Assembly: GCA_017852075.1 (NCBI GenBank)
Contig: JAFMLQ010000003.1
Coordinates: 19,217 to 83,216 of the forward strand
DNA: 64,000 nt
Direction: 5' to 3'
DNA from: Flavobacteriaceae bacterium
GTDB lineage: Bacteria > Bacteroidota > Bacteroidia > Flavobacteriales > Flavobacteriaceae
The notes below the pieces were generated by a model that was not told the DNA's origin, searched no databases, and saw only the letters and a list, made by a program, of their open reading frames with translations. Both the position numbers and the translations under genes were made by a program. This document shows, piece after piece, positions 1 through 64,000 of this stretch. Every line of letters starts with the position of its first letter. Position 1 is the stretch's first letter.

Positions 1-220
1 CAAAGTGATGTTTTCCAGTGAGTAGTCCGTTACGGTTTACCACGCGATGGGCGGGAATGGTGTCGTCATTATGTGATGCGTTCATAGCCCAACCTACCAT
101 ACGTGCACTTCCAGCTGCACCAATATATTTAGCTATAGCACCATAAGACGTTACCCTACCTTCTGGAATCAAACGAACGACTTTATATACGTTTTGAAAA
201 AAAGAACTTTCTTCTTTCAT
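1..220 (-). CDS. MGMT/ATL-like (alkyltransferase-like) DNA-binding protein, truncated at window start
   Basis: Minus-strand reading from ATG at 220 gives MKEESSFFQNVYKVVRLIPEGRVTSYGAIAKYIGAAGSARMVGWAMNAS..IPAHRVVNRNG..., matching the helix-turn-helix/IPAHRV region of MGMT/ATL proteins; no stop before the window edge; absent from the ORF track. Confidence 0.8.
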   Translation of the reverse strand, partial: MKEESSFFQNVYKVVRLIPEGRVTSYGAIAKYIGAAGSARMVGWAMNASHNDDTIPAHRVVNRNGLLTGKHHF

Positions 221-889
221 TTACAATCGAAATTGCATGTAGGTGATGGGCTTTTTTTCTTCTAAAAATAATTTTTCGTAGAAAGTCTGGATGGCTGTAG
301 CTTCTTGAGGCGCATCTGCATTGCTATAAATGTCATGATGTGCGTATAGGACTTCTCCCATTTGAGAGGCGGTTCCCAGTGTATAACCAAACAAAAACTC
401 ACTATCTGTTTTAAGGTGAATCAACCCTGTGGGTTTCATGACTTTTTTATAGTCTAACAACATTTCGGGACGGGTGAGACGGTGCTTGGTTCGTTTGTAT
501 TTGATTTGAGGGTCTGGGAAGGTAATCCAGATTTCATCTACCTCATTTTCTGTAAAACAGGAAGTGATAAGTTCAATCTGAGTTCTGAGAAATGCCACAT
601 TTGTCAATTGCTTCTCTATGGCTGTCTTGGCACCTCTCCAAAAACGGGCTCCTTTGATATCAATTCCAATGTAGTTATTGTCTGGATGAAGTGAAGCCAG
701 GTGAACGGAATACTCCCCTTTCCCACACCCCAACTCCAATATAATGGGATTATTATTTTTAAAGAAATGAGATTTCCATTTTCCCTTCAAGGAAAACGCA
801 TTGTCGTTTAAAGTAGCTCGATCAGGTTGAATTACGTTGGGAAAGGTCTCGTTTTCCTTAAATCGCTTTAGCTTATTTTTACTTCCCAC
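221..889 (-). CDS. trmB: tRNA (guanine-N7-)-methyltransferase
   Basis: ILELGCGKGEYSVHLA SAM motif, IWITFPDPQIKYKRTKHRL typical of TrmB; GTG start. Confidence 0.93.
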   Translation of the reverse strand: MGSKNKLKRFKENETFPNVIQPDRATLNDNAFSLKGKWKSHFFKNNNPIILELGCGKGEYSVHLASLHPDNNYIGIDIKGARFWRGAKTAIEKQLTNVAFLRTQIELITSCFTENEVDEIWITFPDPQIKYKRTKHRLTRPEMLLDYKKVMKPTGLIHLKTDSEFLFGYTLGTASQMGEVLYAHHDIYSNADAPQEATAIQTFYEKLFLEEKKPITYMQFRL

Positions 890-918
890 ATCAATATTTT
901 TGATAAAAATAGGGAAAT

Positions 919-1986
919 TTAATCTGCCTTTACTTTGGTTTTTTGACCTCTTTTCAAAGTAAAAGAAAACTCAGATCCAACATTGACTTCGCTTTCAACA
1001 AATATTTTTTGATCGTGTGCATCTATGATGTGTTTTACGATAGACAACCCCAGCCCAGAACCTCCTGACTTTCGATTACGCGTTTTTTCTACACGAAAAA
1101 AACGCTCAAAAAGACGGGGAAGGTGTTGTTTGTCAATCCCTTCACCATTATCTGAAATTCGAACAAGAATTTTGTCCTCTTCTAGAGGTTCAATGGCTAC
1201 TTCTGTTATTCCTCTCACCACTCCATATTTTAAGGAATTGACAATCAAATTGGTGATGACTTGTTGAATCCGCTCTTCATCAGCTTCAACCCATATGGGT
1301 GCTTCGTATTTTCGATTCAACTTTAATGTAATATTGCTTTTTTTTGCTTGCATTTCGAGCAATTCGAAAACGTTTTTAATCGTATTCAAAATATCGAAAG
1401 ATTTGATTTCTATAGTTTCAATTCCCGATTCAAACTTTGTGATCAAATCTAGATCTTTCACGACATAGGTGAGTCGATCTACTCCTTTGGAGGTTTGTTT
1501 CAAATACTTTTTGATTATTTTTTTATCCGTAATACCCCCGTCCAATAAAGTCAAAACATAGCCTTGGATAGTAAATAGCGGAGTTTTCAACTCGTGTGCA
1601 ATATTTCCGATAAACTCTTTACGATAATTTTCCTGATCTTTAAGCACTTCAATTTCTAAATTCTTGTCTGAGTTGAGCTTTTTTAAGTTGGATGTAAACA
1701 AATCAATGTCCTTTGCAGATTTAATGATCGAGGTAGAAGTTGTAGAGGGAAAAAGGCTGTTATAAAGTTCCCTCACCCGGTTTACAATGTAGTTTTCTAA
1801 ATAATAGGACAATAAAAAATAAGAAAAAAAAAGACTGCTAAGGAAAAAGATTCCTATCCATTGGATTAGATGTGTTAAATTCAAATCATACAAAAGAAGA
1901 GCGTAACCCGTAATAAGCAACACACAAAAGAGGGAGATTATCAGGGCTAAATAAAAGTTTGTTTTATTGAATTTTGATTTAAACAC
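919..1986 (-). CDS. Sensor histidine kinase (PhoR-like)
   Basis: Two N-terminal TM segments, HELKTPL H-box, NLIVNSLKYG N-box, DNGEGID and GSGLGLSIVKHI G-boxes. Confidence 0.93.
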   Translation of the reverse strand: MFKSKFNKTNFYLALIISLFCVLLITGYALLLYDLNLTHLIQWIGIFFLSSLFFSYFLLSYYLENYIVNRVRELYNSLFPSTTSTSIIKSAKDIDLFTSNLKKLNSDKNLEIEVLKDQENYRKEFIGNIAHELKTPLFTIQGYVLTLLDGGITDKKIIKKYLKQTSKGVDRLTYVVKDLDLITKFESGIETIEIKSFDILNTIKNVFELLEMQAKKSNITLKLNRKYEAPIWVEADEERIQQVITNLIVNSLKYGVVRGITEVAIEPLEEDKILVRISDNGEGIDKQHLPRLFERFFRVEKTRNRKSGGSGLGLSIVKHIIDAHDQKIFVESEVNVGSEFSFTLKRGQKTKVKAD

Positions 1987-1992
1987 AAAAGT

Positions 1993-2682
1993 TTATTTTT
2001 CAAATTTAATAAACTTATATCCAATTCCTTTAACCGTTTTAAAGTAATGATCCCCTAATTTTTCTCTAAGTTTACGTATATGGACGTCTATCGTTCGGTC
2101 TCCCACGACATCTCCACCCCAAACTTTTTCCATGATTTTTTCTCTCTTAAAAACGATACCTGGTTTTGAAGCCAAAAGATAAATCAATTCAAACTCTTTT
2201 CTTGGCAGAGCGAGTTCTTTTCCTTTAAGGGAAACCTTATACGCATCGCGATCAATGATTAGTTCGTTGAATACCAATTGGTTTTCTAAATTGATTTCCT
2301 CTTTAAATCTCCTGAGTAAGCCTTTCACTTTTGAAACCAATACTTTAGGCTTAATGGGCTTAGTCACATAATCATCTGCCCCAGCATCGAACGCAGCTAC
2401 ATAGGAATAATCTTCTCCTCGTGCTGTGAGAAACATGATGATGGTTTTTGAAAAACGCTCGTCTTGTCTTAAGCGTTCACAGGCCTCAATACCGTCTAGA
2501 TTAGGCATCATGACATCCATAATAATCAGATGAGGAAGTTCTTTTTTGGCAACCTTCAGGGCTTCTAATCCATCCGAAGCAGTGCAAATTTCGTATCCCT
2601 GTTGCTCTAAATTAAAACGTATAATTTCAATGATGTCTGGTTCATCATCAACCAAAAGTATTTTAAAATCTTTTTTTTTCAT
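1993..2682 (-). CDS. OmpR/PhoB-family response regulator
   Basis: Receiver domain (LLVDDEPDI, IIMDVMMPNLDG, K in DDYVTKPIKP) plus winged-helix (RTIDVHIRKLREKLG..KTVKGIGYKF). Confidence 0.94.
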   Translation of the reverse strand: MKKKDFKILLVDDEPDIIEIIRFNLEQQGYEICTASDGLEALKVAKKELPHLIIMDVMMPNLDGIEACERLRQDERFSKTIIMFLTARGEDYSYVAAFDAGADDYVTKPIKPKVLVSKVKGLLRRFKEEINLENQLVFNELIIDRDAYKVSLKGKELALPRKEFELIYLLASKPGIVFKREKIMEKVWGGDVVGDRTIDVHIRKLREKLGDHYFKTVKGIGYKFIKFEK

Positions 2683-2784
2683 TTCCTTAAAAAAATAAAA
2701 TTAACACTTTATTAAACGTCTTGATGTTATCATAGCATTAATTATTCAATTAAAATGTATAATTTCGTAGAGTTAAAGTCCCAA

Positions 2785-3126
2785 ATGAAACAAATTTTCT
2801 TCTTGTCTTTGTGTTTGAGTTTTGCAATAGGTTTCCCTTACAACCCATCCTACCAAATAGAGAAATTACCCTTCTCAAATATCAACGAGCCTGACAGTTT
2901 GAAATTTACCCTCTTTCCAAACCCAGTCAAAAATAAAATTTTATTTATCGAAAGTTCAAGTGAGGCACTCAAGGAAATTGAAATTTACGATGTGTTGGGA
3001 GAGGTCAAGTTTACTTCCAATACATATGAAAATAGGATTCTTTTAGATGAATTGAAGACAGGAATTTACATTTTTGTGCTTCAACAAGAAGGTAAAAAAG
3101 GTTTAAAACGGTTAGTGATTCCTTAA
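2785..3126 (+). CDS. Small T9SS type A sorting-domain protein
   Basis: Signal peptide MKQIFFLSLCLSFAIG then LFPNPVKNKILFI...EIYDVLGEVKF...LDELKTGIYIFVLQQEGKKGLKRLVIP, characteristic of the T9SS C-terminal domain; ATG at 2785 preferred over ORF start 2755. Confidence 0.82.
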   Translation: MKQIFFLSLCLSFAIGFPYNPSYQIEKLPFSNINEPDSLKFTLFPNPVKNKILFIESSSEALKEIEIYDVLGEVKFTSNTYENRILLDELKTGIYIFVLQQEGKKGLKRLVIP

Positions 3127-3154
3127 GTCCCTTTTTTAATTAATTTTGCTTCCT

Positions 3155-4138
3155 ATGAGGGACGCACTCTTGGACTTTGACACCATCCATTCCGATAAGG
3201 CTTTTGAAAGTCATGCATTAAAACTTTTTGCGTATCAATACGATCAAAATACTACTTACCGATCCTATTGTGATTTGATCAATGTCCATGTCAGCGATGT
3301 CTTAGAAGTAACAGACATTCCTTTTTTACCTATTCAATTTTTTAAAACCCATACGCTCAACTCTTTTCCATCAGATCCCGCTATCATTTTTAGATCGAGT
3401 AAAACCACAGGTCAAACCGCCTCTCAGCATGCAGTCCATGACCTTACTCTTTACATCAAAAGCTTCGAAAAAGGATTTGCTCATTTTTACGGAAATATTG
3501 AAGATTATGTTTTGCTTGCCCTGCTTCCTTCGTACTTAGAACGAAACGACTCGTCTTTAGTCTTTATGACAGATCATTTGATAAAAAAAACAAAACGCGC
3601 TGAAAGTGGTTTTTATTTAGATGACTGGGATGCACTAAGAGCAAAATTAGATACCTTAGAAAAACTGGGCCAGAAAACGATTTTACTTGGAGTTAGTTTT
3701 GCTTTGTTGGAAGGTGCTGAAAACTACCATTGGAACTTGAAAAATACCATAATTATGGAAACTGGAGGCATGAAAGGAATGCGAAAAGAATGGGTTCGTA
3801 CAGCACTGCATCAAAAACTTCAGAACTCCTATGGAGTAGATCAGATTCATTCTGAATATGGAATGACCGAGTTGTTGAGCCAAGCTTACTCTACATCAGA
3901 AGGCATATTTAGGACTCCTCCTTGGATGAGAGTCTTGACGCGTTCTCTTGAGGATCCTTTTGAGTTGCTCCTTAATGAAAAAACAGGAGGACTCAATATT
4001 ATTGATCTTGCAAATATAGACTCCTGCGCTTTTATTGCCACTCAAGATTTAGGTAGAGTTTACTCAGACAATCGTTTTGAAGTGTTAGGCCGATTTGATC
4101 ATGCAGAAATTAGAGGGTGTAATTTGATGGCGCTTTAA
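3155..4138 (+). CDS. LuxE/acyl-protein synthetase-like acyltransferase
   Basis: LuxE-like sequence with [12 protein letters not shown] and [12 protein letters not shown] (adenylate-forming motif); ATG at 3155. Confidence 0.75.
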
Positions 4139-5433
4139 GAAGAAAACTTGAGTATAAAATAATTCTTTTTACCTCTCCGTAACAGGATATATTGATCTGC
4201 GATTAAGTCTTTGTTCCCTAAAATATAGTTTTGATCTACTTTGGATTGGTTAACTGAAATTGCATTTTCTTTCATAGCGCGACGTGCCTCTCCATTTGAA
4301 CTCAAAAATGAGGTTTCTGAAACTAATGCTGCAACCATGTCTAGCCCTTCATCCAACAAGTTTCTACTCACTTCAGCTTGAGGAACTCCTTCAAATAATT
4401 CTAAAAAAGTTTGACTATCCAACCGTTGTAACGCTTCGCTTGTTGCTTTTCCAAATAAAATCTGGGAAGCCTCAACTGCTTTTACATAGGCCTCTTTTCC
4501 ATGAACAAGTGTAGTTACTTCTTCTGCTATGGTTTTTTGAAGAAGTCGCAAGTGAGGAGCCTGTTCATGCTCCTTGATTTTAGCTTCGATGATTTCCTGA
4601 GACAAAAAAGTAAAAATTTTAATATAACTCAATGCATCTTCGTCAGAGGTGTTTAACCAAAACTGATAAAACTTATAAGGAGAAGTTCTCGATTTGTCCA
4701 ACCAAACATTTCCCTCCTCTGTTTTTCCAAATTTTGAACCATCCGCCTTTTTGATCAATGGACAGGTCAAAGCGTAGGCTTTTCCTCCTTCTTTTCTGCG
4801 AATTAATTCTGTCCCAGTGGTAATGTTTCCCCATTGATCACTACCTCCCATTTGGAGCTTACAATCCAAAGTATTGTAGAGATGTAAAAAATCATACCCT
4901 TGCAATAATTGATAGGTAAATTCGGTAAAAGACATTCCTACTTTAGAATCGGCTCCCAAACGTTTTTTGACAGATTCTTTTGCCATCATATAATTGACTG
5001 TCAAATGCTTCCCGATATCTCGAGAAAAATCAATTAGAGTATAAGATTTCATCCAATCGTAATTATTGACAACCATTGCAGGATTTTTTATTGAGGAATC
5101 AAAATTGAGAAACTGCTCTAGTTGGGTTTGTATTCCATTACAATTTTTTTCTAAAGTCTGTTGGTCCAACAAATTACGTTCATCTGATTTACCCGAGGGA
5201 TCACCAATCATCCCTGTAGCACCCCCTACGAGAACAATGGGAGTATGGCCTGCTTTTTGAAAATGCATCAAAATTATTATTTGAACTAAGCTTCCAATAT
5301 GAAGTGAATCTGCAGTGGGATCGAACCCTATGTATCCTTTGGCTGGGGCACTTAATAAGAAACTTTCCGTGTCTGGCATCTGGTCATGGAGTAGTCCACG
5401 CCACTGAAGTTCTTGAACAAAATTTATTGGCAT
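4135..5433 (-). CDS. tyrS: Tyrosyl-tRNA synthetase
   Basis: [17 protein letters not shown] (HIGH-like), [13 protein letters not shown] (KMSKS-like), [10 protein letters not shown]-terminal S4-like region. Confidence 0.97.
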
Positions 5434-5507
5434 CAATTTTTATTGTAAAGATATATTTCTCTGAGGGAAACCAAAAATCAAAATCAAAAAAGTGTACTTT
5501 CGTCTGT

Positions 5508-6503
5508 ATGATTCTAGTGACTGGTGGTACGGGTATGGTAGGGGCACATCTACTTTTAGCATGTGTTAAAAAGAAACATCTAACCCGTGCAACCTACAGG
5601 TATTCTGAAAGCTTAGAAAAAGTCCGTACACTTTTTGAAAAATTAGCTCCAGAAGATCCTCAATGTTTTGATCGGGTAGATTGGGTCCAAACCCATGTTA
5701 ATGACTTACCTAAATTAGATCAAGCTTTTGAAGGGGTAACGCAAGTTTATCATTGTGCAGCAAAGGTTTCTTTGGCCCAATTCCACAAAGAAAAACTAAA
5801 TAAAACCAATATTGAAGGTACTGCCAACATTGTAAACCTTTGCCTAAAACACAAGGTGAAAAAACTAGGATATGTCAGTTCTATAGCGGCACTTGGAGTT
5901 GAAAAAGAAGTTACTCTTGTAAATGAAAATCATCTGTGGTCCACTAATCAAAATCACACAGCTTATGCCTATTCAAAATACGGAGCAGAATTGGAAGTAT
6001 GGAGGGGCTCACAAGAGGGGCTTGAGGTAATTATCGTCAATCCTGGGGTGATTTTGGGAGCTCATTTTTGGAACAGAAGTAGTGGTCTTATTTTTCAAAA
6101 AATTGGATCTGGGCTCAATTTCTATCCTACTGGAACAACCGCAGTAGTCGCTCTAGAGGATGTTGTAACAAGTTTGCTCCTGCTCATGGAATCTCAAATC
6201 AAAAATGAACGTTTTATTTTGGTTTCTGAAAACATGAAACAAAAAGTGCTTCTTGATAAAATTGCCTCAGCATTCAAAAAGAAAAAACCGTATTTCCCAT
6301 TGGGTAAAGGGTTGCTTATTTTTTTATTTATCATTGAAAAGTCCCTTGAGGTTTTAGGCCTTAGAAAAAGTTTTTTGAGTTTATCTCTAATTGAAACTTT
6401 ATGTGGTGATCAAGAATATGATGGGGCAAAAATTACACAACTAACTGATTTCAAATACAGTCATACGGATAAAACCATTACTGCCATTTCAAAACATTAT
6501 TGA
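5508..6503 (+). CDS. NAD-dependent epimerase/dehydratase (extended SDR)
   Basis: MILVTGGTGMVGAHL Rossmann motif, YAYSKYGAE (YxxxK); ATG at 5508 chosen over the ORF-track start inside tyrS. Confidence 0.9.
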   Translation: MILVTGGTGMVGAHLLLACVKKKHLTRATYRYSESLEKVRTLFEKLAPEDPQCFDRVDWVQTHVNDLPKLDQAFEGVTQVYHCAAKVSLAQFHKEKLNKTNIEGTANIVNLCLKHKVKKLGYVSSIAALGVEKEVTLVNENHLWSTNQNHTAYAYSKYGAELEVWRGSQEGLEVIIVNPGVILGAHFWNRSSGLIFQKIGSGLNFYPTGTTAVVALEDVVTSLLLLMESQIKNERFILVSENMKQKVLLDKIASAFKKKKPYFPLGKGLLIFLFIIEKSLEVLGLRKSFLSLSLIETLCGDQEYDGAKITQLTDFKYSHTDKTITAISKHY

Positions 6504-6871
6504 GTATCTTTTTCTCGATTATTGAAAAGAGTGTCAATACTGTCTTTGCTCTTTTGTAGTTGGGAGATTACCTTAGAATAGATTCTATAATAAATTCTAG
6601 GGTTTTTGATGTAATATTCTTCACTTTGAACCAACTGAAGACTATCTATTTTATATTTTTTATATAAATAAGGAGCCCCCAAAATTTCTTCAAAAGTGGG
6701 ATTCAATTCAGAAAACGTTTGCATTACGTCCATCATGACTGCGTCATAAAGAATTTTTTCCATCGTTTTCTCATCGATCAATTTTTTGGGTTTTTCTACT
6801 GTTTCTAGGTTTCCGCAAGCCGAAGTCAGCAAGAAAACAAGGATAGAGCAATAGGGTATTAAACGTCTCAT
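6497..6871 (-). CDS. DUF4296-like lipoprotein
   Basis: Lipobox LLTSACGN; Bacteroidota-type short helical lipoprotein directly downstream of pyrC. Confidence 0.65.
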   Translation of the reverse strand: MRRLIPYCSILVFLLTSACGNLETVEKPKKLIDEKTMEKILYDAVMMDVMQTFSELNPTFEEILGAPYLYKKYKIDSLQLVQSEEYYIKNPRIYYRIYSKVISQLQKSKDSIDTLFNNREKDTQ

Positions 6872-8209
6872 TTATCGATCAAAAGTTAATGCCATTGCAG
6901 CCGACTTCGGATTGACTTTTCCTTGGTCATAAGCCCATTGGCCATTGAGTAAAGTTTTTTCTACAACCCCTTTGAATGTTGTCCCTTCAAAAGGTGACCA
7001 TCCACATTGGTACAGTAAATCTTCTTTTTTCACCTCGTATTCACGGTCTAAATCAAGTACTACCATGTCTGCAAAATACCCTTCCCTGAGGTAACCTCGA
7101 TCTTTTACATCAAAAAGTAATGCAGGATTATGACAAGCCTTTTCAATGATTTTTTCCAAAGAAATTCGCTTTTGATGGTAGGCGGTAAGCAAGGCCGATA
7201 AAGCGTGCTGAACCAAGGGGCCTCCTGAGGGTGCAGCATTGTAAGGGTTCGATTTTTCTTCCAAAGTGTGTGGTGCATGATCTGTTGCTAGCACGTCAAG
7301 TAGATCAGAGTTTAGACCCTCCCAAAGCGCTTCCTGATCGTTTTGAGTTTTTATGGCTGGGTTCCATTTGATATGAGTTCCCTTTTTTTTGTAATCCGTA
7401 TCATTAAACCATAAGTGATGTACACAAACTTCAGCAGTAATTTTTTTCTCTTTTAAAGGAATGTCATTTTGAAATAAAGAAAGTTCTTTTGCTGTCGAAA
7501 GATGAAATACATGTAGGCGCGCACCTGTCTCCTTTGCAAGTTCAATCGCCTTGGAGGAAGACAGATAACAAGCTTCGTGACTTCGAATGATTGGGTGTTG
7601 ATCGATAGGTATTGCCTCTCCATACTGTGATTGAGCTAATTTTAGATTTTCTTTAATTGTAGCTTCATCTTCGCAGTGTACAGCAATCACTAAATTCGTA
7701 TTTCTAAAAATATTTCTCAAAACATCGGGGTCGTCAACCAACATGTTTCCAGTGGAAGAGCCTAAAAACAATTTGAGGGCGGGAACGCGTTTGGAGTCTA
7801 AAGCTAAAATTTGATCTAAATTGTCATTGGTTCCACCAAACATAAATCCATAATTGGCATAAGAAGTTTGGGCTGCTCTTTCGTTTTTGGCTTCCCATTC
7901 TTCTAAAGTGGTGGTTTGTGGGTTGGTATTTGGCATTTCCAAAAAAGAAGTAATTCCTCCTGCTAAAGCCGCCTTTGATTCGGATTCGATTGTGGCCTTG
8001 TGTGTGAGTCCGGGCTCTCTAAAATGCACTTGATCGTCAATCAGTCCAGGAATAATATACTTACCACTAGCGTCAAAAACTTCAATATCCTCTGAAACTT
8101 CCAGGTGATTTCCAATCTTGGAAATGCGATTTCCAATGATCAATATGTCTTTTTGTTCAATAGTTCCTTCATTGACAATTTTTGCGTTGCTGATTTTTAA
8201 TCCTTTCAT
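6872..8209 (-). CDS. pyrC: Dihydroorotase
   Basis: PGLIDDQVHFREPGLTHKATIESESKAALAGGIT, VLATDHAPHT metal-binding motifs. Confidence 0.93.
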   Translation of the reverse strand: MKGLKISNAKIVNEGTIEQKDILIIGNRISKIGNHLEVSEDIEVFDASGKYIIPGLIDDQVHFREPGLTHKATIESESKAALAGGITSFLEMPNTNPQTTTLEEWEAKNERAAQTSYANYGFMFGGTNDNLDQILALDSKRVPALKLFLGSSTGNMLVDDPDVLRNIFRNTNLVIAVHCEDEATIKENLKLAQSQYGEAIPIDQHPIIRSHEACYLSSSKAIELAKETGARLHVFHLSTAKELSLFQNDIPLKEKKITAEVCVHHLWFNDTDYKKKGTHIKWNPAIKTQNDQEALWEGLNSDLLDVLATDHAPHTLEEKSNPYNAAPSGGPLVQHALSALLTAYHQKRISLEKIIEKACHNPALLFDVKDRGYLREGYFADMVVLDLDREYEVKKEDLLYQCGWSPFEGTTFKGVVEKTLLNGQWAYDQGKVNPKSAAMALTFDR

Positions 8210-8215
8210 TGTTTT

Positions 8216-8935
8216 TTATTCAAAACGTTTCTTGTTAATACGCAAAAATAAAACACCCAAAAGTGCCTCCCAAATTATGCTTCCGTTCATCTTGGAATAT
8301 CCCAGTTCTCTGTTGACAAAAATAATGGGATGCTCTTTAATGCGGTACTTTTTAATCCACCCTTTATATTTCAATTCGATCTGAAATGCGTAACCTACAA
8401 ATTTGATATTGTCCAAATCTATTGCTTCCAACACATTGCGTTTATAGCCTACAAAACCTGCCGTTGCATCATTTACTGGCATTCCAGTGACCATTCGCAC
8501 ATAAACCGAAGCAAAATAGGATAAAAGCACCCTACTCAGAGGCCAGTTTACAACATTCACCCCTTTTACATATCGAGAGCCTACAACTATATCGGCGTCA
8601 TTTCTAAGGAGTTCATGCATCGGTTTCAATTCTTTTGGATTGTGTGAAAAATCAGCATCCATCTCAAAAATATACTCGTACTGGCGTCGCAAAGCCCAGA
8701 AAAAACCATGGACATAAGCTGCGCCTAAACCCCCTTTTTGAGTTCTGGATTCCAAAAATAAATTTTCAGGATAGACCTTCATGAGTTTTTTTACCATGGC
8801 TCCTGTTCCGTCAGGGGATTGATCATCTACAACGAGTATATCCACCTGAAGCGCAGATTGAAAAACGGCACTGATAATTGCCTCTATATTTTCAATTTCG
8901 TTATAGGTCGGTATGATGACAAGTGTTTTTTCCAT
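8216..8935 (-). CDS. Polyprenol monophosphomannose synthase-like GT2 glycosyltransferase
   Basis: TLVIIPTYNEIENIEAII, VVDDQSPDGTG, FEMDADFSHNPKEL; internal ATG at 8935 fits the family start (MEKTLVIIPTYNE). Confidence 0.9.
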   Translation of the reverse strand: MEKTLVIIPTYNEIENIEAIISAVFQSALQVDILVVDDQSPDGTGAMVKKLMKVYPENLFLESRTQKGGLGAAYVHGFFWALRRQYEYIFEMDADFSHNPKELKPMHELLRNDADIVVGSRYVKGVNVVNWPLSRVLLSYFASVYVRMVTGMPVNDATAGFVGYKRNVLEAIDLDNIKFVGYAFQIELKYKGWIKKYRIKEHPIIFVNRELGYSKMNGSIIWEALLGVLFLRINKKRFE

Positions 8936-9020
8936 CGACAGGGTATAAAAGTAGCAAATGTAAAAGCACATATCGTATCCGATGTCACAATAATTTTTTA
9001 AAATGAAGTAAATTTGAATT

Positions 9021-9686
9021 ATGGGAGAGTGGATTTTTAGAAATAGTACCAATCAGGACTGGATCAGTTTGGTTTTTTTTGTCAACTTAATATTGGTATT
9101 TGCACTTTTTCAATTTGATCCTACACGAACAAAAAGATTGCTGAAATTTTATGCTTCAGATATTTATGTAAGTAAATATAACAACGATAAAAATCTAAAT
9201 TTTTTGAGTCCTTTCAACCTACTCAGCTTTTTAATTTTAATCAACACTTTATGCCTTTTTTTTCTCTCTCTGTCCAAATTCAATTTTAATAGTATTCAAT
9301 TTTCATTTGAATATTATTACCTCTTTCTAATGTTACTGGTGTTCATTAGTATTCGTTATTTATTGGTTTGGTTTACAATGAAACAGATGGGCCTATTGAG
9401 AGCTTTGAAACCCTTATTATTTAAGAGTTTTTCTCATCATATACAATTTGCCCTCACTCTGTTTCTTTTTTTACTTGTAAGTTATTTCTCTCCTATTTCC
9501 CTCGAGCTATTTCTTGGGATTTTTATTCTAGTGGGAGGAGGCTGGTGCTTCTATCAATTTCGAATTTTATTTTCTCTTTTTCAATCTCGACCTAAAGATG
9601 TTCTATATATAATTCTTTATCTTTGCACCCTAAAATTAATTCCATGGTATTGGTTCTATATTTTTACCATAGAACCGAGATTGTAA
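9021..9686 (+). CDS. DUF4271-like membrane protein
   Basis: Multi-TM protein immediately upstream of hemD, as in other Flavobacteriaceae. Confidence 0.7.
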   Translation: MGEWIFRNSTNQDWISLVFFVNLILVFALFQFDPTRTKRLLKFYASDIYVSKYNNDKNLNFLSPFNLLSFLILINTLCLFFLSLSKFNFNSIQFSFEYYYLFLMLLVFISIRYLLVWFTMKQMGLLRALKPLLFKSFSHHIQFALTLFLFLLVSYFSPISLELFLGIFILVGGGWCFYQFRILFSLFQSRPKDVLYIILYLCTLKLIPWYWFYIFTIEPRL

Positions 9687-9691
9687 TTCGA

Positions 9692-10444
9692 ATGATTATG
9701 AAAGTGAAAACAATTTTAGTCTCACAACCTGAGCCTTCATCGGAGAAGTCTCCCTATATCAGACTACAAGAAAAGCTCAAACTAACAGTCCATTTTAGAC
9801 CATTTATTCACGTAGAAGGAGTAGATGCTAAGGAAGTGCGGCAACAAAAAATTGATTTTAACAACTTCGACAATGTGGTATTGACAAGTCGCAATGCGGT
9901 GGATCATTATTTTAGACTTTGCAAAGAAATGCGTTTTACCGTTCCTGACAGTACAAAATACTTTTGTTTGTCCGAAGCGGTGGCCTATTATCTTCAAAAA
10001 TACGTGGTGTATAGAAAAAGAAAAGTTTATGTAGGAGAAGGGAAAATTGGTGATCTCGAAAGTGTGTTTAAGAAATTTGAAAAAGAAACTTTCCTTTTTC
10101 CAACCTCTGATATTCTCAAACAAGATGTCCCTGACTTTCTCAATAAATTGAACCTCAACTGGAAACGCGCCATTTTATATAAAACGGTGGTAAGTGATTT
10201 GTCAGACCTAAGAGATGTATACTACGATGTCCTTGCCTTTTTTAGCCCCTCTGGTATCGAATCTTTATTTAAAAACTTTCCCGATTTTAAACAAAATAAT
10301 ACCCGAATTGCTGTTTATGGTAATTCTACTATTAAAGCGGCTGAGGATGCGGGTCTCAAAGTGCAAATCAAAGCACCTACTCCAAATACACCCTCTATGA
10401 CTATGGCTATTGAACAGTATGTAATGAAAGTCAATAAGACCTAA
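9692..10444 (+). CDS. hemD: Uroporphyrinogen-III synthase
   Basis: KTILVSQPEPSSEKSPY, VVLTSRNAVDHYF, FFSPSGIESLF, RIAVYGNSTIKAAEDAGL; ATG at 9692 or 9698. Confidence 0.88.
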   Translation: MIMKVKTILVSQPEPSSEKSPYIRLQEKLKLTVHFRPFIHVEGVDAKEVRQQKIDFNNFDNVVLTSRNAVDHYFRLCKEMRFTVPDSTKYFCLSEAVAYYLQKYVVYRKRKVYVGEGKIGDLESVFKKFEKETFLFPTSDILKQDVPDFLNKLNLNWKRAILYKTVVSDLSDLRDVYYDVLAFFSPSGIESLFKNFPDFKQNNTRIAVYGNSTIKAAEDAGLKVQIKAPTPNTPSMTMAIEQYVMKVNKT

Positions 10445-10830
10445 GTTCTTTTTAAAAAACACAAGACACTATAACACCATCCCAAAATTAAAATTCCACC
10501 ACCAAGCGGTGTGACAGGACCCAATGTAGCTACTGAAAAAGTCAAAACTGACTTAAAACTTAAAATAAAAATACTTCCTGAAAAAAGTATGCTTCCCAAT
10601 ATGATCAACGTAGAAAAAATCTTTTTTTCTCGATCAGTAAAAAAATCAAAACTAGAAAACAACAAAAGAGCTAAACCGTGATAGGTTAAATAGCGAATAC
10701 CCACCTGAAAACTAGATAGGGATTCAGAGGTTAAAAATCGTTCCAAATAATGACTTGCAAATGCTCCCAATAGGATAGAAATAAGCATAAAGATGCTCCC
10801 GAAAAGTCTCATTCTATTTTTTAATTTCAT
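10441..10830 (-). CDS. DUF423 family membrane protein (copy 1)
   Basis: LLGAFASH, YHGLALLLF, LGPVTPLGGGILILGW. Confidence 0.88.
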   Translation of the reverse strand: MKLKNRMRLFGSIFMLISILLGAFASHYLERFLTSESLSSFQVGIRYLTYHGLALLLFSSFDFFTDREKKIFSTLIILGSILFSGSIFILSFKSVLTFSVATLGPVTPLGGGILILGWCYSVLCFLKRT

Positions 10831-10934
10831 TAACCCCTCATTTAAATAATAAGTATTAATTTACCTTAATATTACATTTTTAATTAAAATTATTTAATAA
10901 TTTTGAAATAACTGTTGATAATAGGCACTTTTTT

Positions 10935-11405
10935 ATGAAAATAGCACAGCAAACCGTGACCATTGACGGAATTGATAAGATTATACTAAAGCAATTATTA
11001 CAGGATGCACGAACTCCGATTCAGATCATTGCAAAAGCTAGTGGCATTTCTGGTGCTGCGGTTCACCAACGCTTGAAAAAGCTTGAAAAAGCGGACGTCA
11101 TTTCTGGTTCACAAATCATCTTAAACCCCAGAATATTGGGGTATAAAACGGTAGCCTTTATTGGAATTTACTTGGACAAAGCCATGCGCAATCCCGAAGC
11201 TGTAAAACAGTTGAAAAATATTCCGGAAGTGATTGAATGTCATTATACTACTGGAAACTGGAGTATTTTCGCAAAGCTTTTATGTCGTGATAATGAACAT
11301 TTGATGGAATTACTCAACAAAAAAATACAATCTGTGGAAGGGGTTTCACGAACGGAGACCTTCATATCCCTTCAGGAACAAATGAATCGGCAAATTGCAC
11401 TTTAA
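10935..11405 (+). CDS. Lrp/AsnC family transcriptional regulator
   Basis: N-terminal HTH (ILKQLLQDARTPIQIIAKASGISGAAVHQRLKKLEKADVI) and AsnC effector domain. Confidence 0.93.
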   Translation: MKIAQQTVTIDGIDKIILKQLLQDARTPIQIIAKASGISGAAVHQRLKKLEKADVISGSQIILNPRILGYKTVAFIGIYLDKAMRNPEAVKQLKNIPEVIECHYTTGNWSIFAKLLCRDNEHLMELLNKKIQSVEGVSRTETFISLQEQMNRQIAL

Positions 11406-12098
11406 TTAATTTCTGCGTCCTCCAAAGACTTGAAAAGCAAAATACGCTAAGGTTGCCAAAGAAGACAACGCAGCAACGACATAAGTTCTTGCCGCCCATT
11501 TCAAAGCATCTTTAGCACCTGCCAGCTCCTCACGTGAGACCATATTTTTACGCTGAAGCCATTCCAAAGCTCGATCACTAGCATCATACTCTACAGGTAA
11601 AGTAACAAAACTAAAAAGGGTTCCCATGGCAAATAAGCCTACTCCCGCAGCTGCAATTTCAAAACCAAAAGGAATGACTTGCATTAAAACCAACCCTCCA
11701 ATTATGACGATCATTGACAAATTTGAGGCTACTCCCACAATCGGAACCAAAGAAGAGCGCAACTGAAGCCATTGGTAGCTGCGAGCATGTTGAACCGCAT
11801 GACCGCACTCATGTGCAGCTACCGCTGCTGCTGCTGCATTGCGTTCATTATAAACAGATTCACTCAGATTTATGGTTTTCTTTTGTGGATTGTAATGGTC
11901 TGTGAGAGATCCCCGAACAGAAATTACCTCCACATCTCTGATACCATGATCTGCTAGCATTTGTTCTGCAATTTCTTTTCCCGACATCCCATTGCGGAGT
12001 TGCAACTTGGAATACGTTTTAAACTTGCGCTTTAGGGTATTGCTTACCCACATACTGGCAAGTGAAATTAAAATAATCAGCAAATAATAACTTCCCAT
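11406..12098 (-). CDS. Zinc metallopeptidase, YugP-like
   Basis: AAHECGHAVQHA (HExxH), typical N-terminal TM and neutral zinc metallopeptidase layout. Confidence 0.9.
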   Translation of the reverse strand: MGSYYLLIILISLASMWVSNTLKRKFKTYSKLQLRNGMSGKEIAEQMLADHGIRDVEVISVRGSLTDHYNPQKKTINLSESVYNERNAAAAAVAAHECGHAVQHARSYQWLQLRSSLVPIVGVASNLSMIVIIGGLVLMQVIPFGFEIAAAGVGLFAMGTLFSFVTLPVEYDASDRALEWLQRKNMVSREELAGAKDALKWAARTYVVAALSSLATLAYFAFQVFGGRRN

Positions 12099-12230
12099 GT
12101 CTTTTTTTTACAAAAATAAATCAAACCGCTGAATTGGTTCTGTTTCTAATTGATTTTAACTTAAATTAAATATGCTCGTGATCAATTAGAAAATTTGGGA
12201 AAGCAAACCCTTACAAAGGATTGCTCTCAC

Positions 12231-15047
12231 TTAGAAAACGATATTGATGATTTTGTTGGGAACAACAATCCATTTTTTAGGTACTTTTCCTTGAAGGTAG
12301 TCCACAGTTCTTTCGTCTTCCAAGACTGCTTTTTTAATTTCTTCCTGATCTAAACTCAATGCAAGTGGGATTGTAAATCGCATTTTTCCATTGAAAGAAA
12401 CAGGATAGTTTTTTGTGTCTTCGATAAGATAGAATTCGTTGACCACAGGATAAGGATGATCCACCAAGGTGGAAGGGTTTCCTAATTTCTCCCACATTTC
12501 TTCAGCAAGATGCGGAGCAAAAGGAGACAATAATAACGTCAATGGAGAAAGAATTTCCCTGCTATGACAATCGAGACTAGTCAACTCATTTACACAAATC
12601 ATAAAAGAACTCACACAGGTATTGAAAGAAAAACTTTCAATATCCATAGTTACTTTTTTAATGGTTTCATGGAGTATTTTCAATTCTTTTTTCCCAGGTG
12701 CTTCATCTGTAACGATCCATTCGTCATCTCTGAAAAACAAACGCCAGTATTTCTTTAAAAAATTATGTACTCCCGAAATTCCTGCTGTGTTCCAAGGCTT
12801 GGCCTGCTCTATAGGTCCTAAAAACATTTCATACATTCGGAGAGTATCTGCCCCATATTGCTCACATATTTCGTCAGGATTGACCACATTGTACTTGGAC
12901 TTGGACATTTTTTCTACCTCTCGCCCTACTTTAAAAACCCCTTGATGCATTTCAAATTCAGCAGATTCAAACTGACTTTGCCATTTTCTCAACCCCTCAA
13001 TATCCAATTCGTCAGAGGCGTTGACCAGATTTACATCCACACGAATAGGCTCCATCTCTTCTTGAGAACTCAAGAGGTCTTTGGATATATAAGTTTGTGT
13101 TCCTGGTTTTCTATAGATAAAAGCAGAAGTTCCTAAGATCATTCCTTGATTGATCAATTTTTGAGCATATTCTTCTACAGGTAATAATCCAAGATCAAAG
13201 AGAAATTTTTGCCAAAAACGGGAATACAACAAGTGTCCTGTAGCGTGTTCACTTCCTCCTAAATACAAATCTACGTCCCGCCAATATTCCATCGCTTCTT
13301 TCCCAACAAAAGCCTCCGAATTTTGGGCATCCATATACCGATAAAAATACCAAGAACTCCCTGCCCAACCTGGCATGGTGTTTAACTCTAAAGGAAATAC
13401 GTTTTGATGGTCAATTTTTTTATTCTCTACTACCTTATTGCTTTTTGTATCCCAAGCCCATTCATGCGCATTGCCTAGCGGAGGAGCACCTTCGGGGGTG
13501 GGTAAATAATTTGCTACTTCTGGGAGTTCCAAGGGTAAGTCCTCCAAAGTCAGCGCCTGAGGGATTCCATCTTTGTAATACATCGGAATGGGCTCTCCCC
13601 AATATCGCTGTCTGCTAAAAATAGCATCGCGTAATCGGTAATTTATCGTTCCGGTACCACAGCCTTTTTCTTCCAAGGCTTCAATAACCCTAGTCATGGC
13701 TTTTTCATAGGATAAACCCGTTAAAAAGCTAGAATTATCGATCGTTGTGTGCTCTTTATCCGTAAAGGCTTCTTTTTCGATAGAAACGTCCTTAAAAATG
13801 TTTTTGATAGGAATGTCAAAATGTTTTGCAAAATCATAATCTCTCTGATCTCCACAAGGAACTGCCATAACAGCACCTGTTCCATAATCTGCAAGGACAT
13901 AATCACCTATCCAAATAGGAATTCTACTGCCATCAAACGGATGAAGTACATAACTTCCTGTAAAGACTCCAGTACTGTTTTTAACATCAGCCATACGCTC
14001 ACGTTGAGTCCGTTGTTGGGTTTCAGCGATATACGCATCCACCTCTGCTTTAAAATTAGGATGAGTGATTTTTTGCACCAACTCCAACTCGGGCGCAAGG
14101 GTCATAAAAGTCACGCCAAACAAAGTGTCAGGACGTGTAGTAAAAACTTCAATTTTTTCCTCGTGTCCTTCAATTTGAAAAAAAACTTTTGCCCCAATGG
14201 ATTTTCCGATCCAATTGCGTTGCATTTCTTTCAAAGACTCAGACCAATCGAGATCATCCAATCCTCTCAGCAAACGTTCTGCATAGGCTCCAATACGCAT
14301 GCTCCATTGCTTCATCTTCTTTTTTGTAACAGGATATCCTCCGCGCTCAGATACACCATTGATAATTTCATCATTGGCCAAAACCGTCCCCAGTTCGGCG
14401 CACCAGTTGACCTCTGTATCGGATAAATAAGTCAAGCGATAGCCCAATAAAATTTCTGCTTTTTCTCTCTCATCAAAACCGTTCCATTGTGCGGCATTGA
14501 AGGATTCTATTCCAGGGCTACAAACAGCATTGAGATTGACGTTTCCCTCAGTTTGAAAACGGGCTACCAAGCTGGAAATAGGTAAAGCTTTGTCGGTATC
14601 GTTACAATAATAATGGTCAAAAAGAAGCAGAAAAATCCACTGTGTCCATTTATAAAAATCTGGGCTTGAGGTTCGCACTTCTCTACTCCAATCAAAAGAA
14701 AAACCCATTTGATCAAGCTGATCTCGGTATCGCGCAATGTTTTCTTGGGTTGTCTTTGCGGGATGTTGACCCGTTTGTATGGCGTACTGTTCAGCAGGTA
14801 AACCAAAAGAATCATAACCTTGAGGATGTAAGACATTAAACCCTTGGTGTCTTTTATAACGGGCATAAATATCACTGGCAATATAACCCAAAGGATGACC
14901 TACATGCAAACCTGCGCCAGAAGGATAAGGAAACATATCCAAAATGTAATATTTGGGTTTTTCAGAACGATTATGGGCTTTAAAAGTTTGATTTTTCGCC
15001 CAATAGGCGCGCCATTTCTTTTCTATTTGATTAAAGTCGTATCCCAC
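12231..15047 (-). CDS. leuS: Leucyl-tRNA synthetase
   Basis: FPYPSGAGLHVGHPLGY (HIGH), EKMSKSKYNVVNPDEI (KMSKS), editing-domain sequence; likely GTG start at 15047 (VGYDFNQIEKKW) rather than ORF start 15077. Confidence 0.96.
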   Translation of the reverse strand: MGYDFNQIEKKWRAYWAKNQTFKAHNRSEKPKYYILDMFPYPSGAGLHVGHPLGYIASDIYARYKRHQGFNVLHPQGYDSFGLPAEQYAIQTGQHPAKTTQENIARYRDQLDQMGFSFDWSREVRTSSPDFYKWTQWIFLLLFDHYYCNDTDKALPISSLVARFQTEGNVNLNAVCSPGIESFNAAQWNGFDEREKAEILLGYRLTYLSDTEVNWCAELGTVLANDEIINGVSERGGYPVTKKKMKQWSMRIGAYAERLLRGLDDLDWSESLKEMQRNWIGKSIGAKVFFQIEGHEEKIEVFTTRPDTLFGVTFMTLAPELELVQKITHPNFKAEVDAYIAETQQRTQRERMADVKNSTGVFTGSYVLHPFDGSRIPIWIGDYVLADYGTGAVMAVPCGDQRDYDFAKHFDIPIKNIFKDVSIEKEAFTDKEHTTIDNSSFLTGLSYEKAMTRVIEALEEKGCGTGTINYRLRDAIFSRQRYWGEPIPMYYKDGIPQALTLEDLPLELPEVANYLPTPEGAPPLGNAHEWAWDTKSNKVVENKKIDHQNVFPLELNTMPGWAGSSWYFYRYMDAQNSEAFVGKEAMEYWRDVDLYLGGSEHATGHLLYSRFWQKFLFDLGLLPVEEYAQKLINQGMILGTSAFIYRKPGTQTYISKDLLSSQEEMEPIRVDVNLVNASDELDIEGLRKWQSQFESAEFEMHQGVFKVGREVEKMSKSKYNVVNPDEICEQYGADTLRMYEMFLGPIEQAKPWNTAGISGVHNFLKKYWRLFFRDDEWIVTDEAPGKKELKILHETIKKVTMDIESFSFNTCVSSFMICVNELTSLDCHSREILSPLTLLLSPFAPHLAEEMWEKLGNPSTLVDHPYPVVNEFYLIEDTKNYPVSFNGKMRFTIPLALSLDQEEIKKAVLEDERTVDYLQGKVPKKWIVVPNKIINIVF

Positions 15048-15168
15048 AGTTTTCTGAGTTGTTCTTTTGAAAGGCACAAAAATACGCTTATTGCTTGAAT
15101 GTCAAAAAGCTAAAAGAATATTTTATCCCAGTCCAAATCTTATATTTCTTTCTATTTTTACAAAAACT

Positions 15169-16053
15169 ATGTCCGTGGCTAAAAGATTTTACGACAAATA
15201 TCAAAAAACAAGGGTGCTCAACAGTTATGTCTCTGTAGTGGTAAGCATCACAGTAGTCCTTTTTTTCTTGGGGGTTTTAGGGCTTTTTTTACTCAATACT
15301 AAAAATGTAGCTTCCCATTTTAAAGAACAAATTGTCATGACTGTTTATGTAAAGGACAGTGCCAAAGACATTGAGGTCACTCAATTACAAAAGAAAATTC
15401 AATTAGATCCCGCAACCAAAAAAGTAAATTTCACTCCAAAAGAGGAAGCAGCTGCGCAATATGCCAGGGATATTGGAGAGGACTTTGTAGAATTTTTAGG
15501 ATATAACCCCTTGTTAAACTCTGTAGATATTTATTTTAATGCCGCATTTGTCAACACAATTAGTTTAACCCAAACCCAAAAAGAAATTGAATCTGAGAGT
15601 TTTGTGGAGGAAGTAGTTTACGATCAGCCTTTAGTAACCCTTTTAGACGAAAATATTCAGAGAATTTCATTTGTCCTTCTACTTTGTACTATCCTTTTTG
15701 TAATTATTGCACTTCTTTTAATCAATAGCTCCATAAGACTTTCTATTTACTCCAAACGCTTTGTTATCAAAACTATGCAGCTAGTAGGTGCCACAAAATC
15801 TTTTATCCGCAAACCTTTTATTTGGAGTCATTTACGGTTGGGAATTATCAGTTCTTTACTTGCCGTATTTGGTCTGAGCCTTTTGCTTTGGGAGGTAAAT
15901 CAACGTTTCCCCGAATTGGGTATGTGGGATCAAACTTTTGAGTTGATTATAGTTTTTGGAGGTGTCTTTCTCTTGGGAATAAGTATTACAGGATTGAGCA
16001 CTTTCTTTGCGACACAACGCTATCTAAATCTTAAAACCGACGCTGTTTATTAA
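15169..16053 (+). CDS. ftsX: Cell division protein FtsX (ABC transporter permease)
   Basis: N-terminal TM, extracellular loop with KDIEVTQLQKKIQ, C-terminal three TMs; followed by DUF3098 and uppP. Confidence 0.9.
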   Translation: MSVAKRFYDKYQKTRVLNSYVSVVVSITVVLFFLGVLGLFLLNTKNVASHFKEQIVMTVYVKDSAKDIEVTQLQKKIQLDPATKKVNFTPKEEAAAQYARDIGEDFVEFLGYNPLLNSVDIYFNAAFVNTISLTQTQKEIESESFVEEVVYDQPLVTLLDENIQRISFVLLLCTILFVIIALLLINSSIRLSIYSKRFVIKTMQLVGATKSFIRKPFIWSHLRLGIISSLLAVFGLSLLLWEVNQRFPELGMWDQTFELIIVFGGVFLLGISITGLSTFFATQRYLNLKTDAVY

Positions 16054-16062
16054 ATCTAGATT

Positions 16063-16308
16063 ATGAAAAAAAACACTCCTACCAAGAAGTTTTTGTTTGA
16101 AAAAAGGAACTATCGTTTTCTATTTATTGCTTTAATGTTGATAGCCATTGGTTTTATTTTGATGACTGGTGGAGGCAGTGAAGATCCCAATTATTTCAAT
16201 GAAGAAATTTTTAATTTTAGAAGGATTCGTTTGGCACCTACCATGGTTCTTATAGGATTTGGCGTAGCAATGTATTCCATACTGACCAAACCTACATCAA
16301 AGAAATGA
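16063..16308 (+). CDS. DUF3098-like membrane protein
   Basis: Two TMs, LMLIAIGFILMTGGGSEDPNYFNEEIFNFRRIRLAPTMVLIGF; between ftsX and uppP. Confidence 0.85.
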   Translation: MKKNTPTKKFLFEKRNYRFLFIALMLIAIGFILMTGGGSEDPNYFNEEIFNFRRIRLAPTMVLIGFGVAMYSILTKPTSKK

Positions 16309-17096
16309 ATTTTATTGAAGTTATTATACTTGGAATCATACAAGGTCTCACAGAATTTTTGCCCATATCCTCTAGTGGTCATTTAGAAATTGGGAAGGCT
16401 CTTTTTGGTAACGAAACCATAGGACAGGAAAGTTTATTTCTTACTCTTGTTTTGCATTTTGGAACAGCATTGAGCACTATGGTTGTCTTTAAAAACGAAA
16501 TTATTGAAATTTTGAAAGGATTGTTTCAATTAAAGTGGAATGATGACATGCGTTTCTCTTTAAAAATCATAATCTCTATGATTCCTGCCGCTCTTGTAGG
16601 ACTGTTTTTACAGGATCAAATCGAAGCTTTATTTTCCCAAAACTTGATTTTGGTAGGTACCATGTTGCTAATCACTTCCATATTTCTTTTTTTAGCCGAT
16701 CGGGCTACACACACTGAAAAAAAAGTTTCCTACTCCAATGCATTCGTGTTGGGTGTCGTCCAAGCTGTTGCTATTCTACCTGGTATCTCCCGCAGTGGAT
16801 CTACAATCGCAAGTGCCGTATTATTAGGCATTGATAGACAAAAAGCAGCACGTTTTTCTTTTCTTATGGTACTGCCCTTGATTTTTGGCAGTATGGCAAA
16901 AACGCTTATCGACATGCAAGGAGTGCCAGAAAATACAAATATGCTGCAATTAATTTTAGGCTTTACAGCTGCTTTTTTTAGTGGAATTTTGGCTTGCAGG
17001 TGGATGATTGTACTGGTGAAGAAAAGTCAGCTGAAATATTTCAGCTATTATTGCCTGATAGTAGGTTTTTCAACAATCGTATATGGATTTTTTTAA
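16305..17096 (+). CDS. uppP: Undecaprenyl-diphosphatase
   Basis: GIIQGLTEFLPISSSGHLEI and LPGISRSGSTI motifs. Confidence 0.96.
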   Translation: MNFIEVIILGIIQGLTEFLPISSSGHLEIGKALFGNETIGQESLFLTLVLHFGTALSTMVVFKNEIIEILKGLFQLKWNDDMRFSLKIIISMIPAALVGLFLQDQIEALFSQNLILVGTMLLITSIFLFLADRATHTEKKVSYSNAFVLGVVQAVAILPGISRSGSTIASAVLLGIDRQKAARFSFLMVLPLIFGSMAKTLIDMQGVPENTNMLQLILGFTAAFFSGILACRWMIVLVKKSQLKYFSYYCLIVGFSTIVYGFF

Positions 17097-17823
17097 ACAA
17101 CATTTTCAAGCCGAAACCCTTCTAGAAGGTCAGGTTTTTCCGATTGATAAGCCACTTGGTTGGACCTCATTTCAGGTAGTCAATAAAATCCGTTGGTTTC
17201 TCAAAAACGAAACCGGTTTAAAAAAGTTGAAAGTTGGTCACGCTGGTACTTTAGACCCTTTAGCCACTGGTCTTTTGATTATCTGTACTGGAAAAAAAAC
17301 TAAATCTATTGACGCTTTTCAAAAAGAGGAAAAAACATATGAAGGAACCTTTAAATTGGGAGCCACTACTCCTTCTTACGATCTGGAAACAGAAATTAAT
17401 GCAGTTTTTTCTACAGAGCATATTAATGAAAATTTAATTCAGGAAGCTGCCCTGGCATTTACTGGATCAATTGAACAATACCCCCCCTTGTATTCTGCTT
17501 TAAAAAAAGACGGAAAACGACTTTACGAATTTGCCAGAGAGGGAAAATCTGTCGATTTAAAAGCGCGTATCGTACAAATTTCAAAATTTGAAGTTCAAAA
17601 AATCGCGCTTCCAGATATTGATTTTTTAGTTCAATGCAGCAAGGGAACCTACATCCGAAGTTTAGCAAACGATTTTGGGAGAAAATTGGAATCAGGTGCC
17701 TATCTTTCGGCACTTAAAAGAACACAAAGCGGAAACTTTACACTATCAAACGCTTATACCATGAAAAGTGTAGTGGACATCGATTCTAACAAAAACATTA
17801 AAAGAGTGGAATTAACCTCCTAA
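17083..17823 (+). CDS. truB: tRNA pseudouridine(55) synthase
   Basis: IDKPLGWTSFQVVNKIR, KVGHAGTLDPLATGLL catalytic motif. Confidence 0.96.
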   Translation: MDFFKQHFQAETLLEGQVFPIDKPLGWTSFQVVNKIRWFLKNETGLKKLKVGHAGTLDPLATGLLIICTGKKTKSIDAFQKEEKTYEGTFKLGATTPSYDLETEINAVFSTEHINENLIQEAALAFTGSIEQYPPLYSALKKDGKRLYEFAREGKSVDLKARIVQISKFEVQKIALPDIDFLVQCSKGTYIRSLANDFGRKLESGAYLSALKRTQSGNFTLSNAYTMKSVVDIDSNKNIKRVELTS

Positions 17824-17838
17824 CCTCAATAAAATCAA

Positions 17839-18804
17839 ATGAAAAGTGTAGAAAATACCCTGAAAAATCCTCCTAGATCCAACACGAATCTCAAAGAAGA
17901 AATTCAAAAACTCAAAGTAGAGAAAAATGCAGTGATTCTTGCTCATTACTACCAAGAAGAAGCCATACAAGATGTTGCAGATTATTTAGGAGACAGTTTA
18001 TTTCTTGCTCAACAAGCTGCAAAAGTGGATCACGATATTATTGTTTTTGCAGGGGTTCATTTTATGGCAGAAACTGCAAAAATCATTAATCCTACCAAGA
18101 AGGTATTACTTCCTGATTTAAAAGCGGGTTGTTCTCTAGCAGACTCCTGTCCTCCAGAAGATTTTGCCGCATTTAAATCAAAACATCCCAATGCGATAGT
18201 GGTTTCTTACATCAATTGTTCTGCAGAAATAAAAACACTTAGTGACTTGGTTTGCACCTCGACTAATGCAGAAAAAATAATTGAAAGTATTCCAAAAGAC
18301 CAAGAAATTATTTTTGCTCCAGACAAGAATTTGGGAGCCTACCTCAATAAGAAAACAGGCCGTAAAATGATTTTGTGGGAGGGATCTTGTATCGTACATG
18401 AAGCATTTTCTTTTGAAAAGATAGTTTCTCTTACCAAATCTTATCCCAAGGCAAAATTCATTGCGCATCCAGAGAGTGAATCTCCAGTACTGGAAATTGC
18501 ACATTATATTGGAAGTACATCTGGACTATTAGCCTTTGTTCAAAAAGACAGTGCTCAAGACTACATAGTGGCTACCGAAGCTGGGATTCTACATGAGATG
18601 CAAAAACGTTGTCCAGAAAAAACCTTTATTCCCGCCCCAGTAGAGGACGACAGTTGTGCCTGCAGTGAATGTGCTTTTATGAAGCTAAATACCCTTGAAA
18701 AACTGTATCGTTGTTTGTTAGAAGGAACCCCGGAAATCGAAATGGACACAGAACTGATGGACGCCGCAAGACTCCCCATAGAACGTATGTTAAAATTGAG
18801 CTAA
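17839..18804 (+). CDS. nadA: Quinolinate synthase A
   Basis: [58 protein letters not shown]. Confidence 0.96.
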
Positions 18805-18806
18805 TC

Positions 18807-20360
18807 ATGGTGCAAGACCTTCTTGTTATTGGTACGGGAATCTCAGGTTTGACCTTTGCCATAAAAGTGGCAGAAGAAAATTCAAAATGCACAATCACCC
18901 TCATTTCTAAAAATGACATAAACGAGGGAAATACCCGATATGCCCAAGGAGGAATTGCAGTAGTTCGCAACTTAAAAAAAGATTCTACTGAAAAACATAT
19001 TAAAGATACTCTACTTGCTGGAGATGAAGGCTGTGATCCAGATGTTGTAAAATTCGTAGTAGAAGAAGCAAATCTTCGCCTTGATGAACTCATCAAATGG
19101 GGTACTGCTTTTGACAAAAAAAAAGAAAAGCTTCATTTGGCTATGGAAGGAGGTCATTCTGAAAACAGAATCGTGCATTACAAAGACCAAACAGGAAAAC
19201 AAATTCAGGAAGTACTTACTGCTAAAGTCAAGACTTTTCCAAACATCACCATTTTAGAAAATCATACCCTCGTAGATTTAATCACAGACCATCATTCTAA
19301 AACAAAAGGAAACCGTTGCTATGGTGCTTATGTGATTTCTCAAGAGGAAGAGAAAATCATAAAAATAAGCTCTAAAATTACAGTACTTTCAACTGGAGGT
19401 GCTGGGAGTCTGTATGCCTATTCTACCAATCCCAGTATTGCTACTGGAGACGGATTGGGAGCCGCATACCGTGCCAAAGTACAATTGGAGGGACTACCTT
19501 TTGTACAATTTCACCCTACCGCTTTGCGAGACAAAGTAAATGGCAATGTATTCTTGATAACAGAGGCCGTTCGAGGTGCAGGGGGAAAATTACACAACAC
19601 TCAACATGAAGAGTTTTTGTTAAATGAAGATCCTAGAGGTGCACTTGCACCGAGAGATATAGTAGCACGAGGTATTCAAAAACAAATCCAAAAGCAAAAA
19701 GAAAAATTTGTTTGGCTAGATGGTTCTTCCATTCCCAAAACAATTTGGAAATCCCGCTTCCCAAACATATATAAAACGTGCTCGTCAATAGGCATACAAT
19801 TGCCCCAGGATCCTATTCCTGTAGTTCCTGCAGCACATTATTTTTGTGGTGGAATAAAAGTTAATCAGTACAGCGAGTCGCAATTAAAAGGACTCTATGC
19901 CATTGGAGAGTGCAGTGCCACAGGCTTACACGGAGCCAATCGTCTTGCCTCTAATTCTCTTTTGGAAGCACTTGTCTTTGCTCATAGGGCCGCAATGGAC
20001 TGTTTGAAATCACTACAAAAACCGTTACCCGATAACGCTTTTTACAAAGCTCTACCCGAGTGGGATGGTGAAGGATATTCAAAAAACAATACCCTCGAAG
20101 ATGTTCAAACTCTAAGGGAAAAATTGCAAGAAATAATGACAGATTCGGTTGGGATTTTCAAAACAAACAAAAGCCTAAAACAGGCAGAAGAAAAAATTAA
20201 CGATATTTACGGGAAAGTGCAACAGTTGTACCATCAAAATGAATTGACCAATGGTCTTTGTGAATTGCGAAATCTGGTTAGTATTGCCTATTTGATCACA
20301 AAACAATCCCAAGAAATCAAGGAAAACAGAGGTGTTTTTTACAATCACGACTATGCCTGA
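18807..20360 (+). CDS. nadB: L-aspartate oxidase
   Basis: LVIGTGISGLTFAIKVAE FAD motif, RYAQGGIAVV, CGGIKVNQYSESQLKGLYAIGECSATGLHGANRLASNSLLE; ATG at 18807. Confidence 0.96.
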   Translation: MVQDLLVIGTGISGLTFAIKVAEENSKCTITLISKNDINEGNTRYAQGGIAVVRNLKKDSTEKHIKDTLLAGDEGCDPDVVKFVVEEANLRLDELIKWGTAFDKKKEKLHLAMEGGHSENRIVHYKDQTGKQIQEVLTAKVKTFPNITILENHTLVDLITDHHSKTKGNRCYGAYVISQEEEKIIKISSKITVLSTGGAGSLYAYSTNPSIATGDGLGAAYRAKVQLEGLPFVQFHPTALRDKVNGNVFLITEAVRGAGGKLHNTQHEEFLLNEDPRGALAPRDIVARGIQKQIQKQKEKFVWLDGSSIPKTIWKSRFPNIYKTCSSIGIQLPQDPIPVVPAAHYFCGGIKVNQYSESQLKGLYAIGECSATGLHGANRLASNSLLEALVFAHRAAMDCLKSLQKPLPDNAFYKALPEWDGEGYSKNNTLEDVQTLREKLQEIMTDSVGIFKTNKSLKQAEEKINDIYGKVQQLYHQNELTNGLCELRNLVSIAYLITKQSQEIKENRGVFYNHDYA

Positions 20361-21216
20361 AAATTTTTTAAATCGCTATACAAAACAGATTGACTTTTTT
20401 ATCGATCAAGCCTTGGCAGAAGATCTGGGCGAAGGAGACCACAGCACCTTATCGTGTATAGATCCTCAAAGCCAAAGTACAGCACAACTTTTAGTAAAGC
20501 AAAATGGTCGTATTGCTGGGCTCACCCTTGCACAACTTATTTTTTCTAGATATGATTCTCAACTTCAAGTAGAACTTTTGCTAAAAGAAGGCAGCCTAGT
20601 CAAAAAAGGAGATCTTGCTTTTCGTGTTCACGGCCCTACACAATCCATTTTATCCACAGAACGACTGGTTTTAAACACGATGCAACGTATGAGTGGTATC
20701 GCAACCTTAACACATCGGTTGAATCAGAAGATAAAACACACTTCTTGTACACTTTTAGATACGCGAAAAACCAGTCCTAATTTTAGATATCCTGAAAAAT
20801 GGGCAGTACAAATTGGTGGAGGGAGCAACCATCGAATGGGACTTTTTGATGCCATTATGATTAAAGATAACCACATCGATTATTGTGGAGGCGTCTCACA
20901 AGCACTTCAAAAAACTACAATCTACTTGGATCGATTGGGAACTCCTCTAGACGTTATTGTAGAATGTAGAAATCAAGAAGAAATTAAAGCGGCACTTCCA
21001 TTTCCATGTGTAAACAGAATCCTTCTGGACAATTTCAGTCCCGAAGAACTTAAAAAAGCAGTTGCCCTAATTGATGGAAAAAAAGACACCGAGGCTTCAG
21101 GAAACATTACCGAAAAAAACCTTGAGCAATATGCAGTAACCGGTGTCAATTACCTCTCCTTGGGAGCATTGACTTACGACGCAAAAAGTATGGATTTAAG
21201 TCTTAAAGCTCTTTAA
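20353..21216 (+). CDS. nadC: Nicotinate-nucleotide pyrophosphorylase (carboxylating)
   Basis: ALAEDLGEGDHS, TERLVLNTMQRMSGIAT, LLDTRKTSPNFR, GGGSNHRMGLFDAIMIKDNHI; overlaps nadB stop by 8 bp. Confidence 0.96.
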   Translation: MPENFLNRYTKQIDFFIDQALAEDLGEGDHSTLSCIDPQSQSTAQLLVKQNGRIAGLTLAQLIFSRYDSQLQVELLLKEGSLVKKGDLAFRVHGPTQSILSTERLVLNTMQRMSGIATLTHRLNQKIKHTSCTLLDTRKTSPNFRYPEKWAVQIGGGSNHRMGLFDAIMIKDNHIDYCGGVSQALQKTTIYLDRLGTPLDVIVECRNQEEIKAALPFPCVNRILLDNFSPEELKKAVALIDGKKDTEASGNITEKNLEQYAVTGVNYLSLGALTYDAKSMDLSLKAL

Positions 21217-21292
21217 ATAAATCCTTTGAAGGCTTTCACAAAACGAATAAAAGAATGTGACCTTCAATCAGAAAAAATTCTGCTTTAATTTT

Positions 21293-21300
21293 TATATTTG
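21293..21300 (+). promoter_or_regulatory. Candidate Bacteroidota -7 element upstream of pyrH
   Basis: TATATTTG fits TAnnTTTG, 20 bp before the pyrH ATG; no clear -33 TTG. Confidence 0.4.
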
Positions 21301-21319
21301 TAAATACACCTTTCTCTAA

Positions 21320-22027
21320 ATGAAATACCAAAGAATTCTATTAAAACTAAGTGGTGAGGCCCTAATGGGAAGTCAAAGCCATGGCATTGATCCTGAGCGC
21401 ATTGACAGCTATGCAAAAGAAATCAAAAAAGTCTTTGACGAAAATATTGAAATAGCAATTGTCATAGGGGGGGGAAATATTTTCCGTGGTATCTCAGGTG
21501 CGAGCAAAGGAATGGATCGTGTTCAGGCGGATTATATGGGAATGTTGGCAACTGTGATTAATGGCTTGGCTTTGCAAAGTGCATTGGAAAACAACCAAGT
21601 CCCCACACGCTTGCAAACTGCCATAAAAATTGAAGCCATTGCAGAGCCCTTTATCAAAAGGAAAGCTACCCGACACTTGGAAAAAGGAAGGGTGGTCATT
21701 TTTGGATCTGGAACGGGAAACCCGTTTTTTACGACAGACTCTGCAGCAGTTCTCAGAGCTATTGAAATCAATGCAGATGTGATTTTAAAAGGTACCCGAG
21801 TGGATGGGATTTATACAGAAGATCCTGAAAAAAATATCAAAGCAACCAAATTTGACAACCTCTCATTCGACGAAGTACTTAAAAAAGGGATCAAAGTAAT
21901 GGATACTACTGCCTTCACACTGAGTCAAGAAAATAAGTTACCCATCATTGTATTTGATATGAATACCCCCGGAAACTTTTTCAATGTGGTTAAAGGCGAA
22001 AATATTGGAACTCGAGTAGATTTATAA
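21320..22027 (+). CDS. pyrH: UMP kinase
   Basis: [43 protein letters not shown]. Confidence 0.97.
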
Positions 22028-22038
22028 ATTTATTAGAC

Positions 22039-22593
22039 ATGGAAGAAGAAATGCAATTTATCGTTGATACTGCCAAAGAAAGTATGGAATCCGCTATCCA
22101 GCATTTAGAAAAAGAACTGCTGAACATACGTGCGGGAAAAGCAAACCCTATCATGCTCTCTGGAGTAAAGGTGGACTACTACGGCAGCCCTACCCCTTTG
22201 TCTCAAGTAGCCAACATCAATTCTCCAGATGGGAGAACTCTTACGGTACAACCTTGGGAAAAACCTATGTTGGCAGATATTGAAAAAGCAATTTTAATTG
22301 CAAATCTGGGCTTTAATCCCATGAACAACGGAGAGTCCATCATCATCAATATTCCGGCGCTCACAGAAGAGCGTAGAAAAGAATTGGCCAAACTTGCAAA
22401 AGCCGAATCTGAAAACGCTAAAATTTCCATTCGTACAGCAAGAAAAGACGCCAATACGGAAATCAAAAAATCAGATGCTTCCGAAGACATACAAAAGAAT
22501 TTTGAAATCGATGTTCAAAATCTTACCGATGATTATATCAATAAAGCAGAACAACTTTTTATTCTGAAGGAAAAAGAAATCTTAACGGTATAA
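22039..22593 (+). CDS. frr: Ribosome recycling factor
   Basis: MESAIQHLEKELLNIRAGKANP, VDYYGSPTPLSQVANI, LTEERRKELAKLAK. Confidence 0.97.
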   Translation: MEEEMQFIVDTAKESMESAIQHLEKELLNIRAGKANPIMLSGVKVDYYGSPTPLSQVANINSPDGRTLTVQPWEKPMLADIEKAILIANLGFNPMNNGESIIINIPALTEERRKELAKLAKAESENAKISIRTARKDANTEIKKSDASEDIQKNFEIDVQNLTDDYINKAEQLFILKEKEILTV

Positions 22594-22629
22594 TTCACAA
22601 AGCATTTTTTTGCTAAGGATGAGGCTCGA

Positions 22630-24999
22630 ATGAGAAGAAATGTAAAAGGAAATATTTGGAGCCTCGTAGCTCGGCTGATATTAAGAAACCGGTTTCTTAT
22701 TCTACTAGGTATTGTCTTACTTACCGGGTATTGGTCAACCCAGTGGAAAAACATGCAGTTCACCTTTACCGAGGCCAACTTACTTCCTGACAACCATCCT
22801 GAAAATATACTTTACCAGTCGTTTATCAAAACTTTTGGTGAGGAGGGTAACGTTATCGTAATCGCAGTTCAAGATAGCAGCTTTTATACGGCTGCCAAAC
22901 GGAAGGCCTGGAAAGCGCTTAACGAAAAAATTCAAAGTTTTTCAGAGATCAATTTTGTCCTTTCTACTGAGAATGTCCAAGAACTTATAAAGGATGATAA
23001 GAATAAAAATTTTGTTCTAAATGAGGTCTCTAACCAACTACCTCCCGACAGTAAAACACCAGAAAAATTTAAAGAAAAACTCTATTTAGAGCTACCCTTT
23101 TACGAAAATTTACTATTTGAAAAAACCACAAATACCATACGTTCTGTCATTTATATGGATCCTAAGATTGTCAACACGGCAAAACGAAAGGATTTTATTT
23201 ATGATATTTTTATTCCCCTAATCCAAAACTACGAAGAAGCGCAGGCTACCGACATTCGGGTTTCAGGAATGCCCTATATCCGGACTCTAAATGCACAGAA
23301 TATAGTGGATGAAATCGGACTATTTGTCCTGGGAGCAACCTTCATTACCTCCTTGATTTTTTTCTTATTTTTTCGTTCTTTCAGAGCCACTTTCATCTCC
23401 CTTATCGTGGTAGCTATTGGGGTAATGTGGGCTTTTGGAATTTTGGGTTGGTTAGGCTATGAAATTACTGTCCTTACTGCATTAATTCCACCATTAATTA
23501 TTGTAATTGGCGTTCCAAATTGCATTTTTTTAATCAACAAATACCAACAAGAAATTGCAAAACATAGAAACCAAGCCAAATCATTGCAACGGGTTATTGC
23601 AAAGATTGGGAATGCAACATTGATGACCAATTTGACAACGGCTTCGGGTTTTGCTACTTTTATTTTAACCAATAGTAAAATCTTAAAAGAATTTGGAGTA
23701 GTAGCTTCTATTAATATAATTGCTATTTTCTTACTCTCTCTTTTGATTATTCCCATCACCTACAGCTTTATGGAACGCCCCAACAAAAAGCACCTGAAAC
23801 ACTTGAAGAATAAAACGGTAGACTTTTTTGTCACTTGGATGGAGAAAACGGTGCGAAATAAAAGAGTGAATGTGTATTTGGTGGCTCTTTTTGGTTTAAT
23901 TATTGGGATAACAGGGATTTATCAAATGAAAATTTCTGGTAGTTTGATAGAAGACATGCCCAAAAGTGCTCCTTTTTTTAAAGACATTCTCTTTTTTGAT
24001 GCCAATTTTAACGGTATTGTACCCTTGGAAATCTGGATCGATAGTAAACGGGAAAATGGAATCGTAAAGCCTGCCACTTTGAAGCGCATGAATCAGCTTC
24101 AAGAAACCATTGCTGAAATTCCTGAATTGGCACCTCCACTTTCAGTTGTCAATGCTGTAAAATACGCTAAACAAGCCTATTACAATGGCAATCCCAATTA
24201 TTTTGCACTTCCCACCTCACAAGAAAACAGTTTTATCTATCCTTATCTGAATAGTTCCAATGGCGATAGTCAATTGCTCAATGGATATGTGGACAGTACA
24301 GGACAATACGGCAGAATCACGACCTACATGAAAGACATCAAAACTTCACGTATGGAAGAAATCGAAAATGATTTGAAGGAATCCATTGCCAAAATTTTCC
24401 CTGAAGAACGTTATGGTGTAAATATAACTGGGAAATCATTGCTTTTTCTAAAGGGAACCAAATACCTAATCAACAACCTGATTCTTTCCTTGAGTTTGGC
24501 AATTTTATTGATTGCACTCTTTATGGCATTCCTTTTCCGATCATTCAAAATGATTTTGATTTCTCTGATTCCGAACATACTTCCGCTGATCATCACAGCA
24601 GGTGTAATGGGCTTTACGGGAATCCCTTTGAAACCTTCGACTATTCTTGTTTTTAGTATCGCTTTTGGAATTTCGGTAGATGATACCATTCATTTTCTAG
24701 CCAAATACCGTCAAGAACTCATTGCAAACGGTTGGAAAATCAAGAGGGCCGTCTTTGTAGCCTTAAGAGAAACAGGAATCAGTATGTTTTACACTTCTGT
24801 GGTATTATTTTTTGGCTTTTCCATCTTTATGTCCTCTAATTTTGGCGGGACACAAGCCTTAGGTGGACTCGTAGCAGTCACCCTGATGATGGCTATGCTT
24901 GCCAATCTTATTTTGCTCCCCTCACTACTGATCTCTCTTGAAGATTCAATAAGCAATGATAGGGTCTTAAAAAAACCTAAACTGGAGATTTTAGATTAA
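22630..24999 (+). CDS. MMPL/RND-superfamily exporter
   Basis: About 12 TMs in two halves with two large extracytoplasmic loops, FGISVDDTIHFLAKYRQEL motif. Confidence 0.9.
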   Translation: MRRNVKGNIWSLVARLILRNRFLILLGIVLLTGYWSTQWKNMQFTFTEANLLPDNHPENILYQSFIKTFGEEGNVIVIAVQDSSFYTAAKRKAWKALNEKIQSFSEINFVLSTENVQELIKDDKNKNFVLNEVSNQLPPDSKTPEKFKEKLYLELPFYENLLFEKTTNTIRSVIYMDPKIVNTAKRKDFIYDIFIPLIQNYEEAQATDIRVSGMPYIRTLNAQNIVDEIGLFVLGATFITSLIFFLFFRSFRATFISLIVVAIGVMWAFGILGWLGYEITVLTALIPPLIIVIGVPNCIFLINKYQQEIAKHRNQAKSLQRVIAKIGNATLMTNLTTASGFATFILTNSKILKEFGVVASINIIAIFLLSLLIIPITYSFMERPNKKHLKHLKNKTVDFFVTWMEKTVRNKRVNVYLVALFGLIIGITGIYQMKISGSLIEDMPKSAPFFKDILFFDANFNGIVPLEIWIDSKRENGIVKPATLKRMNQLQETIAEIPELAPPLSVVNAVKYAKQAYYNGNPNYFALPTSQENSFIYPYLNSSNGDSQLLNGYVDSTGQYGRITTYMKDIKTSRMEEIENDLKESIAKIFPEERYGVNITGKSLLFLKGTKYLINNLILSLSLAILLIALFMAFLFRSFKMILISLIPNILPLIITAGVMGFTGIPLKPSTILVFSIAFGISVDDTIHFLAKYRQELIANGWKIKRAVFVALRETGISMFYTSVVLFFGFSIFMSSNFGGTQALGGLVAVTLMMAMLANLILLPSLLISLEDSISNDRVLKKPKLEILD

Positions 25000-25040
25000 A
25001 CTTGGAATCTAGGCGAAGGCAAAACTTGATGAAATAAACT

Positions 25041-25048
25041 TATCTTTG
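25041..25048 (+). promoter_or_regulatory. Candidate -7 element upstream of asnS
   Basis: TATCTTTG fits TAnnTTTG, about 30 bp before the asnS ATG. Confidence 0.4.
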
Positions 25049-25078
25049 TGGCGCCGTACAAACATTTAAAATACTGGA

Positions 25079-26512
25079 ATGAAAGCAGCGAAAATCAAAA
25101 CCCTTTTAGAAACTTCGGAACTAGACCAATCTTATGCGGTACAAGGATGGGTAAAAACATTTCGAGCCAACCGATTTATCGCACTCAATGACGGTTCTTC
25201 TTTGAAAAATCTACAATGTGTAGTTTCCTTTGAACAGCTTGAAGACACTCTGCTGAAACGAATTACAACAGGGGCTGCATTACACCTAGAAGGCACTTTG
25301 GTTGAAAGTCAAGGAGAAGGGCAAAAAGTAGAACTTCAAGTAGAAAAAATTCGTGTTCTAGGGGACTCTGATCCTGAAAAATATCCCATTCAACCCAAAA
25401 AACATAGCCTTGAATTTTTACGAGAAAAGGCACATTTGAGAATCCGAACTACAACTTTTGCTGCAGTCATGAGAGTACGCTCGGCATTATCTTTTGCAGT
25501 ACATAAGTTTTTTCAACAAGAAGGATTTTATTACGTCAATACGCCTATCATTACTGGGAGTGATGCAGAAGGTGCCGGAGAAATGTTTCGTGTCAGTACG
25601 CTAGATATAAAAAATCCGCCCCTCAATGAAGAAGGTAATCCTGACTATAAAAAGGACTTTTTTGGTAAAGAAACCAATCTTACCGTTTCGGGACAATTGG
25701 AAGCAGAATCTTATGCATTAGGACTTGGAGAAGTATATACTTTTGGCCCTACCTTTCGTGCTGAAAACTCCAATACTACACGACACCTTGCAGAGTTTTG
25801 GATGATAGAGCCTGAAATGGCTTTTTACGATCTGACAGACAATATGAATTTGGCAGAAAAATTCATCACTTATGTGCTTAAAGAGGTTTTAAAAGATTGT
25901 GCAGAAGATCTTGAATTTCTTGATGAACGTCTAGCAAAGGAAGACCAAAGCAAACCCCAGGCAGAACGAAGTCCAATGCGGCTAATCGAAAAAATAAAAT
26001 TCGTAATTGAAAATGATTTTAAACGAGTAAGCTACACAGAAGCTTATGAGATTTTGAGAAATTCAAAACCTAACAAAAAGAAAAAATTTCAATTCTTAAT
26101 TAATGAATGGGGAGTTGATCTTCAAAGCGAGCATGAACGCTATTTAGTTGAAAAACACTTCAAATGCCCTGTCATCCTATTTGACTATCCTGCTAACATT
26201 AAGGCATTTTACATGCGGAGAAATGAAGACGAAAAAACCGTTAGGGCAATGGATATCCTCTTTCCGGGAATTGGAGAAATTGTTGGGGGATCTCAAAGAG
26301 AAGAACGTCTCGAAGTCTTGGAAAAACGAATCCAAGAAATGAATATCGATGCCGAAGAATTGTGGTGGTATCTTGACCTTCGCCGCTTTGGCAGCGTTCC
26401 TCATAGTGGGTTTGGTTTAGGATTTGAACGACTGGTTCAATTTACTACAGGTATGAATAACATACGCGATGTGATCCCATTTCCAAGAACTCCTCAAAAC
26501 GCAGCATTCTAA
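25079..26512 (+). CDS. asnS: Asparaginyl-tRNA synthetase
   Basis: Class II motifs: FRAENSNTTRHLAEFWMIEPE, GFGLGFERLVQF, VPHSGFGLG; N-terminal OB fold. Confidence 0.96.
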   Translation: MKAAKIKTLLETSELDQSYAVQGWVKTFRANRFIALNDGSSLKNLQCVVSFEQLEDTLLKRITTGAALHLEGTLVESQGEGQKVELQVEKIRVLGDSDPEKYPIQPKKHSLEFLREKAHLRIRTTTFAAVMRVRSALSFAVHKFFQQEGFYYVNTPIITGSDAEGAGEMFRVSTLDIKNPPLNEEGNPDYKKDFFGKETNLTVSGQLEAESYALGLGEVYTFGPTFRAENSNTTRHLAEFWMIEPEMAFYDLTDNMNLAEKFITYVLKEVLKDCAEDLEFLDERLAKEDQSKPQAERSPMRLIEKIKFVIENDFKRVSYTEAYEILRNSKPNKKKKFQFLINEWGVDLQSEHERYLVEKHFKCPVILFDYPANIKAFYMRRNEDEKTVRAMDILFPGIGEIVGGSQREERLEVLEKRIQEMNIDAEELWWYLDLRRFGSVPHSGFGLGFERLVQFTTGMNNIRDVIPFPRTPQNAAF

Positions 26513-26560
26513 AAAGTAAGCGCTAAATTGCATATCTTTATCTAGACGATTTTAATCCCT

Positions 26561-28003
26561 ATGCTCAAGCAACAGCTCCAAATAAAGCTTTCTCAAAAGT
26601 TATCTCCACAGCAAATTCAACTGATGAAGATGATCCAACTCTCTACGCTTGAATTGGAACAAAAGATTGAATCTGAAATTGGGGAAAACCCCGCTTTGGA
26701 AAATGGTATCGAACCACCAAACGACGAAAACCAAGACAATTCTTTTGAGGATAATGAAAAAATTGAAACAGATGAAATCGATATCGATCAGTATCTGAGT
26801 GACGATGAAATACCTTCCTACAAACTATACACGAATAACTTCGATAGTGACGACCAAGATCGAACAATTCCTATATCTGGAGGAATCAGCTTTCATCAGT
26901 ATTTGTCACAGCAAATCGGTAATCTAATTCTTTCAGACGATGAAATTCAAGTAGCCGAATTCATTATTGGCAGTATTGACGAAAGTGGATATTTGAGAAG
27001 GAGTACGGAAGAATTAATCGACGATTTAGCCTTTACACAAAACACCCTTGTCACAGAAAAACAGATCGAAAAAATTTTAAGATCCGTGCAATCTCTAGAT
27101 CCTCCTGGAGTAGGCGCCCGATCACTTCAAGAATGTCTTCAGCTCCAATTGGAAAAGAAGAAAAAAGATCGTCCGGAAGTAAATCATGCACTAGAAATTA
27201 TTAAAAATCATTTCGATCACTTTAGTCATAAACATTATTCCAAACTTCAGGATCGAATAGGAATAAGCAAAGAGGAGTTAAAAACCGCAATGGATTTGAT
27301 TAGCAAACTGAATCCCAAGCCCGGTGGAGCTCTTTCTTCTACCGATCAAAACACACATATCGTACCTGACTTTATTTTGACGATAGAGGATGGGGAGTTG
27401 CTCGTAGCTCTAAACCAAAGAAATGCACCCCAATTACGGGTTTCCAATGCATATAAAGAGATGCTATCAGGCTATTCTGAAGCCCATTCAAAATCCAAAT
27501 CTCAACAAGAAGCTGTTCAATTTATCAAGCAAAAATTGGATGCTGCAAAATGGTTTATCGATGCCATCAAACAACGGCACCAAACCCTTACACTCACTAT
27601 CAATGCAATTTTAGAACACCAACGAGAATACTTTCTCACAGGAGATGAGCGTAGACTTCGCCCCATGATCTTAAAAGATATAGCCGAAAAGGTTGCAATG
27701 GATATTTCCACTATCTCACGAGTTGCAAATAGTAAATATATTGACACTCCATATGGCGTAAAATTATTAAAAACGTTTTTTTCTGAAGGGATGAAGAATG
27801 AAGAAGGAGAAGATGTATCAACTATTGAAATTAAAAGAATTCTTGAACAATTAATCGCTGAAGAAAGTAAGAAAAAACCTTTGACCGATCAGACCCTTTC
27901 AGAAATGATGAAAGAAAAAGGATTCATCGTAGCACGAAGGACCATTGCCAAATATCGAGAACAACTAGACATCCCTGTGGCACGAATGCGAAGAGAACTC
28001 TAA
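26561..28003 (+). CDS. rpoN: RNA polymerase sigma-54 factor
   Basis: Q-rich N-terminus (LSQKLSPQQIQLMKMIQLSTLELEQKI), RpoN box ARRTIAKYREQLDIPVARMRREL. Confidence 0.96.
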   Translation: MLKQQLQIKLSQKLSPQQIQLMKMIQLSTLELEQKIESEIGENPALENGIEPPNDENQDNSFEDNEKIETDEIDIDQYLSDDEIPSYKLYTNNFDSDDQDRTIPISGGISFHQYLSQQIGNLILSDDEIQVAEFIIGSIDESGYLRRSTEELIDDLAFTQNTLVTEKQIEKILRSVQSLDPPGVGARSLQECLQLQLEKKKKDRPEVNHALEIIKNHFDHFSHKHYSKLQDRIGISKEELKTAMDLISKLNPKPGGALSSTDQNTHIVPDFILTIEDGELLVALNQRNAPQLRVSNAYKEMLSGYSEAHSKSKSQQEAVQFIKQKLDAAKWFIDAIKQRHQTLTLTINAILEHQREYFLTGDERRLRPMILKDIAEKVAMDISTISRVANSKYIDTPYGVKLLKTFFSEGMKNEEGEDVSTIEIKRILEQLIAEESKKKPLTDQTLSEMMKEKGFIVARRTIAKYREQLDIPVARMRREL

Positions 28004-28004
28004 A

Positions 28005-28709
28005 CTAGAGAAGGTAAAAAATCAATCCAACCTTAATAGGTGTCAATTCAATAGGTAATGCCTGTTCATTGACTCCATCTGACTTTAAAAAAGGAGTTAA
28101 CCGATAGGCCAAGTAAAAATTCCACGTATTAAATCCAAAACTTAAGTTTGCCGATGCACCAAAAGTATCGAGTTCATCTGAAAGGGCAATAACTTCAGAA
28201 TTTTGCTTTGCTTTTATACGATAATTCCATTGGAAAGTAATACCACCATATACTCTCCAAAATGCATAATCTGTAGGCGAAGAACCTCGCCATCGAAGTG
28301 TTAAAGGAAATTCAAGGGACTGCACAGAAATAAAAAAAGGATCAACAGGTGTTGAATTTAACTCAGGAAGGGAATATGAACCGACATCTAAAGGGATCAA
28401 ATTTGTCGTATATCTTTCAAAACCCATGCCCAATCCTATACCCGTTGCAAATCTGCCAGACGCAGATAAAGGAATATCTCGAACCACTCCCCATTGAAAA
28501 TGACGGGATAATCCTTGGGGCTTGAAACGCTCCTGATTACTCTCCAGAATCATAAAAGAAGCCCCCAAATAAATCTGATCTTCTCGATAAAACGCACGAT
28601 CGTCGGCTGCTACAGTTTCTTGAGCTTGAAGGCTGGTTAATACCAAAAGTCCTGCAAGCAGAGACCTGAGAAGTAAAGTGAATAGGTGCTTTTTTTCAAA
28701 GTCTTTCAT
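28005..28709 (-). CDS. Outer-membrane beta-barrel protein (PorT-like/porin family)
   Basis: Signal peptide and alternating aromatic beta-strands ending in a short strand (KVGLIFYLL). Confidence 0.6.
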   Translation of the reverse strand: MKDFEKKHLFTLLLRSLLAGLLVLTSLQAQETVAADDRAFYREDQIYLGASFMILESNQERFKPQGLSRHFQWGVVRDIPLSASGRFATGIGLGMGFERYTTNLIPLDVGSYSLPELNSTPVDPFFISVQSLEFPLTLRWRGSSPTDYAFWRVYGGITFQWNYRIKAKQNSEVIALSDELDTFGASANLSFGFNTWNFYLAYRLTPFLKSDGVNEQALPIELTPIKVGLIFYLL

Positions 28710-28726
28710 ACCCTATGAAAGTAAAA

Positions 28727-28753
28727 AAAAAGTGCCTCTAGGAGGCACTTTTT
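28727..28753. terminator. Intrinsic (bidirectional) terminator after the exbB/exbD operon
   Basis: AAAAAGTGCCTC-tag-GAGGCACTTTTT, perfect 12-bp stem with 3-nt loop and A/T tracts on both sides. Confidence 0.85.
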
Positions 28754-28773
28754 ATTAGAAAACTATTTGAAAA

Positions 28774-29256
28774 TCAATTCAAGTTTTGTTTGTAATCTCC
28801 TACCCTTGTAGTATAATTAATTTTTAATGCACTTACTTTACGTAACTCCTGTTTGATATCTTGAATAAGACCCATCTTGGTGTCACTATCTACTTTCAAG
28901 GCTGTAGTCAAGACATTTTGCAATTCTTGACGTTTCGAAGCACGCTCTGCAAGAATAAATGCCCCAACCTCATCTACTGAAGCAAACTTATCGTTCAACT
29001 GTATTCTCGCACTGGTACCGTATTTATCCTGGTAACGTGTAGAGGGCTTTCCTGCATAGATGTACATTACACGATCTTTTTTGTCCAATTTTTGAACCTG
29101 ATCTGCAGCAGGAAGCTTGTTGACAACCATCAGTGTGCTGTCACGCATCACTGTGGCAACCATAAAGAAGAACAATAACATAAAAACAATATCGGGTAAA
29201 GAAGCCGTTGAAATCGCTGGTAAATCGCCTCCTTTTTTCTTTTTAAATTTTGACAT
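28774..29256 (-). CDS. ExbD/TolR family biopolymer transport protein (copy 2)
   Basis: Single N-terminal TM (LPDIVFMLLFFFMVATVM) with ExbD-type D residue, periplasmic domain. Confidence 0.88.
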   Translation of the reverse strand: MSKFKKKKGGDLPAISTASLPDIVFMLLFFFMVATVMRDSTLMVVNKLPAADQVQKLDKKDRVMYIYAGKPSTRYQDKYGTSARIQLNDKFASVDEVGAFILAERASKRQELQNVLTTALKVDSDTKMGLIQDIKQELRKVSALKINYTTRVGDYKQNLN

Positions 29257-29266
29257 GGTTCTAAGT

Positions 29267-29890
29267 TTAGTTTAGTTTAGTCGATTCTGCTTCGGATAAC
29301 TTCTGTGGATACATGGCTTTCACCTGATCCAGCTTTGGTTTCAATTCTTCAGCAGTCTCAGGACTGGTTCTAGGGTCATCATATTGCTTCTGAGCTTCTA
29401 CAAAATTCATTTGCAAATTTGGAAAAAGACGCTCAAACTCACGATTTCGCAAATCATTATAAGCTGCGACCAATTCATTTTGAACGGCAATATAAACTTT
29501 ATAGGAAGTCTCACGATCATTTTTTAATGAAATGATAGCCTTATCTGGATTATCAGAAGAGGCTTCGTCACGTGCTCCTTGACAATAATCACAAGCTTCG
29601 TCACCTACACCACCGCCATTGTCTAGAAAAGCAATCGCTAAAGACCGTAAGTCTGCTATATCAGCAAGTTCTTCTTCTACTAATAGTTGATCGTTTTTAC
29701 TAACCAATACAGTAAAGATATTTTTCTCTCTAATGATGGGTGGGTCAACTTGATCTTCCATTGGAGGTAACTTACGATTCAATCCGCTATCGGTTTCAAT
29801 CGTTGTCGTAACCAAGAAGAAAATGAGTAGTAGGAAAGCGATATCCGCCATGGAACCTGCATTTACCTCTGGTGCTGATCTTTTTGCCAT
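29267..29890 (-). CDS. ExbD/TolR family biopolymer transport protein (copy 1)
   Basis: AGSMADIAFLLLIFFLVTTTI ExbD TM signature. Confidence 0.9.
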   Translation of the reverse strand: MAKRSAPEVNAGSMADIAFLLLIFFLVTTTIETDSGLNRKLPPMEDQVDPPIIREKNIFTVLVSKNDQLLVEEELADIADLRSLAIAFLDNGGGVGDEACDYCQGARDEASSDNPDKAIISLKNDRETSYKVYIAVQNELVAAYNDLRNREFERLFPNLQMNFVEAQKQYDDPRTSPETAEELKPKLDQVKAMYPQKLSEAESTKLN

Positions 29891-29893
29891 AAC

Positions 29894-30343
29894 TTATCGT
29901 TTAAGTAGTTTCTTCGCTCCAGAAAGAACCATAGACAGGATAGCTAATGCAGCTAAAATGTAAAACATTCTTAAACCTGTTCCTACCCAACGCGAACCTG
30001 CAGCGGATAAAACTTCACCATCTTTTAAAGGTGTTTCAACACCAGTAGATGCCGCATAAGCGATACCAACCACCACTAGAAAACATCCGATAAAGACTAT
30101 TGATTTTTTTAATTTCTGAGAGCTAGAAGCTAGATTTAACAAAGAAAAAACTATGGTTACAAGAACCGTAATGGCAAGTATCGCAATGGATAAAGAAACA
30201 AGTGGAGACACTGTTCCAAAATCACCAGCACTCGCCGCCATTTTAATTTCTTCGTCTCCTACTCCAATAATTCTGAATAAGAATACGACGCCTAGCAAAC
30301 CAAAAACAGCACTAATTATTTTTACAATTGTTTGAAGATTCAT
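29894..30343 (-). CDS. Multi-TM hypothetical protein between exbB and exbD
   Basis: 149 aa, about four hydrophobic segments, tightly packed between exbB and exbD1. Confidence 0.75.
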   Translation of the reverse strand: MNLQTIVKIISAVFGLLGVVFLFRIIGVGDEEIKMAASAGDFGTVSPLVSLSIAILAITVLVTIVFSLLNLASSSQKLKKSIVFIGCFLVVVGIAYAASTGVETPLKDGEVLSAAGSRWVGTGLRMFYILAALAILSMVLSGAKKLLKR

Positions 30344-30366
30344 GTGAATTGCTGTTAAAGGGTTAA

Positions 30367-31128
30367 TTATTTCTTTTGTGCAACAAGGATGTCGATCAAG
30401 GTGATTGAAGCGTCTTCCATGTCGTTTACAATACTATCAATTTTTGCAACGATGTAATTGTAAAATATTTGGAGAATGATCGCAACGATCAAACCAAATA
30501 CGGTAGTTAGGAGTGCTACTTTAATACCCCCCGCTACAAGTGAAGGCTGCATATCTCCTGCTGCTTCAATTTTATCAAATGCCTGAATCATCCCGATTAC
30601 CGTTCCCATGAACCCAAGCATGGGTGCAAGTGCAATAAACAAGGAAATCCAAGAGACGTTTTTCTCTAATTGTCCCATTTGTACTCCTCCATAGGCTACA
30701 ACAGCTTTCTCTGCGCTTTCAACACCTTCATCCATTCGGTCTAAACCTTGATAGAAGATTGAGGCTACAGGTCCTTTTGTATTTCTACAATATTCTTTAG
30801 CTGCATCTACCCCACCAGACGAAAGTGCTTCTTCAACTCCTTCAGTCAGTTTTTTGGTATTGGTAGTGGCTAAGTTTAAAAAGATAATTCGTTCGATGGC
30901 GATCGCAAGACCTAAAATAAGACAAATCAATACGATTCCCATAAATCCAGGGCCTCCTTCAATAAAACGTTTTTTTAATTCTTGGGTGAATGAAGCTGAT
31001 TGTGCTGGAGCTTCTTCATCTTGAACGATAGATGATGCTACTGTAGTAGCTGTATTAGGTGTTGCAAAAGCTACGTTCGCGGTAGCCATAAAACCTAAAA
31101 AAGTAAGGGCAATAAATAGTTTTCTCAT
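30367..31128 (-). CDS. MotA/TolQ/ExbB proton channel family protein
   Basis: VSWISLFIALAPMLGFMGTVIGMIQAFDKIEAAGDMQPSLVAGGIKVALLTTVFGLIVAI. Confidence 0.93.
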   Translation of the reverse strand: MRKLFIALTFLGFMATANVAFATPNTATTVASSIVQDEEAPAQSASFTQELKKRFIEGGPGFMGIVLICLILGLAIAIERIIFLNLATTNTKKLTEGVEEALSSGGVDAAKEYCRNTKGPVASIFYQGLDRMDEGVESAEKAVVAYGGVQMGQLEKNVSWISLFIALAPMLGFMGTVIGMIQAFDKIEAAGDMQPSLVAGGIKVALLTTVFGLIVAIILQIFYNYIVAKIDSIVNDMEDASITLIDILVAQKK

Positions 31129-31202
31129 TTTAATTAATGTTTGTTCTTTTTTGATTAATTGCTGTTAAAGATAAAAAAAAATATATACGATATTAATTTT
31201 TG

Positions 31203-31292
31203 CAGAGAGGAAGGGATTCGAACCCTCGATTCCAATGCAATTGGAATACACACTTTCCAGGCGTGCGCCTTCGACCACTCGGCCACCTCTCT
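31203..31292 (-). tRNA. tRNA-Ser (anticodon GGA)
   Basis: Minus-strand AGAGAGG...CCTCTCT acceptor pairing, anticodon loop CTGGAAA, long variable arm ATTCCAA-ttgca-TTGGAAT, T-arm GGGTTCGAATCCC. Confidence 0.96.
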
Positions 31293-31356
31293 AAATCAAT
31301 GAATCAAATAAAGGGAAAAAAAATCTTTTTTTAAAAAGATTTAAGAATTTAATTTC

Positions 31357-32124
31357 TTAAAAATTAAAAAGTGTTCTAGCGTTCTGCGTTGTAATGGTGG
31401 CTATTTCAAACTCTGATTGCCCATAACACTCGGCTACTTTATTTAAAATCAAAGGTATATAAGAACTCTCATTTCGTTTTCCTCGGTAAGGGTTGGGTGC
31501 CAGATAAGGAGCATCTGTCTCTAATACAATAGCCTCCAAAGGCAATTCGTGTAAAAACTGATCTATTTTCCCATTTTTAAAAGTGACAACTCCACCAATT
31601 CCCAACTTAAAATTTAAATCAATCGCACGTTTGGCTTGGTTCAAATTTCCCGTAAAACAATGAAATATTCCAAAAAGTGTTTCTGATCGATGGGTCTCTA
31701 ATATTTCAAATACCTCATCAAAGGCTTCTCTACAATGAATCACTATAGGTAAATGGTATTGTTTTGCCCATTCGATCTGTTTAGAAAAAGCCTCTTGCTG
31801 TTGCTTTAAGTACGTTTGGTCCCAATATAAGTCTATTCCAATTTCTCCAATAGCACAAAAAGAGCGTTGCTTCAACTGAGCGGCGACCTTGTTCAGCTCT
31901 TCTTCAACATCTTGTTTTACGTGACAGGGATGTACTCCTGCCATCAGGTGTACCACCTCAGGATAGCTTTTTTCTAAAGCATACATACGCTCTGTATAGG
32001 TACTGTCTATCGCAGGAACAAAAAAGTGGGTGACTCCCGCTGCTGTTGCACGTTCCATCATCTCTGCTCGGTCCAAGTCAAATGCCTCTACATAAAGGTG
32101 TGTATGGGTATCAATGAGTTCCAT
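31357..32124 (-). CDS. TatD family metal-dependent hydrolase
   Basis: LIDTHTHLY, GVHPCHV, IGEIGIDLYWD, VIHCREAFDEV, LETDAPYLAPNPYRGKRNESSYI; ATG at 32124. Confidence 0.95.
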   Translation of the reverse strand: MELIDTHTHLYVEAFDLDRAEMMERATAAGVTHFFVPAIDSTYTERMYALEKSYPEVVHLMAGVHPCHVKQDVEEELNKVAAQLKQRSFCAIGEIGIDLYWDQTYLKQQQEAFSKQIEWAKQYHLPIVIHCREAFDEVFEILETHRSETLFGIFHCFTGNLNQAKRAIDLNFKLGIGGVVTFKNGKIDQFLHELPLEAIVLETDAPYLAPNPYRGKRNESSYIPLILNKVAECYGQSEFEIATITTQNARTLFNF

Positions 32125-32206
32125 TTTCAAAAATTTCAGTGACAAAGTTACTTAATGTACCAAAACCATTCTATTTTTCAATTGGAAGACTTACTTTTAT
32201 ACGTAG

Positions 32207-32614
32207 ATGAACTCTCGACCCTCTATTCGACTTCGAATTTCCAAAACCAAACACCTTTTGTGCAATGCTCAAATTAACGGAAAATCTGCAGTATTATTAG
32301 TCGATACAGGAGCTTCCAACAGTTGTATTCACAATGCACTTCAAGATCATTTTGAATTGCGAGTTAAAGGTGATCCTTTTGACGCAGCGGGAGCCAGCGA
32401 AGGAAAGATGCAAGCCGTAATGACTAGACCATCTAAAATTCAGCTTGGAAGAAGTTTTAAAGGAAAGCAGGGTTTCGTCTTACTCGATCTCAATCATGTA
32501 AACACTTCTCTGATCAGCCAAGGTGCCCACAAAATTGACGGAATCCTAGGGGCTGATTTTTTAAAAAAAAACAAGGCTGTGATTGACTACGCACAGCGGA
32601 AGTTATTGCTATAA
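32207..32614 (+). CDS. Retropepsin-like (clan AA) aspartic protease
   Basis: [13 protein letters not shown] active-site triad motif and [24 protein letters not shown]. Confidence 0.82.
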
Positions 32615-33826
32615 TTCAAACGCCTTTTGGGGATTCCCATCCATCAAAAGTGTAATAGGATCTTCAAGTGCTTCCTTAATAGCAACTAGAAAACCTACGG
32701 ACTCACGTCCGTCAATAATTCGATGATCATACGATAATGCTAAATACATCATTGGACGGATTTCTACTTTTCCATCTACTGCTACAGGTCGTTGAATGAT
32801 GTTATGCATTCCGAGGATTCCTGACTGTGGAGGATTGATGATCGGGGTAGATAACATCGATCCAAAAACACCTCCATTGGAAATGGTGAAGGTTCCTCCA
32901 GTCATGTCATCAACCGTAATTTTTCCATCTCTTGCTTTTACTGCCAAACGCCCAATTTCTTGTTCGATTCCGGAAAAGGTTAAAAGTTCCGCATTTCGCA
33001 CCACTGGAACCATCAAACCTTTAGGTCCAGAAACAGCTACACTAATATCACAATAGTTATAGGCTATCTTATAATCGCCATCCATCATAGAATTGACATC
33101 GGGATAAAGCTGTAATGCACGGACAACCGCCTTGGTAAAAAAGCTCATAAAGCCCAATTTCACTTGGTGCTTTTCCAAGAAGGCATCTTTGTGTTCATTA
33201 CGCACTTTAAATACCGCTGACATATCCACCTCGTTAAAAGTTGTCAGCATAGCGGTTTCATTTTTGGCTGCTACCAGGCGTTCCGCAACACGTCTTCGCA
33301 ACATGGAAAGTTTTCCCCGCTCTTGACCGCGTTTGCCCCACTCTGGTTGTGTTCCCATGGAAGGAGTGGCTTTTACCGCATCATTTTTAGTAATCCGTCC
33401 ACCTCTCCCTGTAGCTTTTACTTGGCTTGGGTCAATTCCTTTTTCATCCATGATTTTTCGTGCTGCTGGAGAAGGAGTTTGTGCTGCATAGCTAGTTTCT
33501 ACTTTAGGAGCTTGAGGTGTGGATGAAACCGCAGGAGCTTTATCAACTGGGGAGGTTTGCTCTTTTACTTGGGCAGAAGCGGTGCCCTTCCCTTCAGTAT
33601 CAATCAAACAAACCACTGCTCCAACAGCTACCGCATCACCTTCTTCTGCTTTTAGGGTGATTATACCACTAACCTCAGCAGGAAGTTCAAGAGTAGCTTT
33701 ATCAGAATCTACTTCTGCTATCGCTTGATCTTTTTCCACATAATCCCCGTCGGCAACCAACCATTGGGCAATTTCAACTTCGGTAATGGATTCTCCCGGC
33801 GAGGGAACTTTCATTTCTAAAATCAT
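32609..33826 (-). CDS. sucB: 2-oxoglutarate dehydrogenase E2 (dihydrolipoyl succinyltransferase)
   Basis: Lipoyl domain ([17 protein letters not shown]), E3-binding domain, catalytic [16 protein letters not shown]. Confidence 0.96.
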
Positions 33827-33843
33827 GTTCTGTTTTTTGGTTT

Positions 33844-36612
33844 TTATTTAAAATTGTCTTGCTTTGGATCAAAAACATACTCAATAACCTGTTGGTGGCG
33901 TCTTTGGAATCGCAATGCGCTTCCCGCTGCAGGAGCTCCATAATACCTTCTGGTGGCTGGTCTAAACCGCACAACTTTTGGCAAATGCAATAATAAAAAG
34001 CTCCAAGCCCCCATATTTCTGGGCTCTTCCTGTGCCCATACGATATCGGTTGCGTTGGGGTATGATTCTATTACAGACTCAATCTCTTTAACAGGCAACG
34101 GAAATAACTGTTCAAGTCGGATCAAGGCAACGTCCATTCTATTTTTTTCTTCTCGTGCTTTAACTAGATCGTAATAAAATTTTCCTGTACAAAAAACGAT
34201 TGTCTTTGTACTTTTCACATCCACTTGGGCATCATCAATGAGGGGTTGAAAACCTCCCTTTATAAATTCTGATTTTGAAGAAACTGCCAAAGGATGTCGC
34301 AACAAGCTTTTAGGTGTAAATACAATTAATGGCTTGCGATAATTCGTTTTCATTTGCCTACGAAGCAAATGGAACATATTGGCAGGTGTTGTACAGTTTG
34401 CAACAAACATATTGTCTTTCGCACAGAGTTGTAAATAACGTTCCATCCGTGCAGAAGAATGTTCTGCTCCCTGACCTTCGTAACCATGTGGGAGTAGTAA
34501 AACAATTCCGTTTTGGATTTTCCATTTGTCCTCTGCTGAAGAAAGATATTGGTCCAACATAATTTGTGCCCCATTAGAAAAATCTCCAAATTGGGCTTCC
34601 CATAGTGTAAGGGTATTGGGACTTGCCATGGCATATCCGTAGTCAAAGCCCAGAACACCGTATTCAGACAATAGTGAGTTGTATACACTGAAGTGCCCTT
34701 GTTTTGCTGGGTTTAAAGTATTGAGTAAGATGATTTCATTTTCAGAATTAACTGATTTAATCACAGCATGCCGATGAGAAAAAGTACCCCGTTCTACATC
34801 TTGTCCTGAAAGTCTCACATTATACCCTTCTTGCAAAAGTGTACCGTAGGCTAGTAGTTCACCCATAGCCCAGTCCAGTCGATCTCGATCGTAATACATG
34901 GCTTTACGATCCGCAATAAGACGTTCTATTTTGCGAAGAAAATTATCACTTTCAGGTAACTCTGTAATTCCTTTTGCGGTAAGGTCCAATAAGGCTTTCG
35001 ATACCGCAGTTTTGACTGGTTGTAACATTACCGTTTCGTCAACCCGCTTGAGCGACTTCCACTCATCCTGCATGAAAGGAGTAATGACAGTATTTTCTAA
35101 TTTCCTTGAGCCTTCTAAACTATCCTCAAGACTGGATTTGTATTCTTCCTCTAATACTTTGACATACTGGTCGTCAATCAATCCTGCTGTTTTGAGATCT
35201 TGCGCATAAATGTCTCGAGGATTGCTGTGTTTCGCAATAGCTTTGTACAGCTTCGGTTGTGTAAAACGTGGTTCATCTCCCTCGTTATGTCCATACTTTC
35301 GATACCCTAAAAGGTCTATAAAAACGTCCTGACCGAAACGCATACGAAAATCCAAAGCAAACAAAGTGGCGTGTACTACCGCTTCAGCATCGTCTGCATT
35401 GACATGTAATACTGGGGACAGAGTCACTTTTGCCACGTCCGTACAATAGGTGCTGGAGCGTGCGTCTAGGTAATTGGTAGTAAATCCAATTTGATTGTTG
35501 ACTACAATATGAATGGTTCCTCCTGTGGAATACCCTTTTAATTTAGCCATTTGTACAATTTCGTAGGGAAGTCCCTGTCCTGCAATGGCCGCATCGCCGT
35601 GTACAATGATTGGAAGCACCTTATTGGTATTTCCCTTAAATTTATTTTCTAATTTGGCACGGGTGATCCCTTCAACAACCGCTCCAACAGTTTCCAAATG
35701 CGAAGGGTTTGGAGCGATGTTCATATTGATTTGTTTCCCTGTATCGGTAACACGTTGCGAGGTCCAACCCAAATGGTATTTTACGTCGCCGTCAAAAACC
35801 ACTTCTTCATAGTCTTTCCCATCAAACTCATTAAAGATATCTTGCGTGGACTTTCCGAAGATATTGGCCAAGGTGTTTAAACGTCCTCTGTGTGCCATAC
35901 CCATAACAAACTCTTCGACTCCCTGATTTGCAGCAGATTCAATTACCGCATCTAAAGCTGGGATCAAGGATTCTCCTCCTTCTAGTGAAAAGCGTTTTTG
36001 GCCAACGTATTTGGTATGTAAAAAGCTTTCAAAGCTTACCGCTTGATTGAGCTTTTTAAGAATGTGTTTTTTCTGTGTTTCTGAAAAATGGGGGTGGTTG
36101 TCATTGACATTTAATCGCTTTTGAATCCAATTTACCTTTTCTGGATTTCGAATATACATATACTCGATTCCTATAGAATCACAATAAATACGTTTTAAAT
36201 GTTCAATTATCACCTGCAGCGAACTAGGTCCTATTCCCATAATTTCTCCTGCATTGAAAACCGTGGCTAAATCGGCTTGGCTTAAACCAAAGTTTTCTAT
36301 ATCTAATGTCGGAGAGTACTTTCTTCGCTCACGAACAGGGTTCGTTTTGGTAAATAGATGTCCCCTAGATCGGTAAGCGTCAATTAATTTTACCACGCGA
36401 AATTCTTTTTGCAACTGTTCTGGAACTTCTGTTTCTGGCGACGCTATAACAGTTACTGCCTCGGTCACTCCGTTGCTTTCCAAACCGAAATCAAAACCTT
36501 GAAAAAAAGCCCTCCAACTGGGCTCTACATTGTCTGGATGCTGTAAATATTGATCGTATAGTTCAGCAAAATAGCCTGTATGGGCGGCATTTAGAAACGA
36601 ATAATTATCCAT
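33844..36612 (-). CDS. sucA: 2-oxoglutarate dehydrogenase E1
   Basis: [81 protein letters not shown]. Confidence 0.97.
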
Positions 36613-36752
36613 GTAGTCAAATCAGTACAAAAATCTCAACTTCAAAATTACAACTTTTGCCTTAAGTGTCTTGCAAATTGTCGAAAAATAGTGCCTTTTG
36701 TTAGACGAATTTAATTTTTAGAAAGAAAATGAAATCGTGGACAACTTTTTTG

Positions 36753-36767
36753 AAAAAGCAGCTTTTT
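36753..36767. promoter_or_regulatory. 15-bp palindrome upstream of umuC (possible operator)
   Basis: AAAAAGC-A-GCTTTTT, 29 bp upstream of the umuC ATG. Confidence 0.35.
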
Positions 36768-36796
36768 AAAAGAGAACATTTTAATACCTTCTCCCC

Positions 36797-38056
36797 ATGT
36801 TTGCACTGGTAGATTGTAACAATTTTTACGCGTCTTGTGAGCGTGTTTTTCAACCGCAATGGGAAGGGAAACCTATCGTGATTCTTTCCAACAACGACGG
36901 TTGTGTGATCGCGCGCAGTAACGAAGCCAAAACCTTGGGAATTCCGATGGGTGCTCCCGCTTTTCAATATCGAGATCAGTTTAAACGTCAAGGGATTAAA
37001 GTCTTTTCCTCCAACTATCCCCTTTATGGGGATATGAGCCGCCGGGTGATGTCCCTCCTAAAACAATACACACCCAATATTGAAATTTACAGTATCGATG
37101 AAGCCTTTTTATATTTCAAAGGCTTTGACCTCTTTGACTTGGAGGAAGAGGGAAAAAAAATGCGCAAACAGGTGCGTCAGTGGACAGGTATTCCTGTTTC
37201 AGTAGGAATGGCACCTAGTAAAGCTTTAGCAAAAATCGCCAATAAGATTGCCAAAAAATTTAGTTCCAGGACAGGAGGCGTATATTGTATTGACACGGAA
37301 GACAAGCGTATTAAAGCCCTAAAATGGACTCCTATTGGAGATGTGTGGGGCGTGGGGCGGCAACATCGCCAGCGTCTTGAGAACATAGGTGTTGAAAATG
37401 CCTGGCAATTTACCTTACTCCCTGATGAATGGATTCGAAAGCATATGAGCGTCCTAGGACTTCGCTTGAAAAAAGATTTACAAGGCCTACCCTTTATTCA
37501 AATAGAGGAAATTCAACCTCCAAAAAAAGGCATTGCTACCACGCGTAGTTTTGAAGGTACCCTCAACACATTTTCAGATTTGGAAGAGCGCATATCCACC
37601 TTTGCCAGTAGCTGTGCGGAAAAAATGCGGAAGCAACAAAGCAGTTGCAACGCACTTTTGGTTTTTGTTCGCAGCGATCCTCACAAAAAAGGAAGTCTGC
37701 CCTACCGAAACAGCTGTGTACTTCCCTTACCCTATGCGACGAACTCCAGCATTACCCTCAGTAAGTACGCCGTTTTAGGGCTACAGAAAATTTTTAAAGA
37801 AGGGATTGCCTACAAAAAAGCGGGAGTCATGATTATGGGATTAGTCCCTACGGTAAAACGTCAGTTGAGTCTTTTTGACAACAACAACACAAAGCATGTG
37901 GCTCTGATGCAAAGTTTGGATCAAATCCACAAACGCTTTGGTCCTTATCAGATTAAACTGGCAAATCAGGACTTAAACCGCACTTGGAAAATGAAACAGG
38001 AACACCTTTCCAAACGCTTTACCACAGAACTCAAAGAAGTAATTATCGTAAAATAG
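36797..38056 (+). CDS. umuC: Y-family DNA polymerase V catalytic subunit UmuC
   Basis: MFALVDCNNFYASCERVFQP, VILSNNDGCVIARSNEAK, YSIDEAFL, C-terminal KRQLSLFDNNNTKH. Confidence 0.95.
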   Translation: MFALVDCNNFYASCERVFQPQWEGKPIVILSNNDGCVIARSNEAKTLGIPMGAPAFQYRDQFKRQGIKVFSSNYPLYGDMSRRVMSLLKQYTPNIEIYSIDEAFLYFKGFDLFDLEEEGKKMRKQVRQWTGIPVSVGMAPSKALAKIANKIAKKFSSRTGGVYCIDTEDKRIKALKWTPIGDVWGVGRQHRQRLENIGVENAWQFTLLPDEWIRKHMSVLGLRLKKDLQGLPFIQIEEIQPPKKGIATTRSFEGTLNTFSDLEERISTFASSCAEKMRKQQSSCNALLVFVRSDPHKKGSLPYRNSCVLPLPYATNSSITLSKYAVLGLQKIFKEGIAYKKAGVMIMGLVPTVKRQLSLFDNNNTKHVALMQSLDQIHKRFGPYQIKLANQDLNRTWKMKQEHLSKRFTTELKEVIIVK

Positions 38057-38061
38057 GCCCA

Positions 38062-38493
38062 ATGGAAGATCAAAAGCTCATTTTTTTTCACCCCAATCAA
38101 GAAACTCGCAAGCAATTACACCTAGTACAAGAAGGTATCTCGGCAGGGTTTCCCTCACCTGCCGATGATTTTAAAGAATTGCGCATCAGTATAGACCAAG
38201 AAGTAGTCCGAAATGAAGAAGCTACTTTTTACGCACGAGTCTCTGGAGAATCCATGCAAGGAGCGGGACTGGACGACGGTGATCTATTGGTTATCGACCG
38301 GAGTTTAGAACCTCAAAATAATAAGATAGCCGTCTGTTTTCTCGATGGTGAGTTTACCGTTAAAAGGCTCAAAGTAGAATTAGATTGTATTTATTTGATG
38401 CCCGAAAATAAAAATTATCAACCTATAAAGGTGAGCGAAGGGGACGAACTTATCATCTGGGGCATTGTGACCTATGTCGTTAAAAAAGTATAA
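38062..38493 (+). CDS. umuD: UmuD-like S24 peptidase
   Basis: Ala-Gly cleavage site ISAGFPSPADD, catalytic SGESM, FTVKRLK lysine; ATG at 38062 instead of ORF-track start inside umuC. Confidence 0.94.
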   Translation: MEDQKLIFFHPNQETRKQLHLVQEGISAGFPSPADDFKELRISIDQEVVRNEEATFYARVSGESMQGAGLDDGDLLVIDRSLEPQNNKIAVCFLDGEFTVKRLKVELDCIYLMPENKNYQPIKVSEGDELIIWGIVTYVVKKV

Positions 38494-38498
38494 GACAA

Positions 38499-38849
38499 AT
38501 GGAATTCAAGTGTGCATGGGTTCCCTTTATTTTCATTTTGCTTTTTTTGCATTGTAGCAAAGAAGAGTCAGAAAGTATTCCCAACTGTATCGAACAAAAA
38601 ATTAAAACCCTTGAAAAAGAAGCGGTTTGGAATCCACCTGCAAAAATTTACAGCTATACCTATCAAAACCAAACAGTATATTTTTTTCCGCAACGTTGCT
38701 GCGATATTCCCAGTGAATTGTATGATGAAAACTGTACTTTACTCTGCCTCCCCGATGGAGGAATCACAGGGCAAGGAAATGGGAAATGTGCTAATTTCTT
38801 TATAGAACGCACCAATGAAAAACTCATCTGGGAAGATTCTAGGGAGTGA
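38499..38849 (+). CDS. Small Cys-rich lipoprotein (DUF6970-like by eye)
   Basis: Lipobox FLHCSKEE, RCCDIPSELYDENCTLLCLPDGGITGQGNGKC; starts 5 nt after umuD stop. Confidence 0.65.
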   Translation: MEFKCAWVPFIFILLFLHCSKEESESIPNCIEQKIKTLEKEAVWNPPAKIYSYTYQNQTVYFFPQRCCDIPSELYDENCTLLCLPDGGITGQGNGKCANFFIERTNEKLIWEDSRE

Positions 38850-38850
38850 A

Positions 38851-39483
38851 TCACTCCATCAGTACTTTGTGGAAAAGTTTGGCTAAAAAAGTGGCTAATT
38901 GGTCGCTACTAAAATTGATATCTGAAGTGTGTGTGGCTAAAAAAAGTTCTGGTGGTGCCCCCACCAGCATAAAGCTGAGTAATAGAAACTCGTATTTTTC
39001 AGTAAATGATTTGATTTTTAGATCTGATTTTAAATCCCGATTTAAATTCTTTACAATGGTTTTTATAATATCGCTCTGGTAAGAGCTCTGACGAATGTGT
39101 GCTTGATTTAAAATATGGAAATGAATCATTTCTGGGGTTCCGATAAGATCAAAGTAATTTTTAAAAGTACCGTACAAATAGTCATATACATTGTCACTCT
39201 CTTTTCGGGTTTGCTGGATGGCACTTTTAACACTAAGGTTGAGTTCTTCAATTAGCGCATCAAAAAGAGACTGCGTATCGGGAAAGTAATTGTAAAACGT
39301 ACCTCGGGCAACCTCACTTTTTAATACAATATCAGCAACAGTTGTTTTTTCTAATCCTAAGGTTGAAAATAAGATTAAGCCTTCTTGTAAAAGTCGTTTG
39401 CGCACCTGTTCCTTCTGAGTAGCGCGTTTTCCCAAAACTTTAATTGTTTCATCCACACTATAACCGCTCAAAAATCCCAGCAA
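38851..39483 (-). CDS. TetR/AcrR family transcriptional regulator
   Basis: N-terminal TetR HTH (LILFSTLGLEKTTVADIVLKSEVARGTFYNYFPDTQSLFDALIEE). Confidence 0.93.
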   Translation of the reverse strand: MLGFLSGYSVDETIKVLGKRATQKEQVRKRLLQEGLILFSTLGLEKTTVADIVLKSEVARGTFYNYFPDTQSLFDALIEELNLSVKSAIQQTRKESDNVYDYLYGTFKNYFDLIGTPEMIHFHILNQAHIRQSSYQSDIIKTIVKNLNRDLKSDLKIKSFTEKYEFLLLSFMLVGAPPELFLATHTSDINFSSDQLATFLAKLFHKVLME

Positions 39484-40627
39484 TTCCTTGACCTCCCCCT
39501 ACGCAGGCAGTGACCATACCGTAGTGCTGATTTCGTTTTTTCATTTCGTTTAATAACTGAATTGACAATTTGGCTCCGGTACACCCCAGAGGATGCCCTA
39601 GTGCAATAGCCCCTCCATTGACATTGACGGTTTCTGGATTAAGCCCTGTTTCTTGAATTACAGCCAAAGCCTGAACAGCAAAAGCCTCGTTGAGCTCTGT
39701 TTGCTCTATATCATTCAGTTTTAATCCCGCCTGTTTCAACGCTTTGGGTATGGCCACGCATGGGCCAATTCCCATATATAAAGGATCTACCCCGCCTACG
39801 GCACACGCCGCCAAACGAGCAATAGGTTCCAATTTCAATTCCTTTACCAACGCTTCACTTACTACCAAAGTAAAAGCAGCACCATCTGAAGTCTGAGAAG
39901 CGTTCCCAGCAGTTACCACACCTCCTTTTTTAAAAACTGCTCTGAGTTTTGAAAGTCCTTCAACAGTGGTATCTCTTCGCACGCCTTCATCGGTAGCAAC
40001 CTTGTGGGTTTTGGTTTTTCGTTTACCATCAACAACAAATACCTCTTCTACTGAAACAGGAACAATTTGTTCTTTAAACGCCCCTGAATCTATGGCTTCA
40101 GCAGCTTTTTTGTGGGATTCATAAGAAAATTGGTCGGCAGCCTCACGGCCAATCCCATATTTCCCTGCTACGGCCTCTGCCGTATGTCCCATACTGACAT
40201 GATAATTGATGTTTTCCAGGTTGGCTTTATAACTGGGTGCCAGTTTGTATCCTGTCATGGGAAGCATACTCATACTTTCCACACCTCCTGCTACATAAAT
40301 ATGTCCAAAGCCTGCTTTGATTTTTCCCACTGCCTGTGCAATGGCTTCCAGTCCAGAAGCACAATAACGATTGATCGTTATTCCAGCAACTTCTTTACCC
40401 AGTGCTCTTGCAGAAATCAATCGTCCTACCTGAAGTCCTTGTTCTCCTTCGGGGTTGGCACAACCCACAATCACATCGTCCACCTGCTTTGGGTCGATTT
40501 GTGGAACTGCTTTCATCAAATGCTGGATGACTTGGACGGCTAGATCGTCAGAACGGTAATTTTTAAATCCTCCTTTTTTTGCTTTTCCTACGGCTGATCT
40601 ATAGCCTTGAATGATATATGCTTCCAT
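39458..40627 (-). CDS. fadA: Acetyl-CoA C-acyltransferase (thiolase)
   Basis: INRYCASGLEAIAQA active Cys, NEAFAVQALA, GGAIALGHPLGCTGAK, ACVGGGQGIAGIFE. Confidence 0.95.
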   Translation of the reverse strand: MEAYIIQGYRSAVGKAKKGGFKNYRSDDLAVQVIQHLMKAVPQIDPKQVDDVIVGCANPEGEQGLQVGRLISARALGKEVAGITINRYCASGLEAIAQAVGKIKAGFGHIYVAGGVESMSMLPMTGYKLAPSYKANLENINYHVSMGHTAEAVAGKYGIGREAADQFSYESHKKAAEAIDSGAFKEQIVPVSVEEVFVVDGKRKTKTHKVATDEGVRRDTTVEGLSKLRAVFKKGGVVTAGNASQTSDGAAFTLVVSEALVKELKLEPIARLAACAVGGVDPLYMGIGPCVAIPKALKQAGLKLNDIEQTELNEAFAVQALAVIQETGLNPETVNVNGGAIALGHPLGCTGAKLSIQLLNEMKKRNQHYGMVTACVGGGQGIAGIFERL

Positions 40628-40630
40628 CGT

Positions 40631-43021
40631 TTAGTTTCTTAAAGGTTTGTTGTTCATTAACAAATATTGGATTCGATCGAGTGTTTTCTGATTGCCCAAC
40701 AAACTCATAAAACCTTCACGTTCGATGTCTAATAAATACTGTTCACTTACTTTTTGGGGAGCGGTTAAATCTCCTCCACAAATGACATAGGCAATTTTTC
40801 GAGCAATTTCTACATCATAGTCAGACATATACTCACCCAAACGAAATTCATTTATAGCGGAATACAACACACTCATGCCCCCTCTTCCCAAAACCTGAAT
40901 GTCTGTTCTGCTGCTTGGAGGCATATAGTTTTTAGCCAATTCTAAAACTTTATCTTTTGCCCTACCAATATTCATAGGGGTATTGACACACACAAAATCT
41001 CGATCTTTTTTTAGATATCCCAGATCGTAGGCTTCATATGCCGAAGTAGAAACTGAAGCAGTAGCAATGGACTTGAAATAATTAATTAATGTAGGGTTTT
41101 GTACGTCTCCTTCAAAGAAATCGTCCGAGGCGCGCAAGGCAAATTCCTTAGTTCCTCCTCCTCCGGGCAATAAACCAACGCCCACTTCCACCAAACCAAT
41201 ATATGACTCTGCGGCGTAAATTCCCGCATCACAGTGCATGGAAATTTCGCACCCCCCTCCAAAAACATATCCTTGAGTGGCTACCACTACAGGAATTTTA
41301 GAAGTTCTGATTTTCATATTGATCTGCTGAAAATCGTCCACAAAACGTTCCAAAACATCAAACTGCTTTTGCATAGCAAACATTCCAATATTCATCAAAT
41401 TGGCTCCAACGGAAAACTGTTTGGCGTTGTTTCCAATCACTAGACCCTTCCAATCACCTTGCTCTGCAAGTTCTATAATTTCATGGAGTCCCTTTCCTAT
41501 GCCTTCCCCAATAGAGTTGCTTTTGCTTGTAAACTCTAAACAAAGAACTCCCTCCCCTATATCATGAACTGTACATTCGCTGTTTTTAAGGACTGGAGTT
41601 TGCTCTCGATAGGTGTCTAAGATAATTAGGGATTCTGTACCAAGAAGAGGTTCGTATTTTTTAGTTTGAATATTGAAATATTTTTTGTGCCCGTTTTCAA
41701 ATTTGTAAAAAGATGTCCCCCCAGCAGCTTGAAGATCTGCAACCCATTGAGGAATTTGACCCTTTTGTGCTTTTATTAATTCGATTCCACGCTCTAATCC
41801 TATCAAATCCCAATATTCAAAAGGACCAAAATCCCACACATAACCTGTACGCATGGCATCGTCTATAGGAAAGTACTGGTCCGAAATTTCAGGAACCCGT
41901 GCTGCAGCATACCCAAGCAAAGCTCCAAAATAGTCTTTAAAAAAGTGGTGTTCCTTGGAGTCCCCTTCAACCAGATATTGCATCCGTTTGTCCATCAGGC
42001 TCATGCCTTTTGCAGTTTTGACCAATTCTATTTTAGGACGAATAGCAGGTTCATAGGTCAAAGTTTCTAAGTTCAATGCATTAATTTTGGTTTTACCCTC
42101 CGCATCTTTTTCTTTGGTTTTTTCATAAAAACCTTTTCCCGTTTTATTGCCAAGAAATTTGTTGTCTAAAAGAAACCGCATGAATTTAGGTTCGGGGCGA
42201 TTTTTTAACGCATCGATATAGGCATCGCCTTCTACGTTGTTCATTACAAAACGGCTAACATTATCGCCTGTATCCAAACCAACCAAATCTTGAAGTCGGA
42301 AACTTGCTGTGTTAGGTCTTCCTATCAATGAGCCGGTCATGGCATCTACCTCTTCGATTTTAAAATTATATTTTTCAGTCAAAAGGGTGATTTCTGTTCC
42401 TGACATGACTCCAATACGGTTTCCTATAAAGGCAGGGGTATCTTTACACAAAACGGTTTGTTTTCCAAGAGTGATTTTGCCAAACTCCATAAAAAATTCC
42501 GTAAGCTCCGCAGCAGTTTCCGCGGTCGGGATCACCTCAAGTAATCGCAAGTAGCGCGCAGGATTAAAAAAGTGTGTGCCGCAAAAATGCTTTTTAAAAT
42601 CCTCTGAACGGTCTTCTGCTAAGAGCTGAATGGGAATACTCGAAGTATTGGAGCTTACCAAACTGCCTTTCTTACGAAACTGATCCACTTTTTCAAGAAT
42701 CTGTTTTTTGATATCCAGTCGCTCCACAACCACCTCAATGATCCAATCTACTTCGCTTATTTTTTTAAAATCATCTTCAAAATTTCCTGCCTTTATTCGA
42801 GAGGCAAACGATTTGTGATATAATGGAGCGGGTTTGGATTTAATAGCTGTTTGTAGAGCTGTGTCTGCCAAATGATTTCTTGAAACTTGATCTTTATCAG
42901 CGCCTGCAGGAACAATGTCCAACAGTAACACTTCCATGCCCACATTTGCTAAATGACAAGCAATGCCCGATCCCATTAATCCAGAACCGAGAACAGCTAC
43001 TTTTTTAAGTCGATACTTCAT
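40631..43021 (-). CDS. fadB: 3-hydroxyacyl-CoA dehydrogenase / enoyl-CoA hydratase
   Basis: VLGSGLMGSGIACHLANVGMEVLLLDI, CGTHFFNPARYLRLLEVIP, C-terminal crotonase region GYVFGGGCEISMHCD. Confidence 0.94.
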   Translation of the reverse strand: MKYRLKKVAVLGSGLMGSGIACHLANVGMEVLLLDIVPAGADKDQVSRNHLADTALQTAIKSKPAPLYHKSFASRIKAGNFEDDFKKISEVDWIIEVVVERLDIKKQILEKVDQFRKKGSLVSSNTSSIPIQLLAEDRSEDFKKHFCGTHFFNPARYLRLLEVIPTAETAAELTEFFMEFGKITLGKQTVLCKDTPAFIGNRIGVMSGTEITLLTEKYNFKIEEVDAMTGSLIGRPNTASFRLQDLVGLDTGDNVSRFVMNNVEGDAYIDALKNRPEPKFMRFLLDNKFLGNKTGKGFYEKTKEKDAEGKTKINALNLETLTYEPAIRPKIELVKTAKGMSLMDKRMQYLVEGDSKEHHFFKDYFGALLGYAAARVPEISDQYFPIDDAMRTGYVWDFGPFEYWDLIGLERGIELIKAQKGQIPQWVADLQAAGGTSFYKFENGHKKYFNIQTKKYEPLLGTESLIILDTYREQTPVLKNSECTVHDIGEGVLCLEFTSKSNSIGEGIGKGLHEIIELAEQGDWKGLVIGNNAKQFSVGANLMNIGMFAMQKQFDVLERFVDDFQQINMKIRTSKIPVVVATQGYVFGGGCEISMHCDAGIYAAESYIGLVEVGVGLLPGGGGTKEFALRASDDFFEGDVQNPTLINYFKSIATASVSTSAYEAYDLGYLKKDRDFVCVNTPMNIGRAKDKVLELAKNYMPPSSRTDIQVLGRGGMSVLYSAINEFRLGEYMSDYDVEIARKIAYVICGGDLTAPQKVSEQYLLDIEREGFMSLLGNQKTLDRIQYLLMNNKPLRN

Positions 43022-43052
43022 CCTAATTTTATTTATCTTACTAAACTAGTTA

Positions 43053-43077
43053 AAAAAATGACACCGTGTCATTTTTT
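43053..43077. promoter_or_regulatory. Perfect 25-bp inverted repeat, candidate TetR-family operator
   Basis: AAAAAATGACAC-c-GTGTCATTTTTT, in the fadB/SCP2 divergent intergenic region. Confidence 0.75.
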
Positions 43078-43082
43078 ATTTC

Positions 43083-43090
43083 TACTTTTG
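43083..43090 (+). promoter_or_regulatory. Candidate -7 element of SCP2-like gene
   Basis: TACTTTTG matches TAnnTTTG just downstream of the palindrome, 17 bp before the ATG. Confidence 0.4.
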
Positions 43091-43106
43091 AATAAAACCT
43101 TTAAAA

Positions 43107-43403
43107 ATGAGTTTAGAAAATATTATCTCGCAGTTTGAAAAAAGAGCCTCAACTGCAGAACCTATAGGAGGTACGTTGAAGTTTGAAGTAGACGGCATGG
43201 GTATTTTAATTGACGGAACTGGAGATACAAATACAGTAAACGCTTCCGATTCAGAAGCAGATTGCACCATCAGTCTTACTGCAGAAGTATTGGAAAAACT
43301 TCGAGATGGTGACATCAATCCGATGATGGCAGTTATGGGCGGACAAATCAAAATTAGCGGAGACATGGGATTGGCAATGAAAGTCCAATCGCTGATGGGT
43401 TGA
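43107..43403 (+). CDS. SCP2 sterol-binding domain protein
   Basis: 98 aa; DCTISLTAEVLEKLRDGDINPMMAVMGGQIKISGDMGLAMKVQSLMG is diagnostic of SCP-2 folds. Confidence 0.93.
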   Translation: MSLENIISQFEKRASTAEPIGGTLKFEVDGMGILIDGTGDTNTVNASDSEADCTISLTAEVLEKLRDGDINPMMAVMGGQIKISGDMGLAMKVQSLMG

Positions 43404-43507
43404 AAGTTATCCCGTTTTACAGTTTGTTCTAAATATAAAATTGGTAACAATTCTAAAACAATTCGTTGCCATTAACTTAATTAAAATCAAAAGTTTAAGG
43501 TCTAAAT

Positions 43508-44368
43508 TTGCGTAAAAACAAATTGGATAAAACTCGCAAAGTAGACCTTTTAGTGCTTTCAGATATTCATTTGGGTACATATGGATGTCAAGCAAAGCCG
43601 CTTCTCAAATATCTAAGATCCGTAGACCCCAAAAGAATCATCCTCAATGGAGACATCATTGATATTTGGCAGTTTAATAAACGCTACTGGCCAAAGTCAC
43701 ATATGAAAGTGGTTAAATACATACTTACTCAAATACAACAAGGAAAAGAAATTTATTATTTGACTGGGAACCACGATGAAATGTTTCGAAAATTTGCGGG
43801 TTTTCAAATTAATAATTTTAAAATTCTCAATAAAAAAGTACTTGATTTGGATGGTAAAAAAGCATGGTTTTTTCATGGGGATGTTTTCGATATTACCATG
43901 CAATATTCGAAATGGTTAGCCCGGCTTGGCGCTATTGGTTATGATGCTCTGATTGTTATTAATAACGCATTGAATTTTGTGTTATCAAAATTAGGCCGTC
44001 CACGATATTCTCTATCAAAGAAGGTCAAAAACAATGTAAAAGGAGCTATAAAATTTATCAATAAGTTCGAAGAAATTATTGTAGGAATAGCCAGTGAGAG
44101 AAACTATAATTATGTGGTGTGTGGTCATATTCATCAACCTGCAATAAAAAAATACACTTTTAAAAATAAAAATATCATTTATCTCAACTCTGGAGATTGG
44201 ATAGAAAATCTTACCGCCCTTGAATACCACAACAAAAAATGGAAGATCTACCAACACGATCTAAATTTTAAAGAAGAAGAAGAAGAATCATCCCAGGACA
44301 ATACAGATTTATCGCCCAAGGAACTGTTTCAAGAAATGATGAATGAGTTTAAAATAATGGAAAACTGA
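43508..44368 (+). CDS. Metallophosphoesterase, UDP-2,3-diacylglucosamine diphosphatase-like
   Basis: LSDIHLGTYG, LNGDIIDIWQF, LTGNHDEMFRKF, FFHGDVFD, VCGHIHQP. Start at 43508 is not ATG (TTG) and is uncertain. Confidence 0.88.
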   Translation: MRKNKLDKTRKVDLLVLSDIHLGTYGCQAKPLLKYLRSVDPKRIILNGDIIDIWQFNKRYWPKSHMKVVKYILTQIQQGKEIYYLTGNHDEMFRKFAGFQINNFKILNKKVLDLDGKKAWFFHGDVFDITMQYSKWLARLGAIGYDALIVINNALNFVLSKLGRPRYSLSKKVKNNVKGAIKFINKFEEIIVGIASERNYNYVVCGHIHQPAIKKYTFKNKNIIYLNSGDWIENLTALEYHNKKWKIYQHDLNFKEEEEESSQDNTDLSPKELFQEMMNEFKIMEN

Positions 44369-45393
44369 TGAAAATTCTTTACGGTATTCAAACAACTGGA
44401 AACGGTCATCTGACGCGTGCAAAAGAAGTCATCTCCATTCTAAACAAAAGGGCAGAAGTGGATGTGATTTTAAGTGGCCCTAAAACTAATAAAATCTCTC
44501 TAAACCATCCGATAAAGCATCACTATCGAGGACTCACTTTTTTTTACACCAAAAAAGGGGAGATTCACTGGCTGAAAACACTTTTTAAAAATAATTTTTT
44601 TAAACTTTTCATTGACATCTTCCACTGTCCTTTAGATTCTTACGATTTAATTTTAAATGATTTTGAACCAGTAACTGCCTGGTCGTGTTATTTGAAAAAC
44701 AAAAAATGTGTCGCCTTAAGCAATCAATACTCTTTATTCTCTGATAAGGGTCCCAAATTAAAAAAGCGGTTTCAAACAACCCTAAAAATGCTTCGCTATT
44801 TTGCACCTGCTACTTATGGTTATGGTTTACATTTCAAGAAATTTGACGACAATATTTTCCTTCCTATCATCCGAAAAAAAATAAGAAAAGTAAAAGTGAG
44901 CGACATGGGATATTTTTTAGTCTATCTTCCCAGTTATGGCATAGAAGAAATCAAAAACGTTTTAATCACTTTCCCTAACTCTAATTGGGTTGTTTTTTCA
45001 CCAGAAATTGAAAAGTCTGAATTAGAAAATAACATTCAATGGGAACCAATAAACGAAACTACATTTTTAAAAAATATAGCAAGTTGTAGGGGTGTGGTAA
45101 CATCTGCAGGATTTTCTACTTTATCAGAGGCTATGTATTTAAAAAAACCCATTTTAACGACCCCTATTGCCTCCCAAATTGAACAAGCGTATAATGCTGA
45201 AATGATTCGGGAAATGGGAGGAAAAGTGATCAAAAAGTTTTCTGTCAAGCATAAAAAGGAAATTCAAAAATGGATCTTAGATCCAAAAGTCATTGCTGTA
45301 GAGCTAGAACAAAAAAATTATGAAGTGGTAGATCGTATTCTTTTGGATTATATCAAATCCCTTTTAAATCTAGATCAAGTTCGCTTAAACTGA
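44368..45393 (+). CDS. Glycosyltransferase-like protein (GT-B, MJ1255/VC2487-type)
   Basis: KILYGIQTTGNGHLTRAKEVI, CRGVVTSAGFSTLSEAMYLKKPILTTPIASQIEQAYNAEMI; 1-nt overlap with upstream gene. Confidence 0.82.
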   Translation: MKILYGIQTTGNGHLTRAKEVISILNKRAEVDVILSGPKTNKISLNHPIKHHYRGLTFFYTKKGEIHWLKTLFKNNFFKLFIDIFHCPLDSYDLILNDFEPVTAWSCYLKNKKCVALSNQYSLFSDKGPKLKKRFQTTLKMLRYFAPATYGYGLHFKKFDDNIFLPIIRKKIRKVKVSDMGYFLVYLPSYGIEEIKNVLITFPNSNWVVFSPEIEKSELENNIQWEPINETTFLKNIASCRGVVTSAGFSTLSEAMYLKKPILTTPIASQIEQAYNAEMIREMGGKVIKKFSVKHKKEIQKWILDPKVIAVELEQKNYEVVDRILLDYIKSLLNLDQVRLN

Positions 45394-45576
45394 GCAACTC
45401 ATGTCAGCACCACAGCACTGTGGGGACTTGATTTTTCCTTCGCAACTTCTACAAATTGAAATTTGAACCACATTTCCGTCATCTAATGTGAGGTGGTCAT
45501 TTTCTAAAGGTTGGTCGCATTTAGCACAACTGGCGTTTACTGCCATTCCACAAGAAGCACATTCATAAGTAGCCAT
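45385..45576 (-). CDS. Small Cys-rich double zinc-ribbon-like protein
   Basis: 63 aa with CASC, CAKC, CRSC and CCGADMSC; 9 Cys. Confidence 0.75.
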   Translation of the reverse strand: MATYECASCGMAVNASCAKCDQPLENDHLTLDDGNVVQISICRSCEGKIKSPQCCGADMSCSV

Positions 45577-45601
45577 AATTTGTTTTTTTAGTTATTTAAA
45601 G

Positions 45602-45829
45602 TTACTCTTTTTTTATCAAAACCAAACCCCATTTAAACAAACTAATCAATAACCAAACCCAAGGTGCACCGTGCAACAAAAGATCAAAATAATCCATGCT
45701 ACCCATACCTGTGCCTCCACCTGCAATCCATCGGATTTTTCCCAACAGGTGGGGCTCAGGAGTAAAAGGTGCAAGGCCGAGTGTCAGCGCAATGATCAGT
45801 GGGGTTATAAAGGGAATTTTTTGACTCAT
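45602..45829 (-). CDS. Small membrane protein (75 aa, two TMs)
   Basis: ATGA overlap with the upstream sulfatase stop; two hydrophobic segments with a Gly-rich loop. Confidence 0.75.
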   Translation of the reverse strand: MSQKIPFITPLIIALTLGLAPFTPEPHLLGKIRWIAGGGTGMGSMDYFDLLLHGAPWVWLLISLFKWGLVLIKKE

Positions 45830-47457
45830 AAGGATTTATTTAGAACATCTAAGGGCCAAGGAACCTGTTGACCGGTCTCTTTTAGTTTTGGCATTTGAGC
45901 TTCCACTTTAATCAAATGTGCTGTAAGTGTTTTTGCCAACCTCAAGGTTTCTTCTGTATTTTTTTTAACTAAATTCTTTTGTTCTCCAATATCTGAGGGT
46001 AAATGATACAATTCTAAGTTTTGGTTTTCATGAAAATAAATCAGCTTCCAAGGCCCCTCACGTATGGCGCTATAACTACCTATTCCTGGCCCAGAAGGAC
46101 CCCATGCATTGGGGTAATGCCAATACAGAGGCCGTTCTTCACTTTTAAGAGAATTATTTTTTAATAGAGGTACAAAACTTGTTCCGTCAAGGGTTTGAGG
46201 AATTTCTCCAGAATCTACATTTGCCATTTCCAAGATTGAAGGGAAAAAGTCTTCAATAATCAAAGGAGTACTATTTACAGTAGCAGGAAAAGTTTTTCCA
46301 GGCCAATACGCCAACATAGGCACTCGAATTCCCCCTTCATATATTGAACCTTTACCGCTTTTAAGAGGGAGGTTGTGTGTGTGTTTTTCACCCCCTCTAG
46401 CTACTGCACTCAAGCCCCCGTTGTCAGACATAAATAAAATAATTGTATTGTCTTCAAGCTGTTGGGCCTCCAAATACTCCATCACCTCTCCTAGAGCTGC
46501 GTCCATGCTTTCAATCATAGAGGCATAACGGGCTTCGGGTTCTTCCATACCTTTGTTTCGATAGGCTTCTATGTAACGATCGTTCGCCATCAAAGGAGTA
46601 TGAATACCGTATAAAGCGAAATACAAGAAAAAAGGCTGCTTGTTCGCTACGGGTTCATTCATTGCAATACGTACTTCTTTTGATAGTACTTCGGTCAAAA
46701 AGAGATCTTGACCATGATATTTTTCCAAACCTGGAACCGCCCAAACTTCTTTACCTTTTTTACCATTTCCAAAGTTTTCACGTCCCAAATAGCTTTCAGG
46801 AGCTCCTGCAGCATGACCCGCAATATTGACTTGAAATCCCAAATTTAACGGATTTGAAGAGGGGTAACCAATCGCTCCAAAATGAGCTTTCCCAGCGTGA
46901 ATGGTATAATATCCCTTTTCTGATAACAGCTGGGGAAGAGGTTTGGCATGGGCTGCATTTGGAGTAGCTGCATCTAGACCAATTCCGTTGTAATTCCAAT
47001 CAGGAAAATCTAAAGTGGGATGGTTCAACTCCATAGGTTGTAGCTTATCGGGTTGTAAGGTCCAGTTCGTTACCCGATGACGAGCCGCGTTCATTCCTGT
47101 CATCAAACTCACACGTGTGGGAGAGCAAACCGGAGTAGCATAGGCATTGGTAAATTTCACTCCCTTTTGAGCCAACCGCTCCATATTGGGAGTCTGATAT
47201 ATCCTATTAAAGTCCGTCGACTGATCCCAAAATGGTACCGAAGTATCTTGCCAACCCATATCGTCAACAAAAAACATAACAATATTTGGCATTGGAGAAT
47301 TTTCTTTTGCGGTTTGACAGCTTATTGCTATAAATGGGAGTAAAAGCAAAAATGAACGTACATGTTTCGTCCGTTTAAAGTTTTCAAGGACTTTATTTCT
47401 CAAGCATGTCTCACAAGAAATTAAAATTACTCTTTTGATTTTTCTTAAATAGTTCAT
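45826..47457 (-). CDS. Cys-type (formylglycine) sulfatase, lipoprotein
   Basis: NIVMFFVDDMGWQD, PVCSPTRVSLMTGMNAARHR sulfatase signature, lipobox FIAISCQT; true start likely internal. Confidence 0.94.
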   Translation of the reverse strand: MNYLRKIKRVILISCETCLRNKVLENFKRTKHVRSFLLLLPFIAISCQTAKENSPMPNIVMFFVDDMGWQDTSVPFWDQSTDFNRIYQTPNMERLAQKGVKFTNAYATPVCSPTRVSLMTGMNAARHRVTNWTLQPDKLQPMELNHPTLDFPDWNYNGIGLDAATPNAAHAKPLPQLLSEKGYYTIHAGKAHFGAIGYPSSNPLNLGFQVNIAGHAAGAPESYLGRENFGNGKKGKEVWAVPGLEKYHGQDLFLTEVLSKEVRIAMNEPVANKQPFFLYFALYGIHTPLMANDRYIEAYRNKGMEEPEARYASMIESMDAALGEVMEYLEAQQLEDNTIILFMSDNGGLSAVARGGEKHTHNLPLKSGKGSIYEGGIRVPMLAYWPGKTFPATVNSTPLIIEDFFPSILEMANVDSGEIPQTLDGTSFVPLLKNNSLKSEERPLYWHYPNAWGPSGPGIGSYSAIREGPWKLIYFHENQNLELYHLPSDIGEQKNLVKKNTEETLRLAKTLTAHLIKVEAQMPKLKETGQQVPWPLDVLNKSL

Positions 47458-47471
47458 CTCGAGGACTTTCT

Positions 47472-48938
47472 TTATTCGTTAATTTCAGGAGCTTTAAATA
47501 GTCCTAAATTATTAATTACTACTTGGGCTTTGGTATCGGTTACTGTAAATCGAATTGCTTCTACGGTTTGGGTTTCAAAGCGAATCAAACGTTTATTTCC
47601 AATGGTAGATCCTTCATAAATTTTCTGCCATTTCCCTGCAGTCATAATCTCAAAATGAAAGGCTTTAATTCGCTGACCTAAGGGAATGTATTCTTGTATC
47701 ATAAACGTATTGGCTTTTATGGGGTCAGCTAGGGTAACGGTTAGAGTGGGTTGTAGATCTTCAGATGTCGCCGCCCAATAGGTGCTTAAATCTTCATCAA
47801 CTAAATGTTTTTTTGAAAAGTTGTTTACCTCCGAGGATGTTTTCACTCTTTGACTTAAAAGATAATTGGTTGAGAAGGTTTCTTTTAAAAAGGAGGCTAA
47901 AGCGTTCAAATTGGCAACTTCATTTTCGTGCACCAATCCTCTCGTATCTACTGGTAAATTCAATAAGAGTGAACTGTTAAGACCTACAGAGTTGTAATAA
48001 ATATCAACCAACTTGGACAACGACTTTACTTGATCATCTTGTTCAGGATGATAATACCAACCTGGACGTATGGATACATCGGTTTCTGTTGGAACCCAAT
48101 GTGTTCCATTTTCTTGACCTGCAGCAAAGCGTTGAAAATCGGGCATTCCCCCGTACACACTATCGCGAAAAATAGGAGACCATGTGGTCTCATTTGCATA
48201 ACCTTTTTCATTTCCCACCCAACGAATATCTGGACCTGCATCACTAAAAATAACTGCTTGAGGCTGAAGTTCCCTTACCATCTTGATGGTATTGGGCCAG
48301 TCGTAATAAATTCGTTTATCTACACGTCGTTCTTCATTTGCACCTCCGTAGTAACCATCTCCCCCGTTAGCTCCATCAAACCACACTTCAAAGATCTCAC
48401 CGTATTCGGTCAAAAGCTCGGTTAATTGATTTCTGAAGTAAGTAATGTATTCTGGTTTTCCATAGTCGGGATGATTACGGTCCCAAGGGGAAAGGTAAAT
48501 TCCAAACTTTAAACCGTATTCTTTACAAGCTTCGGAAAGCTCGCGAATCAAATCTCCCTGTCCATTTCTCCAAGGGGAATTTTTTACAGAATGCTCTGTG
48601 TAATCACTGGGCCATAAACAAAACCCATCGTGGTGTTTTGCTGTAATGATAATTCCTTTCATCCCAGCTTCTTTGGCAACTCTTGCCCATTGCTTTGTGT
48701 CCAATTCAGTAGGATTAAACTGCTCTGGTTTTTCGTCTCCAAAACCCCATTCCATATTGGTGAAAGTATTCATATTGAAGTGAATAAAGGCATAGTACTC
48801 CAACTCCTGCCATGCCATTTGATATGAATTCGGTATAGGTTCTACGGGTGCTATCAGGGTTTGTTTTGTGGTACAACTGACAAAAAACCCTATGTAAAGA
48901 AGGGTCATAAATAACTTTGGATAACTAACTAATTTCAC
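47472..48938 (-). CDS. Alpha-L-fucosidase, GH29-like (lipoprotein)
   Basis: TAKHHDGFCLWPSDYTEHSV, EVWFDGANGG (nucleophile Asp region), lipobox FFVSCTTK; GTG start at 48938, 4 nt after the upstream sulfatase stop; C-terminal F5/8-like domain. Confidence 0.92.
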   Translation of the reverse strand: MKLVSYPKLFMTLLYIGFFVSCTTKQTLIAPVEPIPNSYQMAWQELEYYAFIHFNMNTFTNMEWGFGDEKPEQFNPTELDTKQWARVAKEAGMKGIIITAKHHDGFCLWPSDYTEHSVKNSPWRNGQGDLIRELSEACKEYGLKFGIYLSPWDRNHPDYGKPEYITYFRNQLTELLTEYGEIFEVWFDGANGGDGYYGGANEERRVDKRIYYDWPNTIKMVRELQPQAVIFSDAGPDIRWVGNEKGYANETTWSPIFRDSVYGGMPDFQRFAAGQENGTHWVPTETDVSIRPGWYYHPEQDDQVKSLSKLVDIYYNSVGLNSSLLLNLPVDTRGLVHENEVANLNALASFLKETFSTNYLLSQRVKTSSEVNNFSKKHLVDEDLSTYWAATSEDLQPTLTVTLADPIKANTFMIQEYIPLGQRIKAFHFEIMTAGKWQKIYEGSTIGNKRLIRFETQTVEAIRFTVTDTKAQVVINNLGLFKAPEINE

Positions 48939-48942
48939 GTTT

Positions 48943-50424
48943 CTATTTTTTAAATTTTGGATCGATAAATTCCCATTCTCTGATGTGCGGATGACGATGG
49001 GCAAGTCGCTGTAAGGAATCTATTTTTTTAATAAGCTCTGGATGTTGTTCCGCAAGGTTTTCTTCTTCTTTGGGATCATTGTTTAGGTTGTACAATTCCC
49101 AAGTGCTGTTTGGATTCGTTTTCATGTCAATTTTTACACCTTTCCAATCTCCCATCCGCAATGCAATTTGCCCTCTTTTTTCAGGATATTCGAAGTAAAG
49201 AAAAGGGTGGTTTCTTTGTCCGTCTTTTCCCAACAATTCGGGAAGCAATGAAATTCCGTCGGGAGAACTGGGTTTTTGTCCAACAAGTTCTGCAAAAGTA
49301 TTGAACATATCCCAATGACCCGAAACCAAATCGGAAGTTTGGCCTGCCTTGATTTTGTTTTTCCAATAGGCTATAAAAGGCACGCGAATGCCCCCTTCAT
49401 AAACATCCATCTTTAGACCTCGAAATCCTCCTGCACTGTTGAAATATTCAGGATCAACTCCACCTGCAAAAGTAGGCCCATTGTCGCTTGAAAACAGAAT
49501 TAATGTATTTTCTTCTTGTCCGCGTGCCTTGACGGCTTCCCAAATTTTACCCACCTCACTATCCAAATGGGTAATCATCGCAGCATAGGCGGAAAGGGGA
49601 TATTGGTGTGCGGAGTAGCCTTTATTTCCATAGTAGGGCTGTTCCTCAAACTGTCCTTGGTACTGAAGCAATAAGCTGTCTGGGATTTGGAGAGAGACGT
49701 GAGGTATAGGGGATGGATAGTACAAGAAAAAAGGTTTGTCTGTTGCGGTGGTATCCAAAAAATGAAGCGCTTTTTCTATCATTCTATCGGGTGCAAAGTC
49801 CGTTCCTTTAAATTGATCAAAAGCAGCTTGATTACTTTCCTTTTCAATCTGATTGTGTACTAAAAAATAGGTGTTGTCCAAGGGGGCAACTTGATCATTT
49901 TCCCAAAGGTGTGTGGGATAATAATTGTGAGCTTGTTTTTGGTCAAGGTAGCCATAGTAATAATCAAAACCTTGCAACAATGGACTTCCTGTAGTCCCAT
50001 TCATTCCCAATCCCCATTTTCCGACCATTGCGGTTTGATACCCCGCCTTTTTGAGCATTTTCGCCAAGGTAGGTGTGGTTTCAGGAATAGGCATTTGACC
50101 ACCTTCTTTTTCATCGGCAAACTGACCCAACTCATAGTTTCCCCGAATGTAGGCATGGCCTGCGTGCGTTCCCGTAAGCAACATATAACGGGACGGAGCA
50201 CATACAGGAGCCCCTGTATAATGTTGGGTAAAACGCATCCCTCCTGCAGCCAAACGATCTAGGTTTGGAGTTTTGATTTTTGTTTGACCATAGGCTCCAA
50301 GTTCTCCATAGCCTAAATCATCTGCAAAAATATAAATGATGTTTGGAGTTGATGCGGTTTTAGATTGGGGATTCATACATCCTAAAAAACATATTCCTAA
50401 GAGGAAGAGTAAACTGTTCTGCAT
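48943..50424 (-). CDS. Cys-type (formylglycine) sulfatase, lipoprotein
   Basis: NIIYIFADDLGYGELGAYGQ, PVCAPSRYMLLTGTHAGHA signature, lipobox CFLGCMNPQ. Confidence 0.95.
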   Translation of the reverse strand: MQNSLLFLLGICFLGCMNPQSKTASTPNIIYIFADDLGYGELGAYGQTKIKTPNLDRLAAGGMRFTQHYTGAPVCAPSRYMLLTGTHAGHAYIRGNYELGQFADEKEGGQMPIPETTPTLAKMLKKAGYQTAMVGKWGLGMNGTTGSPLLQGFDYYYGYLDQKQAHNYYPTHLWENDQVAPLDNTYFLVHNQIEKESNQAAFDQFKGTDFAPDRMIEKALHFLDTTATDKPFFLYYPSPIPHVSLQIPDSLLLQYQGQFEEQPYYGNKGYSAHQYPLSAYAAMITHLDSEVGKIWEAVKARGQEENTLILFSSDNGPTFAGGVDPEYFNSAGGFRGLKMDVYEGGIRVPFIAYWKNKIKAGQTSDLVSGHWDMFNTFAELVGQKPSSPDGISLLPELLGKDGQRNHPFLYFEYPEKRGQIALRMGDWKGVKIDMKTNPNSTWELYNLNNDPKEEENLAEQHPELIKKIDSLQRLAHRHPHIREWEFIDPKFKK

Positions 50425-50426
50425 AT

Positions 50427-51521
50427 TTAAATTTTTATAAATATTTTTTGTTTAAAAAGCCAATAACACAAATACCAAAGTCCAAATAATACAAATAGTC
50501 CTGAACTCAGATCAGCCCACCAAGAAGAAAAACCTCCAATCACGCTGTTGGAAAAAGGTTTAATGATTTTTAAAAATAATCCTCCACCGCCCAAAGAAGC
50601 AAATAAGTAAATAAATAGTGGGTTGACTCCAACCACTCTGAATACTAAAATCTTTTTTACGAGCCCTTTGATGTCTATCAACCAATAGCAAAATGCCAAG
50701 GCGAGAAAGGTCCATCCCGCAGAGAGCAGCACAAAAGAAGTCGTAGCTATACGTTTAATGACGGGTGTAAAAGAAAAAGTCAGATAACCAAGAGTCATTG
50801 CGATAATACCAGCCAAGATCAACTTTTTTAGTTTTTCTGAAGCAGACGTATTTTCCATCAACCACTTTCCAGCAACTACGCCCCAAAGGGTGTGTGCTGT
50901 AGTTGGAATGGCATTAAATGCAGCCCAGTGTCCTCCGTATTCATATCCACTAATTAAAATATTAAACCACGTTCCGAAATTTTGACCTGCCACAAATGCT
51001 TGATCAAATCCTGTAACAGGAAAAAAGCGGTAGAGCAAATCGGAAATTAAAATAAAAGCAAAGCCTAGCGTGATTTGAAGCCATGAAGCTTGTTTTAACA
51101 AAAGAAAAGAAATCAAATAGGTAAACGATAATTGGGCCAATACATTGTCAAACTGAAATACAATTTTCTCAGGTCCAACACAATAGAGCCCCCAGCCGAA
51201 AAGTAGAAGTAACAGTGCTCTTTGAAACGCATGACGGCGTATTTTGACCTCACTATCTCCTTTCTTTTTTCTATTTGCGTAGGATAAAGGGATCGAAACC
51301 CCTACAATGAACATAAAAAAAGGTTGAACCAAATCCCAAAAATGCAAGCCTTCCCACTTGGCATGATGAAATAGAAAATCCACAACCACTGTCAACTGTT
51401 CATTTCCCGAATTCCTCAACACCTCAAAAAGGTGCGCAAATTCTGCAATAAGCAGGAACATCACAAAACCTCTAAAAAAGTCTAGAGAAGCTAACCGCTG
51501 ATTTAAGTCTATTGATTTCAC
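50427..51521 (-). CDS. HGSNAT-like (DUF5009-type) membrane acyltransferase
   Basis: RLASLDFFRGFVMFLLI, HHAKWEGLHFWDLVQPFFMFIVGVSIPLSY, multi-TM; ATGA overlap with the next gene upstream. Confidence 0.85.
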   Translation of the reverse strand: MKSIDLNQRLASLDFFRGFVMFLLIAEFAHLFEVLRNSGNEQLTVVVDFLFHHAKWEGLHFWDLVQPFFMFIVGVSIPLSYANRKKKGDSEVKIRRHAFQRALLLLLFGWGLYCVGPEKIVFQFDNVLAQLSFTYLISFLLLKQASWLQITLGFAFILISDLLYRFFPVTGFDQAFVAGQNFGTWFNILISGYEYGGHWAAFNAIPTTAHTLWGVVAGKWLMENTSASEKLKKLILAGIIAMTLGYLTFSFTPVIKRIATTSFVLLSAGWTFLALAFCYWLIDIKGLVKKILVFRVVGVNPLFIYLFASLGGGGLFLKIIKPFSNSVIGGFSSWWADLSSGLFVLFGLWYLCYWLFKQKIFIKI

Positions 51522-52891
51522 CGCAATTCGATTCGAATTATAGTATCTATAGCATCTTTATCAATTTTGGAAACATCAATCGCCAATCCAAATCCATCAT
51601 TTCTATAAGGGAGTTTTGTATTGGTTTTCATATCGTAAATCCCCTTAATTCGAACAGGAACCTCATCCGCATGTATGACCTTAACATTTGGATTTAAAAG
51701 ATGAACAAAAACAGATTTTCCCTTTTGGGTAGAAACAAAGTCATCGTTAGGAGGTATGGGTCCTTTTTGCGTACCATAAATCGTATCTCCATGGTCTTTT
51801 AGCCAAGCACCCATTGTTTTTAACGAAGCTTTGTGCTTTGGTTGAATTTTACCATTGGGCATAGGCCCCACATTCAAAAGTAAGTTACTGCCATAGCCAG
51901 CGGCTTTGATCAAATAGTGGATGAGTTCTTTATCGGTTTTGTGCTTGCGGTCTTGCAGATTAAAACCCCATGACCCATTAATAGTCTGACATACTTCCAA
52001 GGGTACAGATCCGATTTGATCTGCGGGTGTCCCCCAACCCGTAGTGTTTTTGCCGGGTAAATCTTTTTCAAACATCTGAAAATCCTCTCCCTCGATGATT
52101 CCAATATGATGATTATTTCCTATCAAAGCCTGAGGTTGCATTTTGTGAATCATTCCATAAATCTCATCGTAATGCCAATCTAATTTTACATCGCCAAAGG
52201 TTTTTCCGTCCCATTCATTTTGATCCCAATGTCCATCAAACCAAATACCCCCAATCTCTCCGTAATTAGTTAATAGCTCTTTGAGTTGCCCTTTCATAAA
52301 AGCAATGTAATCTTCCCATTTTCCTTCTCCACGACCTTGGATACCATTCCCAGTTCTTCCCCTAGGGAAGTAATCATCTCGGTTCCAATCCAAAAGCGAA
52401 TAATAAAAAAACAATTTAATTCCTTGTTTACGACATTCTTCTGCAAGTGCTTTTAACACATCTTTCCCGTAAGGGGTACGGTCTACAATATCGTAATCAG
52501 TCATCTGGGTGTCAAACATGGAGAACCCATCGTGATGACGACTGGTGATGGTGATGTATTTCATACCTGCCTCTTTGACCATTGCGACCCATTCTTTGGC
52601 ATCAAAGTCAATAGGATTGAAGAAAGAAGGTAACTTTTCATACTCTTCTACACTGATGTTTTGGTTGTTCATCACCCATTCTCCGTCTCCGAGAATGCTA
52701 TATACTCCCCAATGCACAAAAAGTCCAAAACGCGCGTCTTGGAACCAGGCACGTGCTTCTAGATTTTCGGGGCTGGGTTGATAATTTTGAGCACTAAGTT
52801 TTCCGTTAAATAAACAAAAACAGGCTACTATCAGGAGATAGAGAGGTCTTAGTTTCATCTGAAATGTTCTTTTTTGATTGTTTAAATTCAT
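51518..52891 (-). CDS. Alpha-L-fucosidase, GH29-like (secreted)
   Basis: WFQDARFGLFVHWGVYS, TSRHHDGFSMFDTQMTDYDI, IWFDGHWDQNEWDG, LLLNVGPMPNG. Confidence 0.95.
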   Translation of the reverse strand: MNLNNQKRTFQMKLRPLYLLIVACFCLFNGKLSAQNYQPSPENLEARAWFQDARFGLFVHWGVYSILGDGEWVMNNQNISVEEYEKLPSFFNPIDFDAKEWVAMVKEAGMKYITITSRHHDGFSMFDTQMTDYDIVDRTPYGKDVLKALAEECRKQGIKLFFYYSLLDWNRDDYFPRGRTGNGIQGRGEGKWEDYIAFMKGQLKELLTNYGEIGGIWFDGHWDQNEWDGKTFGDVKLDWHYDEIYGMIHKMQPQALIGNNHHIGIIEGEDFQMFEKDLPGKNTTGWGTPADQIGSVPLEVCQTINGSWGFNLQDRKHKTDKELIHYLIKAAGYGSNLLLNVGPMPNGKIQPKHKASLKTMGAWLKDHGDTIYGTQKGPIPPNDDFVSTQKGKSVFVHLLNPNVKVIHADEVPVRIKGIYDMKTNTKLPYRNDGFGLAIDVSKIDKDAIDTIIRIELR

Positions 52892-52938
52892 CGTATTATT
52901 CTCTGTTAAGATAGTAAAAAAAGCTAATTTTATGGAAA

Positions 52939-53631
52939 ATGAAATATATGCGTAACATACTCAAACCCCTTTTTATTCTGATAATCGCTTTTATGATGAA
53001 TAGCCTGAATGCTCAAGATTGGCCCAATTTCAAGGAGTTTAAAGAAGCCAATGCCCTTTTGCCTCAAGTGTCACAAAACGAAAAGCGTGTCGTTTTTATG
53101 GGAAACTCTATCACCATCGGCTGGCTTCAAACCCATCCTGATTTTTTTAAAAACAAACCGTATGTCAATCGTGGAATTAGTGGGCAGACAACGCCTCAAA
53201 TGTTGGTGCGCTTCCGTGCAGATGTAGTGGATTTAAATGCAGCAGCAGTGGTACTCCTTGCAGGCACCAATGACATTGCTGGAAATACAGGTCCTGTAAC
53301 TCTTGAAATGATTTTAGACAATATCAAATCGATGACCGAAATAGCTCATGCCAACGGTATAAAGGTCATTTTATGTTCAGTACTTCCCGCTTTTGACTAC
53401 CCCTGGAGTCCTGGATTGTCACCCAATATTAAAATTCCAAAACTCAACGCAATGATCAAAAGTTACGCCGAAAAAAGTGGTGCGTATTACCTTGACTACT
53501 TTAGCGCCTTAGAGGATGGAAACAATGGTATAATCAAAGAATACACCACAGATGGCGTTCATTTGACCCTTAAAGGATATCAGATTATGGAGCCCCTGGT
53601 AGAAAACGCACTACAAAAAGTATTTAATTAG
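52939..53631 (+). CDS. SGNH/GDSL-family hydrolase (secreted)
   Basis: VVFMGNSITIGW, GISGQTTPQML, LLAGTNDIAGN, DGVHLTLKGYQ blocks I-V. Confidence 0.92.
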   Translation: MKYMRNILKPLFILIIAFMMNSLNAQDWPNFKEFKEANALLPQVSQNEKRVVFMGNSITIGWLQTHPDFFKNKPYVNRGISGQTTPQMLVRFRADVVDLNAAAVVLLAGTNDIAGNTGPVTLEMILDNIKSMTEIAHANGIKVILCSVLPAFDYPWSPGLSPNIKIPKLNAMIKSYAEKSGAYYLDYFSALEDGNNGIIKEYTTDGVHLTLKGYQIMEPLVENALQKVFN

Positions 53632-54780
53632 ATGACACGAACGATCCTATATCTAACAACTGCAGTGTGCTTCATGTTTGCGTGTCAATCTCCCGCTGAA
53701 CTCCCTGAAATTGTTTTATTTGAAAACGGGACAGGGGATTATAGTTGTTATCGAATTCCTGCGATCCTCAAAGCTCCTGAAGGTAGTTTGCTTGCTTTTG
53801 CCGAGGGCCGTACTGAAAATTGTGGAGATTTTGGGAATGTTGACATTCTTCTGCGGAGAAGTGAAGATGGAGGGAAAAGTTGGTCCAATACACAAGTTGT
53901 TGTAGATTTTGGAACGCTTCAAGCAGGAAATCCTGCGCCCGTGGTGGATTATTTTGATCCTGAATATCCTCAAGGTAGAATCTTTTTATTTTACAATACG
54001 GGAAATGTTTCTGAAAACGATATGCGTTTGGGTAAAGGAATACGTGATGTTCATTACATTACCAGTGAAGATCATGGAAAAACATGGTCTGCACCTGTAA
54101 ACATTTCAGAACATGTGCACTTCAATGCGACAACTTCTAAAGGACATCTCGATTGGCGCACACATGCCAATACTCCTGGTCATGCATTGCAATTTAAAAA
54201 AGGTAGTTACAAGGGAAGAATTTATATCCCTGCCAATCATTCTGCAGGAGACCCGCAGGAGGGGTTTAACGAATATCGCGCCTATGGATTTTATTCTGAT
54301 GACCACGGAAAAACTTGGTCTGTGAGCCCAGATATCGATATTCCTTCTTCAAATGAAGCCATTGGAACAGAACTTCCCAATGGAGACTTGATGCTCAACA
54401 TCAGAGAGCAGAATGGAAAAACCAAACGGCGTTTGGTAGCTCTCAGTTCCGATGGAGGAGCCACTTGGAAGGAGACCTATTTTGATTCTGCATTGATTAC
54501 TCCTGTCTGCCAATCCAGCATTCTTTTATTTGAACAAAAAAAGCAGTCAATTTTGATTTATTCTGGACCCAATAGCACCGATAAAAGAGAGAAAATGACG
54601 CTAAAATTTAGTTTAGATTCGGGAAAAAATTGGGTAAAAGAAAAGGAAATTCACCCTGGAGGAGCCGCTTACTCTGACCTAGTTCAAGTGAATAAAGAAC
54701 AGGTGGGGCTATTTTATGAAAAAGATTTTAAGCAATTGGTATATAAAGTTTTCACTCCAAAAGCAATTCTCTCGGAGTGA
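53632..54780 (+). CDS. Exo-alpha-sialidase-like protein (GH33-like)
   Basis: YRIPAILKAPEGSLLAFAEGR and five Asp-box motifs (SEDGGKSW, SEDHGKTW, SDDHGKTW, SSDGGATW, SLDSGKNW). Confidence 0.92.
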   Translation: MTRTILYLTTAVCFMFACQSPAELPEIVLFENGTGDYSCYRIPAILKAPEGSLLAFAEGRTENCGDFGNVDILLRRSEDGGKSWSNTQVVVDFGTLQAGNPAPVVDYFDPEYPQGRIFLFYNTGNVSENDMRLGKGIRDVHYITSEDHGKTWSAPVNISEHVHFNATTSKGHLDWRTHANTPGHALQFKKGSYKGRIYIPANHSAGDPQEGFNEYRAYGFYSDDHGKTWSVSPDIDIPSSNEAIGTELPNGDLMLNIREQNGKTKRRLVALSSDGGATWKETYFDSALITPVCQSSILLFEQKKQSILIYSGPNSTDKREKMTLKFSLDSGKNWVKEKEIHPGGAAYSDLVQVNKEQVGLFYEKDFKQLVYKVFTPKAILSE

Positions 54781-54792
54781 AAACAGGAAGTG

Positions 54793-55323
54793 TTATTTCG
54801 TAAAGGAGACTTTCGCTCTGTAATACCCCCAACCCAAGTGAAGGTCTACCCCTGAAGTCCCTTTTTCAAAAGCCATAGAAAATGCTTCTAAAGATTCATT
54901 TCCCTCTGTTAAAGGTACATTGACACGGGTTACATCCATATCCTGGTTATAACTGTAGGCGCCCCATACGTGGGTAGCTTTATTAATGATAATGGTCATT
55001 TGTTCTCCATTAGGGATTGCATAAAGCGTATAGGAGCCTGAAGGGAGTTCTGTGTTTCCCACTTTCATAGAAGTGTATAAAGTAAGCTCTGTGGATTCAT
55101 TGGCACCCATTCTCCAAATTTTTCCCTCTGGGACTAAGGTAGTGATATCTCTTCCGTTAAGTTGTGGTCTGCTGTACAATACACGAGCCCACTTGTTGGT
55201 CTCTTTATTGCTCGCAGGGTACTCAATCATGTCTAGAGGGCTTTTGTCTAATCCTCTAAAGCTTTGCGCTTGAAGAATCCCCCCAAAAAGTAGTACTAGT
55301 GAAAGTGTAATTAAGTTTTTCAT
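54793..55323 (-). CDS. DUF2911 domain protein (secreted)
   Basis: ARVLYSRPQLNGRDI..LVPEGKIWRMGANESTELTLYTSMKVGNTELPSGSYTLYAIPN. Confidence 0.88.
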   Translation of the reverse strand: MKNLITLSLVLLFGGILQAQSFRGLDKSPLDMIEYPASNKETNKWARVLYSRPQLNGRDITTLVPEGKIWRMGANESTELTLYTSMKVGNTELPSGSYTLYAIPNGEQMTIIINKATHVWGAYSYNQDMDVTRVNVPLTEGNESLEAFSMAFEKGTSGVDLHLGWGYYRAKVSFTK

Positions 55324-55385
55324 AATGTTGTTTTTTATTCGAAACGAAGATAAAATAAGTTTAGTGAAAGTAGTTTAAAGTTCTG

Positions 55386-56243
55386 TTAAAATGAACAAAT
55401 GAGGTATACAGGGTGGTGGTCAGAAGCCCAAAGACCTTCTGGTGTTTTGATCCATAAATGTGCTGCTTTTTTAACCTCAAACCCTTTTTGAAAAATATAA
55501 TCTATTCTTCCCTCTGCATTTTTTTCTGTTTCAAAACCTGAAAAGGTTCCATAAGTAGGATCGCTTTTAGGAAGTTCAAAAAGTACGTCTTGAAATGTTG
55601 CCTGAAAGATTTGAATAGGTAGGGTATCTGGTGTTAAATTAAAATCTCCAGTGATCAAAATGGGTAAATTTTGGGGGTTATACTTATGAATTTGATTCAA
55701 AATAAGCCTTGCTGCTTGAGTCCGAGCTACTTTTCCCACATGATCAAAATGGGTATTGAACACCCAAAATTGTTTTTTGGACTTGTGATGTTCAAAACGA
55801 GCGTAGGTACAAATTCGTTCCAGTGCCGCGTCCCATCCTACAGAAATTTGTTCTGGAGTTTCTGAAAGCCAAAAAGTACCCGACTCTAAAATACTAAGTT
55901 TAGTCTTGTGGTAAAAAATAGGACTGTACTCTCCTTTAGACTTTCCATCTTCACGCCCTACTCCTACATAAGCATAGTCCTCTAGAGCTTTAGTAAGATC
56001 CAACAATTGATTATGTAAAACTTCTTGCATTCCAATAATATCTGGAGTTTGTTTTAAAAAATAATCGGTTAAAGTTCCTTTTCTAAATTGCCATTGGTTT
56101 TTTCCATCTTTCGGATTGTCATAGCGGATGTTGTAAGACATTGCTTGCAGCGTTACCTTTTGCTGAGCGTAGCTCATTGAAAAACCAAAAAGTATTATAA
56201 CAAAAACTTTAAAACGAAACGAAGGGGAGAACTCAAAATTCAT
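55386..56243 (-). CDS. Endonuclease/exonuclease/phosphatase family protein (secreted)
   Basis: MSYNIRYDNPKDGKNQW, IIGMQEVLHNQL, NTHFDHVGKVAR, ITGDFNLTPDT, SDHHPVYL. Confidence 0.93.
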   Translation of the reverse strand: MNFEFSPSFRFKVFVIILFGFSMSYAQQKVTLQAMSYNIRYDNPKDGKNQWQFRKGTLTDYFLKQTPDIIGMQEVLHNQLLDLTKALEDYAYVGVGREDGKSKGEYSPIFYHKTKLSILESGTFWLSETPEQISVGWDAALERICTYARFEHHKSKKQFWVFNTHFDHVGKVARTQAARLILNQIHKYNPQNLPILITGDFNLTPDTLPIQIFQATFQDVLFELPKSDPTYGTFSGFETEKNAEGRIDYIFQKGFEVKKAAHLWIKTPEGLWASDHHPVYLICSF

Positions 56244-56351
56244 AGTGACAATTTAATCTTTTTAAAATTAAGATAATAGAAATGAGTAGTAAGGCTTTAA
56301 GGGCGAAATAGAATCCCTATCTTTTTTGTAAATTTCAAAAAATAAAAAAAT

Positions 56352-57209
56352 ATGAAACCGCTTTATCTCACCCTATTTTATCTTTTGTCCTTCATTCAAA
56401 TCTTTGGTCAATCTGGAAAAGTGATGGACGAACTGAAACTAACTAGTAAGATCCTAAATGGAGAACGTAAATTTGCGGTGTACCTCCCTCCAGATTATGA
56501 AACTTCTACCCGGAGCTATCCTGTCCTGTACTTGTTGCATGGTTATACCGATAATCAAACTGGTTGGGTTCAATTTGGAGAGGTTCAATATATTGCAGAC
56601 AAAGCCATCAATGAAGGTAAAGCGACTCCCATGATTATCATTATGCCCGATGCAGACACGGGGCTTCCGGGATATACAAATGCCATTTCTGGCGATTGGC
56701 ACTATGAAGACTTTTTCTTTGAAGAGCTAATGCCTCATGTAGAAGAACGTTTTCGAATCAAAAAAAAGAAGCAGTTTCGTGCGGTGGCTGGACTTTCCAT
56801 GGGCGGGGGAGGTAGTTTCCTATATGCCTTGCATCGGCCAGATCTCTTTTCTTCTGCAGCTCCATTGAGTGCATGGATGGGGCCAAAATCACTTGAGGAA
56901 ATGAACGATTTTGCAAAAAGAGAAAACATGAAGTTTGATGAAAAAAACCTTAACGCATTTTTACAACGCAATAACCCTTTGAATCTTGTAGATCAAATGA
57001 GTAAAGAGGAACTCAACTCCGTTCGTTGGTATATTGACTGTGGTGACGATGACTTTTTGTACGAAGCCAATAGCTTGATGCACATCAAGTTGCGAAAGAA
57101 AGAAGTGAATCACGAATTTCGTATTCGCGATGGGGGACATACTTGGACCTATTGGCGTTCTGCTTTACCCACCGTTTTGGAATTCATTTCTGAACGGTTT
57201 CATCAATAA
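56352..57209 (+). CDS. Alpha/beta-hydrolase esterase (esterase D/feruloyl esterase-like, secreted)
   Basis: FAVYLPPDYETSTRSYPVLYLLHGYTDNQTGW, AGLSMGGGGSFLYAL (GxSxG), DGGHTWTYWRSALP. Confidence 0.92.
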   Translation: MKPLYLTLFYLLSFIQIFGQSGKVMDELKLTSKILNGERKFAVYLPPDYETSTRSYPVLYLLHGYTDNQTGWVQFGEVQYIADKAINEGKATPMIIIMPDADTGLPGYTNAISGDWHYEDFFFEELMPHVEERFRIKKKKQFRAVAGLSMGGGGSFLYALHRPDLFSSAAPLSAWMGPKSLEEMNDFAKRENMKFDEKNLNAFLQRNNPLNLVDQMSKEELNSVRWYIDCGDDDFLYEANSLMHIKLRKKEVNHEFRIRDGGHTWTYWRSALPTVLEFISERFHQ

Positions 57210-57225
57210 AATTAAACAATCGAAA

Positions 57226-58152
57226 ATGAAGCGTAGAAACTTTATCAATACTACTGCCCTAGCGGGTCTTGGAGTTGCTAGTCTTTCATCCTTTAAAAAG
57301 CCTGAAATAAGTAGTTCACAGATTAAAATTACCCTGACTCCGTGGTCCTTGATTCGTACGGGATATGGTGGTAATGATCCCTTAAATATCGATTTGTTGG
57401 ATTATCCTCGAGTAGCCAAATCACTAGGATTCGATTTTATCGATCACGAAATGTTTCATTTCCCTCCAAATTTAAATGATTCTTACATAGATAAGATGAA
57501 TAAAGCCATGGAAGCTGCTGGTGTCCAAAGTGCCGTTATGCTAACAGGGGGAAAAGGCGACCTTGGAGATCAAGATCTAAAAAAACGAAAAGAAGCGCTA
57601 GCTACCTATCGGTATTGGATTGATGTTGCTGCTTCACTCAACTGTAAAGCTCTGCGAAATGTGTGTGGAGAATACATCACTATTCCACATAAAGAAAAAC
57701 TAAAGTATGCCATAGAAGGAGTTCGTGAATTAGGTCAATATGCTAAGTCAAAAGGCTTGGATTTACTTATTGAAAATCACAATGGGTATTCTTCAGAACC
57801 CGAATGGATGATTGCTCTTATGAAAGGAGTCAATTTAGAGAATGTAGGAGTTTTAGGAGATTTCACCAATTGGACTTTAGAACGCAATCCCGATACGTTT
57901 TATCCAGATCCTTACAAAGGAATTGAGTTGCTTGCTCCTTACATTCGTGCAGTCAGTGCTAAGTCAGAATATTTTGATCGCCATGGTGAGGAAACCACCA
58001 CAGATTACAAAAAAATGTTTTCAATACTTGAAAAAGCACCTCAATTTAAATATGCAGGGGTGGAATTTTTTGGAAACGATATCTCAAGAAATCAGGGGGC
58101 TTTGCAAACCAAAAAGCTAATTGAAAAAGTACTTTTTCATAGTAACGAGTAA
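57226..58152 (+). CDS. Tat-signal sugar phosphate isomerase/epimerase (xylose isomerase-like TIM barrel)
   Basis: MKRRNFINTTALAGLGVASL twin-arginine leader; LLIENHNGYSSEPEW, DFTNW, HxxE-type TIM-barrel layout; ATG at 57226. Confidence 0.88.
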   Translation: MKRRNFINTTALAGLGVASLSSFKKPEISSSQIKITLTPWSLIRTGYGGNDPLNIDLLDYPRVAKSLGFDFIDHEMFHFPPNLNDSYIDKMNKAMEAAGVQSAVMLTGGKGDLGDQDLKKRKEALATYRYWIDVAASLNCKALRNVCGEYITIPHKEKLKYAIEGVRELGQYAKSKGLDLLIENHNGYSSEPEWMIALMKGVNLENVGVLGDFTNWTLERNPDTFYPDPYKGIELLAPYIRAVSAKSEYFDRHGEETTTDYKKMFSILEKAPQFKYAGVEFFGNDISRNQGALQTKKLIEKVLFHSNE

Positions 58153-58228
58153 GCTAATACCAAATTTATTGATTTATAAACAAGACATAACGAACGCTTT
58201 TCAAGTGGGGATTGCATAAAAATATAAA

Positions 58229-58891
58229 ATGATCAAAGCAGTAATTTTTGACATGGATGGGGTCATCATCAACAGTGAGCCAATGCATCAAAAGGCCTAT
58301 CGGATGATGTTTGAGAAATTTAATCTCAATGTTTCTGAACAGCTCTACACTTCCTTTACTGGTATGGCAACATTACCTATTTGTGAGAAATTGTGTGAGG
58401 TCTTTGCATTAGATCATTCCCCTCAGGTTTTAGTAGATTCAAAACGATACTTTTTTAAACAGTTGTTTGAAAACGGAGAAGAACTTAAATTGATTGATGG
58501 AGTCTTGGAACTGATCCAACATTACCATCAGTTGAAGATCACATTAATTCTTGCTTCTTCTGCTTCTATGGCAAACATCAATATGACTTTTCAAAAATTT
58601 AATTTAGACCCTTATTTTAAGGCAAAAATAAGTGGTGCTGAACTTAAAGCCTCAAAGCCACACCCTGAGATTTTTGAAAAGGCAGTCACACTTTCAGGCG
58701 TTTCAAAAGAAGCGTGCTTTGTAATCGAAGATGCTACGAATGGAATTATTGCAGCAAAGGCTGCAGGGCTTTTTTGTGTGGCTTTTGACGGAGGGCATTC
58801 CCAGCATCAAAATTACACTCAGGCCGATCGCGTCGTTACCGATTTTAAGTCCCTACAATTAGAAAACTTAAAACAACTCTTTGAAAATTAA
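58229..58891 (+). CDS. HAD-superfamily hydrolase, beta-phosphoglucomutase-like
   Basis: FDMDGVIINSEPMH, LASSASMANINM, KPHPEIFEKAV, VIEDATNGIIAAKAAG. Confidence 0.93.
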   Translation: MIKAVIFDMDGVIINSEPMHQKAYRMMFEKFNLNVSEQLYTSFTGMATLPICEKLCEVFALDHSPQVLVDSKRYFFKQLFENGEELKLIDGVLELIQHYHQLKITLILASSASMANINMTFQKFNLDPYFKAKISGAELKASKPHPEIFEKAVTLSGVSKEACFVIEDATNGIIAAKAAGLFCVAFDGGHSQHQNYTQADRVVTDFKSLQLENLKQLFEN

Positions 58892-58908
58892 AAAACTAAC
58901 ATATACTT

Positions 58909-59289
58909 ATGTCGCATAACACTGAAATCTTTGGAGCTTTCTTTGCCCTGTTGTCTGTCATTTTGGGTGCGTTTGGAGCGCACTTATTGAAAAAAAAGAT
59001 TCCAGAACCTGCCTTACAATCCTTTGAGGTTGGGGTGCGATATATGATGTATCACGGTCTTGCGTTGCTGGTCCTTCCTCTTTTATCCTTATCTGAAACT
59101 GAATGGATCGAGCGGTTTTTTATCGTAGGCACTGTATTGTTTTCCCTTAGCATTTTTCTTTTGTCACTTCAAACGATGTTAAAACGCAATCTTAAGATAC
59201 TTGGACCTGTGACTCCCTTAGGGGGAGGTTTTTTAATTATAGGATGGGGACTCCTATTGTTTAAGTTTCTCAGTTTCTATTTCAATTGA
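58909..59289 (+). CDS. DUF423 family membrane protein (copy 2)
   Basis: ILGAFGAHLLKKKI, YHGLALLVL, LGPVTPLGGGFLIIGWG. Confidence 0.9.
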   Translation: MSHNTEIFGAFFALLSVILGAFGAHLLKKKIPEPALQSFEVGVRYMMYHGLALLVLPLLSLSETEWIERFFIVGTVLFSLSIFLLSLQTMLKRNLKILGPVTPLGGGFLIIGWGLLLFKFLSFYFN

Positions 59290-59313
59290 AGCCCTCTCCA
59301 AAATCAATTCCCC

Positions 59314-61197
59314 TTATTGGGTAACGAAAGGAAGTTTGATGTGTGAAGGATAACGCTTGGAATGATGAATTATATTGTGAGCCACCACACTTTCTGACTC
59401 GTCATAGTTGTTCCCTCCTGTATTCAAATTTCTTGAAAATCTGGGAAAGTTACTACTGGATACTTCAATTCTGATACGGTGTCCTTTTTTAAAATAATTG
59501 CTCGTCGCCATAGGGGTGAGCGCTACTTTATATACCTGATCCTTTCTCATGAACACTTCTTTGTCGTAGCCTTCTCGATAACGCACTCTTTGAATGGTTT
59601 CATCTAAATTGTATGCGGTTCCATCAGGAAGCACATCAATGATTTTGATGGTTAAATCGGTATCTTTTACATCAGACGACAAATAGAGTACACTTTCAAT
59701 AAATCCACTCATTTCAACACCTTCTTCTAAAGGATCTGAGGTGTAAACCAAAATATCTTCACGTTCCTCCATTTCACGTTGGTCAAATGCTCCTCCTTGT
59801 ACAGCATTTCCTGTACAACACACCCCTCCACCGTAGGAGGTTACGGGATTCATAGGGTCGTAATAAAAGGAATCTGAGCGTTTCCCACTTTGATCTGGAG
59901 TAGCGGTCAATTTACCGTCACCAAATCGGGTATTGGCATTGCCCTCACTGTTTAAATAAAAGGTAGTGAGTTTTGCGTTTTTCGGAGGCCATGTTTCCGA
60001 AGCTTGCCAAATATTTTTACCCATAGTGAAATATTGTACTCGGGGTGTCTTTGATTTAAAATCATTCGATTCCCCTTTTAAATGCAAATCAAACCAAGAG
60101 TAAATTTGTTCGTCATAATTCAGTCGGGCATCTCCTATGGAGCGCTCCCCTACAATGGTATTTTCTGTAGCACGAGTATAGCCACAATGTAATGTGGGTG
60201 CAATCACCAAATATTGATTGTCTTTTGTAAAGGCATCTGCTCCGTTTTCTCTTACGTAATTGAACAACGCCAAATTGGGCGATACGGAGACATCATACCA
60301 AGACACAAACCAAAAACTGGGTATACCAAAATCCATAGTATCGTGATACAATCCCCCTTCAAACCACTCTGGATCGTTGGGCTTGCGCACAATCATTTTG
60401 TCAAAAATTTCTTTTTTACCATTCACATTTTTTAAAACATCTTTTAGTGGGAGGTAGTTGAAAGCTTCTTTCCAATTTACAGGTGGATTTTCTGGCGCAA
60501 GGTCATAAAATCTTGAGATTCGAATTAGGTCTTCTTGGGAGGCACCTGCGGGTATCCTCGGTTTGAATTTATCCTGTTCTACACCGTACAGCCACGCATG
60601 GAAAAGCAACTGTTCTGCTCCACCACGGTACCAATTACCTTGCTCAAAATACGAGCCTACCACCCCAACGCCTGCTCCGTAACCTTGGGGAACCATTGCG
60701 GCATGGGAAGGATGATCCAAGGCTGCAACCGCCATTTGCCATTCTGCGGTGGAGGAACACCCCAAAGTCCCAATTTTTCCATTGGACCAGATTTGTTTTG
60801 CCATCCAACTGAACGCATCATAACCATCAGTTAGAGGAACACCTAAAATATCCCATTCTCCTTCAGAAAAAAACCGACCTCGTTCGTTTTGAACCACATA
60901 GGCATAACCCTTTTTGATGGCTTCATAAGCCCGTTCCATAGTGCGTGTCCGCTCTTTCCCATCACCCCAAGAATTAAAGTTGTAAGGGGTTCTCGAAAAA
61001 ATAATGGGAACTTTTTTATCTGTTTTTGGACGATAGATGTCAGTGGCTAAACGAACCCCGTCGCGCATGGGCATCATTACCTTTTCTTCAACGATCGCAA
61101 TTTCAAGAATTTTTTCTCGAATATTATTTTGTGCATTAAGCGTAAAAGAACTTATTCCAGCAAGTAAAAACAATAATAGAAGGGAAAGACGTTTCAT
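59314..61197 (-). CDS. CocE/NonD (S15-like) family hydrolase, secreted
   Basis: [51 protein letters not shown]-terminal jelly-roll ([40 protein letters not shown]). Confidence 0.93.
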
Positions 61198-61452
61198 ATA
61201 ATAGTTTATTTAGAGTATTAAATTAAAAAGAATTAATAACAAATAATGAGTTTTCTTAAAGATTTAATATAAAAAAACCTTTCGTAAAAGGAACACCTAA
61301 TAATTGTTCAAAATTAAAATCTGAACAAAATGATTTCAGAGAGCTGTTGAAATGAGATGTTTAATGACCAATTTTACAAACCCCATAAGTTAATTATTTA
61401 TTTGCTATATAATGATCTTCAAATAGCTTAAATTTAGCAATATTTAAAATTA

Positions 61453-63603
61453 ATGATGAATAGCTCTTTTAAACGAACATTGAATAGCATATTAATTATG
61501 CTTATGTTTTCCTCTTTTTTTATAGGATTTTCTCACACTGGTGACCATACGACCCAAGGTAAGCTATGGATTCTTAACAACCCAACTAAATCCGTAAAAG
61601 CAGATTTTATTTCTTTAAATAATCATCAAGTTTATTTAAAAGATGTAACTAGCCATACAATAGTCAATTATCCATTGACTGACTTTTCAATGGTGGATCA
61701 GTATCTGATTTTAAAGCAAGATGAATTTTCGAAAAAAATAAATCGGCAGCATCCAAATCAAACCCACCTAACGGCACCTATACAAACCAAAAAAATAAGT
61801 AAGAATAAAGCTGAATTTGGTCTATTGATATTGGTCTTATTAATTGTTTCAATCATTTTTTATTTTGGTTTTTCCAAAACAAAAAAGCCTGCATTAGCAG
61901 TATTTTATTTCTCACTTTTTGTGTTGGTGTTGGTGGCATGTGCACCAGAAGAGGAGGAAGATATACCCGATACAATTCAAACGTCAGATCCAGTAAAAGA
62001 GGATACTACTGACTCCAGCTCTGACAATACATCTACAGACACTACTTCAGATAGCGATACCTCTTCAACTGATACAGATTCTAATAATGATTCGAGTGAT
62101 TCAAATTCTACAAGCGATTTAATCAGTACAATAGTTAGTCACTTTAGTGATTTTTCTGGTGTAACCATTACTAGTGATGACGACCATTTTTATATTCATT
62201 CCTACAGCTGGCCAGAACATGGTATGGGAGTAGGTATTACCTCCTGGCAAGAACAAGTCCCAATACCACAAAATTATACTGGTAACAATAGCTGGGTTAT
62301 TCCTATCAATCCTAAAATGGCAGACGAACCTTTAAGTACAAGCGACCATCTCCTTAAAGGGGCTCTGGCAGTTGCGGTAAACGGAGTGCCAATATTTAAT
62401 GTGTTCAACAACCGAGGTGAAAACGCCTATCTTATTGGTGAATTGGATAATTGGGGAGGTCACTTTGGGCGTGGAGACGACTACCACTACCACCTTATTC
62501 CAACCCATCTGGAAGAAACTGTAGGAACCGACCAACCTTTAGCCTATGCACTTGACGGTTATCCTGTTTATGGGTATACAGACGAAACTCTAGATGACGC
62601 CTTTGGTCGTTATGACAGTGATGGAAATTACCGATACCATGCAAAAACGACTGAACCTTATTACATGCCTTATGTAATGGGAGAAATTGTTATTGATCCA
62701 AACTCTACAGCTCCCGAAGATCAGATTTATCCGCAGCCAGTTCAAAATCCTGTTCGCCCTTCAAATGGCTTTAAACCTGTAAATAATGCAACCGTTACAG
62801 CTTTTACTCAAACAGGGACTAATGCATTTTCTTTTGAATATACCGTTGGTGAAGTAAAGTACTATGTGAATTACAATTGGGACGAAAATTGTAAATTCAC
62901 TTACACCTATGTTGATGAAAATGGAGGGACAACTAATATACCTACCTATGGAGCAATTTCAGATACTTCTGTAAATGTTGAGGTGTACAACAACGTCTCC
63001 TTTTGTCAAGATGTGAATCTAGGTGAGGCGAGCGATGAGGAGGTATCCTCTTCAGATTCCAATACTAGCCCAGATGACACAGAAGAAATCGGATTTTCTG
63101 CAACTTCAACGATTTCTGATTTTACCTTGTCCAGCATTGCAATCGATTCTGAAGGCAACCTTTTGGATAACTATAAATGTGAGGACAAAGTGAATGGAAT
63201 TGAAAAATCAATACCTATTGCTTGGTCAAACGTACCCGATGGAACAACTAGTCTGGCCATTTCAATTCACGGTTTTCCTAATCAAAATGAAACCAATTCT
63301 TATTTAACTTTATGGAATATCGACCCTACCAATGTTACTGAAATTGAATACGGGGGTGCTAACGATGGTGCATGGTATATGGGACCAAACAAAGACGGGG
63401 CGTCTATCTCCTACAGTTCCCCTTGTAGTCCTAACGGAGCAACCCAAACCTACTATATGACCCTTTACGCTTTAAGTAAAACTCCACCTAGTTTACCTGA
63501 AGAAAATTCACTTACTGTAGACTATGGAGTTCTGGTAGATTCACTATCCGAAGTGACTATAATTGATCAAGTTGTTTTGGAATATGTATCTTCTTCAAAT
63601 TAG
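61453..63603 (+). CDS. Multidomain YHYH-domain / PEBP-like (YbhB/YbcL-type) protein with internal TM and lipobox-like segment
   Basis: Signal peptide; hydrophobic segments FGLLILVLLIVSIIFYFGF and ALAVFYFSLFVLVLVAC; Asp/Ser/Thr-rich linker; GDDYHYHLIPTHL and AYALDGYPVYGYTDE; C-terminal IPIAWSNVPDGTTSLAISIHGFP...LTLWNIDP resembling PEBP. Confidence 0.85.
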   Translation: MMNSSFKRTLNSILIMLMFSSFFIGFSHTGDHTTQGKLWILNNPTKSVKADFISLNNHQVYLKDVTSHTIVNYPLTDFSMVDQYLILKQDEFSKKINRQHPNQTHLTAPIQTKKISKNKAEFGLLILVLLIVSIIFYFGFSKTKKPALAVFYFSLFVLVLVACAPEEEEDIPDTIQTSDPVKEDTTDSSSDNTSTDTTSDSDTSSTDTDSNNDSSDSNSTSDLISTIVSHFSDFSGVTITSDDDHFYIHSYSWPEHGMGVGITSWQEQVPIPQNYTGNNSWVIPINPKMADEPLSTSDHLLKGALAVAVNGVPIFNVFNNRGENAYLIGELDNWGGHFGRGDDYHYHLIPTHLEETVGTDQPLAYALDGYPVYGYTDETLDDAFGRYDSDGNYRYHAKTTEPYYMPYVMGEIVIDPNSTAPEDQIYPQPVQNPVRPSNGFKPVNNATVTAFTQTGTNAFSFEYTVGEVKYYVNYNWDENCKFTYTYVDENGGTTNIPTYGAISDTSVNVEVYNNVSFCQDVNLGEASDEEVSSSDSNTSPDDTEEIGFSATSTISDFTLSSIAIDSEGNLLDNYKCEDKVNGIEKSIPIAWSNVPDGTTSLAISIHGFPNQNETNSYLTLWNIDPTNVTEIEYGGANDGAWYMGPNKDGASISYSSPCSPNGATQTYYMTLYALSKTPPSLPEENSLTVDYGVLVDSLSEVTIIDQVVLEYVSSSN

Positions 63604-63613
63604 GTAAAAAAAA

Positions 63614-63632
63614 ACCCTCCACATGGGAGGGT
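63614..63632. terminator. Hairpin terminator between convergent genes
   Basis: ACCCTCC-acatg-GGAGGGT preceded by an A9 tract (T tract for the minus-strand gene). Confidence 0.75.
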
Positions 63633-63638
63633 AAATTC

Positions 63639-64000
63639 TTATTTTAATAAGCGATCATTATAATATAATGTCTCTAAAATAATCATTCCTTCTTCATTAA
63701 AGTCATGCTGTGAATGGAATTTTAAAACAATATTTTTTCCGGTCTTCAAGTTTTTTACAGTCATATTATACCATGCTAAAACAACCCCACCATTGCCTTC
63801 ATAATCTATATAGTCGGGATACCCAACTTCATCTATTGAAACAAATTCAAATTTACTAAATACTTCACCCACATATTCTTGATGATCCTTTAGACTCTTG
63901 GTGTTTTGATCGATTGAATTGGAATCATTTATTCTAGCATTAGGTGAAAAATCTTTCCAAACTTTATCAAGATTACCTTGTGCAAGGTTATACCAAATTT
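63639..64000 (-). CDS. NTF2/SnoaL-like protein, 5' end beyond window
   Basis: Open frame continues upstream of the ORF-track start (GTG at 63872): ...WYNLAQGNLDKVWKDFSPNARINDSNSIDQNTKSLKDHQEYVGEVFSKFEF...; no stop to the window edge. Confidence 0.65.
   Translation of the reverse strand, partial: IWYNLAQGNLDKVWKDFSPNARINDSNSIDQNTKSLKDHQEYVGEVFSKFEFVSIDEVGYPDYIDYEGNGGVVLAWYNMTVKNLKTGKNIVLKFHSQHDFNEEGMIILETLYYNDRLLK

Follow-up and report, generated by a model that had tools for sequence, protein, structure and literature searches.

A lipoprotein-type lipobox lies deep inside one open reading frame of a marine Flavobacteriaceae bacterium, behind a signal peptide, a small folded domain and a first membrane helix. 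How did the site come to be there, and is it used? The window (the whole stretch of 64,000 nucleotides that was analysed) had first been read from its letters only, and that sequence-only reading proposed that a membrane protein had been fused to a YHYH lipoprotein that was once separate. The ORF is better regarded as a candidate case of an internal type II signal peptide, real and conserved, than as a fusion. The architecture, its conservation, the lipobox statistics, the identity of the SHD1 domain, and the gene and fusion partners were all established computationally.

Gene Architecture and Reading Frame

The 716-aa ORF begins with ATG and occupies 61453-63603 of the plus strand. From N- to C-terminus it encodes a signal peptide, an SHD1-like domain, TM1, TM2 with the lipobox (Cys163), acidic residues, a Ser/Thr/Asp linker, a YHYH domain and a PEBP domain (Table 1). 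In the AlphaFold model of aa 1-172, residues 4-27 form the signal-peptide helix, strands 37-74 plus helix 80-98 a small beta domain (pLDDT about 97), and 117-139 and 144-163 two membrane helices where two hydrophobic stretches had been noticed by eye. When each segment was searched with profiles, YHYH and PEBP scored over their gathering scores; SHD1 was reached by way of relatives, profile comparison and fold.

Table 1. Features of the SHD1-hairpin-YHYH-PEBP gene and its 3' flank (positions in the window).
Feature	Position	Strand	Basis
N-terminal signal peptide, aa 1-27, SPase I type, predicted cut before His28	61453..61533	+	sequence; model helix 4-27; alignment
Predicted mature N-terminus H-T-G-D-H	61534..61548	+	alignment of 25 hairpin relatives; planctomycete forms
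SHD1 (SLA1 homology domain 1), aa 36-98, predicted periplasmic	61558..61746	+	Foldseek, hhalign, Pfam in relatives
TM1, aa 117-139, predicted stop-transfer (N-out)	61801..61869	+	model
TM2, aa 144-163, predicted internal type II signal peptide, lipobox L-V-A-C	61882..61941	+	model, alignment, lipobox score
Acidic run APEEEED directly after Cys163, similar to the lipoprotein export signal (LES) of Bacteroidota	61942..61962	+	sequence; LES rules in PMC5080379
Low-complexity Asp/Ser/Thr linker (lipoprotein tether)	61963..62115	+	sequence; relatives
YHYH region, aa 222-510	62116..62982	+	Pfam, model, invariant His/Asp
PEBP/YbhB-like domain, aa 582-684	63196..63504	+	PF01161; weak match to structure 1FUX
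Terminator-like hairpin	63614..63632	.	pattern match only; directly 3' of stop codon

A sequencing error that joined two frames had been named as one way in which the first reading could fail. When members of the genus are compared, third codon positions hold an excess of differences in every structured segment (SHD1, hairpin, YHYH, PEBP). The identical uninterrupted frame also occurs in independent genomes of close relatives, both within the genus and in other genera. Together these two results exclude a frame error. At one locus (L088/L011), an A-run in the TM1-TM2 loop has one A fewer and the gene is split into SHD1-TM1 and TM2-YHYH-PEBP parts, either a real difference or a sequencing slip.

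Promoter patterns in a pattern search were no more frequent than in shuffles, and an Rfam search matched no family. The terminator-like hairpin lies between the ORF and a convergent minus-strand open frame (63639-63998), and its strong T-tail is on the minus strand, for the convergent gene.

The Mature N-Terminus and the SHD1 Domain

The signal peptide that had been read from the sequence is borne out by helix 4-27 of the model and by an alignment of 25 hairpin relatives, in which the predicted -1 residue (the cut being placed by eye) is Ala or Ser. The His that follows, His28, is invariant in 25/25 and the second His is usual. This alignment was not trimmed at the His, unlike the planctomycete N-domain alignment A5, whose invariant His is no evidence because A5 was trimmed to begin there. 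The planctomycete forms do share the His start motif of the mature N-terminus, and similar His-rich starts remain in planctomycete forms that have lost SHD1 (L123, L143 and L156). Gln is the exposed terminus in most Bacteroidetes SPase I substrates (PMC5837995).

The domain that follows is SHD1, as had been guessed by eye. The top PDB match of the N-domain model in Foldseek is 2HBP, the SHD1 of Sla1 (prob 1.00, TMt 0.71, rmsd 1.6, E 3.8e-3), and hhalign of the hairpin family against the planctomycete SHD1 set gave a prob of 98.5 and an E of 1.4e-15. Pfam and NCBIfam scans of the window protein's N-part found nothing over cut-off, SHD1 (PF03983) included, and an SHD1 search of its own genome had no match. 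Planctomycete YHYH proteins with the same N-domain pass the Pfam SHD1 cut-off (2.1e-14, 2.5e-6). For members from Psychrobacter, Chitinophagaceae-like organisms and the window's genus, SHD1 is the best Pfam match, below cut-off (e.g., 0.0053 for L081), and PF03983 run against 25 members matched seven at E up to 0.1, the best being 0.00019.

The Hairpin and Its Internal Lipobox

TM2 has the parts of a lipoprotein signal: an n-region (SKTKK), an h-region of about 17 residues and the lipobox L-V-A-C, with the Cys163 codon at 61939-61941. In the model the helix stops exactly at Cys163. Following a Lys/Arg-rich loop, TM2 is predicted to be oriented like a type II signal peptide. The window protein has the Cys, the canonical -3 and -1 residues, the h-region and the positive n-region of a lipoprotein; the N-terminal placement of the signal is lacking, the lipobox being internal at aa 163. 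Genes for Lgt and LspA are present in the genome.

The site is conserved. TM2 ends with Cys in 50 of the 55 non-redundant SHD1-hairpin-YHYH proteins, a count from which L062 and L063 were kept out since their Cys sits in TM1 and not in a lipobox. All of the Cys-bearing proteins (50/50) have F, L, I or V at -3 and A, S, G or T at -1, their hydrophobic runs span 13-19 residues, and the n-region is positive. A lipobox matrix trained on 78 N-terminal lipoproteins from the window and neighbour ORFs gave Cys163 a score of 4.9, below the first quartile of the training lipoproteins (6.8; median 9.5), and the Cys-bearing relatives 1.4-13.2; of 1007 other internal Cys, 12 score at least 4 and none reaches 8. 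The training filter partly fixes the -3 and -1 residues, so the matrix is not independent evidence for them; conservation within the family is. The lipobox at Cys163, noted earlier as a resemblance, is not a product of chance.

One known anchoring family was tried for the hairpin and rejected. NCBIfam NF058595 (invert_tail) matched 4 of 25 members weakly, all below the curated cut-off of 37 bits, and none over cut-off was found in 151 family genomes. In the open-licence literature no published case of, or experiment on, an internal or second-signal lipobox, or a type II signal after a hairpin, was found.

Relatives that lack the Cys follow more than one course. Three of the five Cys-less hairpin relatives (of the 55) carry a T9SS sorting domain over cut-off. 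The type A sorting domain was detected over cut-off in L045, L062 and L063, weakly in L065 and by eye in L166; a search of the window protein for the C-terminal sorting domain TIGR04183 did not find it. Neither Cys nor T9SS domain occurs in L069, L164, L167, L169, L170 and L171, and in L069 and L170 a plausible SPase I site follows TM2 (by eye only). A strict rule of Cys or T9SS domain was dropped, as several deep relatives have neither. These proteins imply that the hairpin can work without lipidation; being lipidated is its prevailing state but not its sole one.

The Acidic Run and the Linker

The residues directly after Cys163 resemble the LES, which was defined in Capnocytophaga and extended to Bacteroides and Flavobacterium (PMC5080379). 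The criterion used was acidic residues at +2 to +6 with a polar or basic residue before them. In the window's APEEEE the acidic residues begin at +4, and Ala-Pro at +2/+3 is outside the tested LES consensus; relatives with SAEEEE or STEDDD come nearer to SDDFE. Strong acidity after the Cys is found mainly in the window's clade, and 20 of the 52 rows counted (L062 and L063 included) have no acidic residue there. Since relatives outside the clade mostly do without a strong acidic run, surface exposure is a prediction at the level of the clade.

The Asp/Ser/Thr linker is present as had been described, and its length and sequence vary freely among relatives. In L087 and L089 (genome G009 and a related MAG), two additional repeat domains of the GGxVSxxGGxYxxGxxVxITATP type lie between the internal lipobox and YHYH.

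YHYH, PEBP and a Third Partner

Both C-terminal domains were correctly recognised from the sequence. PF14240 matches aa 280-397 (4.9e-10, 40.1 bits against a gathering score of 25), with the invariant motif D-D-Y-H-Y-H at aa 342-347 (62476-62493). Invariant across 47 diverse YHYH proteins are His337, Asp342, Asp343, His345, His347, Asp368 and Asp381 (window numbering). Confidence in the YHYH model is high (pLDDT 90, pTM 0.90), yet neither search of the PDB gave a relative: the best E by fold was 0.41, and by sequence no chain matched at E up to 10. On the basis of a His triad and an Asp, a survey of jumbo phages predicted that YHYH is a metal-dependent hydrolase (PMC7824862), and proteins with a His terminus have recently been shown to bind metals (PMC12537917). 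In view of these two reports, the invariant His and Asp of YHYH and the invariant His at the predicted mature N-terminus, a metal-linked role in the envelope is the best guess. It is tentative and somewhat doubtful, with copper, nickel and zinc indistinguishable as the candidate metal.

PF01161 matches aa 582-684 (1.9e-8, 35.2 bits against a gathering score of 24). The ligand site of canonical PEBP proteins includes a DPD motif and H-x-Y. In the alignment to 1FUX the window protein has an HGFPNQ stretch in place of YDPDA and TQTYYM in place of the H-x-Y region, departing from the canonical site; the domain is PEBP-like in sequence but probably lacks the usual ligand site.

The two domains have a recurring company. 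PEBP is encoded separately in many Flavobacteria, Cytophagales and Chitinophagaceae, by a lipoprotein-like gene that adjoins YHYH and has an apparent lipobox of its own; it is fused to YHYH in the window's genus and in planctomycetes. Another lipoprotein of about 335 aa, here called B, adjoins YHYH in 19 loci, Psychrobacter included (8930-9937 of L103 is one example), and no Pfam family scored over cut-off for it. Fusions of B with YHYH occur in four gammaproteobacteria (on its N-side, E 1e-19 to 2e-22) and in planctomycete L148 (on its C-side); a search of 25 genomes of the window's genus, run without a positive control, did not find B. Since YHYH, PEBP and B are adjacent and fused in differing combinations, they behave as one functional module.

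Further neighbours of YHYH differ by group and include LytS/LytTR and MacAB-TolC-like genes and, in a few loci, multicopper oxidases; the window's genus does not share its gene neighbourhood with the other Flavobacteria. Upstream of YHYH in L091 and L098 are a sigma-factor-like gene, a short ORF and a small LTXXQ-like (Spy/CpxP-type) protein whose LTXXQ match is below cut-off. In several planctomycetes (L118, L142, L152 and others, by eye) a sulfatase-like gene directly adjoins the SHD1-YHYH-PEBP gene.

Distribution and Evolution

Searches with a profile of the N-module covered 400 family and 396 phylum genomes. Those strong matches whose ORFs were read (L042 left out) continue into YHYH, and a scan of named genomes yielded 80 loci, whose ORFs were read as well. 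The order signal peptide-SHD1-TM-TM-Cys-YHYH occurs in 50/55 non-redundant hairpin relatives, mostly Bacteroidota plus Psychrobacter, and isolates of Aquimarina, Maribacter, Lacinutrix and Psychrobacter have it. An arrangement conserved across so many bacteria is no accident of this genome. Planctomycetes have signal peptide-SHD1-YHYH-PEBP without the hairpin.

The nearest YHYH proteins without a hairpin, L141 and L109, are stand-alone lipoproteins that begin at the Cys equivalent to Cys163. In a quickly built tree of the YHYH region, with SH-aLRT as its only support measure and a midpoint root used for drawing, they lie inside the hairpin clade (98), at two separate places. Whether relatives have the YHYH-PEBP part as a stand-alone lipoprotein had been proposed as a check; they show YHYH in that form in these two proteins and PEBP as a separate lipoprotein-like neighbour, which supports the point in part. 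The proposed fusion with a formerly separate YHYH lipoprotein is not supported, given the old architecture shared across Bacteroidota, the planctomycete joining of SHD1, YHYH and PEBP, and L141 and L109, whose nesting makes fission look likelier than fusion. Insertion of hairpin and lipobox into a secreted SHD1-YHYH protein, with later loss of the N-part, fits these sequences better. This direction is a preference and not proof, since the L141 branch is long and the root was placed for drawing only.

Two sets of loci are out of place taxonomically. Psychrobacter L112 and L113 are gammaproteobacterial, have the bacteroidotal hairpin form and partner B, and are nested among Bacteroidota, which looks like horizontal transfer. 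L085 and L090, in records titled Candidatus Marinimicrobia and Gammaproteobacteria, group in the window's flavobacterial genus; their contigs may be mislabelled or misbinned.

Processing of the Precursor

A single precursor with two signal peptides in series is the best explanation, and a fairly likely one. Sec would export the N-terminus and SPase I would cut before His28, leaving a His-x-Gly-x-His terminus on a periplasmic SHD1. TM1 would act as a stop-transfer sequence, the Lys/Arg-rich loop would stay in the cytoplasm, and TM2 would restart transfer, oriented as a type II signal peptide. Lgt would then lipidate Cys163, a step that we consider very likely, and LspA would cleave before it; a precursor cut into two products is likely. 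The SHD1-hairpin piece would be kept in the inner membrane, and Cys163-linker-YHYH-PEBP would depart as a separate lipoprotein. Given the acidic export-like run after the Cys, its destination in the window's clade would perhaps be the cell surface, a location that is an even call. YHYH may be a metal-dependent envelope enzyme or a metal binder, working with PEBP and, elsewhere, with the third lipoprotein, and the His-terminated SHD1 piece may bind metal or peptide. A broader proposal is rather unlikely as a whole: that serial signals of two classes are widespread in Bacteroidota, SPase I maturing a metal-catching, His-terminated SHD1 in the inner membrane and SPase II freeing YHYH(-PEBP) in equimolar amount, as a lipoprotein bound for the outer membrane or surface.

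If the protein stayed uncut, the two helices would be an inner-membrane anchor joining SHD1 to YHYH-PEBP, and the Cys would be kept for lipidation without cutting, as a metal ligand or for packing. Such a form seems workable, as Cys-less relatives retain the hairpin, and in planctomycete homologs SHD1 and YHYH share one chain, so the parts may act together. It is nonetheless unlikely when set against the lipobox rule obeyed at -3/-1 by every Cys-bearing protein, the free linker directly after the Cys, and stand-alone homologs that are lipoproteins starting at the same point; a lipidated lipobox would, moreover, be expected to be an LspA substrate. An ordinary lipoprotein could instead be translated from an internal start just upstream of TM2, alongside the long form. 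Some relatives do have an in-frame ATG, GTG or TTG 35-15 codons before the Cys, but the window ORF (as the first reading remarked of Met) and several relatives have none, the positions are not conserved, and the frame is conserved across the entire junction, all of which makes an internal start very unlikely. A recent accidental fusion, assembly error or frame error, suggested by the depth of the lipobox within the ORF and by the one-base split of L088/L011, is hardly credible against the same architecture in many independent genomes, isolates included, and the third-position excess in every structured segment.

With either mode of processing, the N-terminal part may serve for delivery or assembly only, as signal peptide and anchor, its invariant His having no metal role. 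Peptides are the presumed ligands of SH3-fold domains in bacterial extracellular proteins (PMC5906684), and the link to metal is based on residue conservation and a few neighbours; against this stand the invariance of His28 at the predicted mature terminus (25/25) and the His-rich starts that persist in SHD1-less planctomycete forms. This explanation is plausible, a little short of an even chance.

Significance and Comparison with Known Systems

If two signals in series are indeed used, they would represent a new route of lipoprotein biogenesis and a new two-part system for metal handling or a metal enzyme. Signal-peptide predictors look mainly at N-termini, and for this reason an internal type II signal would be overlooked in annotation, and such proteins would be missing from catalogues of lipoproteins. 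SHD1, YHYH and PEBP, three envelope parts that are poorly understood, are tied into one module with a recurring third partner, YHYH gains a confident model though it has no solved relative, and the invariant N-terminal His would point to a metal role.

Bacterial lipoproteins matured by Lgt and LspA share with this protein the n-region, h-region, lipobox Cys, disordered tether and lipobox score; here, in contrast, the signal is an internal one, preceded by about 160 residues that include a first signal peptide, a folded domain and TM1. CyoA and CtaC/QoxA are polytopic lipoproteins in which the lipobox is N-terminal and the TM helices come after it. In them, as is predicted here, lipidation goes together with TM helices; the order of lipobox and TM is reversed in the protein described here. 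NF058595 invert_tail, the 'lipo-invert' anchoring domain, bears a weak likeness to the hairpin and is C-terminal by name.

Surface lipoproteins of Bacteroidota with an LES likewise have acidic residues soon after the Cys, such as SDDDD or SDDFE (PMC5080379); the run here follows an internal Cys, and other family members have CKNT or CSKS. Histidine-brace proteins, DUF6702 and 'anglerases' have an N-terminal His that removal of the signal peptide exposes, as is predicted here, and anglerase domains are also joined to membrane parts (PMC12537917, PMC10952591); the names YHYH and SHD1 are absent from the text of PMC12537917. The tail-associated YHYH proteins of jumbo phages have the same domain, with its conserved His and Asp and a proposed metal-dependent hydrolase activity, but are fused to tail or lectin parts and not to SHD1, a hairpin or PEBP (PMC7824862).
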